Source of the DNA: Bacteroidota bacterium
GTDB lineage: Bacteria; Bacteroidota; JABWAT01
NCBI GenBank assembly: GCA_017303995.1
Contig: JAFLBE010000003.1
Location: forward strand, 62,001 to 126,000
DNA: 64,000 nucleotides
Reading direction: 5' to 3'
Within the stretch, counting starts at the first letter, position 1; every line of letters begins with the position of its first letter. Position numbers and translations under genes: made by a program. Shown here piece by piece: positions 1 through 64,000 of this stretch. The notes below the pieces were generated by a model. That model ran no database searches. It was not told where the DNA came from and saw nothing but the letters and a program-made list of their open reading frames with translations.

Positions 1-41
1 CCCCTGCCTTCCAGGGTAAGATAAATCGTTTCGTTTGACAT
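1..41 (-). CDS. greA: Probable transcription elongation factor GreA, N-terminal fragment
   Basis: Only the first 13 codons are inside the window, read leftward from an ATG at 41. They encode MSNETIYLTLEGR, which resembles the N-terminus of GreA-family cleavage factors, where a short YLT-x-EG segment starts the antiparallel coiled coil that enters the RNA polymerase secondary channel. A purine-rich AGAGG sits a few bases upstream of the ATG on the minus strand and supports this start. The call rests on a very short peptide, so it is tentative; any other protein starting in this way is possible. Confidence 0.35.
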   Translation of the reverse strand, partial: MSNETIYLTLEGR

Positions 42-76
42 GGTTTCCTCTGTCTGGACCTTTTTTTAAAATAAAA

Positions 77-104
77 AAAACCTGATGACACCTCACCAGG
101 TTTT
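77..104. terminator. Terminator-like hairpin in the greA leader
   Basis: AAAACCTG at 77-84 pairs with CAGGTTTT at 97-104 around a 12-base loop. On the minus strand the stem is followed by a run of T (TTTTATTTT), the layout of an intrinsic terminator. On the plus strand only four T follow. It lies between two divergent genes (41 minus, 151 plus), so it cannot end a gene in the usual way; it would act inside the 5' leader of the minus-strand gene. Confidence 0.5.
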
Positions 105-150
105 ATGCTAACGAAAATACGCTATTACTTATCCTTTGTCAATCATCATA

Positions 151-1158
151 ATGAATGAACCCATTTCTCTGATTATTTGTGCTCACAATGAAGAAGATAA
201 CCTCCCTTCGCTATTAAATTCGATCATTCCTGGTCATCAGGATGAAATAGTAATTGTGCTTGACCGTTGTACTGATCGGTCAGAACAAATAGTAAAATCG
301 TTCATGGATCGCCTTCCAATTAGCATGGTTTCGATTTCTGAATCTGAATGGCCCGATTCACCCAAGAAATGGGCAGTATATCAAGGCATCACTCATTCAA
401 AAAATAACCATCTTGCTTTTACTGACGCAGATTGCATCCTCCCCCCACACTTTTTTCCAGATTTTCGCACCCTTTTTTTAACTTCCGGTATTATTGTGGG
501 TTATAGCCTTCCAATTATTAAACCGCAGGATGGTTTTTTGATTCAACTGCAATTTATGGATGCGCTTTTCACGGCAGTGAAATACACCCTGTTTTTTGAA
601 CTTAAACAGCCATACATGGCTGTCGGTAGAAATTGGGGGTTCCACAAGGATTTATTTCAGAAAGAGTTACTGGAAAGTCATGCAAACATAAAATCGGGTG
701 ATGATGATCTGTTGTTTCAGCAATTACTTCGTAAGGAACCACGGTTGTCTCATCTTTTTCTTAATGTAGACACCAAAGGTCTGAAACATTCCTGGTTGGA
801 ATTGTTGAATCAAAAAGCCAGGCATTATAAAGCTGGGGTAAATTATAGGTTCAAAACACTTCTTTTATTGGGTATTTATGACCTTTGGGTTCCATTCTTT
901 ACATTATTAATTGTCATTTCTGGTGGTCTTGGTTGGGTTCCGGGACTCCTTTCAGGAAGTGTTCTATTCGTTGGTGGATTACTTGTTCCTATCTTTAAAG
1001 GACGTCAAATTTTGAAAAGGTTAGGGTTTCCTGTGTCTTCCATCACCCGGATCTCAGTTTTTGCCCTGCTCTATCATTTCCTACTTCCATTTTTTTCCGT
1101 ATTTTTACAGCTTTTCAATCCTAAATGGAAAAGTGAAAAGCGCTTTTCCCCGAAATAA
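151..1158 (+). CDS. Family 2 glycosyltransferase, membrane-anchored
   Basis: This 335-residue protein begins with a GT-A fold: the start MNEPISLIICAHNEEDNLP is the usual nucleotide-sugar binding strand, DRCTD follows, and TDADC is the metal-binding DxD. SGDDDLL in the middle is the acidic acceptor-site motif. The C-terminal third (from about residue 235) holds several hydrophobic segments that would anchor it in the inner membrane. Instead of QxxRW it has QKARHYK. A TTG at 136 is in frame, but the ATG at 151 leaves a normal GT2 start. It is the first gene of a six-gene operon, five bases ahead of the flippase-like gene. Donor and acceptor are unknown. Confidence 0.85.
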   Translation: MNEPISLIICAHNEEDNLPSLLNSIIPGHQDEIVIVLDRCTDRSEQIVKSFMDRLPISMVSISESEWPDSPKKWAVYQGITHSKNNHLAFTDADCILPPHFFPDFRTLFLTSGIIVGYSLPIIKPQDGFLIQLQFMDALFTAVKYTLFFELKQPYMAVGRNWGFHKDLFQKELLESHANIKSGDDDLLFQQLLRKEPRLSHLFLNVDTKGLKHSWLELLNQKARHYKAGVNYRFKTLLLLGIYDLWVPFFTLLIVISGGLGWVPGLLSGSVLFVGGLLVPIFKGRQILKRLGFPVSSITRISVFALLYHFLLPFFSVFLQLFNPKWKSEKRFSPK

Positions 1159-1163
1159 ATTAA

Positions 1164-2228
1164 GTGTTCAAAAATTTCATTCAAAAATATTTCAAACCCC
1201 TGATATGGGGACTAAAAATTTTCACCCTTGCCGGGTTGATCTCAGTTTGTTTTTTTATAAACTGGAATGAAGTTTTTCGTCTGGGACACCGTGCTGATTC
1301 TTCTTACCTGATTCTTGCCGGCCTCCTTGTCATTCCAAACATTTTTTTCAGTTGGTTGAAGTGGGATTATGTTGTTCGGTTTATCGATTCCAGAGTAAGG
1401 AAACGGGTTACCTTTTATTCCATGCTTTCCGGACTTGCTTTGGATACCGTGACACTTTCACCAATTGGTGATTATGCAGGTCGTTTATTAAATATGTCTG
1501 CATTTCCAAAAGCCTCACTTGTTGCCCTTCATTTTATTGAAAAGATCTCTCTCCTTTTTATTTCGTGTATTGCTGGTTCAATAGCCTTTATCGTCATTGC
1601 ATGGAATTACATCCCGGGTGCAGTCGAAAAAGAACTGATAATGGGTTTGGGAATTTTCTTTCTCCTGTTTGGGATTGCAGGAATTTTCTTTTGTGCTACG
1701 CCGAAACCTTTTCTCAAGCTAATCCCCAAATTTAAATTTATTGGTCAATTTCATTTGGATGGTGCAACACTGGCTGCCCAAAGATTAAATGCCGGCGATA
1801 ATATTTATTTGATTTTTGTAAATGTACTTAAATACTTTACCTATATAACTCAGTTTTATCTGATCATTTTAGCATTTGGATCATTACCAATCTCAATTGG
1901 ATATCTTGGGGCAACAGCAACTCTGCTGGTAAGATCTGTTTTGTCTGGGTTGACATTTGGTGATTTGGGAATTCGTGAAATTTCCTCAGTTTACTTTTTT
2001 ACAAAATTTGGCTTGAGTGCCGAAATTGCTCTTTTCAGCGCACTTCTACTTTTTATTATCAACAGACTTACTCCTTCTGTGATTGGAATTTTGATCATCA
2101 TGGCAATGGAAATAAAACCGACTTCGCTTTCAAAACAGGTCAGGTTTATGAAAATTCAACGAATCAGAAAAAGGCATTCAGCCAAACTTAAAATTTCAGA
2201 TAAACCGGTTGCAGAACCTGTTGAATAA
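1164..2228 (+). CDS. UPF0104/flippase-like integral membrane protein
   Basis: A 354-residue polytopic protein with about eight hydrophobic segments, of the lysylphosphatidylglycerol-synthase transmembrane/UPF0104 type (relatives include HpnL, AglD and the MprF flippase half). The segment SGLTFGDLGIREISSVYFF in the last third is the characteristic conserved stretch of the family. It likely moves or presents a lipid-linked intermediate across the inner membrane. It starts with GTG five bases after the first glycosyltransferase, and its stop codon shares a base with the next start (TAATG), indicating translational coupling. The basic C-terminal tail (KIQRIRKRHSAKLK) should be cytoplasmic. The substrate is not evident from sequence. 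Confidence 0.75.
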   Translation: MFKNFIQKYFKPLIWGLKIFTLAGLISVCFFINWNEVFRLGHRADSSYLILAGLLVIPNIFFSWLKWDYVVRFIDSRVRKRVTFYSMLSGLALDTVTLSPIGDYAGRLLNMSAFPKASLVALHFIEKISLLFISCIAGSIAFIVIAWNYIPGAVEKELIMGLGIFFLLFGIAGIFFCATPKPFLKLIPKFKFIGQFHLDGATLAAQRLNAGDNIYLIFVNVLKYFTYITQFYLIILAFGSLPISIGYLGATATLLVRSVLSGLTFGDLGIREISSVYFFTKFGLSAEIALFSALLLFIINRLTPSVIGILIIMAMEIKPTSLSKQVRFMKIQRIRKRHSAKLKISDKPVAEPVE

Positions 2229-3355
2229 TGGAACTTGTTTTCATTGGTTTCAGTATATTTTACCTGACAACATTAAGTTGGTATTTGATTGGTTTTAAAA
2301 AGCTCCCCAAATCTTTCCCTCAAACTTCAACTTTTATTCCTTCTGTTTCTGTAATCATCGCAGCACGCAATGAACAAAAAGATATCTTGCGATGCCTTCA
2401 ATCTCTTCTCACGCCAGAAAACCAAAAAATTATAAATGAAATAATTGTCGTTGATGATTTTTCGACAGATTCAACGTTTGAACTTGTTATACAGATGGCA
2501 AAACTGCATCCTATGATAAAGGGAATTCAAACCAAATCTTTTCCCGAGTTTTCTGATGTTAAAAGTCCCAAAAAAAGAGCAATCTTATGTGGACTTTCAG
2601 TTGCAAGTGGAAAATGGATTGCATTAACAGATGCAGATTGCATTGTTTCATCTTCATGGGGAATGGTCTTTACTGATGCAATTTCTGAATCGAGTCAGAT
2701 GATTGCTGGTCCGGTTGAATTTATCACTGACCAGTCACTTTTTTCAACCTGGCAGCATCTTGAATTTGCAGGATTGATGTTGGTTGCGGCAGGTTCAGTC
2801 GGGCAAAAGAAACCGTCAACCATAAATGGTGCAAACTTATGGATCAAAAAAGAAGCTTTCAATTCAGTTGGTGGATTTGAGGGAATCTCACACCTGATCA
2901 GTGGTGATGATGAACTTCTCATGCACAAAATACATGCAAAATACCCAGATGGAATTCAATATCTTCCCACACCGGAAGCTTTGGTTCTAACCAGACCACA
3001 GCCAAACTTGAGTTCCTTTTGGAACCAAAGAAAAAGGTGGGCAAGCAAAGGACTTCATTATCAATCTGGAAGTTACAAGGTTTTTCTTGCCTTTTTCTGG
3101 CTCGCTCATTTTCTGTTTTTACTATTGCCATTTTTTGCTCTTTTAGGTTTGGTAAGCTGGTTTATTCCATTTTTTATATTTTTAATCAAATTTTTTGCTG
3201 ATGGATTGTTTTTGTCTGCTTCAAACAACTTTCTTACGCAAAAAGTAAATCCGTTTTCTGTTCTTTGGTTTGGTTGGATTCAAATTCCCTACCTCGTTTT
3301 TACTGGTTTGATGGGTACATTTTCCCGATTTGAGTGGAAAGGTGTGCGGTACTGA
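2228..3355 (+). CDS. Family 2 glycosyltransferase with QRKRW motif
   Basis: A 375-residue GT2 enzyme. An N-terminal hydrophobic segment precedes the catalytic domain with VIIAARNEQKDI, VVDDFSTDST, the LTDADC metal site, SGDDELL and NQRKRWASKG. The last is the Q(Q/R)xRW acceptor motif typical of ceramide-glucosyltransferase, hyaluronan-synthase and cellulose-synthase-like members. At least two C-terminal membrane spans follow. This layout fits transfer of sugar to a lipid acceptor at the cytoplasmic face. It is coupled to the gene before (TAATG) and the gene after (TGATG). Donor sugar and acceptor cannot be read from sequence. Confidence 0.85.
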   Translation: MELVFIGFSIFYLTTLSWYLIGFKKLPKSFPQTSTFIPSVSVIIAARNEQKDILRCLQSLLTPENQKIINEIIVVDDFSTDSTFELVIQMAKLHPMIKGIQTKSFPEFSDVKSPKKRAILCGLSVASGKWIALTDADCIVSSSWGMVFTDAISESSQMIAGPVEFITDQSLFSTWQHLEFAGLMLVAAGSVGQKKPSTINGANLWIKKEAFNSVGGFEGISHLISGDDELLMHKIHAKYPDGIQYLPTPEALVLTRPQPNLSSFWNQRKRWASKGLHYQSGSYKVFLAFFWLAHFLFLLLPFFALLGLVSWFIPFFIFLIKFFADGLFLSASNNFLTQKVNPFSVLWFGWIQIPYLVFTGLMGTFSRFEWKGVRY

Positions 3356-3990
3356 TGGTTGCAAATTGGCTTACACGTTTGTTAATCAAAACTGGGATTT
3401 CAGGTTTTTCAGTAAAGGACAATGTAAATCGAAAAGTCATCTATCTTACACTTGACGACGGACCAAACCACAAAACCCAGGACTTACTTAACTGGATGGA
3501 AAGTCAGAGTATCCTTGCAACACATTTTTGGGTTGGTGAACGAATCAGAAAAGCAGAAATTGATTTTCAAAATCTTCATGGTCAACAGTTTGCAGTTCAT
3601 GGTTTTAGCCACAAAAAATATTCAAAATTATCTTTTAGTGAAATAGATTTTGAATTAGCCCAACTCAAACAGCTGGGTCTTGAAAACTTAAATGGTTACC
3701 AATCCTGGTTTCGCCCACCTTATGGTTCATGGAAACCTGGTTTGGGCAAGAAACTGAAAAAGGAAGGCTATACTATCCTATTTTGGAGCTTTCTGTTTAC
3801 TGATTGGCTTGAATCGTTTGAACCCAATGTGATTCAAAAAAGAAAAAATGAATGGCTTAAAAAGGGTTCAATTCTTGTTTTTCATGATAAACCAGAGTTT
3901 CACGATAGAATTAAAGAATCTTTGATACTTGTAAAAGAAATATGTAACCAAAATGATTTTGAGTTGTCATGCTTGCCCTTACCGAAATAA
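3355..3990 (+). CDS. Polysaccharide deacetylase (NodB homology domain)
   Basis: A compact 211-residue carbohydrate esterase family 4 protein. Motif 1 is YLTLDDGPN, with the catalytic base and the metal Asp. Motif 2 is VHGFSHKKYS, giving both metal histidines but Gly in place of the usual Ser/Thr after the first. Motif 3 is FRPPYGSW and motif 5 is LVFHDK. The family removes acetyl groups from N-acetylhexosamines. No signal peptide is visible, so it should act in the cytoplasm on a lipid- or nucleotide-linked sugar rather than on the wall. A GTG at 3334 is in frame, but the ATG overlapping the previous stop fits operon coupling better. Confidence 0.85.
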   Translation: MVANWLTRLLIKTGISGFSVKDNVNRKVIYLTLDDGPNHKTQDLLNWMESQSILATHFWVGERIRKAEIDFQNLHGQQFAVHGFSHKKYSKLSFSEIDFELAQLKQLGLENLNGYQSWFRPPYGSWKPGLGKKLKKEGYTILFWSFLFTDWLESFEPNVIQKRKNEWLKKGSILVFHDKPEFHDRIKESLILVKEICNQNDFELSCLPLPK

Positions 3991-5090
3991 TTTTGTGGCT
4001 GTTTGCTATCGTTTTTCTTTTTGAAGGTTTTAGAATCCTCGGTGGATTGAAAAAGGCCGCCAACTCTGGTTCAACCAAAGTTGAATCTGAAAAGGTTGAT
4101 GGAATTTCACTGGTCATTCCTGTACGAAATGAGCATTCGAATCTGTTAAGTTTAATTGATAACCTCAATGAACTCGAACGTCCGGAATGTGGATTTGAAG
4201 TCATCTTTGTTGATGATCATTCAGATGATGAAACCCTTCAGGTTTTATTTCAATTCAAGCAGGATTACGAATGGGTAAAGGTAGTAAGTCTGAAAAATGA
4301 TTCCGGGAAACCTTCGGCAATTGATGCAGGAATTAAATCGGCTACCTTTTCTGTGATTGCAACTACTGATGCCGATATGAAACTGAATTCTGAATGGATC
4401 AGGTTTCTAAATAAAACCTTCAGCACAAACTCCAAAATTTCTATGGCGTGTGGTCCGACACTTTCCACAGAAGATGGATTTATGGGAGAAGGTCAGGTGA
4501 CAGACTGGATGTATATGATGGCTGTTGCTTCGGGTAGTCTTCATTCCGGATTCCCGCTTTCTGCCATTGGAAATAATATGGCTTTCAGAATTAAGGACTA
4601 CAATGATCTGGGTGGTTATCGTTTACTTCCCTTTTCAATTACAGAGGATTTTGCTCTTTTTCGCTTGTTCTTGTCTGCCGGAAAGCAGGTTGTATTTCCT
4701 TCAACCCATGAAAACCTTCATTTAACTCAACCAAACAGAAGCTGGAAGGAATTTGTTAGTCAACGAAAACGTTGGATTCTTGGCGGGGTTAAAAGTCCGG
4801 TAAGAAGCTGGGTACTTGTTGCTTCGGGAATTGGGCTCCATTTTTCGATTCTTTTTGGCTGGTTGCTAAATCCGTGGTTATGTCTCGCAGCAATTTTGAT
4901 AAAACTTGCGACCGATTACTTACTGATCAACCAATTTTGCAACCAAACGGGAACAAGCTTTAACCGTAAAGGTTTTTTCCAGTTTGAAATTGTTTATCCA
5001 TTTATTAATCTGAGTATACCAATAATAACCCTGTTTAGCAGGAAGGTAACCTGGAAAGGCAGAGAATATCATGAAACCCATTCTCGCTAA
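3969..5090 (+). CDS. Family 2 glycosyltransferase with QRKRW motif
   Basis: The third GT2 of the operon, 373 residues. An N-terminal membrane segment is followed by SLVIPVRNEHSNL, VDDHSDDET, the TTDADMKL metal site, the acidic ITEDFALF and SQRKRWILGG (Q(Q/R)xRW motif). C-terminal hydrophobic segments return it to the membrane. It resembles the glycosyltransferase at 2228 more than the one at 151, so the pair may extend the same acceptor in turn. The gene overlaps the deacetylase by 22 bases and the next gene by 20, strong evidence of co-expression. The sugar and acceptor are unknown. Confidence 0.85.
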   Translation: MLALTEIILWLFAIVFLFEGFRILGGLKKAANSGSTKVESEKVDGISLVIPVRNEHSNLLSLIDNLNELERPECGFEVIFVDDHSDDETLQVLFQFKQDYEWVKVVSLKNDSGKPSAIDAGIKSATFSVIATTDADMKLNSEWIRFLNKTFSTNSKISMACGPTLSTEDGFMGEGQVTDWMYMMAVASGSLHSGFPLSAIGNNMAFRIKDYNDLGGYRLLPFSITEDFALFRLFLSAGKQVVFPSTHENLHLTQPNRSWKEFVSQRKRWILGGVKSPVRSWVLVASGIGLHFSILFGWLLNPWLCLAAILIKLATDYLLINQFCNQTGTSFNRKGFFQFEIVYPFINLSIPIITLFSRKVTWKGREYHETHSR

Positions 5091-6063
5091 TTATTATGTC
5101 ACCAACAAGTGCAATGCAAGTTGTGATTTTTGTGATATCTGGGAAGATTTTAAATCGCCCTTTATCAACCTTGATGATGCAGAAAAAAATCTGACTGACC
5201 TAAAAAAACTAGGTGTTAAAGTTATCGATTTTACCGGAGGTGAACCTCTGTTACATCCGAATATCGATGAATTGCTCAGAATGGCAAAATCTAAAGGATT
5301 TCTGACAACCATCACTTCAAACGGACTTTTGTATCCTAAAAAGGCAGAATCGATAAAAGGGTTAATTGATTTGCTCCATTTTTCCCTGGATTCTCCCATT
5401 AAGGAAGAACATGATCTTCATCGGGGTGTCAAGTGTTTTGATTTTGTTTTTACAAGTATTGAGCTGGCTCTCTCTCTTGGTGAAAAGCCAGATCTGCATT
5501 TTACAGTAAGAAATGAAAATGTTCATCATTTGCCGGAAATGCTATCACTTGCCCGGAAGCATGGTGTCATTCTGATTATAAATCCACTTTTTAGTTATGG
5601 TGATCGTGGCGGGCAGTTAACACCAGAAGTGCTGGATATTCTTGAAAGTTACATCAATACACCCGGAACTTACCTGAATCCTGCTTTTATTGATTTAAGA
5701 AGAAATGGCGGAAATGATATTTCTGATCCGGTTTGTAAAGCAGTGAGCACAACCGTTGTTATCAGTGCAAGAAATGAGCTGTTGTTACCTTGTTATCATT
5801 TCAATAACCAAAAGATTCAACTTAATGGTGATTTGTTTGATCAGCGCCATTCACAAACGGTGAAAGCAGCAGAAAGTATGCAGGGAAAGTACAATTTTTG
5901 TCAGGGATGCACCGTAAATTGTTATTTTGAACCCTCTTTTACGATGTCAATGAATGCTTACATGGTCAAAGCATTGCCTTCAAAAGTGAAATATTCTTTT
6001 ACTAAGTTTATCAGTCAGAAGGTAAAGGCAAAACTTGGATTTGGGTTAAAAGGAAAGAGTTAA
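5071..6063 (+). CDS. Radical SAM protein with C-terminal cysteine cluster
   Basis: A 330-residue radical SAM enzyme. C14, C18 and C21 form the CxxxCxxC motif that binds the catalytic [4Fe-4S] cluster, and DFTGGEPLLHP carries the GGEP strand contacting SAM. The C-terminal part adds cysteines in DPVCK, LLPCYHF and FCQGCTVNCYF, suggesting a second SPASM/Twitch-like cluster. The reaction is unknown. Its position as last gene of the glycosyltransferase/deacetylase operon (20-base overlap) suggests it modifies the sugar or lipid part of the same product, as HpnJ and HpnH do in hopanoid clusters. Peptide substrates, common for SPASM proteins, are an alternative, but no precursor-peptide gene is seen nearby. 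Confidence 0.75.
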   Translation: MKPILANYYVTNKCNASCDFCDIWEDFKSPFINLDDAEKNLTDLKKLGVKVIDFTGGEPLLHPNIDELLRMAKSKGFLTTITSNGLLYPKKAESIKGLIDLLHFSLDSPIKEEHDLHRGVKCFDFVFTSIELALSLGEKPDLHFTVRNENVHHLPEMLSLARKHGVILIINPLFSYGDRGGQLTPEVLDILESYINTPGTYLNPAFIDLRRNGGNDISDPVCKAVSTTVVISARNELLLPCYHFNNQKIQLNGDLFDQRHSQTVKAAESMQGKYNFCQGCTVNCYFEPSFTMSMNAYMVKALPSKVKYSFTKFISQKVKAKLGFGLKGKS

Positions 6064-6083
6064 ATCAGGAAGAGATAAACGTA

Positions 6084-6112
6084 AAAAGGCTCAGGGTATC
6101 CTGAAGCCTTTA
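6084..6112. terminator. Bidirectional hairpin between convergent genes
   Basis: AAAAGGCTCAGG at the left pairs with CCTGAAGCCTTT at the right around a short loop, with one bulged A. It lies in the 60 bases between the radical SAM stop and the stop of the convergent STAS gene, so it probably ends both transcripts. T-tracts are short. Confidence 0.55.
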
Positions 6113-6123
6113 CTACTTTAAAA

Positions 6124-6459
6124 TCAGAAGGTATTGATTGCGGATTCTACCGTTTTATGGCATTCAAAAACTTTGATCAGGTGGGTGACAACAAGCAATG
6201 ATTCAATTTTTTGTTCGACTCTGGCTAATTTCAGAGAACCACCAGCTTCTTTAACAACATTGTGACAACTCACAATTGCGCCTAATCCGGAACTGTTCAT
6301 CCACTTGATGTTTCCAAGGTCAAAAACAAACTTTGTATTGCCTGCTTTAACTTGTTTTTCAACTTCATCGCGGACTTCTTTAGTTTCGTCTCCGCCCATC
6401 AGTTTTCCATTTAGTTCCATTACTGTAACGTGGCCAACGTGGCTAACTTTAATGCTCAT
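6124..6459 (-). CDS. STAS-domain protein (anti-sigma factor antagonist type)
   Basis: A 111-residue single STAS domain. Residues 44-60 hold FVFDLGNIKWMNSSGLG, matching the strand and phosphoacceptor loop of SpoIIAA/RsbV proteins; S57 is the likely phosphorylated serine. Such proteins bind an anti-sigma kinase when dephosphorylated. No partner kinase or PP2C phosphatase is in the window, and MlaB-like STAS proteins also exist, but this gene lies more than 5 kb from the Mla operon. A strong AGGAG lies six bases before the ATG. Further upstream on the minus strand there is a GATATTTG box, one base off the TAnnTTTG consensus. Confidence 0.85.
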   Translation of the reverse strand: MSIKVSHVGHVTVMELNGKLMGGDETKEVRDEVEKQVKAGNTKFVFDLGNIKWMNSSGLGAIVSCHNVVKEAGGSLKLARVEQKIESLLVVTHLIKVFECHKTVESAINTF

Positions 6460-6676
6460 TAAAAACTCCTGAAGCTCTTTTTATATAAAGCCCAAATATC
6501 GCAGATGCTGTTCGGAATGTCAATCAGATTTATTCTCCCAATCTGAAATAATTATCATTCAATGGTGCACCTTATAAAAACAGAGTAAATCCGTCATTTT
6601 TATCACATCATCTGATTAATCTGCAACTACCCACAATCCCAGATCATGATTTTGGCGATAAAAATTGTTATCTCAT

Positions 6677-7042
6677 TTAAGGGTTGGATGGATCAAAAAT
6701 GACTTCAAAAAGATTACCGTCCGGATCGGCGAAGTAAAATGAATACGAATTATCACGATGCAGTTTGGGTTGAGTTTTCAATTGTGCTGTTGAACCAGAA
6801 AGACTCTTGAATGCATCGTCAACATCCTGATTTGATGCTACACGAATTCCTAGATGCGGGTGATGTTTTCCCCCTGGAATCAGTAATGCCAGATCATCAC
6901 CAGTGTTTTTATGGCGTAAAAGACCCCAGTCGTCGTACGTGTAAATGACATCAAACTGAAAATGAGTTGAAAAAAACTCGGCTGCGTTTTTAATATTTTC
7001 AACTTCAATGGCCGTGTGGCCCATTCTTACTGACTTAACCAT
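6677..7042 (-). CDS. VOC-family (glyoxalase/dioxygenase fold) protein
   Basis: A 121-residue vicinal-oxygen-chelate protein with two beta-alpha-beta-beta-beta modules. GHTAIEVENI carries the first metal histidine position, HPHLGIRV lies in the middle, and FADPDGNLFEVIF is the typical C-terminal end with the metal Glu. The family includes glyoxalase I, fosfomycin-resistance proteins and extradiol dioxygenases; sequence alone does not choose between them. It is the last gene of a five-gene minus-strand operon and overlaps lipB by eight bases. Confidence 0.8.
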   Translation of the reverse strand: MVKSVRMGHTAIEVENIKNAAEFFSTHFQFDVIYTYDDWGLLRHKNTGDDLALLIPGGKHHPHLGIRVASNQDVDDAFKSLSGSTAQLKTQPKLHRDNSYSFYFADPDGNLFEVIFDPSNP

Positions 7043-7700
7043 TTTGTTCCAGCTCGTTTTTATCGGCCAATCTGGCCGGTCTGCTAAATTCTATTTCAAA
7101 TTCTTTCATGATATAATAAAACACCTGATCAATTGGCACATCACGGCGAATAATATCTTTCATTGAAATCATAACATCAGAATTGAGCCCACAAGGATTT
7201 ATTTTTTGAAAATAACTCATATCTGTGTTGATGTTCAGTGCTATACCATGGTAGGTAACCCATTTTTTTACAGATATCCCGATACTTGCAATTTTTTTAT
7301 CGCCAACCCAGACACCGGTATATTCTTTCACCTTAGTCCCTTTAATGCCCCACTTTGCAAGTGTTCTGATAACAATATCCTCAAGACTTCTTAAATAGAA
7401 ATCGAGGTGGGTGTTAATTCCTTCAAGATTAATGATCGGGTAAATGACGAGTTGACCGGGGCCGTGATAGGTGACATCTCCGCCACGTTCAATTTCAAAA
7501 ATAGGAACTGATCCGCTATCCAAAATATTGGCTTTGCTGTCTTTTTTTCGGCCAACAGTGAATACATGCTCATGCTCAGTGACGAGGATGACATCATCAA
7601 GATTATCAGAAATTCTTTTTTCAACAAGATTCCGTTGAAGGTTAAGAACATCCTCGTATTTGGTATTTCCGAGCTGGTAAAAATTTAAATAAGACTTCAA
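7035..7700 (-). CDS. lipB: Octanoyltransferase LipB
   Basis: LipB moves the octanoyl group from acyl carrier protein to lipoyl domains, the first step of endogenous lipoate synthesis in the cytoplasm. The 221-residue protein has the family signature RGGDVTYHGPGQLV at residues 72-85, the acyl-enzyme cysteine C170 in NPCGLNSD, and the paired lysine K136 in KKIASIGI. Length is normal for the family. Its start overlaps the SDR gene (ATGA) and its stop overlaps the VOC gene. lipA is not in the window. Confidence 0.96.
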   Translation of the reverse strand: MKSYLNFYQLGNTKYEDVLNLQRNLVEKRISDNLDDVILVTEHEHVFTVGRKKDSKANILDSGSVPIFEIERGGDVTYHGPGQLVIYPIINLEGINTHLDFYLRSLEDIVIRTLAKWGIKGTKVKEYTGVWVGDKKIASIGISVKKWVTYHGIALNINTDMSYFQKINPCGLNSDVMISMKDIIRRDVPIDQVFYYIMKEFEIEFSRPARLADKNELEQNG

Positions 7701-8425
7701 ATCAAAGACCTTCCACCATCAACGGTTAAAATAGAACCGGTCATAAATTCAGTTTCAAGAATTACCCGGATAAGCTTAACTATTTCATCCGGATTTCCTA
7801 TTTTTTTAAGAACCGATCGGTTCCTGGCTGATTCCATCCAATGTTCATCAGCATCTTCAAACGGGATAATTGTGCCGGGTGCTATTGCGTTTACTCTGAT
7901 TTCGGGAGCAAGCGCTTTTGCCATAATCCGGGTTAAGTGGCTGATTCCGTTTTTAGTCAGGTTGTAAATTGAATAATGTGTCCAGATGAGGCTACCAGCC
8001 GTATCTGAAATCAGAACAATATTCCCAGATGTGCCATTCAATTTCATTTCTGAAGCAACGGCCTGACTAAAAAAGAACACTGATTTTAAATTTACTGAAA
8101 AAAGTTTATCCCAATCATCGGTTGAACAGGTTAGAAAATCAGTTTCTTCAATGATTGCAGCGTTATTGACCAAAACTTTGATCTCGCCCTGAAAGTGATC
8201 TTTTGCATGTTCAATAATTTTACTGAACTGAGACGGGTTAACATCTGAAAGATCAGCAGGAATTGATAAAAAATCCAATCCCTTTGTTTTCATTTCAAAA
8301 TCTTTAGGAACCTGTCCGTTATGAACAGCCGCAACCGCATATCCAGCATCCAACAAACCCAGAGAAATTAATCCGCCTAGACGCCTGACACCACCGGTAA
8401 CAATTGCAATTTTTTTACTGTCCAA
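7697..8425 (-). CDS. Short-chain dehydrogenase/reductase
   Basis: A 242-residue classical SDR. The N-terminal TGGVRRLGG is the TGxxxGxG cofactor loop, here with an Arg pair suggestive of NADPH use. NNAAI is the structural motif. Catalytic Ser lies in LISDTAGS and Tyr/Lys in YNLTK. The C-terminal end SILTVDGGRSL is typical of FabG- and pteridine-reductase-like members. The substrate is unknown. It overlaps lipB by four bases and the RNA methyltransferase by 11 bases, so all are read from one transcript. Confidence 0.88.
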   Translation of the reverse strand: MDSKKIAIVTGGVRRLGGLISLGLLDAGYAVAAVHNGQVPKDFEMKTKGLDFLSIPADLSDVNPSQFSKIIEHAKDHFQGEIKVLVNNAAIIEETDFLTCSTDDWDKLFSVNLKSVFFFSQAVASEMKLNGTSGNIVLISDTAGSLIWTHYSIYNLTKNGISHLTRIMAKALAPEIRVNAIAPGTIIPFEDADEHWMESARNRSVLKKIGNPDEIVKLIRVILETEFMTGSILTVDGGRSLI

Positions 8426-9209
8426 AATTTTTATTTCCAGCTAGTTGGAATAAGGCAATGGAACCGGCAATTCCTGCGTTTAGCGATTCAATCCGGTCGG
8501 CGTGACCAGGAATATGCACTTTCTTTGATTCAGAAAAATAAGAAAACGGGTCATAACCAGAAAAGCCATTGGCTTCATTGCCAACTACAAGACAAACCGG
8601 ATGTTTGGTTCCTTTTGCCTGATTAATCGGGATTCCATCCATATCAAGAAAATAGCCTGCCATCGTTTTCCCGGCAGCCGCCAGCAATTCCCTTTCCTTT
8701 GAATCTTCAAAAACGGGACAGGAAGAAAAACTCCCCATACTGCTTCTGATTACTTTTGGGTTCGTCCAGTCGACTGAGTCATGAGAAAAAACAACCGCAT
8801 CCCAGCCAAACCAGGCAGCAGTTCTGAGTAAAGTGCCGGCATTTCCCGGATCCTGAAGCCCGAAAAGGTATAGAATACGATTCAATGATGAAAAATCGGG
8901 TTTAAATTGCTGGTACCGGTTATTCAGGATAAACAAAATTGGCTGAGGGTTTTCAGTTTCAGAAAGTTCACCAAGTTCACGTAACGACGCGCTTTTGAAC
9001 AAATTTTCAGGTAAATCCCGAAATTCATCTGAATGCTGGTAATAAAAGGCATCTTCAATCAGAATAAAATGAAACCAACCCGGAAGATGTTTGACCTGCC
9101 TGAACAGATTTAAGCCTTCTGCTGTGAACTGACAAAATTCACGACGGAATTTCTTCTGTTTTAATTTTTGATAATGAGACAGCTCTGCACGACTGGCCTG
9201 TCTGATCAC
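8415..9209 (-). CDS. SpoU/TrmH-family RNA 2'-O-methyltransferase
   Basis: A 264-residue SPOUT methyltransferase with an N-terminal substrate-binding region (about 1-90) and the knotted catalytic domain. The three SpoU motifs are visible: LQDPGNAGTLLRTA (motif 1 with catalytic Arg), LVVGNEANG (motif 2) and IESLNAGIAGSIALF (motif 3), which together make the SAM-binding knot. It should methylate the ribose 2'-OH in rRNA or tRNA; the exact nucleotide cannot be given. It is coupled at its start (ATGA) to the carbonic anhydrase-like gene. Confidence 0.92.
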   Translation of the reverse strand: MIRQASRAELSHYQKLKQKKFRREFCQFTAEGLNLFRQVKHLPGWFHFILIEDAFYYQHSDEFRDLPENLFKSASLRELGELSETENPQPILFILNNRYQQFKPDFSSLNRILYLFGLQDPGNAGTLLRTAAWFGWDAVVFSHDSVDWTNPKVIRSSMGSFSSCPVFEDSKERELLAAAGKTMAGYFLDMDGIPINQAKGTKHPVCLVVGNEANGFSGYDPFSYFSESKKVHIPGHADRIESLNAGIAGSIALFQLAGNKNFGQ

Positions 9210-9742
9210 TTAACTTCAGTTTCCAGGTAATTTCTTACATAGCCCTGATAATTCAAGCTGGATTGATGCAGATTTTTGATTTCTTCTTCAGTCAGATCAC
9301 GAATGATTTTTCCCGGAAGTCCTGCAACCAAAACGCCTTCAGGAACCACAAAACGTTCTCTGATGAGGGTTCCTGCAGCAATAAGTGAGTTTTTACCGAT
9401 AACCGCCTGATCAAGAATTGTCGCCCTCATGCCGATCAAAGCTGTATCGTGAATGGTACAGCCATGCAGCATGACGCCATGGCCAAGCGTAACATCATTA
9501 CCAATAATAGTTGGGAAGGTATCATGCGTAACGTGAATGATGGTTCCATCCTGAACGTTTGTTCTTTCACCAATTCTGATATGATGAACATCCCCGCGGA
9601 TTACTGAACCAAACCAAACACTCGAACCGGCACCAATTTCTACATCACCAATAATAAAGCATCCTTCAGTAACAAAAACTGTTGGATGCAATTTGGGAAA
9701 TTTGTCTTTATATGGCAAAAGCTTGCCATTCATATAGTCCAT
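9206..9742 (-). CDS. Gamma-carbonic anhydrase family protein
   Basis: A 178-residue left-handed beta-helix protein of hexapeptide repeats (YrdA/CaiE/gamma-CA type). The zinc ligands are visible as histidines in RGDVHHIRIG, THDTFP and LGHGVMLHGC, with Arg and Asp of VIRGD at the trimer interface. It probably forms a trimer with zinc between subunits; many relatives lack measurable carbonic anhydrase activity, so the reaction is uncertain. It is the first gene of the minus-strand operon that runs to the VOC gene. A second Met is four residues in. Confidence 0.88.
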   Translation of the reverse strand: MDYMNGKLLPYKDKFPKLHPTVFVTEGCFIIGDVEIGAGSSVWFGSVIRGDVHHIRIGERTNVQDGTIIHVTHDTFPTIIGNDVTLGHGVMLHGCTIHDTALIGMRATILDQAVIGKNSLIAAGTLIRERFVVPEGVLVAGLPGKIIRDLTEEEIKNLHQSSLNYQGYVRNYLETEVK

Positions 9743-9836
9743 TTTAAATCCTTATGAAAATGCAAAGACAAATGAAAGAAGTTTCTATCATTTTTTCCAG
9801 TTGAAAAACCCCTGAATCAGGAACTCTCATGAAAAA

Positions 9837-10994
9837 TTAAACATGAGAAGCAGTGGGTGTTTTTTCTTTCATTAATCTGATAAATTCATCAAATAAATAG
9901 TGAGAATCATGAGGTCCCGGTGAGGCCTCAGGGTGGTACTGCACAGAAAAAAATGGAAGTTTACGATGCTGAAATCCTTCAACGGTTTGATCATTGAGAT
10001 TCAGGTGGGTGAGTTCAAGTTCTGCCGGGATGGATTCAAGGTCGACTGCAAATCCATGATTCTGAGCCGTAATTTCAATTTTGTTAGTGCGAAGATCCTT
10101 AACAGGATGGTTTCCGCCACGGTGTCCGAATTTGAGTTTGTAGGTTTTTGCACCGAGAGCAAGAGCACTGATCTGATGGCCGAGACAGATTCCAAAAACG
10201 GGCAACCCTGAATTAATAAGTTTGCTAACCTCAGGAATTGAATATGTCACTGCTTCGGGGTCACCGGGACCATTTGAAAGGAAAATGCCGTCTGGATTAG
10301 TAGCCAAAATTTCTGAAGCAGTTGTCTTGCAGGGATAAACTGTTACATCACATCCGGTTTGATGCAGAATTCTGAGAATATTTTGCTTGATGCCATAATC
10401 AATTGCAGCAACTTTAAACCGTCGTTCATTGTGAATTGGAAGTGAATAGCCAGTGATTTGGTGTGCTGGAGAATAAGAATATTTTTGTTCGGCAGAAACA
10501 ACTTTGGCGAGATCTGCCCCGATCATGCTGGGTGATTTTTTTACCTTTTCAACAAGCGATTCAACTGAACTGGTAAGATCATGAGTGATCAGGCATCTCA
10601 TTGCCCCTTCAGTTCTAAGAATCAGCGTGAGGTGCCGGGTGTCAATTCCCTCAAGTGCCGGTATGTTGTGTTTTTTAAGATAGTCGGGAAGAGATGAAGT
10701 TGCCCGGAAATTGGAGACAATGGTTGAAACTTCCCTGACGATCACGCCTGAAACGTGAATTTTACCGCTTTCAATATCTTCTTCATTGATTCCATAGTTA
10801 CCAATCATGGGATAGGTGAAAACCATGGTTTGCCCGCAATAGCTTGGGTCAGTCAGGATTTCCTGATATCCCATCATTGAAGTATTGAAGACAATTTCGC
10901 CGAAGGAATCAACGGCAGCACCAAATGAACGTCCTGAAAGGCAAACGCCGTTTTCAAGGACAAGACGAGCAGAAACGGATGGTAAAGTACTCAT
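9837..10994 (-). CDS. carA: Carbamoyl-phosphate synthase small subunit CarA
   Basis: CarA splits glutamine and channels ammonia to CarB for carbamoyl phosphate used in arginine and pyrimidine synthesis. The 385-residue product has the N-terminal CPSase domain and a class I glutamine amidotransferase domain: nucleophile C270 in FGICLGHQ, then the His/Glu pair in QYHPEASPGP. SNGPGDP is the oxyanion strand. An in-frame TTG at 11048 would add 18 residues with no family match, so the ATG at 10994 is preferred. carB is not adjacent, so the subunits appear to be encoded apart. Confidence 0.96.
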   Translation of the reverse strand: MSTLPSVSARLVLENGVCLSGRSFGAAVDSFGEIVFNTSMMGYQEILTDPSYCGQTMVFTYPMIGNYGINEEDIESGKIHVSGVIVREVSTIVSNFRATSSLPDYLKKHNIPALEGIDTRHLTLILRTEGAMRCLITHDLTSSVESLVEKVKKSPSMIGADLAKVVSAEQKYSYSPAHQITGYSLPIHNERRFKVAAIDYGIKQNILRILHQTGCDVTVYPCKTTASEILATNPDGIFLSNGPGDPEAVTYSIPEVSKLINSGLPVFGICLGHQISALALGAKTYKLKFGHRGGNHPVKDLRTNKIEITAQNHGFAVDLESIPAELELTHLNLNDQTVEGFQHRKLPFFSVQYHPEASPGPHDSHYLFDEFIRLMKEKTPTASHV

Positions 10995-11078
10995 AGTTCT
11001 TTCAGAATAAAGTGAAGCAAAGAAACAAAATTCTGGAGAATTATTCAATTTTCAGGACGAAGACCTTTCAGTTTGAAA

Positions 11079-11897
11079 TCATTTTCTGGTTTGTCCTTTT
11101 GATTTTGGGTATCGCAGAATGGCATTGATTTCTCCCCCAGTCAGAAGAAGAAAGGACGTTAGATACATCCACAACATTAAAAGAGCCGTTGAACCCAAAA
11201 CATTCAGGGTTTGCTTGAACACAATGAGATAGTCAAGTATTTCATTCAAACACCAGGTAGAAAGCACCCAGGAAAGTGAGAAAAGCAAACTGCCGGGCAG
11301 AACTGATTTCAGTTTCAGATTTAGCGACGGCGAAAATACATAAAGAAATGAAACCGCAATAAACACAAGCAGCCAGCCAGTCAGCCATTGAATGAGGGTT
11401 ATCAGAATTTTTCCGGATGAAAACTGAAAAAGAAACGAAAGGAAATGTTCCCCTGCAGAAACAAGGCTGAACGCAGCAGACATAATCAACCCGAAGGTAA
11501 TCATCAAGACCAAAGCTCTGAACCGGATGACGAAAAATGAGGTTTGTTTTTTTACTTTGTATGCAGTAAGTAAACCCTTGATAATGGCAGAAAAACCAGA
11601 AGAACCTGACCAGGCTGCAAATCCAAGACCAGCAAGTGCCCAACCCGTTGGGTGATCACTTTTATTGAGTACAGAAAGTAAGGATTGAGTAAGAGGAAGA
11701 AATCCATCTGGAAGCCAGTGACTGATTTCGGATGAAAGGATTGTGGATTGCGGATTAAAACCAATGACCTGAATAAGCCAGGTCACAAATAAAAGTGCCG
11801 GAACTAAAGACAAAATCAATTGAAATGCAATTGATCCGGAAATACGAATAATATCGTGATCTCTGAAACGTCTAAAAAGCTGAGGGACAAGACGCAT
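11079..11897 (-). CDS. YihY/BrkB-family inner membrane protein
   Basis: A 272-residue polytopic protein with about six membrane spans. The start FRRFRDHDIIRISGSIAFQ matches the conserved beginning of the YihY/UPF0761 family (once wrongly called RNase BN), and the ending GGEINAIL is the usual family end. Function is not established; roles in envelope transport have been proposed for homologues. It follows mlaD by six bases and so is the last gene of the lipid-transport operon. Confidence 0.88.
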   Translation of the reverse strand: MRLVPQLFRRFRDHDIIRISGSIAFQLILSLVPALLFVTWLIQVIGFNPQSTILSSEISHWLPDGFLPLTQSLLSVLNKSDHPTGWALAGLGFAAWSGSSGFSAIIKGLLTAYKVKKQTSFFVIRFRALVLMITFGLIMSAAFSLVSAGEHFLSFLFQFSSGKILITLIQWLTGWLLVFIAVSFLYVFSPSLNLKLKSVLPGSLLFSLSWVLSTWCLNEILDYLIVFKQTLNVLGSTALLMLWMYLTSFLLLTGGEINAILRYPKSKGQTRK

Positions 11898-11903
11898 TCA
11901 GAA

Positions 11904-12932
11904 TTATTTTCCTTTGGATTCCAACTCTTTTTCTTTATCCCTCAGTGCCTGTTCTCTTTGTTTCAGGATTTCAAGTTGTTGGGAAAGATCAGTTTGGACT
12001 TGTTCAAGTTCGAGCTTACGTTTTGTCAGATATTGATCAACTTTGGTGAAATCTTCCCTGCTCCAATATCCCCGGTCTTCAAAATAGCCTTTAAAGAACC
12101 AATTTCGTTTCAAAGCTTCCATGTTCTCTGAAAAGGAATAAACCCCATCTTCAAGTTTGGAGACGACCTGAACAAAATTTGTTGTACTTGAACGGATGTC
12201 ATTATAAAGTGAATCGCTGGTAACCAATTTTCCAATTGTACCTTCACCCCGATTTATTTTATCCATAATTTGTTTGGAAGTAGTCGAAATCTGACCAAAA
12301 ATGCTCGAAATTTCACGGGATTGTACACTAAAGGAAGTAAATGCACTGTCAACAGAAATGGCAGCAGATGAAAAGTTTTTGTACAATGACTGATCATAAA
12401 TCAACCGGCCGATTGTTCCCTTCCCACGTTGAATCGAATCCGCAATTGCATCTACATTTCTTACGATGCTGGCAATATTTTCTGATGCATTCGCAAATTT
12501 CTTGGTGATGTCAGACAGTTTAACCGGTTCAGTACTTTGAATAAATCCGTTTTCCTCAACCTGTTTCGAAGTTTCACTACCCGGATCAATGACAACCAAT
12601 TTATATCCAACCAATCCTTCAGTCTCAATATGGGCAACGGCATCTTCTCTGAGCAGATTTTTGTAGCTAACTTCAACTTCCATTCTGACCATCACTCTGT
12701 CGCCAACTTTGGACGGCGGGCGAATGCTTGAGACTTTTCCGGCATTGATACCAGATATACGAACCGGAGCACCGTTTTCCAGACCATCTACATCAACAAA
12801 CATGACATAAATGCCCATGGTATTTTCAAACCAGCCTTTACGCTCTCCTAAACTTAATATACCGATAAAGAAGCCAAAAAAGGCGATTGCAACAAATATT
12901 CCAAGGCGGTAAAGTGGTTTTTTAGTCATCAT
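11904..12932 (-). CDS. mlaD: MlaD-like MCE-domain protein of a lipid ABC transporter
   Basis: MCE proteins form hexameric rings in the periplasm that carry lipids to or from an MlaFE-type ABC transporter. The 342-residue protein has an N-terminal membrane helix (about 8-28), then an MCE domain (about 37-115, with GLENGAPVRISGINAG), a helical region with two related segments (RGKGTIGRLIYDQSLY and RGEGTIGKLVTSDSLY), and a charged C-terminal coiled coil from about residue 290. The C-terminal part is longer than in E. coli MlaD (about 183 residues), as in many Bacteroidota proteins. The start overlaps the ATPase gene by four bases. Confidence 0.9.
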   Translation of the reverse strand: MMTKKPLYRLGIFVAIAFFGFFIGILSLGERKGWFENTMGIYVMFVDVDGLENGAPVRISGINAGKVSSIRPPSKVGDRVMVRMEVEVSYKNLLREDAVAHIETEGLVGYKLVVIDPGSETSKQVEENGFIQSTEPVKLSDITKKFANASENIASIVRNVDAIADSIQRGKGTIGRLIYDQSLYKNFSSAAISVDSAFTSFSVQSREISSIFGQISTTSKQIMDKINRGEGTIGKLVTSDSLYNDIRSSTTNFVQVVSKLEDGVYSFSENMEALKRNWFFKGYFEDRGYWSREDFTKVDQYLTKRKLELEQVQTDLSQQLEILKQREQALRDKEKELESKGK

Positions 12933-13678
12933 AGGGAGAGTTCCGGCCGTTTGGCAACTGAGGTCTCATAAAAGGTTTTTACAAGCGGTTCATTTGAATT
13001 TTCAAGTTCAGTTATGCCGCCATCAAATAGGATATTTCCTTCAGAAAGAAGGATAGCTCTGTCGGCAACTTTAAATGCACAAGGCATATCATGAGTTACA
13101 ATCAATCCGGTCGTTCCGAATTGTTTCTGCAGGTTTAGAATCAAATCACTGATTTCGTTACTTGTTATTGGGTCAAGACCCGTTGTTGGTTCGTCATACA
13201 ACATAACTTTGGGTTTTAAAATCAGACTTCGTGCAAGTCCGACCCGTTTTCTCATTCCGCCAGAAAGCTCAGAAGGCATCTTTTGAGCGGCATTTGTTAG
13301 GCTGACCCAACCCAGAGCTTCCATGACCTGATCTTCAACTTCTTTATCAGGTGTTTTTGTATGCCGCCTGATCGGAAATGCTACATTTTCAAAAACGGAA
13401 AGTGAATCGTAAAGTGCTGCTCCCTGAAATAGAAATCCTAAAGTTTTCCGGTATTCCATCAGTTGATGTAATTTGAAATCGCCGATGTTTTTTCCGTCAA
13501 CCAAAACAGACCCGTCATCAGGATCTAACAATCGGACAACATGCTTCAAAAGAACCGATTTCCCGGAGCCTGACTTGCCAAGAATAACCGTATTTTCGCC
13601 TGTTTTAAAGGTCAGAGAAACACCGTTTAGTACTTGAAGTGTGCCAAATCTTTTGTAAACGTTAACAAGTTCAATCAT
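12929..13678 (-). CDS. mlaF: MlaF-like ABC transporter ATP-binding protein
   Basis: A 249-residue ATPase that should power the MlaE permease. It has Walker A GKSGSGKSVLLK, the Q-loop in FLFQGAALYDSL, signature LSGGMRKRVGLAR, Walker B VMLYDEPTTGLDP and the switch His in IVTHDM. The signature LSGGMRKR is the variant typical of Mla/Ttg2A and TGD3 lipid importers. It overlaps the permease stop by one base and mlaD by four, so the three are coupled. Confidence 0.94.
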   Translation of the reverse strand: MIELVNVYKRFGTLQVLNGVSLTFKTGENTVILGKSGSGKSVLLKHVVRLLDPDDGSVLVDGKNIGDFKLHQLMEYRKTLGFLFQGAALYDSLSVFENVAFPIRRHTKTPDKEVEDQVMEALGWVSLTNAAQKMPSELSGGMRKRVGLARSLILKPKVMLYDEPTTGLDPITSNEISDLILNLQKQFGTTGLIVTHDMPCAFKVADRAILLSEGNILFDGGITELENSNEPLVKTFYETSVAKRPELSL

Positions 13679-14433
13679 CAGAAAAATAAAATAGAAATTT
13701 TTACAAGTACAACTTCTGCCACAATGATCAGAAGTGAAGAAAGAACCACCGCATTCGTTGCTGAAAGTCCGACTCCAACGGTTCCGCCGGTTGTTTTGTA
13801 ACCATTAAAAGAGCCTACAAAGGTGATAATAAGACCGAAAACCGTCGTTTTTAAAACTCCTGGGAAAATATCATCTGGACCCAGAAAACGGATGGCAGCA
13901 CTGATATATTCCTGAAGAGTTATATTCCGTTCAATTAAAATGCCAATATACCCGCCAATAATTGCGATGAAATCACAATAAACAGTTAAAATAGGAAGAG
14001 CAAAAATTCCTGCCATGATCCTTGGGACAACCAGGTAGTTAAAGGAATCAACAGCAGAAACATCGAGCGCATCAATTTGTTCGGTGACTCGCATTGAACC
14101 CAGCTCTGCACCAATCCCGGATGCCACCCGGCCTGCCACAACAAGGGCAGTGATGATGGGTCCAATTTCACGAATAACAGAAAGCGAGATCATTGAAGGA
14201 AGCATAGATTCAGCGCCGAATCTTGCCAAAGTAGCATTGAATTGCATTGACAAAACGACACCGATTGCCAGCCCAGAAATCCCAACCAGAATAAGCGAAC
14301 GTGAGCCAATTTCGTCAAATTGATTCAGAAACTGGCGCCACTCAAATTTTTGTGTAAACAGACAAACAAAAAACTGTTTAAAAAAAAGTGCAGATTCACC
14401 AAACCAGATGAAAAATGGCTGAAATCTCTCCAT
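13678..14433 (-). CDS. mlaE: MlaE-like ABC transporter permease
   Basis: A 251-residue inner-membrane permease of the MlaE/Ttg2B/TGD1 family with an amphipathic N-terminus and about five membrane helices. Conserved pieces include SLSVIREIGPIITALVVAGR and GAELGSMRVTEQIDAL, the EQ loop that contacts the ATPase, and the C-terminal YKTTGGTVGVG. It should move phospholipid between the inner membrane and the MCE ring. mlaA, mlaB and mlaC are not seen nearby, which is normal outside Proteobacteria. Confidence 0.94.
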   Translation of the reverse strand: MERFQPFFIWFGESALFFKQFFVCLFTQKFEWRQFLNQFDEIGSRSLILVGISGLAIGVVLSMQFNATLARFGAESMLPSMISLSVIREIGPIITALVVAGRVASGIGAELGSMRVTEQIDALDVSAVDSFNYLVVPRIMAGIFALPILTVYCDFIAIIGGYIGILIERNITLQEYISAAIRFLGPDDIFPGVLKTTVFGLIITFVGSFNGYKTTGGTVGVGLSATNAVVLSSLLIIVAEVVLVKISILFF

Positions 14434-14437
14434 TATC

Positions 14438-14749
14438 TTATTTCAGAAATTTCATGAGCATGGATAAAATATCTGGTTGTGAATTTTCGCCATTACCTTC
14501 TAGTCCTGACATAAGTTTTTGCAGGAAACCAGAAGAAGCGTTCATATTTCTTAACAGGTAACCCACTGAAACACCAAGCGTAATCGCAATTCCAACTGCA
14601 ATTATTGGGTTTTTACGAATAAATTCCTCGATTTCAAGCATTGGCGGAAGTTGAGGTTGTTCTTGCCTGATTGCTTCACGTGATCTGATTTCTTCTTCAA
14701 GCCGAAAAATTTCTTTTTCAAGATCAGCAGTCGTTTTTTCCAGACTCAT
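14438..14749 (-). CDS. Small membrane protein, coiled-coil N-terminus (unknown function)
   Basis: A 103-residue protein. The first 35 residues are a charged heptad-like helix (KTTADLEKEIFRLEEEIRSR), followed by RKNPIIAVGIAITLGVSVGYLL, the single-helix pattern of the DUF883/ElaB type with a glycine-rich membrane segment. A hydrophilic C-terminus follows. ElaB-like proteins bind ribosomes at the membrane, but this is not established here. It lies four bases before mlaE and three after the gene upstream, so it is expressed with the lipid transporter. Confidence 0.55.
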   Translation of the reverse strand: MSLEKTTADLEKEIFRLEEEIRSREAIRQEQPQLPPMLEIEEFIRKNPIIAVGIAITLGVSVGYLLRNMNASSGFLQKLMSGLEGNGENSQPDILSMLMKFLK

Positions 14750-14751
14750 GA

Positions 14752-15120
14752 CTAAGATTCTCCTTTAAATTGCCGATACCAATAATTAAGGCCATTCCCA
14801 AACCATTTCGGTTTTGAAAATAATAGGTATAAACCGGTTAATATGAACAGGCTGCCATAAATTAAGAATCCGGTCAGAATTCCAAAAAAATGCAGACTAA
14901 TGACAAATACAATTGAGGTAATCAGAATAAAAAAGCCAAGAAAATAAAAGATAAGTCCAGACATGAACTGCATGGATGTTTTTGTTTCTTGTTTTCCTTC
15001 TGAAAATTTTCTGGCAACTTCTATTTCAATTTTAAGGAGCCTGATTTGCTCGTAAAGGTCATGGTCAGAAAACTCAGTAAGGTGCGAATGTTTGAAGTCC
15101 CTGCTATTTAGAATCGGCAT
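14752..15120 (-). CDS. Small membrane protein, phage-holin-family-like
   Basis: A 122-residue protein with a hydrophilic helical N-terminus (about 1-50) and two close hydrophobic segments (about 53-75 and 80-100), ending in KPKWFGNGLNYWYRQFK. This is the pattern of the Phage_holin_3_6-like proteins that bacteria often encode beside YtxH and DUF883 proteins; the name does not imply a phage. Function is unknown. It overlaps the preceding YtxH-like gene by 17 bases. Confidence 0.6.
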   Translation of the reverse strand: MPILNSRDFKHSHLTEFSDHDLYEQIRLLKIEIEVARKFSEGKQETKTSMQFMSGLIFYFLGFFILITSIVFVISLHFFGILTGFLIYGSLFILTGLYLLFSKPKWFGNGLNYWYRQFKGES

Positions 15121-15316
15121 CTTTTTTCTTGCCAGATGTCAAAATCCCTACAAGAAGTCCAACACCAAAGGCAACACCTAAAACGATTGCCGGATTTTCA
15201 CGAACAATCTTTCTGAAACCATCCATGCCTTTGTTTACACCTTCATACATGCCGCCAAGATTAAACCCTGGCTGTCCTGATTCAGGATTTTGGGATGAGT
15301 TTGATTTTTGGTCCAT
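15104..15316 (-). CDS. YtxH/DUF883-like small membrane protein
   Basis: A 70-residue protein with a hydrophilic N-terminus, then RKIVRENPAIVLGVAFGVGLLVGIL, a glycine-rich single membrane helix, and a short lysine-rich tail. It resembles the C-terminal helix of the protein at 14438, so the two may be paralogues. TGAGG lies just before the ATG and is a good ribosome binding site. It is the first gene of the seven-gene minus operon reaching the yihY-like gene. Confidence 0.65.
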   Translation of the reverse strand: MDQKSNSSQNPESGQPGFNLGGMYEGVNKGMDGFRKIVRENPAIVLGVAFGVGLLVGILTSGKKKDADSK

Positions 15317-15468
15317 TTTTAACCTCAGAATAATCTTTCAAGTTAGACAAAATGAATTGAAGAACAAAACGAGAACGGGTGGTTGGTGATAACTGGCCAA
15401 TTTAAAGTGATAAATTGAACTGTCCAGATTTAATAAATGCTTCTGATTTTCCTTCCACCTATCACTTT

Positions 15469-17493
15469 TCACTTATTCCCTATTTTTTGCAAGCGTTCAA
15501 TTTCGTCACGAATATCAGCAGCACGTTCAAATTCAAGATTTTTGGCAGCAGACTTCATTTCATTTCGAAGTTGCAGCACCATTTTATCAACCTTTTCTTT
15601 CGGAAGGTAAGATAGTAACGGATCAGCAGCTGTAATATTAACCGTATCTTCCGTGTAGTACAGGGCTTCTTTTTTGTTTCTTGAATCTGCTATGGTTGTA
15701 GACTGCATAATCTGATCACGGGATTTGAAAACAGTAGTTGGTGTGATTCCATGAAGTAAATTATATTCTTCCTGCCGTTTGCGTCTTCGTTTTGTCTCAG
15801 CCATCATTCTTTCCATTGAACCGGTAATCGTATCAGCATACAGAATGACAAGTCCATTTTGATTACGGGCAGCACGGCCGGCGACCTGAATCAAAGCCGT
15901 TTCAGATCTTAAAAATCCTTCCTTATCTGCATCAAGAATTGCAACCAAGGATACTTCAGGCAAATCGAGTCCTTCGCGCAGAAGATTGATGCCAACCAAA
16001 ACATCAAACTCGGCAAGACGAAGTCCGCGTAAAATTTCAACCCGTTCAAGTGAATCAATATCAGAGTGAAGATATCTGATCTTAACATTAAGATTATTCA
16101 GATAATCGGTAAGATCTTCAGACATTCGCTTGGTTAAGGTTGTTACCAAAACCCGTTCATTTTTTGCAACCCGTTTTCTGATTTCAGCAAGCAGGTCATC
16201 AATCTGGTTTTTAACAGGTCTGACACTTATTTCTGGATCAAGTAAGCCCGTTGGGCGGATAATCTGTTCGGCAATGACACCTTTGCACTTTTCCAATTCG
16301 TAAGCAGCTGGTGTTGCTGAGACAAACATCACCTGGTTAATCATGCCTTCAAATTCTTCAAATCGAAGGGGGCGGTTATCAAGTGCGGATGGCAAACGGA
16401 AACCATACTCAACCAGATTGATTTTTCTGGATCGATCGCCACCGTACATCCCATGAATCTGCGGGATTGTCTGATGCGATTCATCGATAACCAAAAGGAA
16501 ATCCTTCGGGAAATAATCTAATAATACAGATGGTCGGTCGCCTTCTTTCCGCCGGGCAAGATGCCTGGAATAGTTTTCGATACCCGAGCAATACCCGATT
16601 TCTCTGATCATTTCAAGATCAAAACGGGTTCTTTCCTCAAGTCTTTTAGATTCAAGAAAACGGCCTTCTTCTCTGAGGATGTTTAATCGCCATTTCATTT
16701 CAGCTTCGATGTCACGTAAAGCTTCTTCAAGTGAATCACGGCTGGTAACAAAGTGCTTTGCAGGAAAAATTGCAATTTCATCAGATTTACCGATTACCGT
16801 ATTTTCAATCGGATCAATCATCGTAATTTTTTCAACTTCATTATCCCAGAACTGAATCCGGTATGCAAATTCTTCATAAGCCGGAATTACGTCGATGACA
16901 TCACCCCGAACCCGGAATGTACCCCGTTTAAAGTCAATATCATTTCGTACATAATGGATGTTAACTAAGCTGTCAAGAAGTTCATTTCGCTTTAAAGTTT
17001 GCCCAACCTTGACTTCAATTAATTGGTTCAGATATTCTTCGGGAGCACCAATACCATAAATACACGAAACAGATGAAACAATGATAACATCTTTTCTTCC
17101 GGAAAGAAGTGAGCTGGTTGCCCGAAGCCGTAACCTGTCGATCTCGTCGTTGATTGACATATCCTTTTCAATATAGAGATCTGATGAAGGAATGTAGGCT
17201 TCAGGTTGATAGTAGTCATAATAAGAGATGAAAAATTCAACAGCATTATCAGGGAAAAATTGTTTGATTTCGCCATAAAGCTGGGCAGCCAGAGTTTTGT
17301 TGTGTGTAAGAACCAAAGTAGGTTTATTGAGATTCTGAACAACATGGGCCACTGTGAATGTTTTACCCGAGCCGGTTACCCCAAGCAACGTCTGGAATTT
17401 TTCTCCTGATCGAAAACCTTCTGTTAATTCTTTGATCGCAGTTGGCTGATCACCTGCCGGCGTGTAATCTGAAATGACTTTGAATGAAGACAT
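15469..17493 (-). CDS. uvrB: UvrABC system protein B
   Basis: UvrB is the damage-verifying helicase-like subunit of nucleotide excision repair. The 674-residue protein has Walker A GVTGSGKT (residues 39-46), the beta-hairpin region [12 protein letters not shown], the DESH helicase motif, motif VI region QVAGRAARN, and a C-terminal UVR domain (about 635-670, [22 protein letters not shown]) that binds UvrC. Length matches the family. It stands alone, with a long gene-free stretch upstream. uvrA and uvrC are not in the window. Confidence 0.97.
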
Positions 17494-17857
17494 GAATGAT
17501 GAAATTTACTTGAATTTTAGATTTTGTTTATTGAAAAAATGGTGTTTCTGAACCTTTTAAGTTAGGCGATAATAAAACTAAATTCGAGTTTAGTCTTCAA
17601 TTTTTATTTGTGTGAAGATAGGAAATACTTAAATGCATACCTTAATTATTAAATATATTGCCCGGATATGCCGTTTATTTTACATTTAATAACATAATAA
17701 TATAAGATAATTAAACTTGTGTTCGGGCAATACCTTATCTTTGTAAGGTATTTGATGATGTGTCTTTACTAAATAAAGAAACAAACATCAGTTTAATGAT
17801 AGTTCTAAATTCAGTCCCACAATAAAGTTATTCAGTTATTATGCATCGGAGGCAAAA
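17494..17857. other. 364-base gene-free divergent region
   Basis: The stretch separates uvrB (minus) from the secreted-protein gene (plus) and is very AT-rich. It holds a 9-base inverted repeat, TATTGCCCG at 17656-17664 and CGGGCAATA at 17724-17732, whose right arm falls between the two elements of a Bacteroidota-type promoter (TTG at 17718, TATCTTTG at 17736-17743). No open reading frame of note and no structured RNA was recognised. Confidence 0.6.
17718..17743 (+). promoter_or_regulatory. Bacteroidota-type promoter for the secreted-protein gene
   Basis: TATCTTTG at 17736-17743 is an exact match to the TAnnTTTG -7 consensus of Bacteroidota primary sigma factor, with TTG at 17718-17720 at somewhat short spacing (15 bases). 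The right arm of the inverted repeat (CGGGCAATA) lies between the two boxes, where a repressor would block polymerase. Transcription would start near 17750, leaving a leader of about 100 bases. Confidence 0.5.
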
Positions 17858-18280
17858 ATGTCACCAATCAAGCTAATCACCTCTTCACTTTTTCTTCTTT
17901 TTATAACAAGTTCGCCAGTTCTCGCCCAAAAAGATTGGTCAGAATGGAAGGAAGATCCATCAAACCCAGAATTGTTGTACCGGATCTCATTTGCAAAAGC
18001 GGATGAAGTTGAAAATAAGGCAGGTTATTTCGTGGAGATCAAAAATGAGTCAGAAAACCGGGCTTGGTTTACTTTTAAGCTATTTCCGGAAGCAGGTGAG
18101 AAACGTGGAAAAAGTTTAACAACCTTGAAACCATCTACGCAATCGGTTATTGGAATTTACTGGTCAAATGCAGTAACCGGAACCGTTCCAACCGGAATTT
18201 TCATGAACGTAAAATTTGAACCTTTGGCAGTAGAACAAACCCTTGTAAAAGTTACAGAAGAATCTTCGGCTGCAAGGTAA
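17858..18280 (+). CDS. Secreted protein of unknown function
   Basis: A 140-residue protein with a clear Sec signal peptide (about 1-23, ending SSPVLAQ). The mature part has FAKADEVENKAGYFVEIKNES and later YWSNAVTGTVPTGIFMNVKF, which read like a small beta-sandwich. I do not recognise a family. GGAGG lies five bases before the ATG. It converges on the SPOR lipoprotein gene with a two-base gap. Confidence 0.7.
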   Translation: MSPIKLITSSLFLLFITSSPVLAQKDWSEWKEDPSNPELLYRISFAKADEVENKAGYFVEIKNESENRAWFTFKLFPEAGEKRGKSLTTLKPSTQSVIGIYWSNAVTGTVPTGIFMNVKFEPLAVEQTLVKVTEESSAAR

Positions 18281-18282
18281 TT

Positions 18283-18765
18283 TCACTGGATTCTGATAAA
18301 ATCAGGAACCAGTGTCGCATTTGGGTAAAAGGAAATCAACTTTTCAAGTGCATCTTTTGCTTCATCCTGAGTTTGATAATTTCCAACCCTGACAATGTAA
18401 TTGGGTGCAGCAAAAGTGATATGGGCTGGAAGGCCGTATCGTGATTTTGCTTCCGTGGCAACTTCATCGGCTTTGGATCTTTGGGTTGTAGAATATAACT
18501 GAATCCGGTAGCCTTTAACTTCTTTTCCTGGTTTGGACTTAGATGTGCTGGCATTTCCTTTTGGCTGATACCAGTCAGCAGTTGTATCAAGACCAATAAT
18601 CACAGGTTCATCCCTGTCAATAATTTGGGTTCTGGTAGCTTTCCAGTCAACATCCAGGCGGTCAGTTGCTTCTTTACCGGTTGTTTTCCCCGTTTCCCTT
18701 CCCGAACCAGATGATCCGCAGGAAGAAATAAACAGAAATAAAATCAGATAAATAAGTATTTTCAT
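18283..18765 (-). CDS. SPOR-domain lipoprotein
   Basis: A 160-residue lipoprotein. The N-terminal signal ends in a lipobox (FISSCGSS) with Cys16 as the lipidated residue, followed by a Ser/Gly linker. The C-terminal 75 residues form a SPOR domain: YRIQLYSTTQRSKADEVA, then YIVRVGNYQTQDEAKDAL. SPOR domains bind denuded glycan strands of peptidoglycan, often at the division site. Its start codon overlaps the deoC stop by one base (TAATG), so the two are co-transcribed. Confidence 0.85.
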   Translation of the reverse strand: MKILIYLILFLFISSCGSSGSGRETGKTTGKEATDRLDVDWKATRTQIIDRDEPVIIGLDTTADWYQPKGNASTSKSKPGKEVKGYRIQLYSTTQRSKADEVATEAKSRYGLPAHITFAAPNYIVRVGNYQTQDEAKDALEKLISFYPNATLVPDFIRIQ

Positions 18766-19649
18766 TAGTAAGTTGATTTTGTTTCTTCGTGTTTTACAAT
18801 TGCAACTGATGCACTTGCTCCGATACGGCTGGCACCATGAGCAATCATTTTTTCTGCATCATCAAACGAACGAACTCCACCAGAGGCTTTAACACCCATT
18901 AAAGGCCCCACAACTTTTCTCATCAATGCAATATCCTGAACAGTTGCGCCACCCTTTGAAAATCCGGTTGAGGTTTTCACAAAATTAGCTTCAGCATTTT
19001 TACTTAGAATACTTGCAATCACTTTTTCTTCGTCGGTCAATAAGCAAGTTTCCAAAATAACTTTGGTTAAAACATGATTGCAGCTTGCAGCTTCAACAAC
19101 TGCCCTGATGTCTGCTTCAACTTCTTCGTACATTTTTGATTTGAGATAGCCCACATTAATTACCATATCAACTTCGGTTGCGCCTTCTTCGATGGCAATC
19201 CGGGTTTCCATTGCTTTTGCCTTTGAAGTTGTAGCCCCTAACGGGAAACCAATGACAGTACAAACATCAACTTTTGAGTTTCTCAATTCCTGTGAAGCCA
19301 ATGAAACCCAGCCCGGGTTGATACAAACCGAAGCAAACTGATATTCTTTTGCTTCTTTGCAAAGCTGAAGAATTTCTTCTCTTGTTCCCTCTGGTTTAAG
19401 CAGTGTGTGATCAATCATTCTTGCCACATTGGGTGTAACCTCACAAGAGCCAAGTGCATTGCCAACCCGGCAGGCACCCGCATTTATAATCTGCGAAACC
19501 ACATCAGATTTGTGGCTTGGGCAATCCCACCCGTGTGTACAGGTTCCATAAAGTTTATCATTGCATTTTATTGGAGCAGAATTCGATTTAGCAGTATCCT
19601 GCATAATGGATAAAATGATTTTTTCGACGAGTTGATTATCTGAAGCCAT
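18765..19649 (-). CDS. deoC: Deoxyribose-phosphate aldolase with cysteine-rich N-terminal extension
   Basis: DeoC splits 2-deoxyribose 5-phosphate into glyceraldehyde 3-phosphate and acetaldehyde in nucleoside catabolism. Residues 75-294 form the TIM barrel starting [14 protein letters not shown]. The Schiff-base lysine is K225 in FVKTSTGFS, with the partner K254 in VKASGG and Asp161 in EVDMVINVG. The first 74 residues are additional and contain C29, C37, C43, C60 and C69 ([16 protein letters not shown]). Typical enzymes begin close to the IDHTLL segment. The gene overlaps the SPOR gene and follows the HAD-like gene by five bases. Confidence 0.92.
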
Positions 19650-19654
19650 AAAAA

Positions 19655-20383
19655 TCAGACCTGTGGTAAGTAATCAAGAATTTGTTTGATATCATGAACA
19701 AGCGCCACATTGCCCGGCAGTTCAGGTATTTGCGTGTAGCGATTGACCAGAATAGTTGGAATTCCCATACTGGCAGCACCAGCTACATCGGTTTCAATGT
19801 TGTCTGCAATAAAAAGCACATCTTGTGCATTCAAACCCATGGCTTCGAGTGCCATTGCAAAGAACTCAGGATTAGGTTTTGAGACACCTAAATCTGAACT
19901 GCACAGTACAGTATCAAAATAATGCCCGATGCCAAGTTGTTTCAATTTTTCAGCATACATTCTTGCCGGGATAATAGAATTTGAAAGAATGGACTGCATA
20001 TAATTGCGATCAAAAATGGTTTGAACAACATGTAAAGATGATTGTGAAAGCGTAAAATCATTTACACGGTTAAACGTTCTGATGATGTTTTCAACAAGTT
20101 CATCAGAAGGTTCAGTGTTGCTGTATTTATTCAGAACAACTCGGGTTACTGTTCCGGTATCCGGATAAATCTGCGTTTCCTTTCCATCCTGTATAGCCAC
20201 AGTAATTTCATTTTTAATATCTGAAAGAACCCGTGACCGCCATTTTCTCGGACCAATGTACTGTCTGAGTTCTTTTAATTCATTCCGGCCGAGTGAAAAT
20301 TGATTTTCCAATATTTCTTCATCTTCATAACTCTCGCCCATCAATGCACTCATACTGTACAAAACTGCCCGGTAACTTTGCAT
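19655..20383 (-). CDS. HAD-superfamily protein lacking the nucleophile aspartate
   Basis: A 242-residue protein of the HAD fold with the C1-type helical cap. Motif II (SILSNS), motif III lysine (VSKPNPEFF) and motif IV ([14 protein letters not shown]) are all present. The N-terminal motif I, normally DxDGT after a hydrophobic strand, reads [10 protein letters not shown]: both aspartates are serine (S10 and S12). Without the nucleophile the usual phosphatase chemistry should not work, so it may be a binding or regulatory protein. It lies between deoC and the HprK-like gene, perhaps in nucleoside or sugar-phosphate metabolism. Confidence 0.75.
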
Positions 20384-20402
20384 AAAAATTCCTTTTAATA
20401 AT

Positions 20403-20987
20403 TTACTGAACGCCAGTTTGGATTTTTCTGTTAAATCCCAATTCAGCAGTCAGTTTTTCAAGTTTGGCGATAATCTGTTCACGGTTTTCGAATCCGGATC
20501 CTGAAATAAATTTCCAACCCGATATTCCCCTGTCGGGTAAATTTAAGTTACTTTTTGATATCAATGATCGTAACTCACTTACCTGAACGGGATACAAACT
20601 AGAATGAACCTGAGTCGATTTTTCTGTCCAGATGATCATATCCGGTGATAATGGTGATTTTGTCCGTTTTTGAAGGGGAAAAACACGCGAAAGGTTAACA
20701 GATATGATGAGTTGGGAGTCTGAGGATCTGATTTCACTTTGAAAATTTGGCGGAACAAGTTCCTGAAAAAGTGTCGGATACCGTATTGATAAAAAATCGC
20801 CTGAATCATTTGGATAAAGAAGAGGTTTTGGCGTTTCATCACCAAAGAAAATTTGCCCGTCTCCCAGCCAGAAACCCCCTCTTTTGATGAGGTTGTACGC
20901 TAGAGAAGACTTACCTGATGCTGATGCTCCCATGATGAGGATGACAACGGAATTCAGACAAACGGCTGACCCGTTTAGTGTATTCAT
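20403..20987 (-). CDS. P-loop protein resembling the HPr kinase C-terminal domain
   Basis: A 194-residue protein. Residues 11-34 hold a strand followed by the P-loop GASASGKSSLA and then NLIKRGGFWLGDGQIFF, an arrangement seen in HPr kinase/phosphorylase C-terminal domains. There the P-loop is followed by a conserved region with acidic residues. Here only one Asp remains, and the N-terminal HprK domain is missing. No ptsH gene is nearby. A small-molecule kinase is an alternative. The gene is the first of the minus-strand series leading to deoC. Confidence 0.5.
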   Translation of the reverse strand: MNTLNGSAVCLNSVVILIMGASASGKSSLAYNLIKRGGFWLGDGQIFFGDETPKPLLYPNDSGDFLSIRYPTLFQELVPPNFQSEIRSSDSQLIISVNLSRVFPLQKRTKSPLSPDMIIWTEKSTQVHSSLYPVQVSELRSLISKSNLNLPDRGISGWKFISGSGFENREQIIAKLEKLTAELGFNRKIQTGVQ

Positions 20988-21105
20988 TACTGGATCCAGA
21001 TAAATAAAACTGAAATATAGAGTTTAGTCCTTTAATTTCATAAATTTATAATTAATTTAAATTGATTCCAAATCTTCAATAACCCATTAATCCAAACTTA
21101 TCTGT

Positions 21106-22560
21106 ATGGAAAATCAAACCCAACCTGAAGTAATACCAAAAGAAAAACCAGTCAAAAAAGGGGATATTGTAACATTAACTATTGATTCTATCGGATTTGA
21201 AGGGAAAAGCATTGCCAGAATTGATGATTTTGTGGTTTTTCTCCCAATGGCAGCCCCGGGTGATGAAGTCGAAGTTGAAATTACAAAAGTAAAATCATCC
21301 TATGCAGAAGGTTGGATAAATAAGTTGACTATTCCAGGTCCTTCAAGAATAAACCCGGTTTGTAAACATTTTGGTGAATGTGGCGGATGCAAATGGCAGC
21401 ATATCACTTATGAAACTCAATTGAAGGCTAAGCATCAGCAGGTTGTTGATGCCCTAGTACGGGTTGGTGGTTTCCAAAATCCCAATGTGTTACCCATAAT
21501 CGGGGTAAAAAATCCGTTCTATTACCGAAATAAGATGGATTTCACCTTCTCTGATTCCCGTTGGTTAACCAAAGCTGAAATAAAAAATGGTGTTTCTCAA
21601 CCTGAAGATTTTGCACTTGGCCTTCATGTACCCGGCCGTTACGATAAACTTGTTGATCTGGAAGCCTGTCACATTCAACCAGAAACCGGCAACAAAATTT
21701 TGAATCTGATGAAATCCTTTTGCCTCAAGAATGGCATACTTCCCTACAGTTCAAAAAAACACACGGGTTTTCTGCGTTCTCTGATTCTTCGGTTTGGAAT
21801 TAATACCGGTGATTTAATGGTCATTCTGGTAACAACACATGAAAACGAAGAGTTTAATCAGAATCTTGCTAAGTTGTTTAAATCAGATATTCCTGAAATA
21901 AAAAGCTTCATCAATATTCTTCATTCGGGAAAAGGTCCGGTTCCCAAGGGTGAAGGTGAAATTACCGTTTTCGGTTCAGATTATCTGACTGAGAAATTGC
22001 TCGGAATCGAGTTCATCGTCCATCCAAATTCCTTTTTTCAGACCAACTCCCTTCAAGCTGAAATTTTATTTCAAACTGCATTTGAAGCTGCTGAACTTAA
22101 AAGTAAAGACATTTTATATGATCTTTTTTGTGGTCCAGGTACCATCGGACTTATGGCTGCAGGCAAAGTTGCAAAAGTTGCAGGTATCGAACTGATTCCG
22201 GAAGCAGTTGAAAATGCAAGAGAAAATGCAAGAATAAACGGAATTCAAAATGCTTCGTTTTTTCAGGGTGATATTGGGAAAAGTCTTGATTTGCTGAAAA
22301 GTTGGGAAAATGAAATCGGAAAACCTGATATCATTGTTGTTGATCCGCCAAGAGCAGGTTTAACGGAAGATACCTGTCGGTTTTTGCCTCAGTTTGGTGC
22401 GGAACGGATTCTTTATATTTCGTGCAACCCCATGACTCAGGCAAGGGATTTAAAGATACTCGCATCTTTTGATTATGAAATTGCGTATATCCGTCCTGTT
22501 GATATGTTCCCTCATACCTATCATATTGAAAATATTGTTGTTCTCAAAAAGAGGAGTTGA
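21106..22560 (+). CDS. rlmD: 23S rRNA (uracil-1939-C5)-methyltransferase type protein
   Basis: A 484-residue RumA/RlmD-family m5U methyltransferase. A TRAM domain (about 18-78) precedes the [4Fe-4S] cysteines C86, C92, C95 and a later one in LEACHIQPE. The SAM-binding domain has YDLFCGPGTIGL and VVDPPRAGL, and the catalytic cysteine is in YISCNPMTQ. The family also holds RlmC, TrmA and double-specificity RlmCD enzymes, so the target uridine is uncertain. It is divergent from the HprK-like gene and followed by two envelope-protein genes. Confidence 0.92.
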   Translation: MENQTQPEVIPKEKPVKKGDIVTLTIDSIGFEGKSIARIDDFVVFLPMAAPGDEVEVEITKVKSSYAEGWINKLTIPGPSRINPVCKHFGECGGCKWQHITYETQLKAKHQQVVDALVRVGGFQNPNVLPIIGVKNPFYYRNKMDFTFSDSRWLTKAEIKNGVSQPEDFALGLHVPGRYDKLVDLEACHIQPETGNKILNLMKSFCLKNGILPYSSKKHTGFLRSLILRFGINTGDLMVILVTTHENEEFNQNLAKLFKSDIPEIKSFINILHSGKGPVPKGEGEITVFGSDYLTEKLLGIEFIVHPNSFFQTNSLQAEILFQTAFEAAELKSKDILYDLFCGPGTIGLMAAGKVAKVAGIELIPEAVENARENARINGIQNASFFQGDIGKSLDLLKSWENEIGKPDIIVVDPPRAGLTEDTCRFLPQFGAERILYISCNPMTQARDLKILASFDYEIAYIRPVDMFPHTYHIENIVVLKKRS

Positions 22561-22564
22561 CCCG

Positions 22565-23332
22565 ATGACCCGATTAGTTTTAACCGTCTCATTTGCACTT
22601 AGCCTTATTCAATTTTTCCCATCAAAAGTATGTGCTCAGCAATCGAAAGGGATAAGAAGTGAAAAAAACATTTCATTTCTTATTCATGGCGGATTGGGTT
22701 ATACATTCTACAAAATGGAAAGTGAAAAAACACTGATTGAAGATTTGTCCGAAACGGGGAAACTCAATAATCTTGATGACCCTTCAGGTGGGATATCATC
22801 CCAGATTGGTCTTGGTATGATGTTTCATGATCCGCTTTTAAGGGTTTATTCAGATATCAGATGGGATAATTATGGAAATGAGGGAATAAAGATTCCGATT
22901 TTCGCTTTTGACCTTGCCTTGAGCGGTTTAGATAATTCAGGATATTATTTAAATCATTCGATGACAACGGTTAACCTGCATGCAGATAAATTATTCTGGC
23001 AGGATGTGGCAGAAAAGAAGTTGTACTATGGTTTCGGCGGTAGTTATGGTTGGGTTTTTGATACCCGGCAGGAAAGAGTGACATTCAGAAAAGATGGTGA
23101 CGATCAGGAAATAAAAGAAGATATAGATATAAATGCCAATGTTGCAGGAATTCAGGCCGTGATTGGCAGGTTCTACGAAAATGGGGTTTCGTTTTCTGAA
23201 TTCAGGTTAGGCTATCAGGTAGAAACGGGATACACTATTGAATCAAGTAAAAAAACAGGACGTTCTGCAAAAAGTTTCAAACCCGACTATAACGGAATCA
23301 AAATATCAATTCATCTCGGACTCGCATTATGA
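22565..23332 (+). CDS. Predicted outer-membrane beta-barrel-like protein
   Basis: A 255-residue exported protein. The ATG at 22565 gives a normal signal peptide (about 1-22, ending KVCAQ) and is preceded by a GAGGAG ribosome binding site inside the end of rlmD; the longer frame starting inside rlmD is not credible. The mature part alternates Gly/aromatic strands (GGLGYTFYKM, YYGFGGSYGWVF, FSEFRLGYQVETGY) and ends in IKISIHLGLAL, which fits a small beta-barrel. No family was recognised. It overlaps the lipoprotein gene by four bases. Confidence 0.65.
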   Translation: MTRLVLTVSFALSLIQFFPSKVCAQQSKGIRSEKNISFLIHGGLGYTFYKMESEKTLIEDLSETGKLNNLDDPSGGISSQIGLGMMFHDPLLRVYSDIRWDNYGNEGIKIPIFAFDLALSGLDNSGYYLNHSMTTVNLHADKLFWQDVAEKKLYYGFGGSYGWVFDTRQERVTFRKDGDDQEIKEDIDINANVAGIQAVIGRFYENGVSFSEFRLGYQVETGYTIESSKKTGRSAKSFKPDYNGIKISIHLGLAL

Positions 23333-23628
23333 AAAACTATCTGTTTTCAATATTAACCATGTTGCTTGCATTTTCATGTGATACACAGGAATCGTTCACG
23401 GCATCTGACGAACTTACCTTTTCTCCACTTAAAAAACCAGGGTTAGCAACAGTAACCAATACCTATCAAACCAATGTGCGCACTGATACACTTGGTTTGG
23501 GAAGACCTAGTTATTACTGGAATGGTGAAACCAATGCCGGTATCCAGGTCGCAAACGGTCTTTATCTGATTACTATCACCGTTGATGATGAAGTCATTGC
23601 CAGCACAGCTGCAATCATTAAAAGATGA
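23329..23628 (+). CDS. Small lipoprotein with FlgD-Ig-like strand pattern
   Basis: A 99-residue protein with a lipoprotein signal (LLAFSCDT, lipidated Cys at about 17). The C-terminal half, YYWNGETNAGIQVANGLYLI, reads like the W-x-G-x-(N/D)-x-x-G-x-x-V-x-x-G-x-Y repeat of FlgD/T9SS-associated Ig-like domains, which form a short beta sandwich at the cell surface. It overlaps the barrel-like gene by four bases, suggesting the pair act together at the outer membrane. Confidence 0.65.
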   Translation: MKNYLFSILTMLLAFSCDTQESFTASDELTFSPLKKPGLATVTNTYQTNVRTDTLGLGRPSYYWNGETNAGIQVANGLYLITITVDDEVIASTAAIIKR

Positions 23629-23655
23629 GATCAATCGTGGCGTTGAGAAATCCAA

Positions 23656-25749
23656 TTATTTTCCAACCAAAATAATAACCGTTCTGGGTCTGACTTCGTA
23701 ATCATCCTGGTTAAATAATAAGACTTCTTTTCCCGGTTCGGTAATATCCAGAGGTGATGGTCTTGAGGTATCAACAAAAAGATACCATTCCTTTCCAACC
23801 AATCGTGGAAGCTCAAATGTATGGGTTTCCCAGTGGGCATTTATGATCAGCTGAACGTGTTTGTAGCCGGTTAATTCAGGAAAACGGGTTGCTGTAATGT
23901 GAACTGAAATCCATCTCGATTCAGAAGACCAATCGGGTTCGAAAAGTTTAAATCCGTGCCAGTTCAGATCAAAATCGCTGAATTTTTCACGTTTCAGAAT
24001 TGGGTTAGCTTTTCTGAACAAGATCATTAGCTTGAAAAACCGGTGAATTTCACTGTATTTCTTTAAATTTGACCAGTTAATCCACGAAATATCATTATCG
24101 TGGCAATAGGCGTTATTATTTCCCTTCTGAGATCTCCCTAATTCATCACCTGCGAGAATCATCGGTACACCAAAAGCCATGAGCAGAATTGACGAGAAGT
24201 TTTTGATCTGTCGGATTCTAAGTGCATTGATTGCTTCGTCATCAGTCGGACCTTCGTGACCACAATTCCAGCTTAAATTATCAGAAGTTCCATCCGTTTG
24301 GTTTTCGCCATTGGCTTCATTGTGCTTTTCATTAAATGAAACCAAATCCATCAGGGTAAATCCGTCGTGACAGGTTACAAAATTGATACTGTCATAGGGT
24401 GCCCGTGAAGAATGTTCATAAAGATCAGCACTACCGGTAAGGCGTTTTGCCATTGTTCCGGCAAGGTCAGGATCACCCTTTATAAATTTTCTGACATCAT
24501 CTCTGAATTTCCCGTTCCACTCTGCCCATCTTTGCCAATGCGGGAAAGATCCGACCTGATATAAACCAGCTGCATCCCATGCTTCAGCGATAATTTTTGT
24601 GTTTGATAAAACCGGATCGGCGGCAATTCTTTCAAGTAATGGCGGATTATTCAGTACCGTTCCATCCTGATCACGGCCAAGAATACTGGCAAGGTCAAAC
24701 CTGAATCCGTCCACTTTCATTTCAGTAACCCAGTACTTCAGACAATCAATAAAGAAATCTCTGACAAACGGATGGTTACAGTTAATGGTGTTCCCACAAC
24801 CTGAGTAATTGTGGTACTTTCCTGTGATCGGGTCGATGATGTAATAAGTTGGGTTATCAATCCCTCTGAAACTTTGAGTAAATCCGTTTTCATTTCCTTC
24901 TGCCGTATGATTAAAGACGACGTCCAGAATAATTTCGATTCCTGCAGCGTGAAAGGCCCGTACCATTTCCTTGAATTCGTTAACCTGACCACCACTCGCA
25001 CCAGTTGCAGCATAAGATGCTTTCGGGGCAAAAAAAGAAATCGGATTGTATCCCCAGAAATTCATCAGATGTTCACCGGTTATTGGATTCTGCCGGTCTG
25101 AACCTTCCATTTCTTCAAATTCATTAATAGGTAAAAGTTCAACGGCAGTGACACCTAAATCTTTGAGGTAAGGAATTTTTTGTATAAGGGCTTTAAAGGT
25201 TCCCCTGTTAGTTACTCCTGAGGAAGGATGGGCTGTAAATCCACGCAGGTGCATTTCGTAGATTACAGAATCGAGAAGGTGAACATTTAAGGGTTTATCG
25301 TTTTGCCAGTCGAATTCATCGTTGATAATTGATGAAAACCGTTCTTTGTGAACAGACTTGTTCCAAACGTGACCACCGGTTAAGGCTTTTGCATACGGAT
25401 CAATCAGGACAAGCTGACTGTTATATCTGTAGATGTGTGGCCGTGTATTGGGTTCCCTGTCCATTTTCCAGCCATAACACAAGGTCTGGTCAAGATCTTT
25501 TAGAAAACAATGCCAGATGTCGCCTGTTTTATGATAGTTTTTATCAAGTGGCCATTCATAAACAATTTCATAGGTAATTGGGTTGACTAAAACCAGCCGG
25601 ACTTCAGTTGCATGTTTTGAGTAAATTGAAAAATTGATTCCACCCCGCCAGAGTGAAGCTCCGAAAGGCATTGGGTGACCTCTCGTGAGTTCGTAATCAG
25701 TCCCGACGTAGGTCTCAGATGGCGGGTTTCGTCTTTTAAATTTCTTCAT
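23656..25749 (-). CDS. glgX: Glycogen debranching enzyme GlgX
   Basis: A 697-residue GH13 isoamylase-type enzyme that hydrolyses alpha-1,6 branches of glycogen. It has an N-terminal CBM48 domain (about 20-130, starting after GHPMPFGASLWRGG), the catalytic barrel with DVVFNHTAEG, the nucleophile Asp in GFRFDLAS, the acid Glu in IIAEAWDAAG and the transition-state Asp in FVTCHDGFTL, then a C-terminal beta domain. Length fits GlgX. It converges on the lipoprotein gene and is divergent from the subtilase gene. No other glycogen gene is in the window. Confidence 0.94.
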   Translation of the reverse strand: MKKFKRRNPPSETYVGTDYELTRGHPMPFGASLWRGGINFSIYSKHATEVRLVLVNPITYEIVYEWPLDKNYHKTGDIWHCFLKDLDQTLCYGWKMDREPNTRPHIYRYNSQLVLIDPYAKALTGGHVWNKSVHKERFSSIINDEFDWQNDKPLNVHLLDSVIYEMHLRGFTAHPSSGVTNRGTFKALIQKIPYLKDLGVTAVELLPINEFEEMEGSDRQNPITGEHLMNFWGYNPISFFAPKASYAATGASGGQVNEFKEMVRAFHAAGIEIILDVVFNHTAEGNENGFTQSFRGIDNPTYYIIDPITGKYHNYSGCGNTINCNHPFVRDFFIDCLKYWVTEMKVDGFRFDLASILGRDQDGTVLNNPPLLERIAADPVLSNTKIIAEAWDAAGLYQVGSFPHWQRWAEWNGKFRDDVRKFIKGDPDLAGTMAKRLTGSADLYEHSSRAPYDSINFVTCHDGFTLMDLVSFNEKHNEANGENQTDGTSDNLSWNCGHEGPTDDEAINALRIRQIKNFSSILLMAFGVPMILAGDELGRSQKGNNNAYCHDNDISWINWSNLKKYSEIHRFFKLMILFRKANPILKREKFSDFDLNWHGFKLFEPDWSSESRWISVHITATRFPELTGYKHVQLIINAHWETHTFELPRLVGKEWYLFVDTSRPSPLDITEPGKEVLLFNQDDYEVRPRTVIILVGK

Positions 25750-25825
25750 GAATTGAAGTTAACGATTTGGCTTTGATTTGGCAACCCATCCCACCCACAT
25801 CACACCATTTTAAGGGACGTTTTTG

Positions 25826-25833
25826 CATATTTG
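25826..25833 (+). promoter_or_regulatory. Possible -7 box directly before the subtilase start
   Basis: CATATTTG differs by one base from TAnnTTTG and ends four bases before the ATG at 25838. If used, transcription would start at or next to the start codon and the messenger would be leaderless. No Shine-Dalgarno sequence is visible before this ATG, which agrees with that reading. Confidence 0.3.
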
Positions 25834-25837
25834 TACC

Positions 25838-28186
25838 ATGAAATTCATAATTATTACCCTATCGCTTTTCTTTTTTGTAAGCGTTCACAGTCAGGTTCAC
25901 GAAAAGACTGGAAATCACCTCAAAAAGGAGCTCGCACTTTCTAAGTCTTCACTGGCAAAAAATATGTCGGGTTCAGAAACAGAAAATCAGTTTCTTGTAA
26001 AAATTTCAGATGGATTTTCACCTGAACAAATACGTTCTGAACTGGAAAATGCCGGTGCTGTTCCTGGTTCAATATTTGGAAATCTGATCACCGTAACTTG
26101 CAAAAAGTCATCCATACAAACTCTTGCCGACCTACCTTTTGTTGAATTTATCGAATCAGAACCGGGTGATATGCCATTAATGAATGTGAGCCGTTCAAAG
26201 CAAATGAATGGATCAACTTTTCGTGGAACCTGGACGGATACGGTTCACACACTTGGCTATACCGGAAAAAGGGTAATTGTTGGAATTGTGGATGACGGAT
26301 TTTCTTTCAGTCATGGTGATTTTCAAAAACCAGACGGAACGTCACGGGTTTTGTTTATCTGGAATCAAGGAACCAACACACCTGCAAAGTATCCGGCACT
26401 TCCGGTTTATTCGTACGGTACAGAATGGACATCAGCAAATATTGATGCAAGTCAGGTTACCGGCGTTCCAACCAATTCACACGGTTCAAATTGTCTTTCA
26501 ATCTCCTGTTCAGACGGTTCTGCTTCCGGAATTAAGGGGATGGCTCCAGAATCTGATATCATTCTCGTCGTCAGGAAATCGGGTTCAACTTTGGCAAATA
26601 CCATTGATGCTTTTAATTATATTCAGAAAAAGGCCAAATCACTGGGAAAACCTGTTGTAATAAGTTATAGTCTGGGTAGCCAGTTTGGTCCGCACGATGG
26701 AACCAAAGTACACGAAATTGCCATCGATTCCCTTTCTGGTCCAGGCTCAATTTTTGCAATCGCTGCCGGAAACAGCGGCGGACAAAACATTCACATTACC
26801 GGAAACCTACCGGCTACGGGTTTTACTGATACTCTCAGGTTTACGATTTCCTCAAATCCGAACGGTAACGGACAAAGTTTCAGTGTGAACTCCTGGTATC
26901 CTTCAGGTGACAGTCTTGATTTTTCACTAATCGGACCAACAGGAAATGTTTATGGTCCGTTTTCACTGAAAGCCAGTTTTGATACCCTTTCAACATCAGA
27001 CGGATTTTTATACATCGGAAATAATTTTGACGCTATCAGCCAGAGAAATATTATTGACTGGGAACTGATCAATTTTAATAACCGGAAAGTAAAAACCGGT
27101 CAATGGAAAGCAGTTCACTATTCAAGAAAAAATAATTCAGGATCCATATTTGATGGGTGGATAAACATCAGTTCAGTTTCTGGTTCGTTTCAGGATCATG
27201 TGAACAGTCAAAAAGTCATCACAATGCCCGGAACTGCTGTTCAGGCTGTGACCGCCGGCGCTTACGAAATATCAACCGGATCACGACAATCGGGTTCAAG
27301 TATTGGGCCAACCCGGGACGGACGGCAAAAACCAGAACTTTCTGCACCCTCAAATGTGACGACAGCTTTTGGGGTTTTTGGCGGGACTTCCGCATCCGCG
27401 CCTCATCTTACCGGTGCGATTGCTTTGCTTCTTCAGGCCGATTCTTCACTCACTCCCACCCAAATAAAAGATCTGTTACAAAATGGTGCAAATGTTGACG
27501 CTGTAACTGGCTCTGTTCCCAATGCCTCGTGGGGATTTGGAAAATTAAACAGTTATGAGGCGATTGCTCCGTTACTAATTCCCGATACACCTTTGCCGGT
27601 TTCCATTCTAAGTTTTTCCGGCAAATTTGAAAATGGCTTTTCTGTTTTTGGCTGGAAGACCACAAATGAATTGAATGTAGCCGGTTATGAGATCGAAGTG
27701 TCAACCCGTGAAGAATCATGGCAATTACTGGGTTCTTACAAATTCCTTGACGAAATGAGATATGAAACAGGTAATCTTTATACTGTTTCAATTCCCTTCC
27801 ATGCGATCAGAGATCAAACTTATCAATTCAGAATATTTTGTGTAGACCTTGATGGCACCCGGTCAGTTGCCGGCCTGGTTTCTTTTGCATTTTCGGAAGA
27901 AAACCCGACTTATTTACCGAAGATTCTTTCAGTTTCAGAACTTTACCCGAATCCGGCAAACCCAGGATCTGTATTTCATATCACTGCTGATAAAGATCAG
28001 ACTATTGCAATAGAAATTTTCAACATTTCGGGTCAGCTGGTACAAAACCTTCCTGGTTTAAGGTTGAAATCCGGCGAAAGTAAAACTGTGAATCTATCAG
28101 CAGAGACTTTATCGACCGGCGTTTATCTGATCAGAATTTCTGGACATTCAAAACTTTTCACCCGCAAACTGGTGGTTCTGAAATAG
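25838..28186 (+). CDS. S8-family subtilase with type IX secretion C-terminal domain
   Basis: A 782-residue secreted serine protease. The ATG at 25838 gives a clean signal peptide (MKFIIITLSLFFFVSVHSQ); a TTG five codons upstream is less likely. The catalytic Asp lies in VGIVDDGFS, His in TNSHGSNC and Ser in GGTSASAPH. A propeptide-like region precedes the protease domain, and an inserted beta domain splits it. The last 85 residues (LYPNPANPG, then IEIFNISGQLV, ending ISGHSKLFTRKLVVLK) form a type A T9SS sorting domain, removed on export to the surface. Confidence 0.92.
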   Translation: MKFIIITLSLFFFVSVHSQVHEKTGNHLKKELALSKSSLAKNMSGSETENQFLVKISDGFSPEQIRSELENAGAVPGSIFGNLITVTCKKSSIQTLADLPFVEFIESEPGDMPLMNVSRSKQMNGSTFRGTWTDTVHTLGYTGKRVIVGIVDDGFSFSHGDFQKPDGTSRVLFIWNQGTNTPAKYPALPVYSYGTEWTSANIDASQVTGVPTNSHGSNCLSISCSDGSASGIKGMAPESDIILVVRKSGSTLANTIDAFNYIQKKAKSLGKPVVISYSLGSQFGPHDGTKVHEIAIDSLSGPGSIFAIAAGNSGGQNIHITGNLPATGFTDTLRFTISSNPNGNGQSFSVNSWYPSGDSLDFSLIGPTGNVYGPFSLKASFDTLSTSDGFLYIGNNFDAISQRNIIDWELINFNNRKVKTGQWKAVHYSRKNNSGSIFDGWINISSVSGSFQDHVNSQKVITMPGTAVQAVTAGAYEISTGSRQSGSSIGPTRDGRQKPELSAPSNVTTAFGVFGGTSASAPHLTGAIALLLQADSSLTPTQIKDLLQNGANVDAVTGSVPNASWGFGKLNSYEAIAPLLIPDTPLPVSILSFSGKFENGFSVFGWKTTNELNVAGYEIEVSTREESWQLLGSYKFLDEMRYETGNLYTVSIPFHAIRDQTYQFRIFCVDLDGTRSVAGLVSFAFSEENPTYLPKILSVSELYPNPANPGSVFHITADKDQTIAIEIFNISGQLVQNLPGLRLKSGESKTVNLSAETLSTGVYLIRISGHSKLFTRKLVVLK

Positions 28187-28270
28187 ACAGAAAATATCAG
28201 TTTCAAATCAACTTCAACTTTCCTACCTTTAGGCAGACCAAACCATGACCAAGGAAAAGGAAAATCTGCT

Positions 28271-29653
28271 ATGCGTTTCCCAGCCGAACCATTTAAAATA
28301 AAAGTTGTTGAATCCATAAAAATGACGACCCTTGAAGAACGGATTAAATTTCTGGAAGAAGCCGGAAATAATCTGTTCTCGATCCCGGCCGATACCATTT
28401 TTGTTGATTTACTCACCGATTCAGGAACAAGTGCCATGAGCGACCGGCAATGGGCTGGAATGATGACGGGTGATGAAGCTTATGCCGGCAGCCGGAGTTT
28501 CTATCGGTTTGAAGAAACCATCAAAAAAATAACCGGTTTTAATCATGTGATTCCCACACACCAGGGGCGGGTTGCTGAAAATCTGCTTTTCAGTCTGATT
28601 GCCAATGAAAATACCGTCATCCCCAGCAACAGCCATTTTGATACCACAAGGGCAAACATCGAATTCCACAAAGGGACGGCACTTGATCTTGTCATTGATG
28701 AAGCCTATCAGCCCGAACTTGAACTTCCGTTTAAAGGCAATATGGATTTGAAAAAACTGGAAGCAGTTGTCAAACAATATGGAAAGGAACGAATTCCGGT
28801 TTGTATGCTGACAATTACCAATAATTCGGGTGGTGGCCAGCCAGTTTCGATGGAAAATATCAGAAACGTAAAAAATCTACTAAAACCTTTTGGAATTCCG
28901 TTATTTCTTGATGCCTGCAGGTTTGCAGAAAATGCCTATTTCATCAAAACCCGTGAAAAAGGATACGAAAACAAATCCATCATGGAAATCGCCAATGAAA
29001 TGTTTTCGTATGCCGATGGCTGTACCATGAGTGCAAAGAAAGATGGATTGGTGAACATTGGCGGATTTCTGGCTCTGAATGATACTGAACTGTCGCGCAG
29101 AATTACCAACTATCTGATTCTGATAGAAGGCTTCCCAACTTATGGCGGACTTGCAGGTCGTGATCTGGAAGCTATTTCAATCGGGATTATGGAAGCCCTT
29201 GATGAGAATTATTTGGCGTATCGAACCAATCAGGTGAAATATCTGGCTGATTTATTGACCGGTGCGGGTATTTCAGTTATTCGTCCGGCTGGCGGGCATG
29301 CTGTTTACATTGATGCCAGAAAGTTTTACCCAAACATCAAACCAGAAGAATTTCCCGGCCAGGCCCTGGTCGTCGAACTTTATAAACAGTTTGGAATCCG
29401 TGGAGTGGAAGTCGGTTCGCTTATGTTTGGAAAGAAAGATGAAGTTACAGGAAAGGAAATTCTGCCAAGATTGGATCTCGTTCGGCTTGCGATTCCCCGT
29501 CGTGTATATACAACCATGCACATGAATTATGTGGCAGAAGGATTGATAGAGTTGTTTACAAATCGGGATTCTGTGCGGGGGTTGAGAATTATCTATGAAG
29601 CTCCGGTTTTAAGACATTTCACAGCAAGACTTGAAATTTCCGGTGACAAGTGA
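28271..29653 (+). CDS. tnaA: Tryptophanase (tryptophan indole-lyase)
   Basis: This 460-residue PLP enzyme belongs to the beta-eliminating lyases and should convert tryptophan to indole, pyruvate and ammonia. The PLP lysine is K257 in SAKKDG. Overall wording (FPAEPFKIKVVE, DKQW-like SDRQWAGMM, EMFSYADGCTMS) is close to tyrosine phenol-lyase. However, three positions that separate the enzymes follow tryptophanase: D124 (Thr in phenol-lyase), V381 (Arg) and H449 (Phe). No tnaC leader or tryptophan transporter is seen. AAGGA precedes the ATG. The last codons and the stop lie inside a heptamer repeat. Confidence 0.85.
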   Translation: MRFPAEPFKIKVVESIKMTTLEERIKFLEEAGNNLFSIPADTIFVDLLTDSGTSAMSDRQWAGMMTGDEAYAGSRSFYRFEETIKKITGFNHVIPTHQGRVAENLLFSLIANENTVIPSNSHFDTTRANIEFHKGTALDLVIDEAYQPELELPFKGNMDLKKLEAVVKQYGKERIPVCMLTITNNSGGGQPVSMENIRNVKNLLKPFGIPLFLDACRFAENAYFIKTREKGYENKSIMEIANEMFSYADGCTMSAKKDGLVNIGGFLALNDTELSRRITNYLILIEGFPTYGGLAGRDLEAISIGIMEALDENYLAYRTNQVKYLADLLTGAGISVIRPAGGHAVYIDARKFYPNIKPEEFPGQALVVELYKQFGIRGVEVGSLMFGKKDEVTGKEILPRLDLVRLAIPRRVYTTMHMNYVAEGLIELFTNRDSVRGLRIIYEAPVLRHFTARLEISGDK

Positions 29654-29698
29654 CTGGTGACTGGTCACCAGTGACAAGGGACAAGGGACGAGTGAAAA
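29643..29698 (+). repeat. Heptanucleotide tandem repeat, left array
   Basis: Eight consecutive 7-base units with consensus GTGACAA/GTGACTG/GGGACAA run from inside the tnaA end through its TGA stop: gtgacaa, gtgactg twice, gtcacca, gtgacaa, gggacaa, gggacga, gtgaaaa. The codons GDK and the stop of tnaA are repeat sequence. The same motif family recurs inverted at 29788-29815. Confidence 0.85.
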
Positions 29699-29742
29699 AT
29701 GACATGCGGATACAGATTATGGGTAATATTAATATGTCATTT
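29697..29742. repeat. Inverted repeat inside the heptamer element
   Basis: AAATGACAT at 29697-29705 is complementary to ATGTCATTT at 29734-29742, a perfect 9-base stem nested between the two heptamer arrays. Together with the outer arms it could fold the whole convergent intergenic region into a long branched hairpin. Confidence 0.6.
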
Positions 29743-29787
29743 CTTCGTATAACGTACCACGTAAGGTGAACTGCTTTTGCTGGTTTA

Positions 29788-29815
29788 TTGTCCCCTGTCA
29801 CTGGTCACTCGTCCC
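29788..29815 (-). repeat. Heptanucleotide tandem repeat, right (inverted) array
   Basis: Read on the minus strand, four exact-phase 7-base units (gggacga, gtgacca, gtgacag, gggacaa) cover the end of pgeF and its TGA stop. They are the inverted counterpart of the left array: 13 bases, AAGGGACGAGTGA and its complement, match perfectly between the arrays. Confidence 0.85.
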
Positions 29816-30565
29816 TTGAATGACGATTCCGGCCATCATTCTGCCGGTAACTCCGCCATCCCGGCGATAGGAATAAAAAAAATCCGGTTCACAATAGGTA
29901 CACCGATCCATATCCTCAATATTTTTCTGCCAGATACCAAGTTCAAGTAAATCCTGACGTATAGTTCCTGGTAAATCCACGAAAAACTTACCGATGGTTT
30001 CACTTTCCCGAATAAATTTCAACGGAAAAAATTCACCAACTTCACCACCCACTTCAAAGTGACATAAACGGATTCCAGGTCCGATTACAACCTGAATGTT
30101 TTCAAGTTTGCTGCCAGTTTCAATCAATTTCTGAATCTGAAGTTTATGAATTCCATTTGCAACGCCACGCCATCCACAATGAGTAACTGCAATCCAGCCG
30201 GTTACACAGTCATGAAACCAAACCGGAAAGCAATCTGCAATTGAAACATTAAGTGGTAAATCAGGTGTCTGAGTCATAAAACCATCAACATCCTTAAATT
30301 CACCCGGCTTCGTCACACTTTCAATTTGATTGCCATGACATTGAAATGCAACTACAAGTTGCTCAGGTTTTTTGCCAAACCAGTCTGCATAAACTTTCCT
30401 GTTTTTAGTAACCGGATCAAGATCTTCACCAGAACTTTTTCCAAGATTGAATGAGGAATAAGGTCCGGTGCTTTCTCCACCAATACGGGTAGAAACACCA
30501 GCTTTAATTTTAAACGGTGTGTTAAATTTGACTTCGATAAAGCTTTCATTTTTCGTCATAATCAA
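29798..30565 (-). CDS. pgeF: Laccase-domain protein, PgeF/YfiH family
   Basis: A 255-residue multicopper-oxidase-like protein (formerly called polyphenol oxidase or YfiH). E. coli PgeF removes wrongly placed amino acids from peptidoglycan precursors, and relatives act on purine nucleosides. Metal ligands are seen in CHGNQIESV, ADCFPVWFH, THCGWRGVANG and the CHFEVGGEV segment. The last five residues (GTSDQ) and stop are encoded by the heptamer repeat. The start overlaps the transglutaminase-like gene by 20 bases. A Met two codons in is an equal alternative start. Confidence 0.9.
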   Translation of the reverse strand: MIMTKNESFIEVKFNTPFKIKAGVSTRIGGESTGPYSSFNLGKSSGEDLDPVTKNRKVYADWFGKKPEQLVVAFQCHGNQIESVTKPGEFKDVDGFMTQTPDLPLNVSIADCFPVWFHDCVTGWIAVTHCGWRGVANGIHKLQIQKLIETGSKLENIQVVIGPGIRLCHFEVGGEVGEFFPLKFIRESETIGKFFVDLPGTIRQDLLELGIWQKNIEDMDRCTYCEPDFFYSYRRDGGVTGRMMAGIVIQGTSDQ

Positions 30566-31673
30566 TAATCTCCGGAATTAACTCTCTGATTTCTTCAGGT
30601 GTTTCGCCAAAGGGGGCATTAAAATAAGTCGGATCACAATAAACATAATAGCGGGATCCAAATTCATAAACTTCACCTTGCCATCCTTCAGGAGCTGTTA
30701 CCAACAAGCTCACATGTTCTGGAAAATCGGCAAGTAGTGGCTTCAGTGAGGTGAGTTCTTCCACCAATTTAAACATGAAAACAGACCGGTCTTCGCAATC
30801 ACAGCCTTCAGAAAGCAAAATTTCTTCAGGAAACTGCAGATGTTCATATCCGAACAAAACCTGATCATCAATATAAGGAAAACATTGTAGAAGCAGTTGA
30901 CGGATGCATTCCACTTTTTCATGTTCAGTTAATCCATTTTCTTTCATCTGGGCTTTTAAAGGAATGACCAGTGTTCGCAATAAATCGGGTGAAAACCGGT
31001 AAGTTAATGCATCCTGAAACCGGATATTTGGCAAACTGAAATAATAAAGTGACAGATTCCTGTTGAGTTCTACTTTGGTCGAGTAAGTTTGTTCTTTAAA
31101 CGTCCATGTCAGGATTTTCTCTGTTTTGGCAACTCCCGTTACTGGTAGTTCACCAAGATTAAATGTAACCGGACGAAAATCTGTTCCCTCATCCGGGTCT
31201 TTGTCTTCGAGGGTGATTTTAATTTTTCCGTTATCCTTTTCACTCTGAGTCAGTTTTAAAACGTCAAAGAATTTCTTGCCTGAAATCCGGTAAAATTGAA
31301 GTCCGAAAAGTTGCTGGCTGACTGAAATAAGTGGGACTCTCAAACCAGAATCGGTTTTTACCCTTTCTGTCTCAAAACCCCATTTTCGCCACAGATAATA
31401 GGTTAATTGGGATGATTTCTCTTTGTTAGTAGGGAATAATTCCCCGGAATAGGCAATTGAAAACTGAATTTTCTGCCAATCTGTGAATCCGGCAGTGACG
31501 ATTGTATCCAAAACAAACTCATTTGCAATTTCTTCGAACTGACTGTCAGAAAAATTGATTTTATTTGTTGATTGAGCCCATTCCAGGTGATCCGGATTAA
31601 CAGGAATGTCCAAACCGAGAAAAGTAAAAGTTTGGGTTTGAAGCAGAATAAAGCCAAACAGAAGTAAAATCAT
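30546..31673 (-). CDS. Transglutaminase-like protein, exported or membrane-anchored
   Basis: A 375-residue protein starting with a hydrophobic signal or anchor (about 1-18). The C-terminal part has a transglutaminase-like triad: SEGCDCEDRSVFMF (nucleophile cysteine), HVSLLV (candidate His) and YVYCDPTYFNAPFGETP (Asp). The preceding 250 residues form a domain I do not recognise. Such proteins are often cysteine peptidases or amidases in the periplasm. It is embedded between aroE and pgeF with overlaps on both sides; the neighbour PgeF suggests a cell-wall role, which is inference only. Confidence 0.65.
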   Translation of the reverse strand: MILLLFGFILLQTQTFTFLGLDIPVNPDHLEWAQSTNKINFSDSQFEEIANEFVLDTIVTAGFTDWQKIQFSIAYSGELFPTNKEKSSQLTYYLWRKWGFETERVKTDSGLRVPLISVSQQLFGLQFYRISGKKFFDVLKLTQSEKDNGKIKITLEDKDPDEGTDFRPVTFNLGELPVTGVAKTEKILTWTFKEQTYSTKVELNRNLSLYYFSLPNIRFQDALTYRFSPDLLRTLVIPLKAQMKENGLTEHEKVECIRQLLLQCFPYIDDQVLFGYEHLQFPEEILLSEGCDCEDRSVFMFKLVEELTSLKPLLADFPEHVSLLVTAPEGWQGEVYEFGSRYYVYCDPTYFNAPFGETPEEIRELIPEIIDYDEK

Positions 31674-32527
31674 GGCTGTAGCAGCTTGGCAAGGGAGTTC
31701 GAAAGATCTTTTTTTCTTTGTGGAGCCAGGTGGCCAAACCAGAATTCATGTGCAGCTAGTGCCTGACCAATAAACATAGCAAGCCCATTCTGAACCGGAA
31801 CTGATTTGGATTTGAAAAAGGTTAAAAACCGGGTTTCGGCTGGTGTGTAAATAATATCGTAAGCAAAGTTTGTTTCTGGCAAACGACTAAGAAAATGATC
31901 AGAAAAATTATCCTGCTTCCCTTTCATTCCCAATGGTGTTGAATTCACAATTAAATCGGTAGGTATTATAGCTTGGTTCAAATCAGAATAGTCCGATAAA
32001 ACCCAGTTTATGCCTGGCAGGTTATCGTGTTTTTTCCGGCTGATGATGGTGATTTTACACTCCGGCCAAACTGAACGAAGCCCAAACACAACTCCTTTTG
32101 CAGCGCCACCCCAACCCAGAATGACAGCAGATTTAATAGAAAGTTGTCTGATCGGATCAACAAATCCGATCCAGTCGGTATTATTCCCGAGAAATTTTCC
32201 GTCAGATTTAACAAGCGTATTTACGGCACCGATGGTTTGTAATTGAGGTGAGTTAAATTTTCTGAAAACTGTTTCCTTAAAAGGAATGGTGATATTAAAT
32301 CCGGGATTATTGGGAAGTTTTTCACTTTCTTCCAGGAAGTTCAGAAGACTGTCATCTGTCTCGAAAGACAAAGCAAAATACTTTGCCTTCAGGTCAAGTT
32401 CAGAATAAATGAAAGAATGAAGTTCGGGTGAACGGGAATGGGAAATCGGGTTGCCTATTACACCAAGAAAGGAGGTGTTTTTATCCTCTGAGGCAAGTTC
32501 AAGAAATTCAGACCCGGAAATTACCAT
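31670..32527 (-). CDS. aroE: Shikimate dehydrogenase
   Basis: AroE reduces 3-dehydroshikimate to shikimate with NADPH. The 285-residue protein has the substrate motif GNPISHSRSPELH, the catalytic Lys in NITIPFKE, NTDWIGF with the catalytic-region Asp, and an altered nucleotide loop LGWGGAAKG (GxGGxxxA type). The C-terminal NGLAMFIGQALAAHEFW is the usual end. It is six bases downstream of the TPR gene and overlaps the transglutaminase-like gene by four. Confidence 0.92.
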   Translation of the reverse strand: MVISGSEFLELASEDKNTSFLGVIGNPISHSRSPELHSFIYSELDLKAKYFALSFETDDSLLNFLEESEKLPNNPGFNITIPFKETVFRKFNSPQLQTIGAVNTLVKSDGKFLGNNTDWIGFVDPIRQLSIKSAVILGWGGAAKGVVFGLRSVWPECKITIISRKKHDNLPGINWVLSDYSDLNQAIIPTDLIVNSTPLGMKGKQDNFSDHFLSRLPETNFAYDIIYTPAETRFLTFFKSKSVPVQNGLAMFIGQALAAHEFWFGHLAPQRKKDLSNSLAKLLQP

Positions 32528-32532
32528 GTGGG

Positions 32533-33939
32533 TTATTTCAAATCTTTGAAAAAATTATCCTGAATATCAGGCATCTGATCAAGAATGGTCTGGATTTTTG
32601 TCGGATCAATTTTAAAAGCAGCTTTTAGGTTTATCCAGGCTTCTTTTTCTTTTTCGACGGCAAAGTAAACCTGTGAGGCAAGAATACGGTAGTCGTAGTT
32701 ATTTCCGCTTTGCAGAACCGCCATGGCAACGGCCTTTTCAGCTTCCCGGTACAAATTCAGTTCAAAAGCCGTTTCAGCCAGATCGTACCAGGCCTGATGA
32801 TTTGCAGAATCAAGCGCAACTACTTTTTTATAAACCGGAAGTGATTCTTCGGGCCGACCCAAATTGTAAAGAGTATCGGCAACGGCATAAAGATATTCCG
32901 AATTTTCAGATTCAAATTTCACTGCAATTTGAAAGGCAGTTAAAGCTTCCAAAAACCGTTCATTTCCATCGTAGGCGCATCCCAAAGCATACCAGGCATC
33001 GGCATTCTCGGGTTCATCGGCGACGACTTCTTTCAGATAAGGAACTGCTTTTGAGTATTTTTCAATTTCTAAAAATGCGTTTGCGATATTTTGTCTGGCC
33101 GCATTGTCATGGGGTTCATTTCGCAGATAATCTTCGTACTCAGCAATGGCCTGAACATATTTTCCCATTCGAACGAGTGTATTGGCTTTGTTAAATTGGG
33201 AAGGTCCGAATTTTTCATTAATCGCTAATGACATATCAAAAGCATGAAGCGCACGTTCAAACGCATCCTGTTTGGATAAAGCTACACCCAGATTGTACCA
33301 GGCGTTAAAATTGTAAGGGTCTGAATTGAGTTGCTTCTCGTAGTATTCGATTGATTTCTCTGATTCACCAATCATATCGTAACAATAACCGAGTTCAAAA
33401 GCAGCATCACGGTGCATGGGGTTTAAAACCAGAGCCGTTTTGAAATTCTCAATGGCTTCACCATAATCTTCGAGTTTTTCATAACAAACACCTAGATTAT
33501 AATGAATGTCTGCATTGGTCGGATCCATTGACAACGCCATTTCAAAAGAGCTGATGGCTTCTTCAAAACTTCCCATATTGTCGAGACAGACACCTCTGAA
33601 TAAATGAGTTTCAGGATCGGTGGGGTTGTAAGTCAATGCGGTCTGAAAACAGTTAAAAGCATCCTCCCAATATTGATTTTCGGTGAGAATAACGCCTTTT
33701 CTGAACCAGAAATCTGAGTTATGAGGCATGGATTCAAGAACAAAATTGATGATTTCAAGGGCTTCATCATCATAGTCATTTTCAGTGTAAAACTCGAGAA
33801 TGTCATCCAGATTTTCGGAATCAAAATTAAGAACCCCGACCTCAAAAAGGAGGGCTTTCATTTCGTCGAATTCTTTTTTCCGGGGCGAGTCGCCTTTTCT
33901 TTTCCGGGATGATCCGGGTCCGTCCTGATGTAAGTTCAT
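32533..33939 (-). CDS. Tetratricopeptide repeat protein
   Basis: A 468-residue protein made of about eleven TPR units of 34 residues from residue 40 onward (for example NADIHYNLGVCYEKLEDYGE and NFNAWYNLGVALSKQDAFER). The N-terminus is short, basic and hydrophilic (SSRKRKGDSPRKKEF), and no signal peptide is seen, so it is probably cytoplasmic. TPR solenoids bind partner proteins; the partner is unknown. It is the first gene of the minus operon followed by aroE. Confidence 0.88.
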   Translation of the reverse strand: MNLHQDGPGSSRKRKGDSPRKKEFDEMKALLFEVGVLNFDSENLDDILEFYTENDYDDEALEIINFVLESMPHNSDFWFRKGVILTENQYWEDAFNCFQTALTYNPTDPETHLFRGVCLDNMGSFEEAISSFEMALSMDPTNADIHYNLGVCYEKLEDYGEAIENFKTALVLNPMHRDAAFELGYCYDMIGESEKSIEYYEKQLNSDPYNFNAWYNLGVALSKQDAFERALHAFDMSLAINEKFGPSQFNKANTLVRMGKYVQAIAEYEDYLRNEPHDNAARQNIANAFLEIEKYSKAVPYLKEVVADEPENADAWYALGCAYDGNERFLEALTAFQIAVKFESENSEYLYAVADTLYNLGRPEESLPVYKKVVALDSANHQAWYDLAETAFELNLYREAEKAVAMAVLQSGNNYDYRILASQVYFAVEKEKEAWINLKAAFKIDPTKIQTILDQMPDIQDNFFKDLK

Positions 33940-34102
33940 GGAGTTGCCCTGTTTTTCTTACAAAAATAACAAGCAAAAGGTGATTTTCTAAACGGAATCG
34001 GTAAGGGGAAAATAAATGGGACAGTTAAAACCAAACTGTGACAGATAGGACATGACCGATCAGGTGAAAATTATCCAGCGAACCTCTGATAAAACCCTAA
34101 TA

Positions 34103-35008
34103 TTATTTGATATTTTTTCCCTTAGCATAATTCCACAAACCTGCATATTGGGTAATCAAAACACCTGAAATGACCAGAATTCCACCTGCCAGAAACGGTA
34201 ACGTAATTGCTTGACTGAGAATGAAATAGCTCAGAATCGTGGTCATGATCGGCTGCCCGTTTGTGAAAATCGCCACACGGCTGGGTTCCAGCACTTTCAG
34301 ACCTGTTACCCAAAGCGCATAACTCACAATAGTGCCGAATATGGCAAGATAACCGATAACACCCCAGACTTCCGGTTTGGTTGATAACGGAACTCCGTTG
34401 AATACAACCCAGATAATCAGCGGGAAACTCCAGACCGCACCATGAGTCAGCATTTTGAGAGAAAACACAAACGGATTATACCGAATGCTGAATCTTCGGC
34501 TTTCAACGGTGTAAAAAGCCCAGGTAACAGCACCAGCCAGAATGGTTAAATTTCCCCAGAGATGTCCGGCTGAAAAAGCAGTATGGGTGCTGAGTAAAAT
34601 GATCAAAACCCCGATGAATGCAATCAAAACCCCGGACATCCGTTTAATTTCAAAAAATTCTTCCTTTCTGAACAGCGAAATCAAATAAGTGATCACAGGA
34701 ACGAGGGCATAAATAACAGCAGCTTCACCGGTTGATGTGTAATGAATTCCGATCAGAAAACAACTTTGATTGAGCGGAACGGCAAGAAAAGACAATTTCC
34801 ACAGAGCCTTGCTTTCGTTTATTTCACTGGCTTCAGTTTTGTACAAGACTTGAATCAATAGAAATGAAACAAGACCTGTTATAAAAGCACGGAAAAATAA
34901 TATGGAAAACGGATCCATATCAAAACCAATTGCTTTTGTCAAAATATAACCCAGACTTACAACAAAAGTTTGAATGGTTAAAAACGTTACGGCGGTTTTG
35001 TGGGTCAT
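34103..35008 (-). CDS. EamA-family (DMT) transporter
   Basis: A 301-residue membrane protein with ten predicted spans in two EamA repeats (about 10-140 and 155-290). PFSILFFRAFITG in repeat one and PSRVAIFTNGQPIMTTILSYF in repeat two are the usual family landmarks. DMT members export metabolites, often amino acids or nucleosides; substrate unknown. Its start overlaps the UbiA gene by four bases. Confidence 0.88.
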   Translation of the reverse strand: MTHKTAVTFLTIQTFVVSLGYILTKAIGFDMDPFSILFFRAFITGLVSFLLIQVLYKTEASEINESKALWKLSFLAVPLNQSCFLIGIHYTSTGEAAVIYALVPVITYLISLFRKEEFFEIKRMSGVLIAFIGVLIILLSTHTAFSAGHLWGNLTILAGAVTWAFYTVESRRFSIRYNPFVFSLKMLTHGAVWSFPLIIWVVFNGVPLSTKPEVWGVIGYLAIFGTIVSYALWVTGLKVLEPSRVAIFTNGQPIMTTILSYFILSQAITLPFLAGGILVISGVLITQYAGLWNYAKGKNIK

Positions 35009-35859
35009 AGAGTTATATACCGATCGAGCGAAATAGCTAGCAGAGACGGTAAAATCAAAATTTTAAGGACTAGTGAGATTAAAGAAAAATCCCGTTTGGA
35101 TTTGGCAAGAAAAAGATAAACTGAAAGAACGATGGCTGGAATTCCAACAAACCCAATAACCACAATCAGGTAAAATGAGCCATAATAATCACTTAATGTC
35201 GGAACGGGTAATAACATGACAGACATACAGATAACAGAAATAGATAAATGTTTTGCAGATTGGATTCCATAAACAACCGGAAAGGTTTTCATTTGTGCTG
35301 TTTGATCACCTTCAATATCCTCAAGGTCTTTCACTAGCTCCCTTGCAAAGGTAAAAAGAAAAGCAAATCCGGCAGGAACCAAACCGGCAATTGGATTTCC
35401 GAGCAGAACCGATCCGTAAATAAACGCCAATCCCATCAAAAAGGAAATGAGAAGATTGCCGTAAAGTGGTAGCCGTTTAAGTAAACGGGAGTAGAAAAAA
35501 AGTGAGAGATGAGTTAACAAAATGATCAGGTTGCTTTCCTTTGATAGAAAGAAAAACCCAATTAACAGCGATGAAATAATCAAGCCACCATAAAGCCCCA
35601 TTGCAGTTGAAACTATTAACTTCCCGGAAGGAAGAATCCGGTCTGGCCGGTTAATCCGGTCTGGTTCCAAATCAAAAATGTCATTGATCACATTCCCTGC
35701 AGCAGCAGTTAAGGCCGCTGCAAGTGCCCCCAGAAGTAAAACAGAATCAACGGGGACCAAAACACCACCCGCAACTACCCAGGCTGTGCAGACAGCAACA
35801 AACGTCAGGAGACTATTTCCTGGCCGGCAAATCCTTATAAAGGGTGCAACTCGGTTCAA
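35005..35859 (-). CDS. UbiA-family prenyltransferase
   Basis: A 284-residue polytopic prenyltransferase. The two Asp-rich motifs are NVINDIFDLEPDRINRPDR (NDxxDxxxD, first prenyl-diphosphate site) and KDLEDIEGDQTAQMKT (second site). The Arg after the first motif and the ending fit the geranylgeranylglycerol-phosphate geranylgeranyltransferase-like/digeranylgeranyl branch more than UbiA or MenA proper, as is common in Bacteroidota. The acceptor is uncertain. The gene is coupled to the EamA gene. Confidence 0.85.
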   Translation of the reverse strand: MNRVAPFIRICRPGNSLLTFVAVCTAWVVAGGVLVPVDSVLLLGALAAALTAAAGNVINDIFDLEPDRINRPDRILPSGKLIVSTAMGLYGGLIISSLLIGFFFLSKESNLIILLTHLSLFFYSRLLKRLPLYGNLLISFLMGLAFIYGSVLLGNPIAGLVPAGFAFLFTFARELVKDLEDIEGDQTAQMKTFPVVYGIQSAKHLSISVICMSVMLLPVPTLSDYYGSFYLIVVIGFVGIPAIVLSVYLFLAKSKRDFSLISLVLKILILPSLLAISLDRYITL

Positions 35860-35906
35860 TTTACAACTTTCAGACGTTTGGGTTATGATTCAACAACTGG
35901 CTTCTG

Positions 35907-35914
35907 TATTTTTG
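35907..35914 (+). promoter_or_regulatory. TAnnTTTG -7 promoter box for the DUF192 gene
   Basis: TATTTTTG matches the Bacteroidota -7 consensus exactly and sits 26 bases before the ATG at 35941, giving a short leader. No good -33 TTG is found at the standard distance. Confidence 0.45.
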
Positions 35915-35940
35915 CAGACTGTTTAGCAAACATTGAAAAT

Positions 35941-36468
35941 ATGAAAAAAATCACAACAAAATTAATTATTGTCATTCTGATTGCCGCAATCGGATTGACC
36001 TACGGCATCAGTTATTTTCTGAAACCGGGATCATCTGTTCCCCATCAGCAGATAACTGAAGATGCCATTAAATTCAGAAAAGACGGCGAATTGTCCTTTA
36101 TCAAAAACGACAGTTCCCTTTTAAAAATTGAAATTGAAATTGCCGATAATGATAACAGCCGGATGCAGGGACTCATGTACCGGAAGCACATGGCAGAAAC
36201 AGAAGGCATGCTTTTCATTTTTGATTATGAAAGCCCGCAAACCTTTTGGATGAAAAACACTCACCTTACCCTTGACATGATTTTTATCAACAGAGCTCTT
36301 GAAGTGGTTTCCATTCAGAAATATACCCAGCCTTATTCAGAAGGAAAATATCCGTCTGAAGGTTCTGCGCTTTACGTTCTTGAAGTTGTTGGCGGATTTT
36401 CAGACAGACATAACATTCAGCCGGGCGATAAAATCCGGTTTTCCCGTTCTGGTATTCCTGCTTCCTGA
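35941..36468 (+). CDS. DUF192 (YpxB-like) protein, membrane-anchored
   Basis: A 175-residue protein. The ATG at 35941 gives an N-terminal membrane anchor or signal (KKITTKLIIVILIAAIGLTY); the longer frame upstream would run through the promoter. The rest is the DUF192 domain: RMQGLMYRKHMAETEGMLFIF, then FWMKNTHLTLDMIFIN and VLEVVGGFSDRHNIQPGD. The domain is a small beta barrel of unknown biochemical role, usually exported. It is followed by a membrane-protein gene after 17 bases. Confidence 0.88.
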   Translation: MKKITTKLIIVILIAAIGLTYGISYFLKPGSSVPHQQITEDAIKFRKDGELSFIKNDSSLLKIEIEIADNDNSRMQGLMYRKHMAETEGMLFIFDYESPQTFWMKNTHLTLDMIFINRALEVVSIQKYTQPYSEGKYPSEGSALYVLEVVGGFSDRHNIQPGDKIRFSRSGIPAS

Positions 36469-36485
36469 CCTGGAGTTCAGGCAAT

Positions 36486-37256
36486 ATGCGTAAGCTTATC
36501 ACTCATCTTTCAACTTTGATCTGGGGCATCGGCGCCATCGCGGCTTTGATTCTCAATGCTTTGGGAATTTTGCCTGAAACTGCTCTGCTTCCCATGCTTT
36601 TCCTGATTGTGTGTCTCTTCGTTTTTTACATGGTTGCCCAAAACTGGCAGGTTTCAAGCCGGATGGATGCCATTGAAAGTATCCTCAAGTCAAATCGTGA
36701 TCGTCTTGATTCTTATTTCCTGGAACCTAAAGTATTGAAACCCAGAATCCGGATTGAGGATAACCCAAGAAATATTGCACTTTGGTCAGGGTTTCGCAAC
36801 GAGTTTTCCTTCTTCAATGCACCTTTTACCCTGGCCTATGAGGATTTACTCCCCAATTTTGTTGATATTTTTAAAGATACCGGCATCAGAAAAGTCAGAA
36901 TTCTGGTATTTGAAGGAAAAACGGACGAGCAGATTCTTCAATATCGCCGCCGGATGGAACGGCTCACTGTTTTCACAAATAAACTTAAATCGTCAACTTC
37001 TGAAACCATCATCCGTGAAAAAATGCAGGTTCGGGTTGCTGATGAAAGTTACGTTCCGGTGAATATGTTTTTTCTCGGAACGCGTGACGGATTTTCTGTG
37101 GCGATTATGTACGTTTATCCGCTGATTCACGGTGATACTCCGCAGGCAGCATTTGAAATCCATGATGAAAAAGTGGTCAATCAGCTCAAAGCTGAATTCG
37201 ACAGGCAATGGGAAAATTCCCGTCCGCTTTCACTTGACGAGTTGTTTAAATCTTAA
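36486..37256 (+). CDS. Membrane protein of unknown function
   Basis: A 256-residue protein with two N-terminal membrane helices (about 10-30 and 35-52) and a soluble C-terminal domain of about 190 residues. That domain has alternating strands and helices (IRKVRILVFEG, then VAIMYVYPLIHGDTPQAAFEI) vaguely like a phospholipase-D-type or effector-binding fold, but no HKD motif is present. No family is recognised. It lies between the DUF192 gene and ymdB, all on one strand with small gaps. Confidence 0.7.
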   Translation: MRKLITHLSTLIWGIGAIAALILNALGILPETALLPMLFLIVCLFVFYMVAQNWQVSSRMDAIESILKSNRDRLDSYFLEPKVLKPRIRIEDNPRNIALWSGFRNEFSFFNAPFTLAYEDLLPNFVDIFKDTGIRKVRILVFEGKTDEQILQYRRRMERLTVFTNKLKSSTSETIIREKMQVRVADESYVPVNMFFLGTRDGFSVAIMYVYPLIHGDTPQAAFEIHDEKVVNQLKAEFDRQWENSRPLSLDELFKS

Positions 37257-37271
37257 AATTTGTAATAGAAA

Positions 37272-38087
37272 GTGAGTCCGGACTTGAGCACAACGATAAA
37301 TGTAATGATGATAGGCGATGTTATTTCAGATTCCGGACTGAACATTGTCGAAAAAATGCTGCCATCTTTCATTCAGAAATACGAACTGGATTTTGTGATC
37401 GCCAATGGTGAAAACCTTCACGAAGGTCGTGGCTTGAATGAAGAAATGATCAAACGTCTTTATGGTGCCGGCGTAAACGTGATCACAGGTGGAAATCACT
37501 CTTTCGATAAACACAAGATTTTCCCTTACATGGCCACTGATAAACGCCTTCTCCGCCCGTTGAATTATCCGAAAGGAAATCCGGGTTATGGCTATGGCGT
37601 TTATGATATTCCCAACGGAAAAGGAAAAGTTGGCGTTCTGAATCTTCAGGGCAGAACGTTCATGTATCCGATTGACTGTCCGTTCAGAACATCTGATTGG
37701 ATTATCGATAAAATCAAACAGGAATCACAGGTTTTGTTCGTCGATTTTCATGCGGATGCGTCTGCTGAAAAGGTCGCCATGGGCTGGTATCTCAACGGAA
37801 AAGTTTCTGCTGTTCTCGGAACCCATACCCACACACCTACTGCCGACGAACGGATTTTATCTGAAGGAACCGCCTACATTTCGGATGTTGGCATGACCGG
37901 CGCCTACGATTCAGTTATCGGAATGAAAAAAGAAGCAGCCATGAAACGGTTTGTTCTTGGAACACCATCCAAATATGAATCTGCAACTGAAGACAATCAC
38001 TTCGCATCGGTAATTGTGAAGGTGGAACTAGCCACCGGAAAAGCAAAAAACATTCAAAGACTCTTTTTCCCGGAATTCGACAAATGA
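37272..38087 (+). CDS. YmdB-family metallophosphoesterase
   Basis: A 271-residue metallophosphoesterase of the YmdB/TIGR00282 family; B. subtilis YmdB hydrolyses 2',3'-cyclic nucleotides and affects biofilm and motility choice. Metal sites are seen in IGDVISDSG, NGENLHEGRG, GGNHSFD, DFHADASAEK and GTHTHTPTADE. The GTG at 37272 is taken as start; a TTG four codons in (giving MSTTINVMMIGD) is also plausible. The stop overlaps the folD start by four bases. Confidence 0.9.
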   Translation: MSPDLSTTINVMMIGDVISDSGLNIVEKMLPSFIQKYELDFVIANGENLHEGRGLNEEMIKRLYGAGVNVITGGNHSFDKHKIFPYMATDKRLLRPLNYPKGNPGYGYGVYDIPNGKGKVGVLNLQGRTFMYPIDCPFRTSDWIIDKIKQESQVLFVDFHADASAEKVAMGWYLNGKVSAVLGTHTHTPTADERILSEGTAYISDVGMTGAYDSVIGMKKEAAMKRFVLGTPSKYESATEDNHFASVIVKVELATGKAKNIQRLFFPEFDK

Positions 38088-38968
38088 CCCAGCTAATTGA
38101 CGGAAAAGCCATTGCCCTGCAAATCAGACAGGAACTCAAAATTGAGGTTGATAAACTGATCTTTTCAGGAAAACCGGTTCCCGGACTTGCTGTAATCTTA
38201 GTTGGTGAAAATCCGGCTTCTCAGGCTTATGTAGGTTCCAAAATCAAAGCCTGTGAAGAACTTGGCTTTCTGAGTGTTTCTGAACGTTATCCTGAAACGA
38301 TAACAGAAGAATTTCTTCTTGAACGGATTTCCCTTCTTAATCAAAGATCTGATATTCATGGAATACTGGTTCAAATGCCTTTACCGAAGCACATTTCGGA
38401 AAAAAAAGTAATTGAAGCCATTGATTACCGGAAAGATGTTGATGGATTTCATCCGGTGAATGTTGGGAAACTCGTCATTGGTGAACCGGGTTTTGTTCCC
38501 TGTACGCCGGCCGGAATTATGGTTTTGCTTGAAAGATCAGGAAATCTGCCTGACGGAAAACATGTTGTTGTAGTCGGAAGAAGCAATATTGTGGGCAAAC
38601 CTATCGCCAATCTGCTTGTTCAAAAATCAAAACTTGCCAATGCCACCGTTACTATTTGCCATACCGGCACACCTGACATCGCCAAATTTACCCGTGAAGC
38701 TGACATTGTGATTGCTGCAGCAGGTAAACCAAATGCCATCACCGGTGATATGATTAAAGATGGTTGTGTTTTAATTGATGTTGGTATCAACAGAATTCCT
38801 GATTCTTCCGCAAAATCGGGATATCGCTTGGTTGGTGACGCACATTTTGAGAGTTGTGCACCAAAATGCAAGGCAATAACCCCTGTTCCAGGTGGTGTAG
38901 GCCCTATGACGATAGCAATGTTGATGAAAAATACCTTTTCAGGTGCAACTGGTCAATTTTTTTATTAA
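38084..38968 (+). CDS. folD: Bifunctional methylenetetrahydrofolate dehydrogenase/cyclohydrolase
   Basis: FolD interconverts 5,10-methylene- and 10-formyl-tetrahydrofolate with NADP. The 294-residue protein has PASQAYVGSKIKACEELG with the catalytic Lys, the ILVQMPLPKH segment, VVVGRSNIVGKPIANLL for NADP and TPVPGGVGPMTIAML at the end. Length is normal. It is coupled to ymdB through an ATGA overlap. Confidence 0.96.
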   Translation: MTQLIDGKAIALQIRQELKIEVDKLIFSGKPVPGLAVILVGENPASQAYVGSKIKACEELGFLSVSERYPETITEEFLLERISLLNQRSDIHGILVQMPLPKHISEKKVIEAIDYRKDVDGFHPVNVGKLVIGEPGFVPCTPAGIMVLLERSGNLPDGKHVVVVGRSNIVGKPIANLLVQKSKLANATVTICHTGTPDIAKFTREADIVIAAAGKPNAITGDMIKDGCVLIDVGINRIPDSSAKSGYRLVGDAHFESCAPKCKAITPVPGGVGPMTIAMLMKNTFSGATGQFFY

Positions 38969-39025
38969 ATTAGTATTTACCCTAAAAATTAAGCCACTTC
39001 TGTTATCGGAGTTTAGTAAAACGAC

Positions 39026-39733
39026 ATGCTGAAATCAAAAAAACCTGTCAAAGTATCACACAAGGAAATCAAAGAAGACCAATTGGTCACTGCTTACACT
39101 GAAGTCCTTGCTTATTATTATAAATTTCAAAAACAAATTCTCATTGCAGGTGTTGCCTTTCTGGTTATTGTTGCCGGAATAGCTGCTTACCTCTATTTGA
39201 AAAGCAGCAATGAAAAAGAAGCCTCTGACCTGCTTTCAAAAGTATATCCGCTAATCGAATCGAACCAAACTGATCTTGCCTTGAATGGTGATCCAAAAAC
39301 TGGAGTAGTTGGTCTAAAAGCCATTGCTGATGATTTTGGTTCAACACCCAGCGGAACAGTTGCTGAAATGTATACTGCAAAGTATTCTTATGATTTGAAA
39401 AAATATGACGACGCTGAAAAGTATTATGATGCAGTCAGTTCTGAAGATCCTTATATGCAAAGTGCTGCATATGCCGGACTCGCAGCAACAAAGGAGCAGA
39501 AAAAAGAGTTTGCTGACGCTGCATCATTGTATATTAAAGCTGCAAAAACTGCTGATTTGAATGTGATGTCTGCCCGTTATCTTCATCTTGCCGGGTTGAA
39601 TCTCGCTGAAGCCGGAAATTACAAAGAGTCTGTTGAAACCTTTACTGAGCTAAAGGAAAAATATAAAGACAGCACCTACGGAAAAGAAGCAGATAAGTAT
39701 ATAGCCTTATTCAGTGCTAAAATAGCAGACTAA
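39026..39733 (+). CDS. TPR-containing inner-membrane protein (YfgM-like)
   Basis: A 235-residue protein with one membrane helix near residues 36-58 (QILIAGVAFLVIVAGIAAYL), a short cytoplasmic N-terminus, and a periplasmic C-terminal TPR-like solenoid (about 100-230, YDDAEKYYDAVSSEDPYMQS). The layout is that of YfgM/ancillary SecYEG-type and BamD-like TPR proteins. Partner unknown. A terminator follows it. Confidence 0.75.
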   Translation: MLKSKKPVKVSHKEIKEDQLVTAYTEVLAYYYKFQKQILIAGVAFLVIVAGIAAYLYLKSSNEKEASDLLSKVYPLIESNQTDLALNGDPKTGVVGLKAIADDFGSTPSGTVAEMYTAKYSYDLKKYDDAEKYYDAVSSEDPYMQSAAYAGLAATKEQKKEFADAASLYIKAAKTADLNVMSARYLHLAGLNLAEAGNYKESVETFTELKEKYKDSTYGKEADKYIALFSAKIAD

Positions 39734-39751
39734 TTACTCTCGTCTTTTTTT

Positions 39752-39783
39752 AAAGGGTCCGCCAAAAACGGACCTTTTTTTTT
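39752..39783 (+). terminator. Intrinsic terminator
   Basis: GGTCCG and CGGACC form a strong stem with a short A-rich loop, followed at once by nine T. It ends the folD/TPR transcript. Confidence 0.9.
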
Positions 39784-39859
39784 GTCTGAATTATACAATC
39801 CCATGTGATCGTCAAATAATTTAGTGGAACCTTGCCCTCTTTTTCCCTAACTTCCCAAT

Positions 39860-42800
39860 ATGAAAAAGACTCTGATTCTTCGAAAAGCCTTACTGGTGCC
39901 TCTTCTTCTGCTTTCTGGGCTTCAGATTTCCCTCAGTTCCCCATTCATTCGGGTTTATGGTCCATCAGAATATAAAGCAGATCCACAAACTTATTGCTCG
40001 GTTCAATCACCTGATGGAATTATGTATTTCGGGAATAACCGGGGTGGTGTTCTTGAATTTGATGGAAAAAACTGGAATTTTATCGATACGCCCCAAAATA
40101 ATGTAGTAAGATCACTTTCCGTCGGAAATGACCTTAAGGTGTATGTTGGAGGAACCGGCGATTTTGGTTTTCTGAAACAAGATTCAACCGGCAAAACCAT
40201 TTACCAAAGCTTGCTTCCCCTTTTAAAAGAAACGGACAGACATTTTAAGGAAGTCTGGCAAACAGTCAGTTTGAATAATCAGATTTGTTTTCTCACAGTT
40301 GATGCACTTTATATTGTGGAAAATGGAGTCATTTCAGTTATCAAACCAGAAAATGAATCTTTCTCAAATATGTTTAGTCTGGATAATGAACTTTATGTGG
40401 TTGAAAAAAATTCAGGATTAAAACGTACCAACGGGAAAAAATTAACTTTGGTAAGTGATCACCCACTTTTTAAAACAAGTGATATTTCATTCGGATTTAA
40501 AAAAAGAAAGGGCGAACTGGTTTTAATCTCTGAAAGACAAGGACTTTTTGAGTTAAGGAATAAGGGTCCTGTTTATTTAGATTGCCCTGCATCTACCTAC
40601 CTTAAGAAATTTAATAGTTATCTCCATCCAATTCTGTTGAGTAATGGGAAAATTGCAATCCCCACCATTCGTGGCGGGGTGCTCATTAGTGATCAAAACG
40701 GCGAAATTGAATATACTATTACTGAGCAACATGGCCTGCCTTCCAATATAGTTTACTCAGTTTATGCAGATCACGAAAACGGACTTTGGGTAACTGGAGA
40801 ACAGGGTATTTCACGGGTTGAATATCCATCGCCCTGGAGTTATTTTTCAAAAAATAATGGATTAAAAGGAATTGTGCTTTCAATCCAGATTTCGAATGAT
40901 GTCCTCTATGCCGGAACCATGTTTGGACTTTTTGTTGCTGATTTGGGTTCAACCGGTTCGTTTCCTTCAGATCTTACTTTTAAACAACTTCATCAAATCG
41001 GAGGTGAAGTTTGGCATTTTGAAAAAGTTGGACAAAGCATATTGGCGGCATCTACTGAAGGTCTTTTCCAAATTAAAAATGGCATAATAAAAAAAATCAG
41101 TTCAGAAAATCTTTCGGTTTTATTGGTTTCAAAACATTTTCCCGGACTTGTTTTTGCTGGCTCGCCAGTTGGATTTTTTATTTATCGCTATTCAGAAGAT
41201 AAAATAAGCCTGCTTGGGAAGGTCAATCAGGCAGATATGGGGATATATTCCCTAAATGAGGATAAAAATGGCCATGTTTGGTCAGGAAGTTTCTTTGAAG
41301 GTGTTTTCAGATTTAGATTTTTAAATCAAAATTGGTTGAGCCCTGAGATTGATCATTTCAATCATTCAAACGGTTTACCCGTAGCTGAAAATTTTACTTC
41401 AGAACTGGATGGAAACCTTGTTATCCTCACTGTAAATGGAGTTTACCAAAAGGATTTAAACAAGACGGTTTTTGAGCTTTATCCTAATTTTCCCCATGAA
41501 TTAATTGATGCTTCTAGTATCATAAGAAAAAGCACAGATTCCTCAATCTGGGTAACCAATGCTTCGCATGTTCAATATGTAACCTTTTCAGGTAATGGAT
41601 CTTACCATGTTGAGTTTGCCCCATTCAACCGCCTTCCCCTGGGTGGTATCTGGTCAATTGTTGAAACACCAGAAGGTGTAACCTGGTTTGGTGGTGACAA
41701 TGGAATCTTTAGTTTTAATCCAGCCATTAAAAAAAATAGTTCAGCACCTTTTTTCACCCACATCAGGGAATTGATTTCTGACAGCGGAAGGGTTGTACTC
41801 GCAGATTCAACATCCAAAAAAATTCCGAAGTTGCCCTGGGAGTTGCGAAACCTTCAATTTCACTATTCTTCATCGACGTATGACGGAGAAGGAAAAACTG
41901 AATATCAGTTCCGGTTGTTAGGATTCAGTGAACAATGGAGTAATTGGACGAATGAAACAGCAAAAGAGTATACCAATTTACCTGCTGGAGACTACCGGTT
42001 TGAAGTCAGAGGGAAAAATGTATATGGTTATATCTCCGGTTCAGCCGTAACCTCATTTTCAATTCTTCCGGCCTGGTATTCAACCTGGTGGGCAAGAGGC
42101 TTTTATTTATTGGTTTTACTGATCTGCATTTATTTGTTTATTCAGTGGAAAATAGCAAAAACTAAAAAAGAAAAGCAGCTTTTGGAAAAACTGGTTTCTG
42201 AAAAAACATCTGAATTGGCAGCAAGTTATGAACAGCTTAAACACTCTCAAACTCAACTCATTCAGTCAGAGAAAATGGCTTCACTGGGTACCCTGGTTGC
42301 AGGTATTGCTCATGAAATCAATAATCCGGTGAATTTCATCCAATCCAGCATATATCCGCTTAAAGAAGATGTAAACGAATTGTTGAAGTACCTGAATTTA
42401 TACCATTCACTCGAAATTAGCTTGCCCACTGATTCTATTTCAAAGGAAAACCAAACCATTTTAAGTGAATTAACGACTATGCGGAATTCTTTATCACCAG
42501 ACGAACTTAAAATTGAGATCGGGCAGTTATTTGCAGGAATAGAAAACGGGACAATCAGAACTTCCGACATCGTAAAAAGTCTGAGAACTTTTTCGCGTGT
42601 AGATGAAAATGACATGAAAGCGTTTGATCTGTCTGAGGGATTTGGTATTACTTTAAAATTGCTGGAAAAGGAAATGACCGGCCGGATAAAAATTAATACC
42701 GAATTTAACCACCGCTCACTTATCACAGGTTTCCCGGGACAGATCAATCAGGTTTTAATGAATGTTCTGCTGAACGCAATACAAGCCATTCCGGAATCCG

Positions 42801-43090
42801 GGACAATAGAAGTTGTTTCTTCAGAAACTGAAGAATTTGTCATTTTATCAGTAACTGACAATGGAATAGGGATTCCTGAGGAAAATTTATCTAAACTCTT
42901 TGATCCGTTTTTCACGACCAAACCAATTGGAAAAGGAACTGGTCTTGGTCTTTCAATTTCTTACCAGATTATTCAGCGGCACCATGGCAAAATAATGGTC
43001 ACAAGTGAACCTGGTAAAGGATCGTGTTTTAAAATCATGCTTCCAAAGATTCAAAACCTGGTTGAAAAGGCGGATGAACTGGCATCATAA
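39860..43090 (+). CDS. Periplasmic beta-propeller sensor histidine kinase
   Basis: A 1076-residue membrane kinase. After a signal peptide (about 1-27) come Reg_prop beta-propeller repeats (for example [16 protein letters not shown]), a Y_Y_Y domain ([15 protein letters not shown]), one membrane helix (about 750-767), a coiled coil and a kinase core. The H-box is [11 protein letters not shown] (H818), the N-box [14 protein letters not shown], and the G-boxes DNGIGIPEE and GKGTGLGLS. Unlike Bacteroides hybrid systems there is no receiver or AraC domain. The 3' end overlaps the convergent kinase by 56 bases. The signal sensed is unknown; hybrids of this type often sense glycans. Confidence 0.9.
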
Positions 43091-46000
43091 CGGTGACGGT
43101 CGTTCCTATTCCTGGCCTGCTTGAAACCGTTATATGACCCTGGTGAGCTTTGATGATTCCGTAGCAAACAAACAAACCAAGTCCAACGCCCTGACCAATT
43201 TCTTTCGTCGAGAAGAACGGATCAAATATTTTCGGCATAATAGCATCCGGAATTCCGGTACCATCATCCTGAAAGGAAAGATAGACTTCATTTCCTTCAA
43301 GCCAGGATTTTAAGGTTAGAGTTCCACGACCTGAAAGTGCGTCAAGTGAATTTTGAAGCAGGTTCATAAATACCTGATTGAGCTGGCCGGGATAACAGTC
43401 AACCATTGGAATTTCTTCAAAGTCCCGGATGATAGTAATATGATCGCTAATACGGTTTCTAAGCAGAAAAAGTGTGTTTTCAATATTTAGCAGCAAATCA
43501 ATCTTTTTGGGAATATCCTCGTCGAGTCTTGAAAAATTCCTCAGACTTCTCACAATCAACTCTGTTCTGCGTGCACCGTCTTCAATACCTTCAAGCAAAA
43601 CCGGAATTTCAGTTATCACTTCATCATAATCGTGATGGGTCAAAAGCAGTCTAACAAGTTCAGTATTCTCTGGAAAGGATTTTACCAGATGGTCAATGGT
43701 GGAAATCAAATTTTCAACATCACGCCGTAAAGGAAGCACTGCAGAGAATATGTAGTTTATCGGGTTATTTAATTCATGGGCAATACCAGCCGTAAGCTGA
43801 CCAACGGAAATCATTTTTTCAGACTGAATTAGCTGAGATTGTGTTTTCCTGAGTTGAATCAGAGCTTGTTCAAGTTCTTCTGTCTTTGCTCTTAAGTCCT
43901 GTTTGGCAGCTTCCGTGGTTCTCAACGACGTTTCTACTTTTTCCTTTTCAGAAAAAATCTCCTTTGTTCTTTCTGCCACCTGATTCTGAAGTCTTTTCTC
44001 GTGAAATTTAAATTGATTGACTCTGTAAAAATAAAGTCCTGCCAAAATTGAAATCACCAAAAAACCAAAAGCTGTCCAGAACCACCAGGTTTGATAGTAA
44101 AAGGGTTCAAGGTAAAGAGAAGCACTTGCCCCTGCTAAATTCCAGACACCGTCTTTATTTGCTGCAATTACTTTAAATGTGTAATGTCCAGGAGGCAAGT
44201 TGGTGTAATAAGCAATACGCCGGGAACCCGCATCTACCCATTCTTCATCAAAACCTTCAAGAAAATACCTGAACCGTACTTTTTCTGGTTCAATAAAGGT
44301 CAAAGCAGCATAATGAAATTCAAATCTTTTTTTTCCCGGTGCCAGGTTTATCATTTCCTGAAGCAAAATTGATTCATTGAAAGACAACACATTTTCAATA
44401 ACAACAGGTGGCGGGACACTATTTTTTGATCTCCCCTCTTCCGGATAGACAACGGCAAGGCCTTTTGCAGTTGGGAAAGTTAAACTTCCATCAAAGAGTT
44501 TCCATCCTGCAGGTTGTGACGACCCATTGCATTGACTTGTCTTTAATCCGTCAGATTTACCGTACACTTTGCAGGTAATTTTAACAAGTTTTCCATCAGC
44601 ATAATCCAGCAGATCCTGTTTTTTTATTTCATAAATTCCCTTATTGCAACTCATCCAGAGATTTCCATGAGTATCTTCTAGAATTTGAAAAGCGATATCA
44701 TCATATAGTCCATCTTTAATGTTAAAAGAATAAAGAGATCCGCTTTTATAAAGTAAAAGTCCATTATCAGTACCAACCCAGATATTACTGTTTGCATCCG
44801 GGTAAATACAAAATACATTTGAATGAAGATTTCCGTTTAAATCATGGTAAACCGTTATTTTACCATCGGGTGTCATTGAATTTAATCCAGATGCTGTTCC
44901 AATCCATAACCGGCCAGTTTTATCTTTTGCAAGCGAAAGAATAATATTTCCGGAAAGACCATCACCCGTATTAAGTTTTGAAAATCCTGATCCGTCAAAC
45001 CGGTTTAATCCACGGTTGGTTCCAATCCAGACGATTCCATTTGGTTCCGCCAAAATGGCTCTCACAGTATTTGAAAGCAGCCCATTCTTTACTGAATAAT
45101 TCTTAAATACTCCCCTTTTCAAAGTTGAAAAACCATTATTTCCGGTACCAATGAAAAGGGTTCCGTCTTCACTGCCAGCCAGAGAAATGATCTCTTCACC
45201 TGGCAGACCAGCTGTAATTGGGTAATTTATAATCCCATTTTTTGTTATGGCATTTAAACCTGAACCTGTACCAACCCAGATCGTTTCATTTTTATCTTGA
45301 AAAACGGTTCGCACAAAATCATCAGATAGACCCTTCTGAGATGTTATAACACTAAATCTTCCCTGTCTGAGGTTATTCAGACCTACATTTGTACCAATCC
45401 AGATTGTTCCTTCCTGATCCTGAAAAAGGGACCGGACCTTATTATTTGAAAGCCCGTCTTTTACTGAAAAAACAGAAGACTCCCAATCTATCCATCTAAC
45501 AAGACCGGCCTCAGTTCCAATCCAGATTGCACCAGAACGATCTTCAATTAGCGTGGTAATGATTTCATTCGGTAGTTTTAGCTGGGTTGGAATGGATCGA
45601 ATTATCCCGTTGATTACTTTAACGAGTCCGTTTGAAGTACCAACCCAGACAACATTGTCATGATCAATCAATAATGATCTGATGAAAGAATTTGGTAACT
45701 CTTCGTTTCTCTCAGCGGCATAAAATTTTCCATTTTGAAAGTACTGAAGTCCGTCTGATGTACCTATCCAAAGCCTGCCATCCTGATCTTCTTCAAGTGC
45801 AGTGATATTTGAATTAACAAGTCCATCTTCGGTGGTATAAATTTTAAGTGACCCATTTTGATAAGCACCCAACCCGGATTCAGTTCCTATCCAAATCACT
45901 TTATGACGATCTTCAAGAATTGCTCTTACAAACTGATTTTTAATGGAATTAATTGCAGAATCAGAAACCAGTTTTCCCGACTTGAATCGGTTTACTCCAA

Positions 46001-46334
46001 GCCTGGTTCCAACCCATAAACTGGAGTCTGAGGTTTCTGCAAGAGTTAAAATGGATTTATTGGTTAAACCCGGCAGGCTGTTTTTATCAAAAACCTTAAA
46101 CTCAGCGCCATTGAACCTTACCAATCCTTCATATGTTGCCAGCCAAATATAGCCATCACGGGTTTGGCTTATTGATAGAACTGTATTTTGAGGTAAACCG
46201 TCATCTGTTGTCCACTCTTCATGGGTAAATCGTGATAAATCCTGACTGGACGCCGGGGTTGTGAAGAATAAAAAAAGAAAGGTAAAAATAAAGGAGATTG
46301 AGGTTTTCAATTTGGAAGCAAATGAAATGTGCAT
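43035..46334 (-). CDS. Periplasmic beta-propeller sensor histidine kinase
   Basis: A 1099-residue kinase with the same design as the convergent gene. The ATG at 46334 gives a normal signal peptide ending TPASSQ; a GTG 30 bases upstream is in frame but less likely. About fourteen propeller repeats of the form IWIGTEAGLVRW follow, then a Y_Y_Y domain (LPPGHYTFKVIAANKDG), one membrane helix, a coiled coil and a kinase core with H853 in LTAGIAHELNNP, NQVFMNLLQNSLDA and GQGVGLGLF. No receiver domain is fused and no response-regulator gene is adjacent. Confidence 0.9.
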   Translation of the reverse strand: MHISFASKLKTSISFIFTFLFLFFTTPASSQDLSRFTHEEWTTDDGLPQNTVLSISQTRDGYIWLATYEGLVRFNGAEFKVFDKNSLPGLTNKSILTLAETSDSSLWVGTRLGVNRFKSGKLVSDSAINSIKNQFVRAILEDRHKVIWIGTESGLGAYQNGSLKIYTTEDGLVNSNITALEEDQDGRLWIGTSDGLQYFQNGKFYAAERNEELPNSFIRSLLIDHDNVVWVGTSNGLVKVINGIIRSIPTQLKLPNEIITTLIEDRSGAIWIGTEAGLVRWIDWESSVFSVKDGLSNNKVRSLFQDQEGTIWIGTNVGLNNLRQGRFSVITSQKGLSDDFVRTVFQDKNETIWVGTGSGLNAITKNGIINYPITAGLPGEEIISLAGSEDGTLFIGTGNNGFSTLKRGVFKNYSVKNGLLSNTVRAILAEPNGIVWIGTNRGLNRFDGSGFSKLNTGDGLSGNIILSLAKDKTGRLWIGTASGLNSMTPDGKITVYHDLNGNLHSNVFCIYPDANSNIWVGTDNGLLLYKSGSLYSFNIKDGLYDDIAFQILEDTHGNLWMSCNKGIYEIKKQDLLDYADGKLVKITCKVYGKSDGLKTSQCNGSSQPAGWKLFDGSLTFPTAKGLAVVYPEEGRSKNSVPPPVVIENVLSFNESILLQEMINLAPGKKRFEFHYAALTFIEPEKVRFRYFLEGFDEEWVDAGSRRIAYYTNLPPGHYTFKVIAANKDGVWNLAGASASLYLEPFYYQTWWFWTAFGFLVISILAGLYFYRVNQFKFHEKRLQNQVAERTKEIFSEKEKVETSLRTTEAAKQDLRAKTEELEQALIQLRKTQSQLIQSEKMISVGQLTAGIAHELNNPINYIFSAVLPLRRDVENLISTIDHLVKSFPENTELVRLLLTHHDYDEVITEIPVLLEGIEDGARRTELIVRSLRNFSRLDEDIPKKIDLLLNIENTLFLLRNRISDHITIIRDFEEIPMVDCYPGQLNQVFMNLLQNSLDALSGRGTLTLKSWLEGNEVYLSFQDDGTGIPDAIMPKIFDPFFSTKEIGQGVGLGLFVCYGIIKAHQGHITVSSRPGIGTTVTVMMPVHPPFQPGFESLEA

Positions 46335-46468
46335 AATTGGCAGTATAGGTTTTGTAGAACACAAACATAACCTTCTGAAGGCAGTAAAAGCAAGGTTTAA
46401 ACAAGTATATAGGTAAAGAAGTAAATGGACTCTAATAATTATCTAATAGCAACAAAGGGAAATACTTG

Positions 46469-46476
46469 TATTTTTG
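46469..46476 (+). promoter_or_regulatory. TAnnTTTG -7 promoter box for the U32 gene
   Basis: TATTTTTG is an exact match to the Bacteroidota -7 box, 28 bases before the ATG at 46505. The start codon also has an AGAGG ribosome binding site. A -33 TTG at standard spacing was not found. Confidence 0.5.
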
Positions 46477-46504
46477 TGCTTCTAGAAAATAAAGAGGTTG
46501 GCTG

Positions 46505-47722
46505 ATGAAGATTCCCGAATTAATGGCTCCCGCAGGAAATAAAACGATGTTAAAGGCGGCCTTAAATGCCGGTGCAGACGGAATCTATTTTGGTTCGTCT
46601 CTTTTTAATATGAGAGCCAGGGCAAAAAACTTTCAGCCAGATGACCTCGATTCGGTTGTTTCTGCCTGCATATCCGCCGGAGCCAAATCTTACCTTGTCA
46701 TGAATACGATCGTTTATGAACATGAACTTGAAGAGATGAGAAACCTGGTTAATCTGGCTTCACGTGCTCAGGTCGATAGTATTATTTGCTGGGATCTTTC
46801 TGTGATTGAAGCCTGTAAGGAAGCTGGAATTCCATTTTGTATTTCAACCCAGGCTTCGATCTCAAACTCGATGTCAGCAAAAAGATATGAAGCCATGGGG
46901 GCCAGCCGTATTGTACTTGCACGTGAATGTTCACTTGATGATGTAAAAAAAATCAGACAGTCTACCAATATGGAAATTGAGGTTTTTATTCACGGGGCAA
47001 TGTGTATTGCTGTTTCCGGACGCTGTTTCATGAGTCAGGAAATGTTTAATACAAGTGCTAACCGTGGGGATTGCATTCAACCTTGCCGCCGGAATTACCA
47101 GGTCACGTTAACCGATACAGAAACTAAAAAACAAATGGTTCTGGGTGAGGATCATGTTCTGTCACCTAAAGATTTATGTGCACTCCCCTTCATTGAGCAG
47201 ATTTTGGATTCAGGTGTCGATTCCCTTAAAATAGAAGGAAGAAAACGGTCGCCCGAATATGTGTCAACTGTAGTTTCGGTTTACCGGCTTGCCATCGATT
47301 TATGGGCGGAAGGAAAACTAACTGATGTGAGGAAAAATGAGTTGATGGATCGGCTCAAAATGGTTTATAACCGTGGTTTTTCTGACGGATTTTTTCTTGA
47401 TATTCCCGGCGAAACTGAATTTTCTGAGGTTTCAGGCAATTTGTCACCCTACCGGAAAGAATATGTTGGTAAGATTATCGGACTTTCTGATGACGGAAGT
47501 TCTGCCAAATTAAAGATTGAATCCAGCTTATTTGCACCTGGCGAACCGTTTCTTTTCATCTCTGAAGAAACGGGTGTTTCTGAGATCATTTCTCAGGTAT
47601 TAAGTCACCATCCCATTGAAAAAGGAATTATTCTTGATATTGCTGTTCCTGAAAATGTTCATATTAAAGATCAGGTGTTTAGAATTGTAAGTTCCGACCA
47701 GGATAAATCAGCCAGATATTAG
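46505..47722 (+). CDS. Peptidase U32-family RNA hydroxylation protein (TrhP/RlhA type)
   Basis: A 405-residue U32 protein. Despite the peptidase name, characterised members (TrhP, RlhA) act in hydroxylating tRNA uridine 34 or 23S rRNA C2501. The start ELMAPAGNKTMLKAALNAGADGIYFG and the signature EVFIHGAMCIAVSGRCFMS are diagnostic; cysteines in AMC, RCF and GDCIQPCR are the putative iron-sulfur ligands. The C-terminal beta domain ends about residue 400. Which RNA it serves is not shown. Confidence 0.88.
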   Translation: MKIPELMAPAGNKTMLKAALNAGADGIYFGSSLFNMRARAKNFQPDDLDSVVSACISAGAKSYLVMNTIVYEHELEEMRNLVNLASRAQVDSIICWDLSVIEACKEAGIPFCISTQASISNSMSAKRYEAMGASRIVLARECSLDDVKKIRQSTNMEIEVFIHGAMCIAVSGRCFMSQEMFNTSANRGDCIQPCRRNYQVTLTDTETKKQMVLGEDHVLSPKDLCALPFIEQILDSGVDSLKIEGRKRSPEYVSTVVSVYRLAIDLWAEGKLTDVRKNELMDRLKMVYNRGFSDGFFLDIPGETEFSEVSGNLSPYRKEYVGKIIGLSDDGSSAKLKIESSLFAPGEPFLFISEETGVSEIISQVLSHHPIEKGIILDIAVPENVHIKDQVFRIVSSDQDKSARY

Positions 47723-47785
47723 ATGTGGTGATAAGCTGTTGAATGCTTATCTTTAACATAAAAACGACAGAGAGACTATTAAAAT

Positions 47786-48679
47786 ATGGCTGAACCTCAT
47801 CTTTATTTCATCGTTAATCCAAATGCCGGGGGCGGTAAAGGGAAGCAATATGGAGAAACTCTTGAAAATGAGTTAAAATCTCGAGGAATTTCAGCTGACA
47901 TCAACTACACAACGGGTGTTGGTGACGCCATTAAACTTGCTGGCTACCTTCCTGCTGGTACGACCCATATCATTGCAGTTGGCGGTGACGGAACTGTAAA
48001 TGAAGTTATTAACGGGATTCAGGATTCTTCTGTTGTTTTTGGCTTGATTCCATGCGGAACCGGGAATGATTTTATGAAGATGATAGGAATGTCACCTTCA
48101 GTTCATGATGCCCTTGACCAGATTCTGAAGTTTGATGAACGGCCGGTTGATGTCGGATATGTAAAAACCAACAATACACAACGGTTTTTCATTAACAATA
48201 TTGGGATTGGGTTTGATGCCGTTGTCGCTGAAAAGGCCAATAAACTCAAATATCTTGGAATTCTCTCTTATATCTATTCAGTAGTTACCACTCTTGTAAC
48301 CTACAAAGAACCCAAGATTGTCCTTCGCACCAACGAAGAAGATTTCCACATTGATTTATTCCTGATGACGTTCGGAAATGGAACCAATGCCGGCGGAATA
48401 TTTAAACTTACCCCTCACGCAAAAGTTGACGATGGTATATTTCATGCAACCGTGATTTCAGGTGTTAAGAAAATGCGCGTATTTGATATTTTCCCTAAAG
48501 TGATTAAAGGAACCCATCTTGGCGAACCTGAAATTTCATCATTTACAACAGATGCTGGTACAATTTCAAGTCTGGTTGACTTAACTATTCATGCAGATGG
48601 TGAAATTATTGATACACATGCAATGGAGATTGATGTATCAATTCTGGCAGGGAAACAAAAGGTGCTGTTCGGGATGTAA
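47786..48679 (+). CDS. Diacylglycerol/lipid kinase family protein
   Basis: A 297-residue cytoplasmic lipid kinase of the YegS/DgkB/BmrU family. It has NPNAGGGKGKQ, GGDGTVNEVINGI (nucleotide loop) and LIPCGTGNDFMKM, and a C-terminal beta-sandwich lipid-binding domain. The substrate may be diacylglycerol, phosphatidylglycerol or a ceramide; sequence does not tell. Its stop lies almost directly against the 3' end of the convergent candidate 6S RNA. Confidence 0.9.
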   Translation: MAEPHLYFIVNPNAGGGKGKQYGETLENELKSRGISADINYTTGVGDAIKLAGYLPAGTTHIIAVGGDGTVNEVINGIQDSSVVFGLIPCGTGNDFMKMIGMSPSVHDALDQILKFDERPVDVGYVKTNNTQRFFINNIGIGFDAVVAEKANKLKYLGILSYIYSVVTTLVTYKEPKIVLRTNEEDFHIDLFLMTFGNGTNAGGIFKLTPHAKVDDGIFHATVISGVKKMRVFDIFPKVIKGTHLGEPEISSFTTDAGTISSLVDLTIHADGEIIDTHAMEIDVSILAGKQKVLFGM

Positions 48680-48920
48680 AAAGGTGCCGCAACACTGCTA
48701 TTGATGAAAATGAAGAATCTCATTTTCCTGCACGGTGGGGAGGGTTTTATCAATTCTTGCTTCCACTGAACATCTTTGGCCACCTGCTGATAACCACTTA
48801 AGGTGTCAGGTGAGATGAAATCCCGAAGGAGTGAGGCCTGCATTACAAGATAAAAACTGTGTCCCCTGGAAGTATTATTTGTCAGATTCTTTTTGTTCGT
48901 GTCAATAGCAGGTGCGACAA
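48678..48920 (-). ncRNA. ssrS: Candidate 6S RNA (SsrS)
   Basis: Read on the minus strand this gene-free stretch folds as a long rod. Three perfect helices close it in order: CTGCTATTG (48903-48911) with CAATAGCAG (48695-48703), AAGAATCT (48884-48891) with its complement (48713-48720), and CTTCCA (48867-48872) with TGGAAG (48760-48765). Between the second and third helix is a large asymmetric open bubble, and a further stem-loop with CACCTG/CAGGTG caps the rod. A TTTTT follows the 3' end. The shape and the place directly downstream of zapA match 6S RNA, which binds housekeeping RNA polymerase. It is longer than the usual 180-200 bases. Confidence 0.6.
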
Positions 48921-48939
48921 AAGCAAATATCGGTTGGGT

Positions 48940-49218
48940 TCAGTCTTTTAGCAAGTCTGTCGTATACCTGACCATTTTTTCAACTTCGGTCTGGTAAAAC
49001 TCATCAGGCTCTTCCGTTATTTTCTTTTGCATTTCGAGTTCTTCTGCAAGATTCAGTGCTGCAATAACAGCCAGGGCAACCGGTGACCGGTCAGAACGAC
49101 CCCGACTTAGGTCCCGCATCGTCTGATCAACGACTGACGCACATTTTCTGATCAGTTCAGGATCATCACCTTTAAGTGAATATTCTGTATCAAATATGTG
49201 AACTTTTACAGTTTCCAT
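48940..49218 (-). CDS. zapA: Cell division protein ZapA
   Basis: A 92-residue ZapA-like protein that would bind and bundle FtsZ. METVKVHIFDTEYSLKGDDPE is the conserved N-terminal beta hairpin, followed by a helix and C-terminal coiled coil. The gene overlaps the coiled-coil gene upstream by one base and is the last protein gene of the translation operon. The adjacent candidate 6S RNA is the neighbour seen in many other bacteria. Confidence 0.88.
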   Translation of the reverse strand: METVKVHIFDTEYSLKGDDPELIRKCASVVDQTMRDLSRGRSDRSPVALAVIAALNLAEELEMQKKITEEPDEFYQTEVEKMVRYTTDLLKD

Positions 49219-49487
49219 CAGATTCCCTCCTCACCAGTTATTGAATCAATCCGGTCAATCAGACTTTGAACTTTGGTTTCAAATTGCTTTTTTTCTTCTG
49301 AAACGGTTTGCTGATTGGTTTGGAATAACATCCGCATTTGATTCAGGTCTGATTCTTTTGCTCTGAGTTTTTCTTCCAGTTGCTGATTATTCAGCATCAG
49401 GCGGTCAATTTCATTTTGCTGCAGCCTGAGTTTATCCTGAATTTCCTGTAAATTCATCCACAATTGCTGAATGGATTCCCTTTCCAT
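49218..49487 (-). CDS. Small coiled-coil protein
   Basis: An 89-residue, almost entirely heptad-patterned protein (IQQLWMNLQEIQDKLRLQQN) without membrane segments. Its position between pheT and zapA, joined to both by one-base overlaps (TAATG and TGATG), suggests a partner role with ZapA, as ZapB has in Proteobacteria, but sequence homology to ZapB cannot be claimed for a simple coiled coil. Confidence 0.7.
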   Translation of the reverse strand: MERESIQQLWMNLQEIQDKLRLQQNEIDRLMLNNQQLEEKLRAKESDLNQMRMLFQTNQQTVSEEKKQFETKVQSLIDRIDSITGEEGI

Positions 49488-51901
49488 TAGGCGCCTCTCA
49501 ATCTGGCTTTGAATTTATCTTCAAGAGTTTTGTTCACCTCATTCATGATGCCTTCAATGTCTTCATCAGTAAAGGTTTTTTCTGAATTCTGCAAAGTCAT
49601 TCTGAATGCAACTGATTTTTCCTGATCTGGGTTTTGTTTTGCCTCAAAAACATCAAAAATAATGACATTCCGAATCAATTCGGGTTTTACTGATTGAATT
49701 GAAAGCAGCATGTCTTCTGCTGCAACTGTTTTTGAAACCCAAAAGGCCATATCTTTTTCAACAGGAAGAAATTTTGAAAGTTCCTGGTATCTGGCAACTC
49801 TTGGTTTTAAAGCCCGGATTTCATCCAAATAAAATTCAGCAATATAAACGGGTTGTTTCAAACCATAGAAATTCTGGACGGTTTTGGAAATTTTGCCGAG
49901 GTACCCAATTTCCTGATTTTTCACATTCAGAGTCAGATAATCTTCGTAATAACTGCTTTCCTTCACTGCCAGGGTAACTGGATCAGCAAACTGAAAAGCA
50001 CCGATTACAGCGTTCAGGTATCCTTTTAAATCAAAAAGAGAAACAGGTTTTGACTCGTGATTCCAGGAAACTGGCATGAAATTTCCTGAAAGCAGAAATC
50101 CTAAATGAATGGTTTCATCATAACCTGAAATTTTGGAATATCGTTTCGATGGTTTTTTCAGGAAACAATGTCCAAGTTCAAAAAACTTGAGATCAGCAAG
50201 TCCATGATTTTGATTTTTCACGGCAATTGCAAGCATTCCAGGCGCCAGTGCCGGTCTCATGATACCCATGTCTTCTGACTGCGGATTTAAAATCGGAACA
50301 ATTTCAGAAGTCACCAGTTCAGCATCAGCTTTGGGAATCATTGAATTACATAGAATTTCCTGAAAACCAGCGCCGTTCATCAGGTGACGAAGGTTATTTT
50401 CTTCAGAATAATAACTCTTTTGTTCTGGTGTATAAGAAACAGCTACTGTCTCAGCTTCAGGAACATGATGGAACCCATAAATTCTGATGAGTTCTTCAAT
50501 CAGATCAATTTCCCGGGTAACATCAGGACGGTGAGATGGAACTTTTACCATCATTTCTGTTGAGTTTTCACCAACCATTTTAAAGCCAAGAGAATCTAAA
50601 ATCTGGTGAATAGAATCTTTCGGGATTTCGATACCAAGAATCCGCTTGACCTGAGCAAAACGAAGTGTCAGTTCCAAAACAGGAGTCGGTTTCGCAACTA
50701 CCTCAACTGGTTTGAAAGAAGCTTTACCACCGCCAAGCTCAACAATCAATTTGGCGGCACGGCGAGCGGCAATAGTTTGAAGATTGTGATCAATTCCACG
50801 CTCAAAACGGTAAGAAGAGTCAGTACTCAAACTCAGTTTTTTTGCTGTTTTTCTAACTGATGATGGATTAAACCACGCAGATTCAAGCAAAACTTTTGAA
50901 GTCGAATCAACCACTTCAGAATTTTCTCCGCCCATAATTCCTGCAATTGCAACGGGTTCTTCCCCATCGCAGATCATCAGCGCATTCTCAGGAAGTTGGC
51001 GGGACTTGGAATCCAAAGTTGTAAAAGACAACCCGGAAAAGGTTTTAACTTTTATGGTTTTGGTTTTTAAACGGTCATAATCAAAAGCATGTAACGGCTG
51101 ACCAAGCTCCATCATGACATAATTGGTTACATCTACCAGAACATTCCGTGGGCGAAGTGCCATTTGTTTCAAGCGGGTTTGCATCCATTCCGGACTCTGT
51201 CTGGCTTCCAAACCTTCAATATACCAGCCAACATAAGTTGAACAGGCTTCCGGACTTTCTATTTCAATTTTTATTTTTTCTGATGATTCAGATTGAGATA
51301 AATATTTCGGGTCGATGGAAAGATCAGGCATTCTGACCATTTTTCCGGCCAGAGCAGCTACATCACGGGCAACACCCAAATGACTAAGTGCATCACCCCG
51401 ATTGGCAGTAATAGCAACTTCAAGCACATAATCTTCTTTTAAATTCAAAATCGTAGCAAAATCAAGTCCGGCAATGAGAGAATCCTCAAGAATCCAGATT
51501 CCGTCTGATTTGCCTTCTTCAAGTCCAAGCTCAGATTTTGAACAGATCATCCCGTTGGATTCCTGTCCGCGGATGGCTGCTTTTTTAATGACAAAATCGC
51601 CACCTAAAACAGCACCGACTGTCGCTACAGGAACGGTTTGTCCGGCAGCCACATTGGGTGCGCCGCAAACAATCTGTACAGGATGTCCGTCACCCAGATC
51701 AACCATACAAACACTGAGTTTATCAGCGTTGGGGTGTTTTTCACGGGAAACGACTTTTCCTACTACAACGCCTTTAAATCCGGCACCTGTACGTTCAATG
51801 CCTTCCACTTCCAGTCCGGTCATGGTTAGTTTATTGGCAAGTTCTTCGGCTGTCCAGTCGAAGTCAACAAATTCTTTAAGCCAGCTGTATATGATTTTCA
51901 T
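49487..51901 (-). CDS. pheT: Phenylalanyl-tRNA synthetase beta subunit
   Basis: The 804-residue beta chain of the alpha2-beta2 enzyme. In order: N-terminal EMAP-like tRNA-binding domain (about 40-150, VCGAPNVAAGQTVPVATVGAVL), B3/B4 editing domain, B5 domain (about 400-475), catalytic-like core and C-terminal FDX-ACB domain (about 710-804, FLPVEKDMAFWV). Length matches the long bacterial type. It follows pheS by two bases and overlaps the next gene by one. Confidence 0.97.
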   Translation of the reverse strand: MKIIYSWLKEFVDFDWTAEELANKLTMTGLEVEGIERTGAGFKGVVVGKVVSREKHPNADKLSVCMVDLGDGHPVQIVCGAPNVAAGQTVPVATVGAVLGGDFVIKKAAIRGQESNGMICSKSELGLEEGKSDGIWILEDSLIAGLDFATILNLKEDYVLEVAITANRGDALSHLGVARDVAALAGKMVRMPDLSIDPKYLSQSESSEKIKIEIESPEACSTYVGWYIEGLEARQSPEWMQTRLKQMALRPRNVLVDVTNYVMMELGQPLHAFDYDRLKTKTIKVKTFSGLSFTTLDSKSRQLPENALMICDGEEPVAIAGIMGGENSEVVDSTSKVLLESAWFNPSSVRKTAKKLSLSTDSSYRFERGIDHNLQTIAARRAAKLIVELGGGKASFKPVEVVAKPTPVLELTLRFAQVKRILGIEIPKDSIHQILDSLGFKMVGENSTEMMVKVPSHRPDVTREIDLIEELIRIYGFHHVPEAETVAVSYTPEQKSYYSEENNLRHLMNGAGFQEILCNSMIPKADAELVTSEIVPILNPQSEDMGIMRPALAPGMLAIAVKNQNHGLADLKFFELGHCFLKKPSKRYSKISGYDETIHLGFLLSGNFMPVSWNHESKPVSLFDLKGYLNAVIGAFQFADPVTLAVKESSYYEDYLTLNVKNQEIGYLGKISKTVQNFYGLKQPVYIAEFYLDEIRALKPRVARYQELSKFLPVEKDMAFWVSKTVAAEDMLLSIQSVKPELIRNVIIFDVFEAKQNPDQEKSVAFRMTLQNSEKTFTDEDIEGIMNEVNKTLEDKFKARLRGA

Positions 51902-51903
51902 AG

Positions 51904-52908
51904 TTAAAACTGTTGTAAAAACCGTAAATTATTATCCCAAAGAAGTCGAATGTCATCAATTCCGTAGCGCATCATGGCAATACGGTCAATTCCCATTCCA
52001 AAAGCGTATCCAGAATAAACTTCCGGATCAATTTTCGCTGCTTTCAGAACATTGGGGTCAACCATTCCGCAACCCAGAATTTCAAGCCATCCAGAATGTT
52101 TGCAAACCCGGCAGCCTTTTCCGTGGCATAAATGACAACTTACATCAACTTCAGCTGAAGGTTCTGTAAACGGAAAATAGGAAGGTCTCAGTTTGATTTT
52201 TGTCTGCGGCCCAAAAAACTCCCTCGCGAATGCAAGCAATATGGTTTTCAGATCAACAAAGGAAACATTCTTATCAATGAGAAGTCCTTCAAGCTGATGA
52301 AACAGACAGTAACTCCGGGCAGAAACAGCTTCATTCCGGTAAACACGACCGGGCATGATAGAACGGATTGGCGGTTTCTGATTTTCCATGACTCTGATCT
52401 GAACCGGTGATGTATGGGTTCTCAGCAAAAGATCCTTATCAATAAAATAAGTATCCTGCATATCCCTGGCCGGGTGATCATGCTCAAAATTCAATGCTTC
52501 AAAATTGTACCAGTCATGCTCCAATTCCGGACCTGATGCCACTGAAAAACCGAGAAATCTGAAAATCTCGATCATTTCATTTAAGACAACGGTTAACGGA
52601 TGAAGTCTGCCGAACTGAATGGGAGTTCCCGGTAAAGTCAGGTCGGTCTTCGGGATGACGAGGGATTTGCCGTTTTCGGCTGCTGAAGCAGAATCAATCG
52701 CGCTCTGAGCTTTGATTTTCAGCTCATTGAGTAACTTTCCGACTTGTCCTTTTTGCTCTTTGGGAACACTGCCAAGCTGCTCAAACAGAGCACTTACAGT
52801 TCCTTTCCGGCCAAGAAAACGAATTCTGAAAGCTTCAATGGCATCAGATGAACTCAAAGGCAAAGAAGCATCAATGGCTTCGTGGACCAGTTTAATCTGT
52901 TCTTCCAT
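51904..52908 (-). CDS. pheS: Phenylalanyl-tRNA synthetase alpha subunit
   Basis: The 334-residue catalytic chain. An N-terminal coiled coil (about 1-95) holds tRNA. Class II motif 2 is in the [11 protein letters not shown] stretch, [10 protein letters not shown] follows, and motif 3 is [15 protein letters not shown] near the end. [12 protein letters not shown] is also typical. Two cysteine pairs, [12 protein letters not shown], lie in the middle of the catalytic domain. A strong hairpin with a T-tract lies just upstream in the leader. Confidence 0.97.
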
Positions 52909-52920
52909 ATCGGACTCTAT

Positions 52921-52973
52921 AAAAAAAGAAAGGGAACAGCCTGCAGGTCATTGCCCTGCTGACTGTTCCCTTT
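52921..52973 (-). terminator. Intrinsic terminator/attenuator between rplT and pheS
   Basis: AAAGGGAACAG (52929-52939) pairs perfectly with CTGTTCCCTTT (52963-52973), with an inner GCAGG/CCTGC stem. Read on the minus strand, seven T follow one base after the stem. It lies only 13 bases before the pheS start, so it would divide ribosomal-protein from synthetase expression. pheST is known to be attenuated in E. coli; the alternative structure needed for that was not identified here. Confidence 0.85.
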
Positions 52974-52988
52974 TCGGTTAAAGAAAAA

Positions 52989-53336
52989 TCAGGCCAGAGC
53001 TTGTTTTACAACAGCTGCAAAGGCTTCCGGATTGTTCACAGCCAATTCAGCAAGTGATTTACGGTTAAGTGTGATATTCTTTACATCAAGTGCGTGAATC
53101 AGACGGCTGTAAGTTGTTCCGTTTTGATGTGCACCTGCGTTGATACGGGCAATCCAGAGATTTCTGAAATTCCGGCGGCGAACCCGGCGATCGCTGAATG
53201 AATAGGCTAAACCTTTTTCAACAGCATTTTTTGCAACGGTGTAAACAGCGTTACGGCGACCGAAATATCCGCTGGCCTGCGCAATAATTTTTTTGCGGCG
53301 GCGGTGGGAAGCTACTTTATTTTGCGAACGTGGCAT
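52989..53336 (-). CDS. rplT: 50S ribosomal protein L20
   Basis: The 115-residue L20 with its long basic N-terminal helix (MPRSQNKVASHRRRKKIIAQ) and globular C-terminus. L20 binds 23S rRNA early in assembly and in many bacteria represses its own operon by binding messenger near rpmI/infC. It follows rpmI by 26 bases and has TCAGGAG before its start. Confidence 0.97.
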   Translation of the reverse strand: MPRSQNKVASHRRRKKIIAQASGYFGRRNAVYTVAKNAVEKGLAYSFSDRRVRRRNFRNLWIARINAGAHQNGTTYSRLIHALDVKNITLNRKSLAELAVNNPEAFAAVVKQALA

Positions 53337-53362
53337 TTTAAACTCCTGATTTTAAATATCGA

Positions 53363-53557
53363 TTACATTCCAAGCATCCGTTTTACGCGTGGCATATCCA
53401 CCTCAGCCATCACATAGACTTTGCGAAGGCTTCTTTTGCGCTTACGGGATTTGGATGTTAAAATGTGACGTGCAAAAGCTTTGGCGCGGAGAATTTTTCC
53501 GGTACCGGTTACTTTGAACCTCTTTTTTGCACTTTTGTTGGTTTTCATTTTAGGCAT
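53363..53557 (-). CDS. rpmI: 50S ribosomal protein L35
   Basis: A 64-residue basic protein starting [20 protein letters not shown], diagnostic of L35. It sits in the classic infC-rpmI-rplT order, 19 bases after infC. A GAGG motif precedes the ATG. Confidence 0.97.
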
Positions 53558-53576
53558 GGCGTCCTCTGGTTGATTA

Positions 53577-54113
53577 TTATTTTTTCTTTTTCTCCGGTGA
53601 GAGCATCACCGTCATGGCACGGCCTTCCAGCTTTGGCTCCTGATCAACCTTGCAGTAATCTTCAAGGCGTTCAAGGAATCTTTTCAGGAGATCCAATCCC
53701 TGATTTTGGTAAGTAATTTCCCGGCCCTTAAAAATCACAGAGCCTTTTACTTTATTACCTTCTTCAAGAAACCGGATGGCGTGTTTGGTTTTAAAATCAA
53801 AATCGTGAACATCGGTATTGATGTGGAAGCGAACTTCCTTAACAATAACTACCGTTTGTTTTTTCTTGGCGACTTTTTCTTTCTTCGTCAATTCATATTT
53901 GTACTTGCCAAAATCTACAATCTTACAGACTGGTGGGTCTGCCATCGGCGAGATTTCGACCAGATCAAGCTGTTTGGATTCAGCTAAAGCTAAAGCTTCC
54001 TGGATGGAATAAATTCCATGGATTCCGTCCGGATCAACGACACGAACACGTTTTGCACGAATATCTTCGTTGATTCTGACTTTATCAGATGAGGGTTTAA
54101 CAGGACCGTTAAT
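53577..54113 (-). CDS. infC: Translation initiation factor IF-3 (AUU start)
   Basis: IF-3 binds the 30S subunit, keeps 50S away and rejects non-standard start codons. The C-terminal part (from [18 protein letters not shown]) has an ATG at 53945, but homology continues upstream in frame: [19 protein letters not shown] and [20 protein letters not shown] are the conserved N-domain. No ATG, GTG or TTG exists in frame above. ATT at 54113 lies eight bases after AAGGAG and gives 178 residues, the normal length (E. coli has 180, also with AUU). It follows thrS by 19 bases. Confidence 0.93.
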
Positions 54114-54126
54114 AGGTTCTTCTCCT
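54111..54126 (-). promoter_or_regulatory. infC ribosome binding site and AUU start codon
   Basis: On the minus strand AGGAG (54122-54126) is followed after eight bases by ATT (54111-54113), which starts the IF-3 frame. An AUU start makes infC translation sensitive to IF-3 itself, since IF-3 discriminates against such codons; this is the known autoregulation of infC in E. coli. Confidence 0.85.
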
Positions 54127-54132
54127 TGATTA

Positions 54133-56070
54133 TTACAAACTTCTGGACTGGATTTCAGTACTGATCATTTTTACAAATTCAGCAACCGGAACTGTTCCCT
54201 GATCACCCTGTCCGTGCTTCCTGATGGAAATTGAACCGCTTTCGGCTTCTTTTCCGCCAATGACAAGCATGTAAGGTACTTTTTGGGTTTCCCAGTCACG
54301 GATCTTATATCCGATTTTTTCATTGCGCAGGTCGAGTTTTACTCTCACACCTGCATCAGCCAATTGTTTTTCAACATCGGCAGCATAGTCATTAAACACT
54401 TCACTGATCGGGAGAACCGCAGCCTGAACCGGTGACAGCCAGGTTGGGAAATTCCCTGCAAAATGTTCAATCAGAATACTTAAGAAACGTTCCATCGAAC
54501 CAAAAGGTGCACGATGGATAATAACAGGACGCAGTTTGGTGTTTTCAGGCCCAACATATTCAAGACCGAAACGCTCAGGCATCACATAGTCAACCTGAAC
54601 GGTACCCAACTGCCATTTACGCCCAATGGCATCCTTTACAATAAAATCAAATTTTGGACCGTAGAATGCAGCTTCGCCCATTCCTACAAAGTAGTCAAGA
54701 TCCATGGTTTTGGCAACATCCAGAATTTCTTCCTGTGATTGTTCCCACATTTCAGGTGATCCTGCATATTTGTCTTTATTGTTCGGATCCCAGAAAGACA
54801 ACCGGGTTTTTACCGGCATGTTGAAAAGCTTGAAAACGAGCTGAGTAAGCTCTATTGCATTGATAAGTTCAGCTTTTAACTGATCATGGGTACAATAAAT
54901 GTGTGCATCATCCTGTGTAAAACCACGAACACGTGAAAGTCCGTTGAGTTCACCCGATTGTTCGTACCGGTAAACCGTTCCAAACTCTGCAAGACGTAAT
55001 GGCAGATCACGATAGGATCTTGGCTGATTGGAATAAATCTGGTGGTGATGCGGGCAGTTCATCGGCTTCAGAAGATATTGCTCATCTTCTACTGTCATCG
55101 GTGCAAACTGAGAATCTGAATAATATGGGTAATGTCCTGAAGTTTTGTACATTTCAAGGTTACCAATATGAGGCGTAATCACTTCCACATAACCACGTTT
55201 CAGAAGTTCTTCACGAAGAAACTGCTCAAGAGTCCGGCGGATGATGGTTCCGTTCGGAAGCCAAACCGGCAATCCACGACCCACCATCGGACTAAACATA
55301 AATAATTGAAGCTGCTTGCCAAGTTTCTTGTGATCCCGTTTTTTGGCTTCTTCAAGTTGAAACAAATACTCATCAAGAAGGGTTTGTTTAGGGAAGGTTA
55401 TGGCATAAATACGTTGCATCACCTGGCGGGAAGCATCTCCCCTCCAGTAACTGGATGAAACGGATAAAACTTTTACAGCTTTTAAACGGGATGTATTCGG
55501 TAAATGCGGACCGGTACAAAGATCTGAAAATTCACCCTGATGGTAGACAGAAACAACATCATCTTCTTTAATGGTGTTTTCAAGAATTTCAACTTTATAA
55601 AGATCCTGACGTGACGTTTTAAAATAGGTTATGGCTTCATCGCGGGAAAGCTCCTGACGGCGGATGGTCAGTTCCCTTTTTCCGATTTCTTTCATCTTAT
55701 CTTCAATGAGTTTGAAATCTTCAGGAGTGAAAGAATGGGGAGAATCGATATCGTAGTAAAAGCCATTTTCAATGGAAGGACCGGCACCAAACTTGGTTCC
55801 AGGGAACAATTCTTCGATTGCCTGCGCCATAATATGTGAACTGGAGTGCCAGTAAATATCTTTTCCTTCATCAGAATCGAAGGTAATGATACGAATATGG
55901 GCATCCTGATTCAGAGGCAGATTGATATCTTTTACTTTGCCGTTTACAGCAATAGCAAGAGAATCCTTTTCCAGTGAACGGGAAATGGAGGTTGCGATTT
56001 CCAGACCGGTTGTACCGATTGGATAGTCACGTACCGATTGATCCGGCAACGTTATACGGATTTTGTCCAC
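54133..56070 (-). CDS. thrS: Threonyl-tRNA synthetase
   Basis: The 645-residue class II synthetase with an N-terminal TGS domain (about 1-62), the editing domain (about 63-225, HSSSHIMAQAIEELFPG and a CTGPHLP segment), the catalytic core with zinc ligand in LLKPMNCPHHHQIY, motif 2 near LAEFGTVYRYEQSG and motif 3 in IHRAPFGSMERF, and the C-terminal anticodon-binding domain. Length is normal. It is followed by infC and preceded by the tRNA genes. Confidence 0.97.
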   Translation of the reverse strand: MDKIRITLPDQSVRDYPIGTTGLEIATSISRSLEKDSLAIAVNGKVKDINLPLNQDAHIRIITFDSDEGKDIYWHSSSHIMAQAIEELFPGTKFGAGPSIENGFYYDIDSPHSFTPEDFKLIEDKMKEIGKRELTIRRQELSRDEAITYFKTSRQDLYKVEILENTIKEDDVVSVYHQGEFSDLCTGPHLPNTSRLKAVKVLSVSSSYWRGDASRQVMQRIYAITFPKQTLLDEYLFQLEEAKKRDHKKLGKQLQLFMFSPMVGRGLPVWLPNGTIIRRTLEQFLREELLKRGYVEVITPHIGNLEMYKTSGHYPYYSDSQFAPMTVEDEQYLLKPMNCPHHHQIYSNQPRSYRDLPLRLAEFGTVYRYEQSGELNGLSRVRGFTQDDAHIYCTHDQLKAELINAIELTQLVFKLFNMPVKTRLSFWDPNNKDKYAGSPEMWEQSQEEILDVAKTMDLDYFVGMGEAAFYGPKFDFIVKDAIGRKWQLGTVQVDYVMPERFGLEYVGPENTKLRPVIIHRAPFGSMERFLSILIEHFAGNFPTWLSPVQAAVLPISEVFNDYAADVEKQLADAGVRVKLDLRNEKIGYKIRDWETQKVPYMLVIGGKEAESGSISIRKHGQGDQGTVPVAEFVKMISTEIQSRSL

Positions 56071-56101
56071 GACAGGGTCCTGCGAAAGTTAAAAGTAGCA
56101 G

Positions 56102-56175
<74 letters not shown>

Positions 56176-56279
56176 AATGCTATTTCATTTCAAATGACAG
56201 ATACTGATTTCTTTAGAATAACAACACGGCGTGGTGAATCAGAAGAGCTTAAGAACCACGACCGCTGATTAAGGTTATG

Positions 56280-56365
56280 TACCGAGAGCGGGAATCGAAC
56301 CCGCACGGCTGTTAGCAGCCAAGGGATTTTAAGTCCCTCTTGTCTACCTATTCCAACATCTCGGC
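56280..56365 (-). tRNA. tRNA-Leu (TAA)
   Basis: An 86-base class II tRNA. Acceptor GCCGAGA pairs with TCTCGGT (G-U at the first pair), the anticodon stem AGGGA/TCCCT holds CTTAAAA (anticodon TAA), the long variable arm is GGCTGCTAACAGCC and the T-loop TTCGATT. Discriminator A. No CCA encoded. The 104 bases to tRNA-Val hold no gene. Confidence 0.95.
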
Positions 56366-56385
56366 GACACAATACAAAGGCAAAG

Positions 56386-56458
56386 AGGCGACGGGCGGAT
56401 TCGAACCGCCGAATGAAAGTTTTGCAGACTTCTCCCTTAGCCACTTGGGTACGTCGCC
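56386..56458 (-). tRNA. tRNA-Cys (GCA)
   Basis: A 73-base tRNA with acceptor GGCGACG/CGTCGCC, discriminator T (the cysteine identity base), anticodon loop CTGCAAA (GCA) and T-arm GGCGG TTCGAAT. It lies 20 bases from tRNA-Leu and 26 from the terminator. Confidence 0.95.
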
Positions 56459-56484
56459 GGACTATAAAGAACATTTTCTAAACG

Positions 56485-56510
56485 AAAAATCCCGAGAAAC
56501 CGGGATTTTT
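56485..56510. terminator. Intrinsic terminator after the tRNA-Gly repeat array
   Basis: AAAAATCCCG and CGGGATTTTT form a perfect 10-base stem with a six-base loop; the T-rich arm works in both directions. On the minus strand it follows the second tRNA-like copy by four bases, so it defines the 3' end of the tRNA-Gly transcript. Confidence 0.85.
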
Positions 56511-56514
56511 TAGA

Positions 56515-56600
56515 GCGGGAAACGAGACTTCCCGATCTTCGGGACGACATCAACCTTGGCTGGTGTCACTGGTTTCCTATAACAAAATCAAGAACGAAGA
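56515..56600 (-). repeat. Degenerate tRNA-Gly-derived repeat, copy 1
   Basis: An 86-base unit that shares the 3' half of tRNA-Gly: the acceptor 3' strand with adjoining T-stem bases (TCTCGTTTCCCGC) and the anticodon-stem/variable segment (CCAAGGTTGATGTCG). The T-loop is replaced by the perfect hairpin TCCCGA-AGA-TCGGGA, and the 5' half no longer pairs. It is about 90 percent identical to the neighbouring copy. Confidence 0.85.
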
Positions 56601-56686
56601 GCGGGAAACGAGACTTCCCGACTTTCGGGACGACATCAACCTTGGTTGGTCTCACTGGTTTCCTATAACTAAAACAAAAACGAAGA
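56601..56686 (-). repeat. Degenerate tRNA-Gly-derived repeat, copy 2
   Basis: Second 86-base unit, starting exactly 86 bases from copy 1 and 86 from the 3' end of the true tRNA gene. It has the same hairpin in place of the T-loop (TCCCGA-AAG-TCGGGA). The final base doubles as the discriminator of the functional tRNA-Gly gene. Confidence 0.85.
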
Positions 56687-56758
56687 GCGGGAAACGAGAC
56701 TCGAACTCGCGACATCAACCTTGGCAAGGTTGCGCTCTACCAACTGAGCTATTCCCGC
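56686..56758 (-). tRNA. tRNA-Gly (GCC)
   Basis: A 73-base tRNA with acceptor GCGGGAA/TTCCCGC, discriminator T, anticodon stem CAACC/GGTTG with loop TTGCCAA (anticodon GCC) and T-loop TTCGAGT. It is the intact unit of an 86-base tandem array. A well-formed promoter lies upstream. Confidence 0.95.
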
Positions 56759-56776
56759 TTGTATTTTAAAGTGGTA

Positions 56777-56807
56777 CAAAGATACGGCAAAGATTTATCG
56801 TGCGCAA
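56777..56807 (-). promoter_or_regulatory. Bacteroidota-type promoter of the tRNA-Gly array
   Basis: On the minus strand TTG (56805-56807) and TATCTTTG (56777-56784) are separated by 20 bases. This matches both elements and the spacing of the TTG / TAnnTTTG promoter of Bacteroidota, the best such match in the window. Transcription would start shortly before the tRNA 5' end at 56758. Confidence 0.7.
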
Positions 56808-56847
56808 GTCCCTTTTGAGCTAATATTTAAAAAAAATACAATAAATC

Positions 56848-57792
56848 TTAACTAACGAAATCTGATGTGTTTTCAATGATCAGTCTTTTATCAGAGAGAT
56901 ATTCCTGAAGTAACTTGAGAACTTCAAGAACTCCGTATTCGGTGTAATTAATGACCTTCTGAAGGGACTGACAGGTTTCGAGCAATTTTCCCAGATTTGA
57001 GTCTTTGATGTCAGTTGAACCACCCAATTGAAGAAGAAGTGCAGGTTCTACATAAATAATTCTGCTCGTGCCAGTATATCTGGGAAGAATTTTTGCGGCA
57101 ATGTCAGATATTTTTTCAGAAAGTGCCATGAGCGGACCAAAAGTATCAAGCACATTACGGCTAGGAATTTTATCACCTTCATCAAACTTGAATTTTCCGG
57201 TTTGAAGGGTGAATAAATAAAATATAGCTTGCTTCCCTATCCGGTTAATTGACTTGGCGTAAACGATTTCTCCATCCTTGAAGCCAACAAAAGAGGTTTC
57301 TCCCCAATGAACAACCCGCAAAATTCCGCTTTGTTTTCTCATCCGGATGTTGTCAAAAATCAATCGGAGCGGGTTACTTCTCAGGTCTCCGCTGGTATTG
57401 GTTTCCGGATTGTAGTAAGGATCTTTCCTGAGCTTAATCTGAAGGTTAAGTCTGACCAAAAGATCTTTATACTCATAGGGTTTTGCTATGAATTCATCTG
57501 CAGTTGATTCAAAGGCTTTGATTTTGGTTTGAGTATCAGCCTGGTAGCTCAAAAAGATGAACGGAATTCTTACCATTCTTTCAATTTTTCTCACTTCAGA
57601 AAGAAAGGCAAATCCGTTCATATCAGGAATATTGATTTCGGATATTATCAACTCTGGTCTGAATACTTCAGCAGCAGTCAGCGCATCAGCCGGCCGGTCA
57701 AAAATCATGGTTTCAAAACCACCTGCCGTTAACTGCATATTCAATTGTTTCAATGAAACGCTATCCGGATCTACAATCATGATTTTATTCAT
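56848..57792 (-). CDS. Receiver-like protein with DUF4388 (PatA-type) domain
   Basis: A 314-residue protein. The N-terminal receiver fold (1-125) keeps K104 (FIAKPYE) and S82, but the phosphoacceptor Asp is Glu (E52 in IISEINIPD) and the acidic pair is D8-P9. It could therefore mimic a permanently phosphorylated state. Residues about 135-250 form a DUF4388/PatA-N domain (RKQSGILRVVHWGETSFVGFKDGEIVYA), followed by a helical tail. It is the last gene of the operon and follows the NtrC-type regulator by 24 bases. Confidence 0.8.
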   Translation of the reverse strand: MNKIMIVDPDSVSLKQLNMQLTAGGFETMIFDRPADALTAAEVFRPELIISEINIPDMNGFAFLSEVRKIERMVRIPFIFLSYQADTQTKIKAFESTADEFIAKPYEYKDLLVRLNLQIKLRKDPYYNPETNTSGDLRSNPLRLIFDNIRMRKQSGILRVVHWGETSFVGFKDGEIVYAKSINRIGKQAIFYLFTLQTGKFKFDEGDKIPSRNVLDTFGPLMALSEKISDIAAKILPRYTGTSRIIYVEPALLLQLGGSTDIKDSNLGKLLETCQSLQKVINYTEYGVLEVLKLLQEYLSDKRLIIENTSDFVS

Positions 57793-57816
57793 GGTAATGC
57801 TTTCGAAGGAAAGAAG

Positions 57817-59178
57817 TTATTCGCCCAGGTCGTATTTTTTACGTTTTTCCCAAAGGTTTTTGGTCGATATATTTAAAATGTCTGCTGCATCCTGATAGGA
57901 TTTGGCGTGGTACTTCAAAATATACTGAATGTATTCCTTTTCAAGTCCTTCCAGATCAACAACCCGGCCTATTCCAAAAATCATTGACTCAGGTTTCGAT
58001 GTAGAATTAACATTTAAATTCAGGTCTTCTGGGGTGATTATATTATCAGAACAGAAAATAAGTGCACGCTCAAGAATGTTTCTGAGCTCTCTCACGTTTC
58101 CAGGGAAATTGTATCTTGTTAGTAACTCAGCTGCATCTTCTCTGAGGCGGGTGTCTGTTTTCCCGAATTTTGTAGATGCTTCTTCAAGGATTTTTTCAGC
58201 AATCAACGGAATATCAAGCGGGATTTCACGAAGAGCAGGCATTTTAAGATTAATGACATTGACGCGATAATACAAATCTTCACGAAATAAGCCATTTCTG
58301 CAAAGTTCTTCAAGGTTTGCATTGGTTGCAACCACAACTCTTGTGGTAATCGAGACTTCTTTGAGTCCACCAATACGTCTTGCTTTTTTTGATTCAAGAA
58401 AGGATAAAAGCTTTGCCTGAGTTGCCAGTGGAACAGAATCAATTTCATCCAGAAAAAGAGTTCCGTCCTGAGCTTCTTCTACCAAGCCGATTTTATCTTT
58501 TTTTGCGTCGGTAAACGAACCTTTCATGTATCCAAAAAGTTCTGATTCAAAGATTGAACCAGGGATAGCGCCCGAATTCACTTCAACAAAACTATGTCCG
58601 GCTGTTTCAGGTGTGATATGATGAAGAATTTTTGAAAGGAAGCTTTTTCCGGTTCCGGTTTCCCCTGTAATCATGACGGGCGCTTCGGGAACCTTTGCCA
58701 GTTTGGTTAATTGGTCTCGAAGTTTTTCAAAAACGGGCGATTTCCCGACGAGTGAATCAATATCAAAATCTGACCGGACCTGACGTTTAAACTGACTGAT
58801 TTCAACTTTCAGATTTCTGACTTCAAGCGCCTGATCAACAGTTTTAATTAGTTCTTCCCGATTAATCGGCTTTTTTATGTAGTGATAAGCACCTGATCTG
58901 AGGCTCTCAATGGCGTAATCCACATTATTGCTTGCGGTAACCATAATAACCGGGATTTGTGGGAAGTTTACTTTTACCTCTTTTAGCAGACTTATCCCGT
59001 CTATCTCGGGCATAGAAATGTCCATGCAGATAATATGCGGATAAAAGGAGGCAATTTCATCCATCAATCTTCTGGGGTTCTGAACGCCAAGTGTGGTAAA
59101 TCCATATTTGTTAAAAGTATGAGTTAATAACGTCAGCAGATTTGAGTCGTCATCAACAAATAATATTTTTTTACTCAT
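57817..59178 (-). CDS. NtrC-family sigma-54-type response regulator
   Basis: A 453-residue regulator: receiver domain (1-120, D53 phosphoacceptor in CMDISMPEID), AAA+ domain with Walker A GETGTGKSFL and Walker B GTLFLDEID, and a C-terminal Fis-type helix-turn-helix (SYQDAADILNISTKNLWEKR). The sigma-54 contact loop reads GSFTDA instead of GAFTGA, so activation of sigma-54 polymerase is likely but not certain. No histidine kinase is adjacent; the propeller kinases 12 kb away lack receivers and are possible partners. Confidence 0.9.
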   Translation of the reverse strand: MSKKILFVDDDSNLLTLLTHTFNKYGFTTLGVQNPRRLMDEIASFYPHIICMDISMPEIDGISLLKEVKVNFPQIPVIMVTASNNVDYAIESLRSGAYHYIKKPINREELIKTVDQALEVRNLKVEISQFKRQVRSDFDIDSLVGKSPVFEKLRDQLTKLAKVPEAPVMITGETGTGKSFLSKILHHITPETAGHSFVEVNSGAIPGSIFESELFGYMKGSFTDAKKDKIGLVEEAQDGTLFLDEIDSVPLATQAKLLSFLESKKARRIGGLKEVSITTRVVVATNANLEELCRNGLFREDLYYRVNVINLKMPALREIPLDIPLIAEKILEEASTKFGKTDTRLREDAAELLTRYNFPGNVRELRNILERALIFCSDNIITPEDLNLNVNSTSKPESMIFGIGRVVDLEGLEKEYIQYILKYHAKSYQDAADILNISTKNLWEKRKKYDLGE

Positions 59179-59181
59179 TGG

Positions 59182-59853
59182 TTACCCTGATATTCCCTTT
59201 CTGAGAAGGCTAATACCTTCGCCAGGATTTTCATATTTGAATACAGCAGACCCTGCAACCAACACGTTAGCCCCGGCATTTGTAACACTACCAATTGTTT
59301 CGGGTGTTATTCCGCCATCCACTTCAATAAGCAAACCAGGATTTAATTTATCAGCCATTTGCCTGAGTTTTTGAATTTTTTGCGGGATGGTATGAATGAA
59401 TTGCTGCCCACCAAAACCAGGATTAACTGACATGATTAATACCAGATCAACAAATGGCAATATTTCTTCAAGTGATGAAACGGGTGTACCTGGATTTACA
59501 GAAACACCAGGTCTTGCGCCAAGTGATCTGATTAGAGAAACCGAACGGTGAAGATGGTAAACTGCTTCCTGGTGAACCGTAACAACATCAGCACCTGCTT
59601 TAATAAATTCGGGAATATACTGATCTGCATGTTCAATCATCAGATGAACATCGAGAGGAAGATTGGTTACTTTTTTCGCAGCAGCCACGATAAATTGACC
59701 AAACGTCAGGTTGGGCACAAAGTGACCATCCATGATATCACAATGAATCCAATCTGCCCCACCCGTTTCACACGCTTTTATTTGCTCACCTAACCGTGAA
59801 AAGTCAGCAGAAAGTAAACTTGGTGCGATAAGAACGGAATTAGTCACGACCAC
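59182..59853 (-). CDS. rpe: Ribulose-phosphate 3-epimerase
   Basis: Rpe interconverts ribulose 5-phosphate and xylulose 5-phosphate in the pentose phosphate and Calvin pathways. The 223-residue TIM barrel has IAPSLLSADFSRLG, the metal His and Asp in HCDIMDGHFVPN, LMSVNPGFGGQ and VDGGI near the end. It overlaps the PASTA gene by 14 bases and precedes the sigma-54 regulator by three. Confidence 0.96.
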   Translation of the reverse strand: MVVTNSVLIAPSLLSADFSRLGEQIKACETGGADWIHCDIMDGHFVPNLTFGQFIVAAAKKVTNLPLDVHLMIEHADQYIPEFIKAGADVVTVHQEAVYHLHRSVSLIRSLGARPGVSVNPGTPVSSLEEILPFVDLVLIMSVNPGFGGQQFIHTIPQKIQKLRQMADKLNPGLLIEVDGGITPETIGSVTNAGANVLVAGSAVFKYENPGEGISLLRKGISG

Positions 59854-60625
59854 TGCTTTCCTTTTTGGGTTCTGGTTTTCCCTTTTTTGTTACCCACACA
59901 TCAACTGGTTTTCCAGAACTTATTTGTCCGCCTGATTTTGGGTATTGATCTACAATTGTATTTGGAAGCATATCATCTGTATACTGAAAGGAGATGATAC
60001 CAAGTGTCAAATTTGCTTTTAAAAGCAGATTTTGTCCTTCATTAAGAGATTGATTGGTTAAATCTGGCACCTGAACAAAATCTCGGGCTGAACCTCTTGA
60101 AATTACAAGGGTGATATAAGAACCTTCTTTAATTTCTTTTCCGGCACTAACCGATTGACTGATAACTACATTCTCAGGAATATTGTCACTCTGACTATAA
60201 ATGACGCCACCTTTTTTAAGTTTTGCCTTTTCAATCAGAATCGTTGCTTCCCGTTCTGATTTTGACGTTAACTCCGGAACAGCAACCTTGGCAGGCTCTG
60301 ACGCAGTTATAGTAAGATAAACCCGCCGACCAACTTTAACACTTAATGATCCTTCCGGATTTTGGGAAATGACAGTGTTTGGCTTTTGTTTTGGGTCGTA
60401 ATTTGAAATTGAAATAATGGGCTGGAGGTCAAGAGATAAAAGGTTTTGTTCAGCAACCTCTCTTGTTAGCCCTAAAACAACAGGGACGGCAACAATATCT
60501 TTCTGGTTCACATAAAACGGCATGAGTATTCCGTTAAACAGAACGGCAAAGCAGGCGATAATGCCGCCAGTTATGACCGCATATTTGAGGTAAGTTAATA
60601 ACCGTTGTTTGACAAATGAGTTCAT
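59840..60625 (-). CDS. PASTA-domain membrane protein
   Basis: A 261-residue protein with a short cytoplasmic N-terminus, a membrane helix (about 14-36) and three PASTA repeats (about 40-105, 110-177, 180-250; each with VP-x-(L/V)-x-x-x-(S/R)). PASTA modules bind muropeptides and beta-lactams. There is no kinase domain, unlike PknB. It ends in a charged tail. It heads the operon with rpe, in the order usual for Bacteroidota and Chlorobiota. Confidence 0.88.
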   Translation of the reverse strand: MNSFVKQRLLTYLKYAVITGGIIACFAVLFNGILMPFYVNQKDIVAVPVVLGLTREVAEQNLLSLDLQPIISISNYDPKQKPNTVISQNPEGSLSVKVGRRVYLTITASEPAKVAVPELTSKSEREATILIEKAKLKKGGVIYSQSDNIPENVVISQSVSAGKEIKEGSYITLVISRGSARDFVQVPDLTNQSLNEGQNLLLKANLTLGIISFQYTDDMLPNTIVDQYPKSGGQISSGKPVDVWVTKKGKPEPKKESSGRD

Positions 60626-60824
60626 AGTTTATCCGCTATGCTGCAATATAAAGGTATTACTTTTTGTAATCAAACAGGCTTGTCAATTTTTCCTGCAGAT
60701 AAACAGATTTAGCATAATTTTTCTTAAGAGATTAAGAAGTCAACTTAAAAAGTATGGTATGACTTTTTGCTCACAATTCGTTTTTGAAATTTGTATTTTC
60801 ACTGAATCATTGAATGGGTGATTT

Positions 60825-61253
60825 ATGAAATATATCATTTTTGCATTGTTAACTTCAATGGCCTGGGGTATCGGTGGCTATTTTGAGAAAAAAGGGCTGC
60901 ACATGGGAAATCTGAGTCCACAACTTGGAATTACCATCCGGACAGCAGTGGCTTTACTAATCTTAGGTGCAGTCAGTTTTCCCGACTGGAAGCTGATTGG
61001 AAATGCCGGACCCAAAGCCCTGATGTACATGATTGTTGGGGGTGGAATTGTGGCCGGTTCGGTTGGCATGCTTTGTTTTTACATGGCGATCAAAGGTGCA
61101 CCCTTGAGCACGGTCATGCCAATTGCCTTTACTTCACCCTTTTTCGGAGCGTTGATGGGAATTGTTTACGGCGGTGAACCGTTGGAAGTCAAAACCATTG
61201 TTGGCATGTTGCTTACAATTTCAGGGATCGTTGTGCTCACTGTTAAAGTCTGA
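60825..61253 (+). CDS. Half-size EamA-family transporter
   Basis: A 142-residue protein with five membrane helices, one EamA domain only (MAWGIGGYFEKKGLHMGNLS at the start, GGEPLEVKTIVGMLLTISG at the end). Such small DMT proteins should dimerise like EmrE. The substrate is unknown. The next gene (HMA-AraC regulator) begins one base after its stop, so they may be co-transcribed, although no copper link is evident for this protein. Confidence 0.8.
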   Translation: MKYIIFALLTSMAWGIGGYFEKKGLHMGNLSPQLGITIRTAVALLILGAVSFPDWKLIGNAGPKALMYMIVGGGIVAGSVGMLCFYMAIKGAPLSTVMPIAFTSPFFGALMGIVYGGEPLEVKTIVGMLLTISGIVVLTVKV

Positions 61254-61254
61254 T

Positions 61255-61854
61255 ATGGAAAAACAAAGAGAAACCCTTTTCATTAAAAATATGGTTTGTC
61301 CACGGTGCATTAGCGCTGTGGAATCCATTCTCGTTTCCGCTGATATTTCATTTTCAGAAATTAGGTTGGGCGAAGCTGATCTTGTTGCAACTCCAACCGA
61401 TTCACAACGATCTGAACTGGAAGGTAAACTGATTTCCTCCGGTTTTGAATTATTGAAAAGTAAGGATGATCAGGTTTGTGATCAGATTAAAACTTTTTTG
61501 CTTCAAACAGTCAATCAACTCGATTTCAATCCGCTCAGTCAAAATATATCCGATATACTTACCCACCATTTTGCGATGAGTTATTCCAGACTGACACAAT
61601 TATTTTCCAGACATGAAAAGATTACGATTGAAAAGTATTTTATTCTGCTAAAAATAGAAAAAGCAAAGGAATGGATTTCATACGGTGATCTGCCAAATAA
61701 AGTCATTGCAGGGAAACTTCAGTATTCATCAGCAGCCCACTTTTCTGCACAATTCAAGCAGGTTACCGGACTTTCCATAACTGAATTCAGACAATCTGCA
61801 TCAAAAACCCGTCATTCCCTCGACAAAATTCAGCCGGGAACCCATTCTCACTGA
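61255..61854 (+). CDS. AraC-type regulator with N-terminal HMA-like metal-binding domain
   Basis: A 199-residue protein. Residues 7-75 resemble a heavy-metal-associated domain (IKNMVCPRCISAVESIL, metal cysteines C15 and C18). Residues about 85-185 are an AraC helix-turn-helix (YFILLKIEKAKEWI, then GKLQYSSAAHFSAQFKQVTG). It ends in a histidine-containing tail. The start at 61255 follows the transporter stop by one base; a longer frame runs inside that gene. It precedes the CopZ/CopA genes and most likely controls them in response to copper. Confidence 0.85.
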   Translation: MEKQRETLFIKNMVCPRCISAVESILVSADISFSEIRLGEADLVATPTDSQRSELEGKLISSGFELLKSKDDQVCDQIKTFLLQTVNQLDFNPLSQNISDILTHHFAMSYSRLTQLFSRHEKITIEKYFILLKIEKAKEWISYGDLPNKVIAGKLQYSSAAHFSAQFKQVTGLSITEFRQSASKTRHSLDKIQPGTHSH

Positions 61855-62103
61855 ATTCTTTTCTTTCGTTAGGTTGGACTTCCCCAAAAAGTCTGAATAC
61901 ATGGATGAGCTTCGCAGAACTTCGTTAACCGGATCCCCGATCCCGATTCTCGGGACGGGGCAGGCTAAGTCCGGGATGACATCTCTATATTTTCAATTCC
62001 TCGGTAAAAATCATGAAACATTACGGGAAAATTCTGTAACAGTTCTTTCCTGATTCTTCCTCATCTTTGTATATCGATTTTCACATTAACCAAAGGAGCA
62101 AAG
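61855..62103. other. Intergenic region before the copper genes
   Basis: 249 bases between the HMA-AraC gene and the CopZ-like gene. It contains the REP-like palindrome, and near its right end CATCTTTG (62062-62069), one base from the -7 consensus, as a weak promoter candidate for copZ-copA. No reading frame was found. Confidence 0.5.
61935..61960. repeat. REP-like palindromic element
   Basis: CCCCG, an unpaired A, then TCCCGA, a TTC loop, TCGGGA and CGGGG form a long GC-rich hairpin in otherwise AT-rich DNA. It is followed by a GTCATCCCGGAC-like segment (inverted, 61969-61982). The core TCCCGA/TCGGGA is the same as in the tRNA-Gly-derived repeats. It looks like a dispersed intergenic repeat between the regulator and copZ. 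Confidence 0.6.
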
Positions 62104-62319
62104 ATGAAAACTGTTCACAAACTCAAAATTGAAGGTATGCATTGCATGAATTCCTGCGTTCGTTCAGTAAAAGAAGAATTGGATTCGATCCAGGACGTAA
62201 AAATTATTTCTGTTGTCGTTGGCGAAGCCGAAATTGAATATGATGATGCAAAGGTTACCGCACTTCAGCTTTCAGAAGCCATTTCTGAGGCTGGATTCAA
62301 ACTCACTTCTGTTAACTGA
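62104..62319 (+). CDS. CopZ-like HMA-domain metallochaperone
   Basis: A 71-residue single HMA domain that would deliver copper to the neighbouring ATPase. The metal loop reads GMHCMNSCVRS, with C14 and C18 spaced as CxxxC instead of the standard CxxC. The rest (VVVGEAEIEYDDAKVTALQLSEAI) is normal for the ferredoxin-like fold. AAGGAG lies five bases before the ATG, and its stop overlaps the copA start (TGATG). Confidence 0.85.
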   Translation: MKTVHKLKIEGMHCMNSCVRSVKEELDSIQDVKIISVVVGEAEIEYDDAKVTALQLSEAISEAGFKLTSVN

Positions 62320-64000
62320 TGGAAAACTCGGTTGATATTCCTGTTGAAGGAATGACATGCGCAACCTGTGTCGTTCGGATTGAAAAAAAACTTTCCAAGG
62401 CAGAGGGTGTTTCTTCAGTTTCAGTTAATCTGGCTGGAGAAAAAGCCTCTGTAACTTTTGATACTGAGAAAACTTCAAGAGAAAAACTCGTTCAGGTTAT
62501 CGAGGATGCCGGGTATCAGGTTCCGAAAGAGAAAATGGAAAGTGCAGAACTTTCTATTACTGGAATGACCTGTGCAAATTGTGTGACCCGAATTGAAAAA
62601 AAAGTGGGGAAAATGCCTGGAGTTACTGAGATTTCAGTCAACCTTGGTACTGAAATTGCAAAAGTAAACTTCAATGGCAACCTCATTTCAATTTCTGAAA
62701 TTATCGGAAAAATTCAGGAAATCGGGTATGGTGCAAAACTTTTCAGTGTTAAATCAGAACCTGAAAGTGAAAAACAAAATCCTGATCTAACTGAACTTTC
62801 TCTTGCCTTACTTCTTACTTTCCCCTTCGTGCTGATCATGCTCGATATGGTTGTGATGGTTGTGAACTCTGGCCGCCATCTTCTTCCTCATTTCATGCAT
62901 ACCGGTTGGTTTCAGTTCTGGCTTGCTATGCCGGTACAGGTTTGGTTTGGCCGGAAATTTCATAGTCGTGCATGGAAGGCATTCACTCAGCTTTCTCCGG
63001 ATATGAATGTTCTGGTTAGTCTTGGAAGCTGGGCTGCTTTTGGGTTCAGTGTTTACTCGATGCTTTCTGGTGGTGAACATCTCTATTTCGAGTCCGGAAC
63101 CATGGTCATCAGTTTGGTTATGCTGGGTAAATACCTTGAGAAAAAGGCCAGAAAAAAATCAGGTGAGGCAATAGGAGAGTTACTAAATCTCGTACCCAAA
63201 ACTTGTGTTGTTCTTAAAAATTCGAATGAAACGATCATACCAGTCTCAAATGTGGTCGTAGATGACTTGATTTTGGTAAGACCAGGGGAATATTTCCCCG
63301 TTGATGGCGTTATTGTGACTGGTTTAACGGCGGCAGATGAGTCTTTGTTAACTGGTGAAAGTTTACCAGTTGAAAAAGCTAAAGGGGAATCTGTAAAATC
63401 GGGAACCCTGAATCTGACCGGAGTCGTCACCATAAAAGCCGAAAAAGTAGGATTGGATACGGTTCTTTCAGGGATTATAAAACTCGTGGAACAGGCTCAA
63501 ACTTCGAAACCACCTGTTCAGATTTTGGCTGATAAAATTGCAGGAGTTTTTGTCCCGGTTGTCATGGTAATCTCTCTGATTACTTTTGGATTCTGGTTTC
63601 TTTTTGTAAACCAGGGACATTTTGAACCTGCATTTTTAGCGGCTATTTCTGTTTTGGTTATTGCCTGTCCCTGCGCACTTGGATTGGCAACTCCCATATC
63701 AGTTTTGGTAGCAACCGGGAGATCCGCTAAAAATGGTATCTTATTCAGGAATGGAAGTTCGCTAGAAAATTTTGGGAAAATTCAAATTTTAGTTCTCGAC
63801 AAAACCGGAACTCTGACCTCAGGGAAAATGACCGTAAGGAAAGTTCATGATTTGAATGGATTTGGAAAAGAAAAAATTCTGGCAATGGCAGCGTCACTTG
63901 CACGGCAATCCGTCCATCCCCTTTCAAATGCAATCAGGGAATTTGCTTCTGACCAACAGATTGCCCTACTGGATTCTCAGAATGTTTCAACACATACTGG
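62319..64000 (+). CDS. copA: Copper-translocating P-type ATPase CopA (partial, runs off the end)
   Basis: The reading frame continues without a stop to the window edge, 560 codons. Two N-terminal HMA domains carry GMTCATC and GMTCANC, so CxxC is intact here in contrast to the chaperone. Membrane helices follow, then the actuator segment LTGESLP, the copper-site helix CPCALGLATP and the phosphorylation loop DKTGTLTSGK. The nucleotide-binding and last membrane parts are missing. It starts inside the CopZ stop (TGATG), so the two are coupled. The role is copper export from the cytoplasm. Confidence 0.95.
   Translation, partial: MENSVDIPVEGMTCATCVVRIEKKLSKAEGVSSVSVNLAGEKASVTFDTEKTSREKLVQVIEDAGYQVPKEKMESAELSITGMTCANCVTRIEKKVGKMPGVTEISVNLGTEIAKVNFNGNLISISEIIGKIQEIGYGAKLFSVKSEPESEKQNPDLTELSLALLLTFPFVLIMLDMVVMVVNSGRHLLPHFMHTGWFQFWLAMPVQVWFGRKFHSRAWKAFTQLSPDMNVLVSLGSWAAFGFSVYSMLSGGEHLYFESGTMVISLVMLGKYLEKKARKKSGEAIGELLNLVPKTCVVLKNSNETIIPVSNVVVDDLILVRPGEYFPVDGVIVTGLTAADESLLTGESLPVEKAKGESVKSGTLNLTGVVTIKAEKVGLDTVLSGIIKLVEQAQTSKPPVQILADKIAGVFVPVVMVISLITFGFWFLFVNQGHFEPAFLAAISVLVIACPCALGLATPISVLVATGRSAKNGILFRNGSSLENFGKIQILVLDKTGTLTSGKMTVRKVHDLNGFGKEKILAMAASLARQSVHPLSNAIREFASDQQIALLDSQNVSTHT

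Follow-up and report, generated by a model that had tools for sequence, protein, structure and literature searches.

An intact tRNA-Gly(GCC) gene lies in the window, by which we mean the whole 64,000-nucleotide stretch of Bacteroidota DNA that was analyzed, and it is followed on the same strand by two 86-nt units that resemble broken copies of its 3' end (psi units). Its neighbors in the window are tRNA-Cys, tRNA-Leu, and tRNA-Val genes, a ThrRS-like ORF (the name is read from its translation), and response-regulator genes. The features of the locus are as follows:

56685..56758, minus strand: intact tRNA-Gly(GCC) (ARAGORN; Rfam RF00005, 70.4 bits); 77 nt identical to the empty-site congener G002
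56598..56683, minus strand: psi unit 1, an 86-nt direct repeat consisting of a 31-36 nt spacer, an anticodon-arm remnant, a palindrome, and a tRNA 3' end
56631..56647, minus strand: tRNA-derived remnant AACCAAGGTTGATGTCG of unit 1 (sequence; repeat family D3)
56616..56630, minus strand: palindrome TCCCGAAAGTCGGGA of unit 1, in place of the T-arm 5' strand and loop (sequence; psi pattern)
56598..56615, minus strand: displaced tRNA 3' end AGTCTCGTTTCCCGCTCT of unit 1, the same as that of the intact tRNA (repeat family D2)
56512..56597, minus strand: psi unit 2, 92% identical to unit 1
56530..56544, minus strand: palindrome TCCCGAAGATCGGGA of unit 2 (sequence; psi pattern)
56512..56529, minus strand: displaced tRNA 3' end of unit 2, joined to native downstream sequence (repeat; the native junction is visible in G002)
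about 56484..56511, minus strand: native terminator of the tRNA-Gly unit, AAAAAATCCCGG...CGGGATTTTT (directly behind tRNA-Gly in G002)
56777..56807, minus strand: promoter motif TTGCGCAC...TATCTTTG (TTGCGCA...TATCTTTG), its core invariant in an alignment of four related genomes

Anatomy of the array

The final 18 nt of the tRNA region occur three times in register, at spacings of 86 and 86 nt. A preliminary description of this DNA had reported an intact tRNA-Gly(GCC) and two copies with an exact 86-base period, about 90 percent identical to each other, which keep the 3' half of the tRNA, have a replaced T-loop, and are degenerate in their 5' half. The tRNA calls, the spacings, the measured identity, and the repeat families agree with that account, with one small correction: the array extends over 56512-56758 rather than 56515-56758, a shift of 3 nt. 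The covariance-model check proposed for the copies matched the intact tRNA only: neither ARAGORN nor Rfam RF00005 called a tRNA in the two psi copies, which lack the cloverleaf of a functional tRNA gene.

Both units end in the terminal tRNA 3' end, with TCCCGAnnnTCGGGA in place of the T-arm. Read on the tRNA strand, CGAGTTCG of the tRNA is swapped for TCCCGAAAGTCGGGA or TCCCGAAGATCGGGA, and this 15-nt palindrome and GTCG stand before the 18-nt tRNA end. In the 5' half, AACCAAGGTTGATGTCG or a variant of it is the sole tRNA-derived part left, and the anticodon-arm remnant AACCAAGGTTGATG is the only tRNA-like stretch upstream of the palindrome. There is no recognizable ORF remnant in the 31-36 nt spacer. 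Signs of a MITE were sought in the array, but the unit ends carry no inverted repeat and the direct repeat is the tRNA end. An Rfam match to the rimP leader at 56465-56542 was rejected; it falls under the gathering score (E 0.42) and overlaps the terminator.

One promoter and one terminator enclose the array, as had been suggested: the motif at 56777-56807 is common to four genomes and resembles the Bacteroidota consensus, and the terminator lies at about 56484-56511. Cotranscription of the units with tRNA-Gly in the window is plausible.

The locus and its sister arrays in related genomes

In a congener, G001, the window locus holds three units with a body different from that of the window units and the same psi T-arm, whereas no array is present at this locus in the congener G002 or in G003, a member of the same family. 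The tRNA-Gly(GCC) of G002 is identical to the window tRNA over 77 nt, and tRNA-Gly and tRNA-Cys lie 55 nt apart at this empty site versus 226 nt in the window, a difference of 2 x 86 nt apart from one A in the terminator. Because the locus differs between congeners and the G002 site is empty, the sequence comparison indicates that the window array is a recent, polymorphic insertion. No GIY-YIG ORF was found within the window or at the window locus in any congener. An assembly artifact, which would have undone the preliminary description, is unlikely: many independent assemblies show this architecture, in one case inside a 3.86 Mb contig (L088).

Similar arrays stand at other tRNA genes. Behind tRNA-Gly(CCC) of the window's genome come a terminator and then two units with GTCGTCCCGAGAATCGGGAAACCTCG, one complete and the other truncated; in G002, two units follow this tRNA. 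At the tRNA-Gly(CCC) of G001 (L041 620-1250, G001:C21), the number of tandem psi units is six to seven, and every unit has a terminator of its own; this array is among the longest nuclease-free arrays seen. A terminator lies ahead of each copy in the Gly(CCC) and Asp arrays, and since the copies of the Gly(CCC) arrays stand behind terminators, such units are not generally transcribed together with the tRNA.

The orthologous tRNA-Asp locus occurs in several states: psi-psi-ORF-psi in G000, ORF-psi-ORF and onward to the contig end in G001, psi-psi without an ORF in G002, and a broken ORF and psi in G003. An ORF-less array is therefore one state of the same locus. Relatives are thus polymorphic for presence and absence at both the window locus and the Asp locus, as seen in four genomes.

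Complete elements encode a small GIY-YIG nuclease

In G045, the first relative outside the family, a GIY-YIG ORF lies between tRNA-Gly(GCC) and a psi unit. In other families, for example, Balneolaceae (L184, L099, L101, L102, and L109), this tRNA likewise has an ORF, accompanied by the same psi type; the window array has the ORF-less form at a tRNA that carries complete elements there. A PF01541 search of the window's own genome found seven short GIY-YIG ORFs. Four of these are ordered tRNA, terminator, ORF, psi-tRNA 3' end, and duplicated terminator (at Ala, Ser-GGA, Ser-GCT, and Asp), and the remaining three are distant paralogues without the tRNA-ORF-psi arrangement.

The proteins have about 80 residues and a single domain, with the GIY-YIG core residues intact. 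Four related ORFs score 39-59 bits against PF01541 (cutoff, 22.6), with Y5, Y16, G18, R26, and E62 invariant; the GIY-YIG catalytic domain is thus a feature of the full elements and is not found inside the window. Where it could be computed, dN/dS was 0.03-0.37, mostly near 0.1, and the ORF is under purifying selection. A phage origin of the proteins was considered and rejected; the closest phage matches were <60% identical and came from 8 unannotated records.

Two loci deserve separate mention. At L088 2839-2865, the TAG stop codon of the ORF apparently falls within the palindrome (CCCGACTAGTCGGG), so that the C-terminal residues of the nuclease would come from the tRNA remnant. At L216 1489-4252 (G052:C34), there are eight tandem GIY-YIG ORFs with a period of ~365 nt and tRNA T-arm ends between them; ARAGORN called no intact tRNA there.

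Census across genomes and phyla

A degenerate pattern for the psi T-arm, which required no ORF, gave 34 matches in 17 of 394 genomes of the phylum; read backwards it gave none, so the matches are not due to chance. On inspection, nearly all 34 sites had a tRNA-Gly or tRNA-Asp gene, then a GIY-YIG ORF, and then the psi unit, on one strand and often repeated; one long contig carried five GIY-YIG ORFs in a row with a 315-nt period.

When one genome per species was scanned for the nuclease, 188 relatives were confirmed and 80 of these were retained, from Bacteroidota, Cloacimonadota, Patescibacteria, Ignavibacteriota, Nitrospirota, Fidelibacterota, Chlorobiota, Balneolota, and other phyla. These relatives and the ORFs from the genome searches make up a census of 147 ORFs. 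A tRNA gene lay within 400 nt of 112 of the 147, a proportion (76%) that describes this set and not small GIY-YIG proteins in general, since the loci were picked by similarity to five tRNA-adjacent proteins. At an estimated ~45 tRNA genes per genome, such adjacency would occur in about 1% of cases by chance. The strand agreed in all 112 cases, with the tRNA upstream in 57 and downstream in 55, and the break points were fixed per lineage, so that the ORF has a fixed position in a conserved target gene. Most of the other census ORFs were inner units of arrays, lay near contig ends, or were distant paralogues.

A psi fragment was present on the far side of the ORF at 91 of 102 loci, compared with 3 in the reversed-region control. 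This is the arrangement of gene-end duplication, in which the replacement end is carried and the displaced end is left past the ORF. Among the inserts that split the psi-tRNA, 36 of 39 were palindromic (stem of at least 5 pairs), versus 15% of shuffled inserts. The median break fell at 0.66 of the tRNA length when the tRNA was upstream and at 0.29 when it was downstream. In the latter, mirror-image class, the 5' part of the tRNA is copied upstream of the ORF, mostly ending at position 22 in the D-loop, and the break is followed by a palindrome such as CCTGCCTGCCGGCAGGCAGG. These medians suggest that the shorter tRNA end mostly comes with the element while the displaced one stays behind, with exceptions such as L149, L194, and L206. 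At L203, L127, L137, and L093, the pseudo-tRNAs have a palindrome in two or three loops (anticodon, variable, and T-loop), as if each had been broken separately.

Nuclease lineages and the palindrome

The protein tree of the nucleases (78 columns) is weakly resolved, and only counts of changes were taken from it. It required 30 changes of tRNA isotype, compared with a mean of 73 (minimum, 66) after shuffling, and 14 changes of side, compared with 37.6 (minimum, 30). The Asp nucleases of Cloacimonadota and of the window's phylum group together, and the Gly(GCC) and Asp nucleases are neighbors; both of these tRNAs have the T-arm CGCGAGTTCGAG and the same psi palindrome. Break points likewise follow nuclease lineage, with the D-loop used for Arg and the T-loop for Gly, Asp, Ser, and Ala. 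The lineages track isotype more than phylum, and the tRNA ends are too conserved to indicate whether the supplied end is foreign.

In the Gly(CCC) and Asp arrays, the palindrome of the psi T-arm is TCCCGAGAATCGGGA. In the genome, 32 dispersed copies of this palindrome were found (one at window 61941-61955), often inside larger G+C-rich palindromes, with none in the reversed control. Given this dispersal, the palindrome may be a repeat of separate origin that became established in the psi copies. Compensatory change was considered as evidence of RNA structure and set aside: the sixth stem pair alone varies (AT in 35, CG in 4, GC in 1, and others in 3; n = 43), and nothing can be inferred from this variation because the search pattern fixed the first five pairs.

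Discussion

The reading that we favor, and consider probable, is that the window array is a tandem, ORF-less (nonautonomous or decayed) derivative of a small GIY-YIG homing element seated in tRNA genes. A complete element would comprise a single-domain GIY-YIG gene of ~80 codons, a copy of the tRNA end that it interrupts, and a palindrome bordering the displaced end; the tRNA end that it carries would rebuild an intact tRNA gene. The architecture, the D-loop mirror image, the strict strand agreement, the nuclease lineages specific to isotype, the purifying selection on the ORF, tandem amplification with and without the ORF, and orthologous presence and absence all support this reading. The preliminary description had listed remnants of repeat integration at a tRNA end among its suggestions, which appears essentially right, the agent apparently being a GIY-YIG nuclease element and not a phage-type integrase.

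Cleavage and mobility are inferred from these sequence patterns. The nuclease would cut tRNA gene DNA in the T-loop (or D-loop), and repair of the break from an element-bearing copy would insert the cassette. The duplicated tRNA end could provide homology for capture of the second end while the host tRNA stays in working order, and the palindrome would abolish the cut site of the displaced end. If repair then paired the repeated tRNA ends out of register, arrays could expand, shrink, or lose the ORF, giving psi-only units such as those in the window. Several observations count against parts of this scheme. The link between the window array and complete elements consists of the shared psi structure and the Asp locus, not of direct descent. 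The intact tRNA next to an element still has the supposed cut site (the tRNAs of the window and of the empty site are identical), and the scheme gives no account of how self-cutting would be avoided. Finally, the cassette includes a duplicated, host-specific terminator, which is awkward for a move to a new isotype.

A simpler history, in which slippage duplicated the tRNA 3' end, the dispersed palindrome later invaded the copies, and the nuclease genes are separate guests of tRNA loci, would suit the 32 scattered copies of TCCCGAGAATCGGGA against none in the reversed control, as well as the near identity of the two tandem window units. We regard it as unlikely, since the same palindrome occupies the exact T-arm position in tRNA-Gly(GCC), Gly(CCC), and Asp of many genera beside a nuclease ORF, and the palindromes sit at breaks specific to the nuclease lineage (the D-loop in Arg; the T-loop in Gly, Asp, Ser, and Ala).

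It is improbable that the units function as small RNAs (tRNA-derived regulators, decoys, or stable products of processing) that are cotranscribed with tRNA-Gly. They do lie between the tRNA promoter and terminator with no strong terminator intervening, and each has a closed fold of two to three hairpins (z, -2.0 and -1.1); the true tRNA folds more strongly (z, -3.1). The earlier proposals of tRNA-derived small RNAs or processing decoys find little support, given that the non-tRNA body is wholly different in G001, that the array is absent from G002 and G003, and that the same psi form stands behind nuclease ORFs in many phyla. A conserved small-RNA function was rejected, as the units are not conserved in the genus and terminators precede every copy in the Gly(CCC) and Asp sister arrays. 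An RNA role of the window units is thus unlikely, and the cell probably tolerates them without any benefit.

We give very little credence to stacked att sites left by repeated integration of a phage or island (tyrosine recombinase) at the tRNA-Gly 3' end: tRNA 3' ends classically serve as att sites, and the 18-nt tRNA end repeated here looks like an att core, but no tyrosine recombinase accompanies that core among the window neighbors, the ORFs at related loci encode GIY-YIG nucleases rather than integrases, the breaks are in the T-loop with a rebuilt palindrome or in the D-loop, and the host terminator is duplicated with each unit, which att core exchange would not do.

The homing element reading has precedents. 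T4 SegB is reportedly a free-standing GIY-YIG homing endonuclease of T-even phages, described by Brok-Volchanskaya in 2008. The elements described here share with such a system a free-standing GIY-YIG gene by tRNA genes. According to the available text of a report on SegB, this phage enzyme brings about tandem amplification of tRNA segments through breaks and recombination, with tandem tRNA-nuclease amplification and microhomology between tRNA and nuclease gene ends (PMC13096335). SegB acts in phage genomes on a tRNA cluster, whereas here a single tRNA gene is split, and a palindrome-broken tRNA copy or a rebuilt tRNA end is not reported for SegB in that text (PMC13096335). Mobile ORF elements with gene-end duplication are known from mitochondria, in atp6 of Allomyces and in atp6, atp9, cox2, and nad3 of Glomus; an endonuclease ORF (in one case GIY-YIG) sits in the gene, carries the replacement end, and displaces the native end downstream (PMC3630166). 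Those elements occupy fungal mitochondrial protein genes and are mostly LAGLIDADG (PMC3630166). The elements described here, unlike them, have bacterial tRNA genes as seats, an 80-codon GIY-YIG ORF, palindromes at the breaks, mirror-image 5' and 3' versions, and tandem arrays. By analogy, the anatomy matches that of a homing element carrying the end of its host gene, and the tandem growth matches SegB.

Two bacterial repeat systems are also similar in part. The tyrT locus of Escherichia coli has 178-bp tandem repeats with the tRNA-Tyr 3' end (rtT RNA); like the window units, these lie behind a tRNA gene and each holds its 3' end, but they are longer, and we know of no nuclease or T-arm palindrome associated with them. 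RAYT, an HUH (Y1) transposase, acts in trans on REP palindromes, which likewise are small palindromes tied to a small nuclease gene and have nuclease-free copies; in place of HUH (Y1), the present elements have a GIY-YIG domain, and they insert only in tRNA genes.

A free-standing homing nuclease with gene-end duplication is thus an already known kind of element. In the open-licence literature searched, we found no description of GIY-YIG elements at bacterial tRNA genes, of the tRNA pseudo-copies, or of the tyrT repeats, an absence that is weak evidence, and tRNA neighborhoods are not discussed in the available text of a GIY-YIG phylogenomics paper. That literature apparently contains no account of the tRNA seat, the locking palindrome, the pair of mirror classes, or the wide distribution. 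More tentatively, at somewhat less than an even chance, we suggest that these elements form a class of tRNA gene parasites present in many phyla (Bacteroidota, Balneolota, Chlorobiota, Ignavibacteriota, Cloacimonadota, Nitrospirota, Fidelibacterota, and Patescibacteria), in which a minimal GIY-YIG cassette would split a tRNA gene at the T-loop or D-loop, rebuild it from its own copy of the shorter end, lock the displaced end with a palindrome, and give rise to nuclease-free, self-amplifying satellites such as the window array.

If this is correct, it would explain the clustering of such small GIY-YIG proteins at tRNA genes, in Bacteroidota as in other phyla, and would provide a bacterial counterpart of the mitochondrial homing elements that replace gene ends. 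Annotators would be warned that hairpin-broken tRNA ends are footprints of elements and not small RNAs, and the isotype-specific lineages would constitute a set of natural nucleases with predictable targets. A nuclease that is seated in essential, universal tRNA genes and repairs its own damage would be a compact model of harmless selfish DNA.
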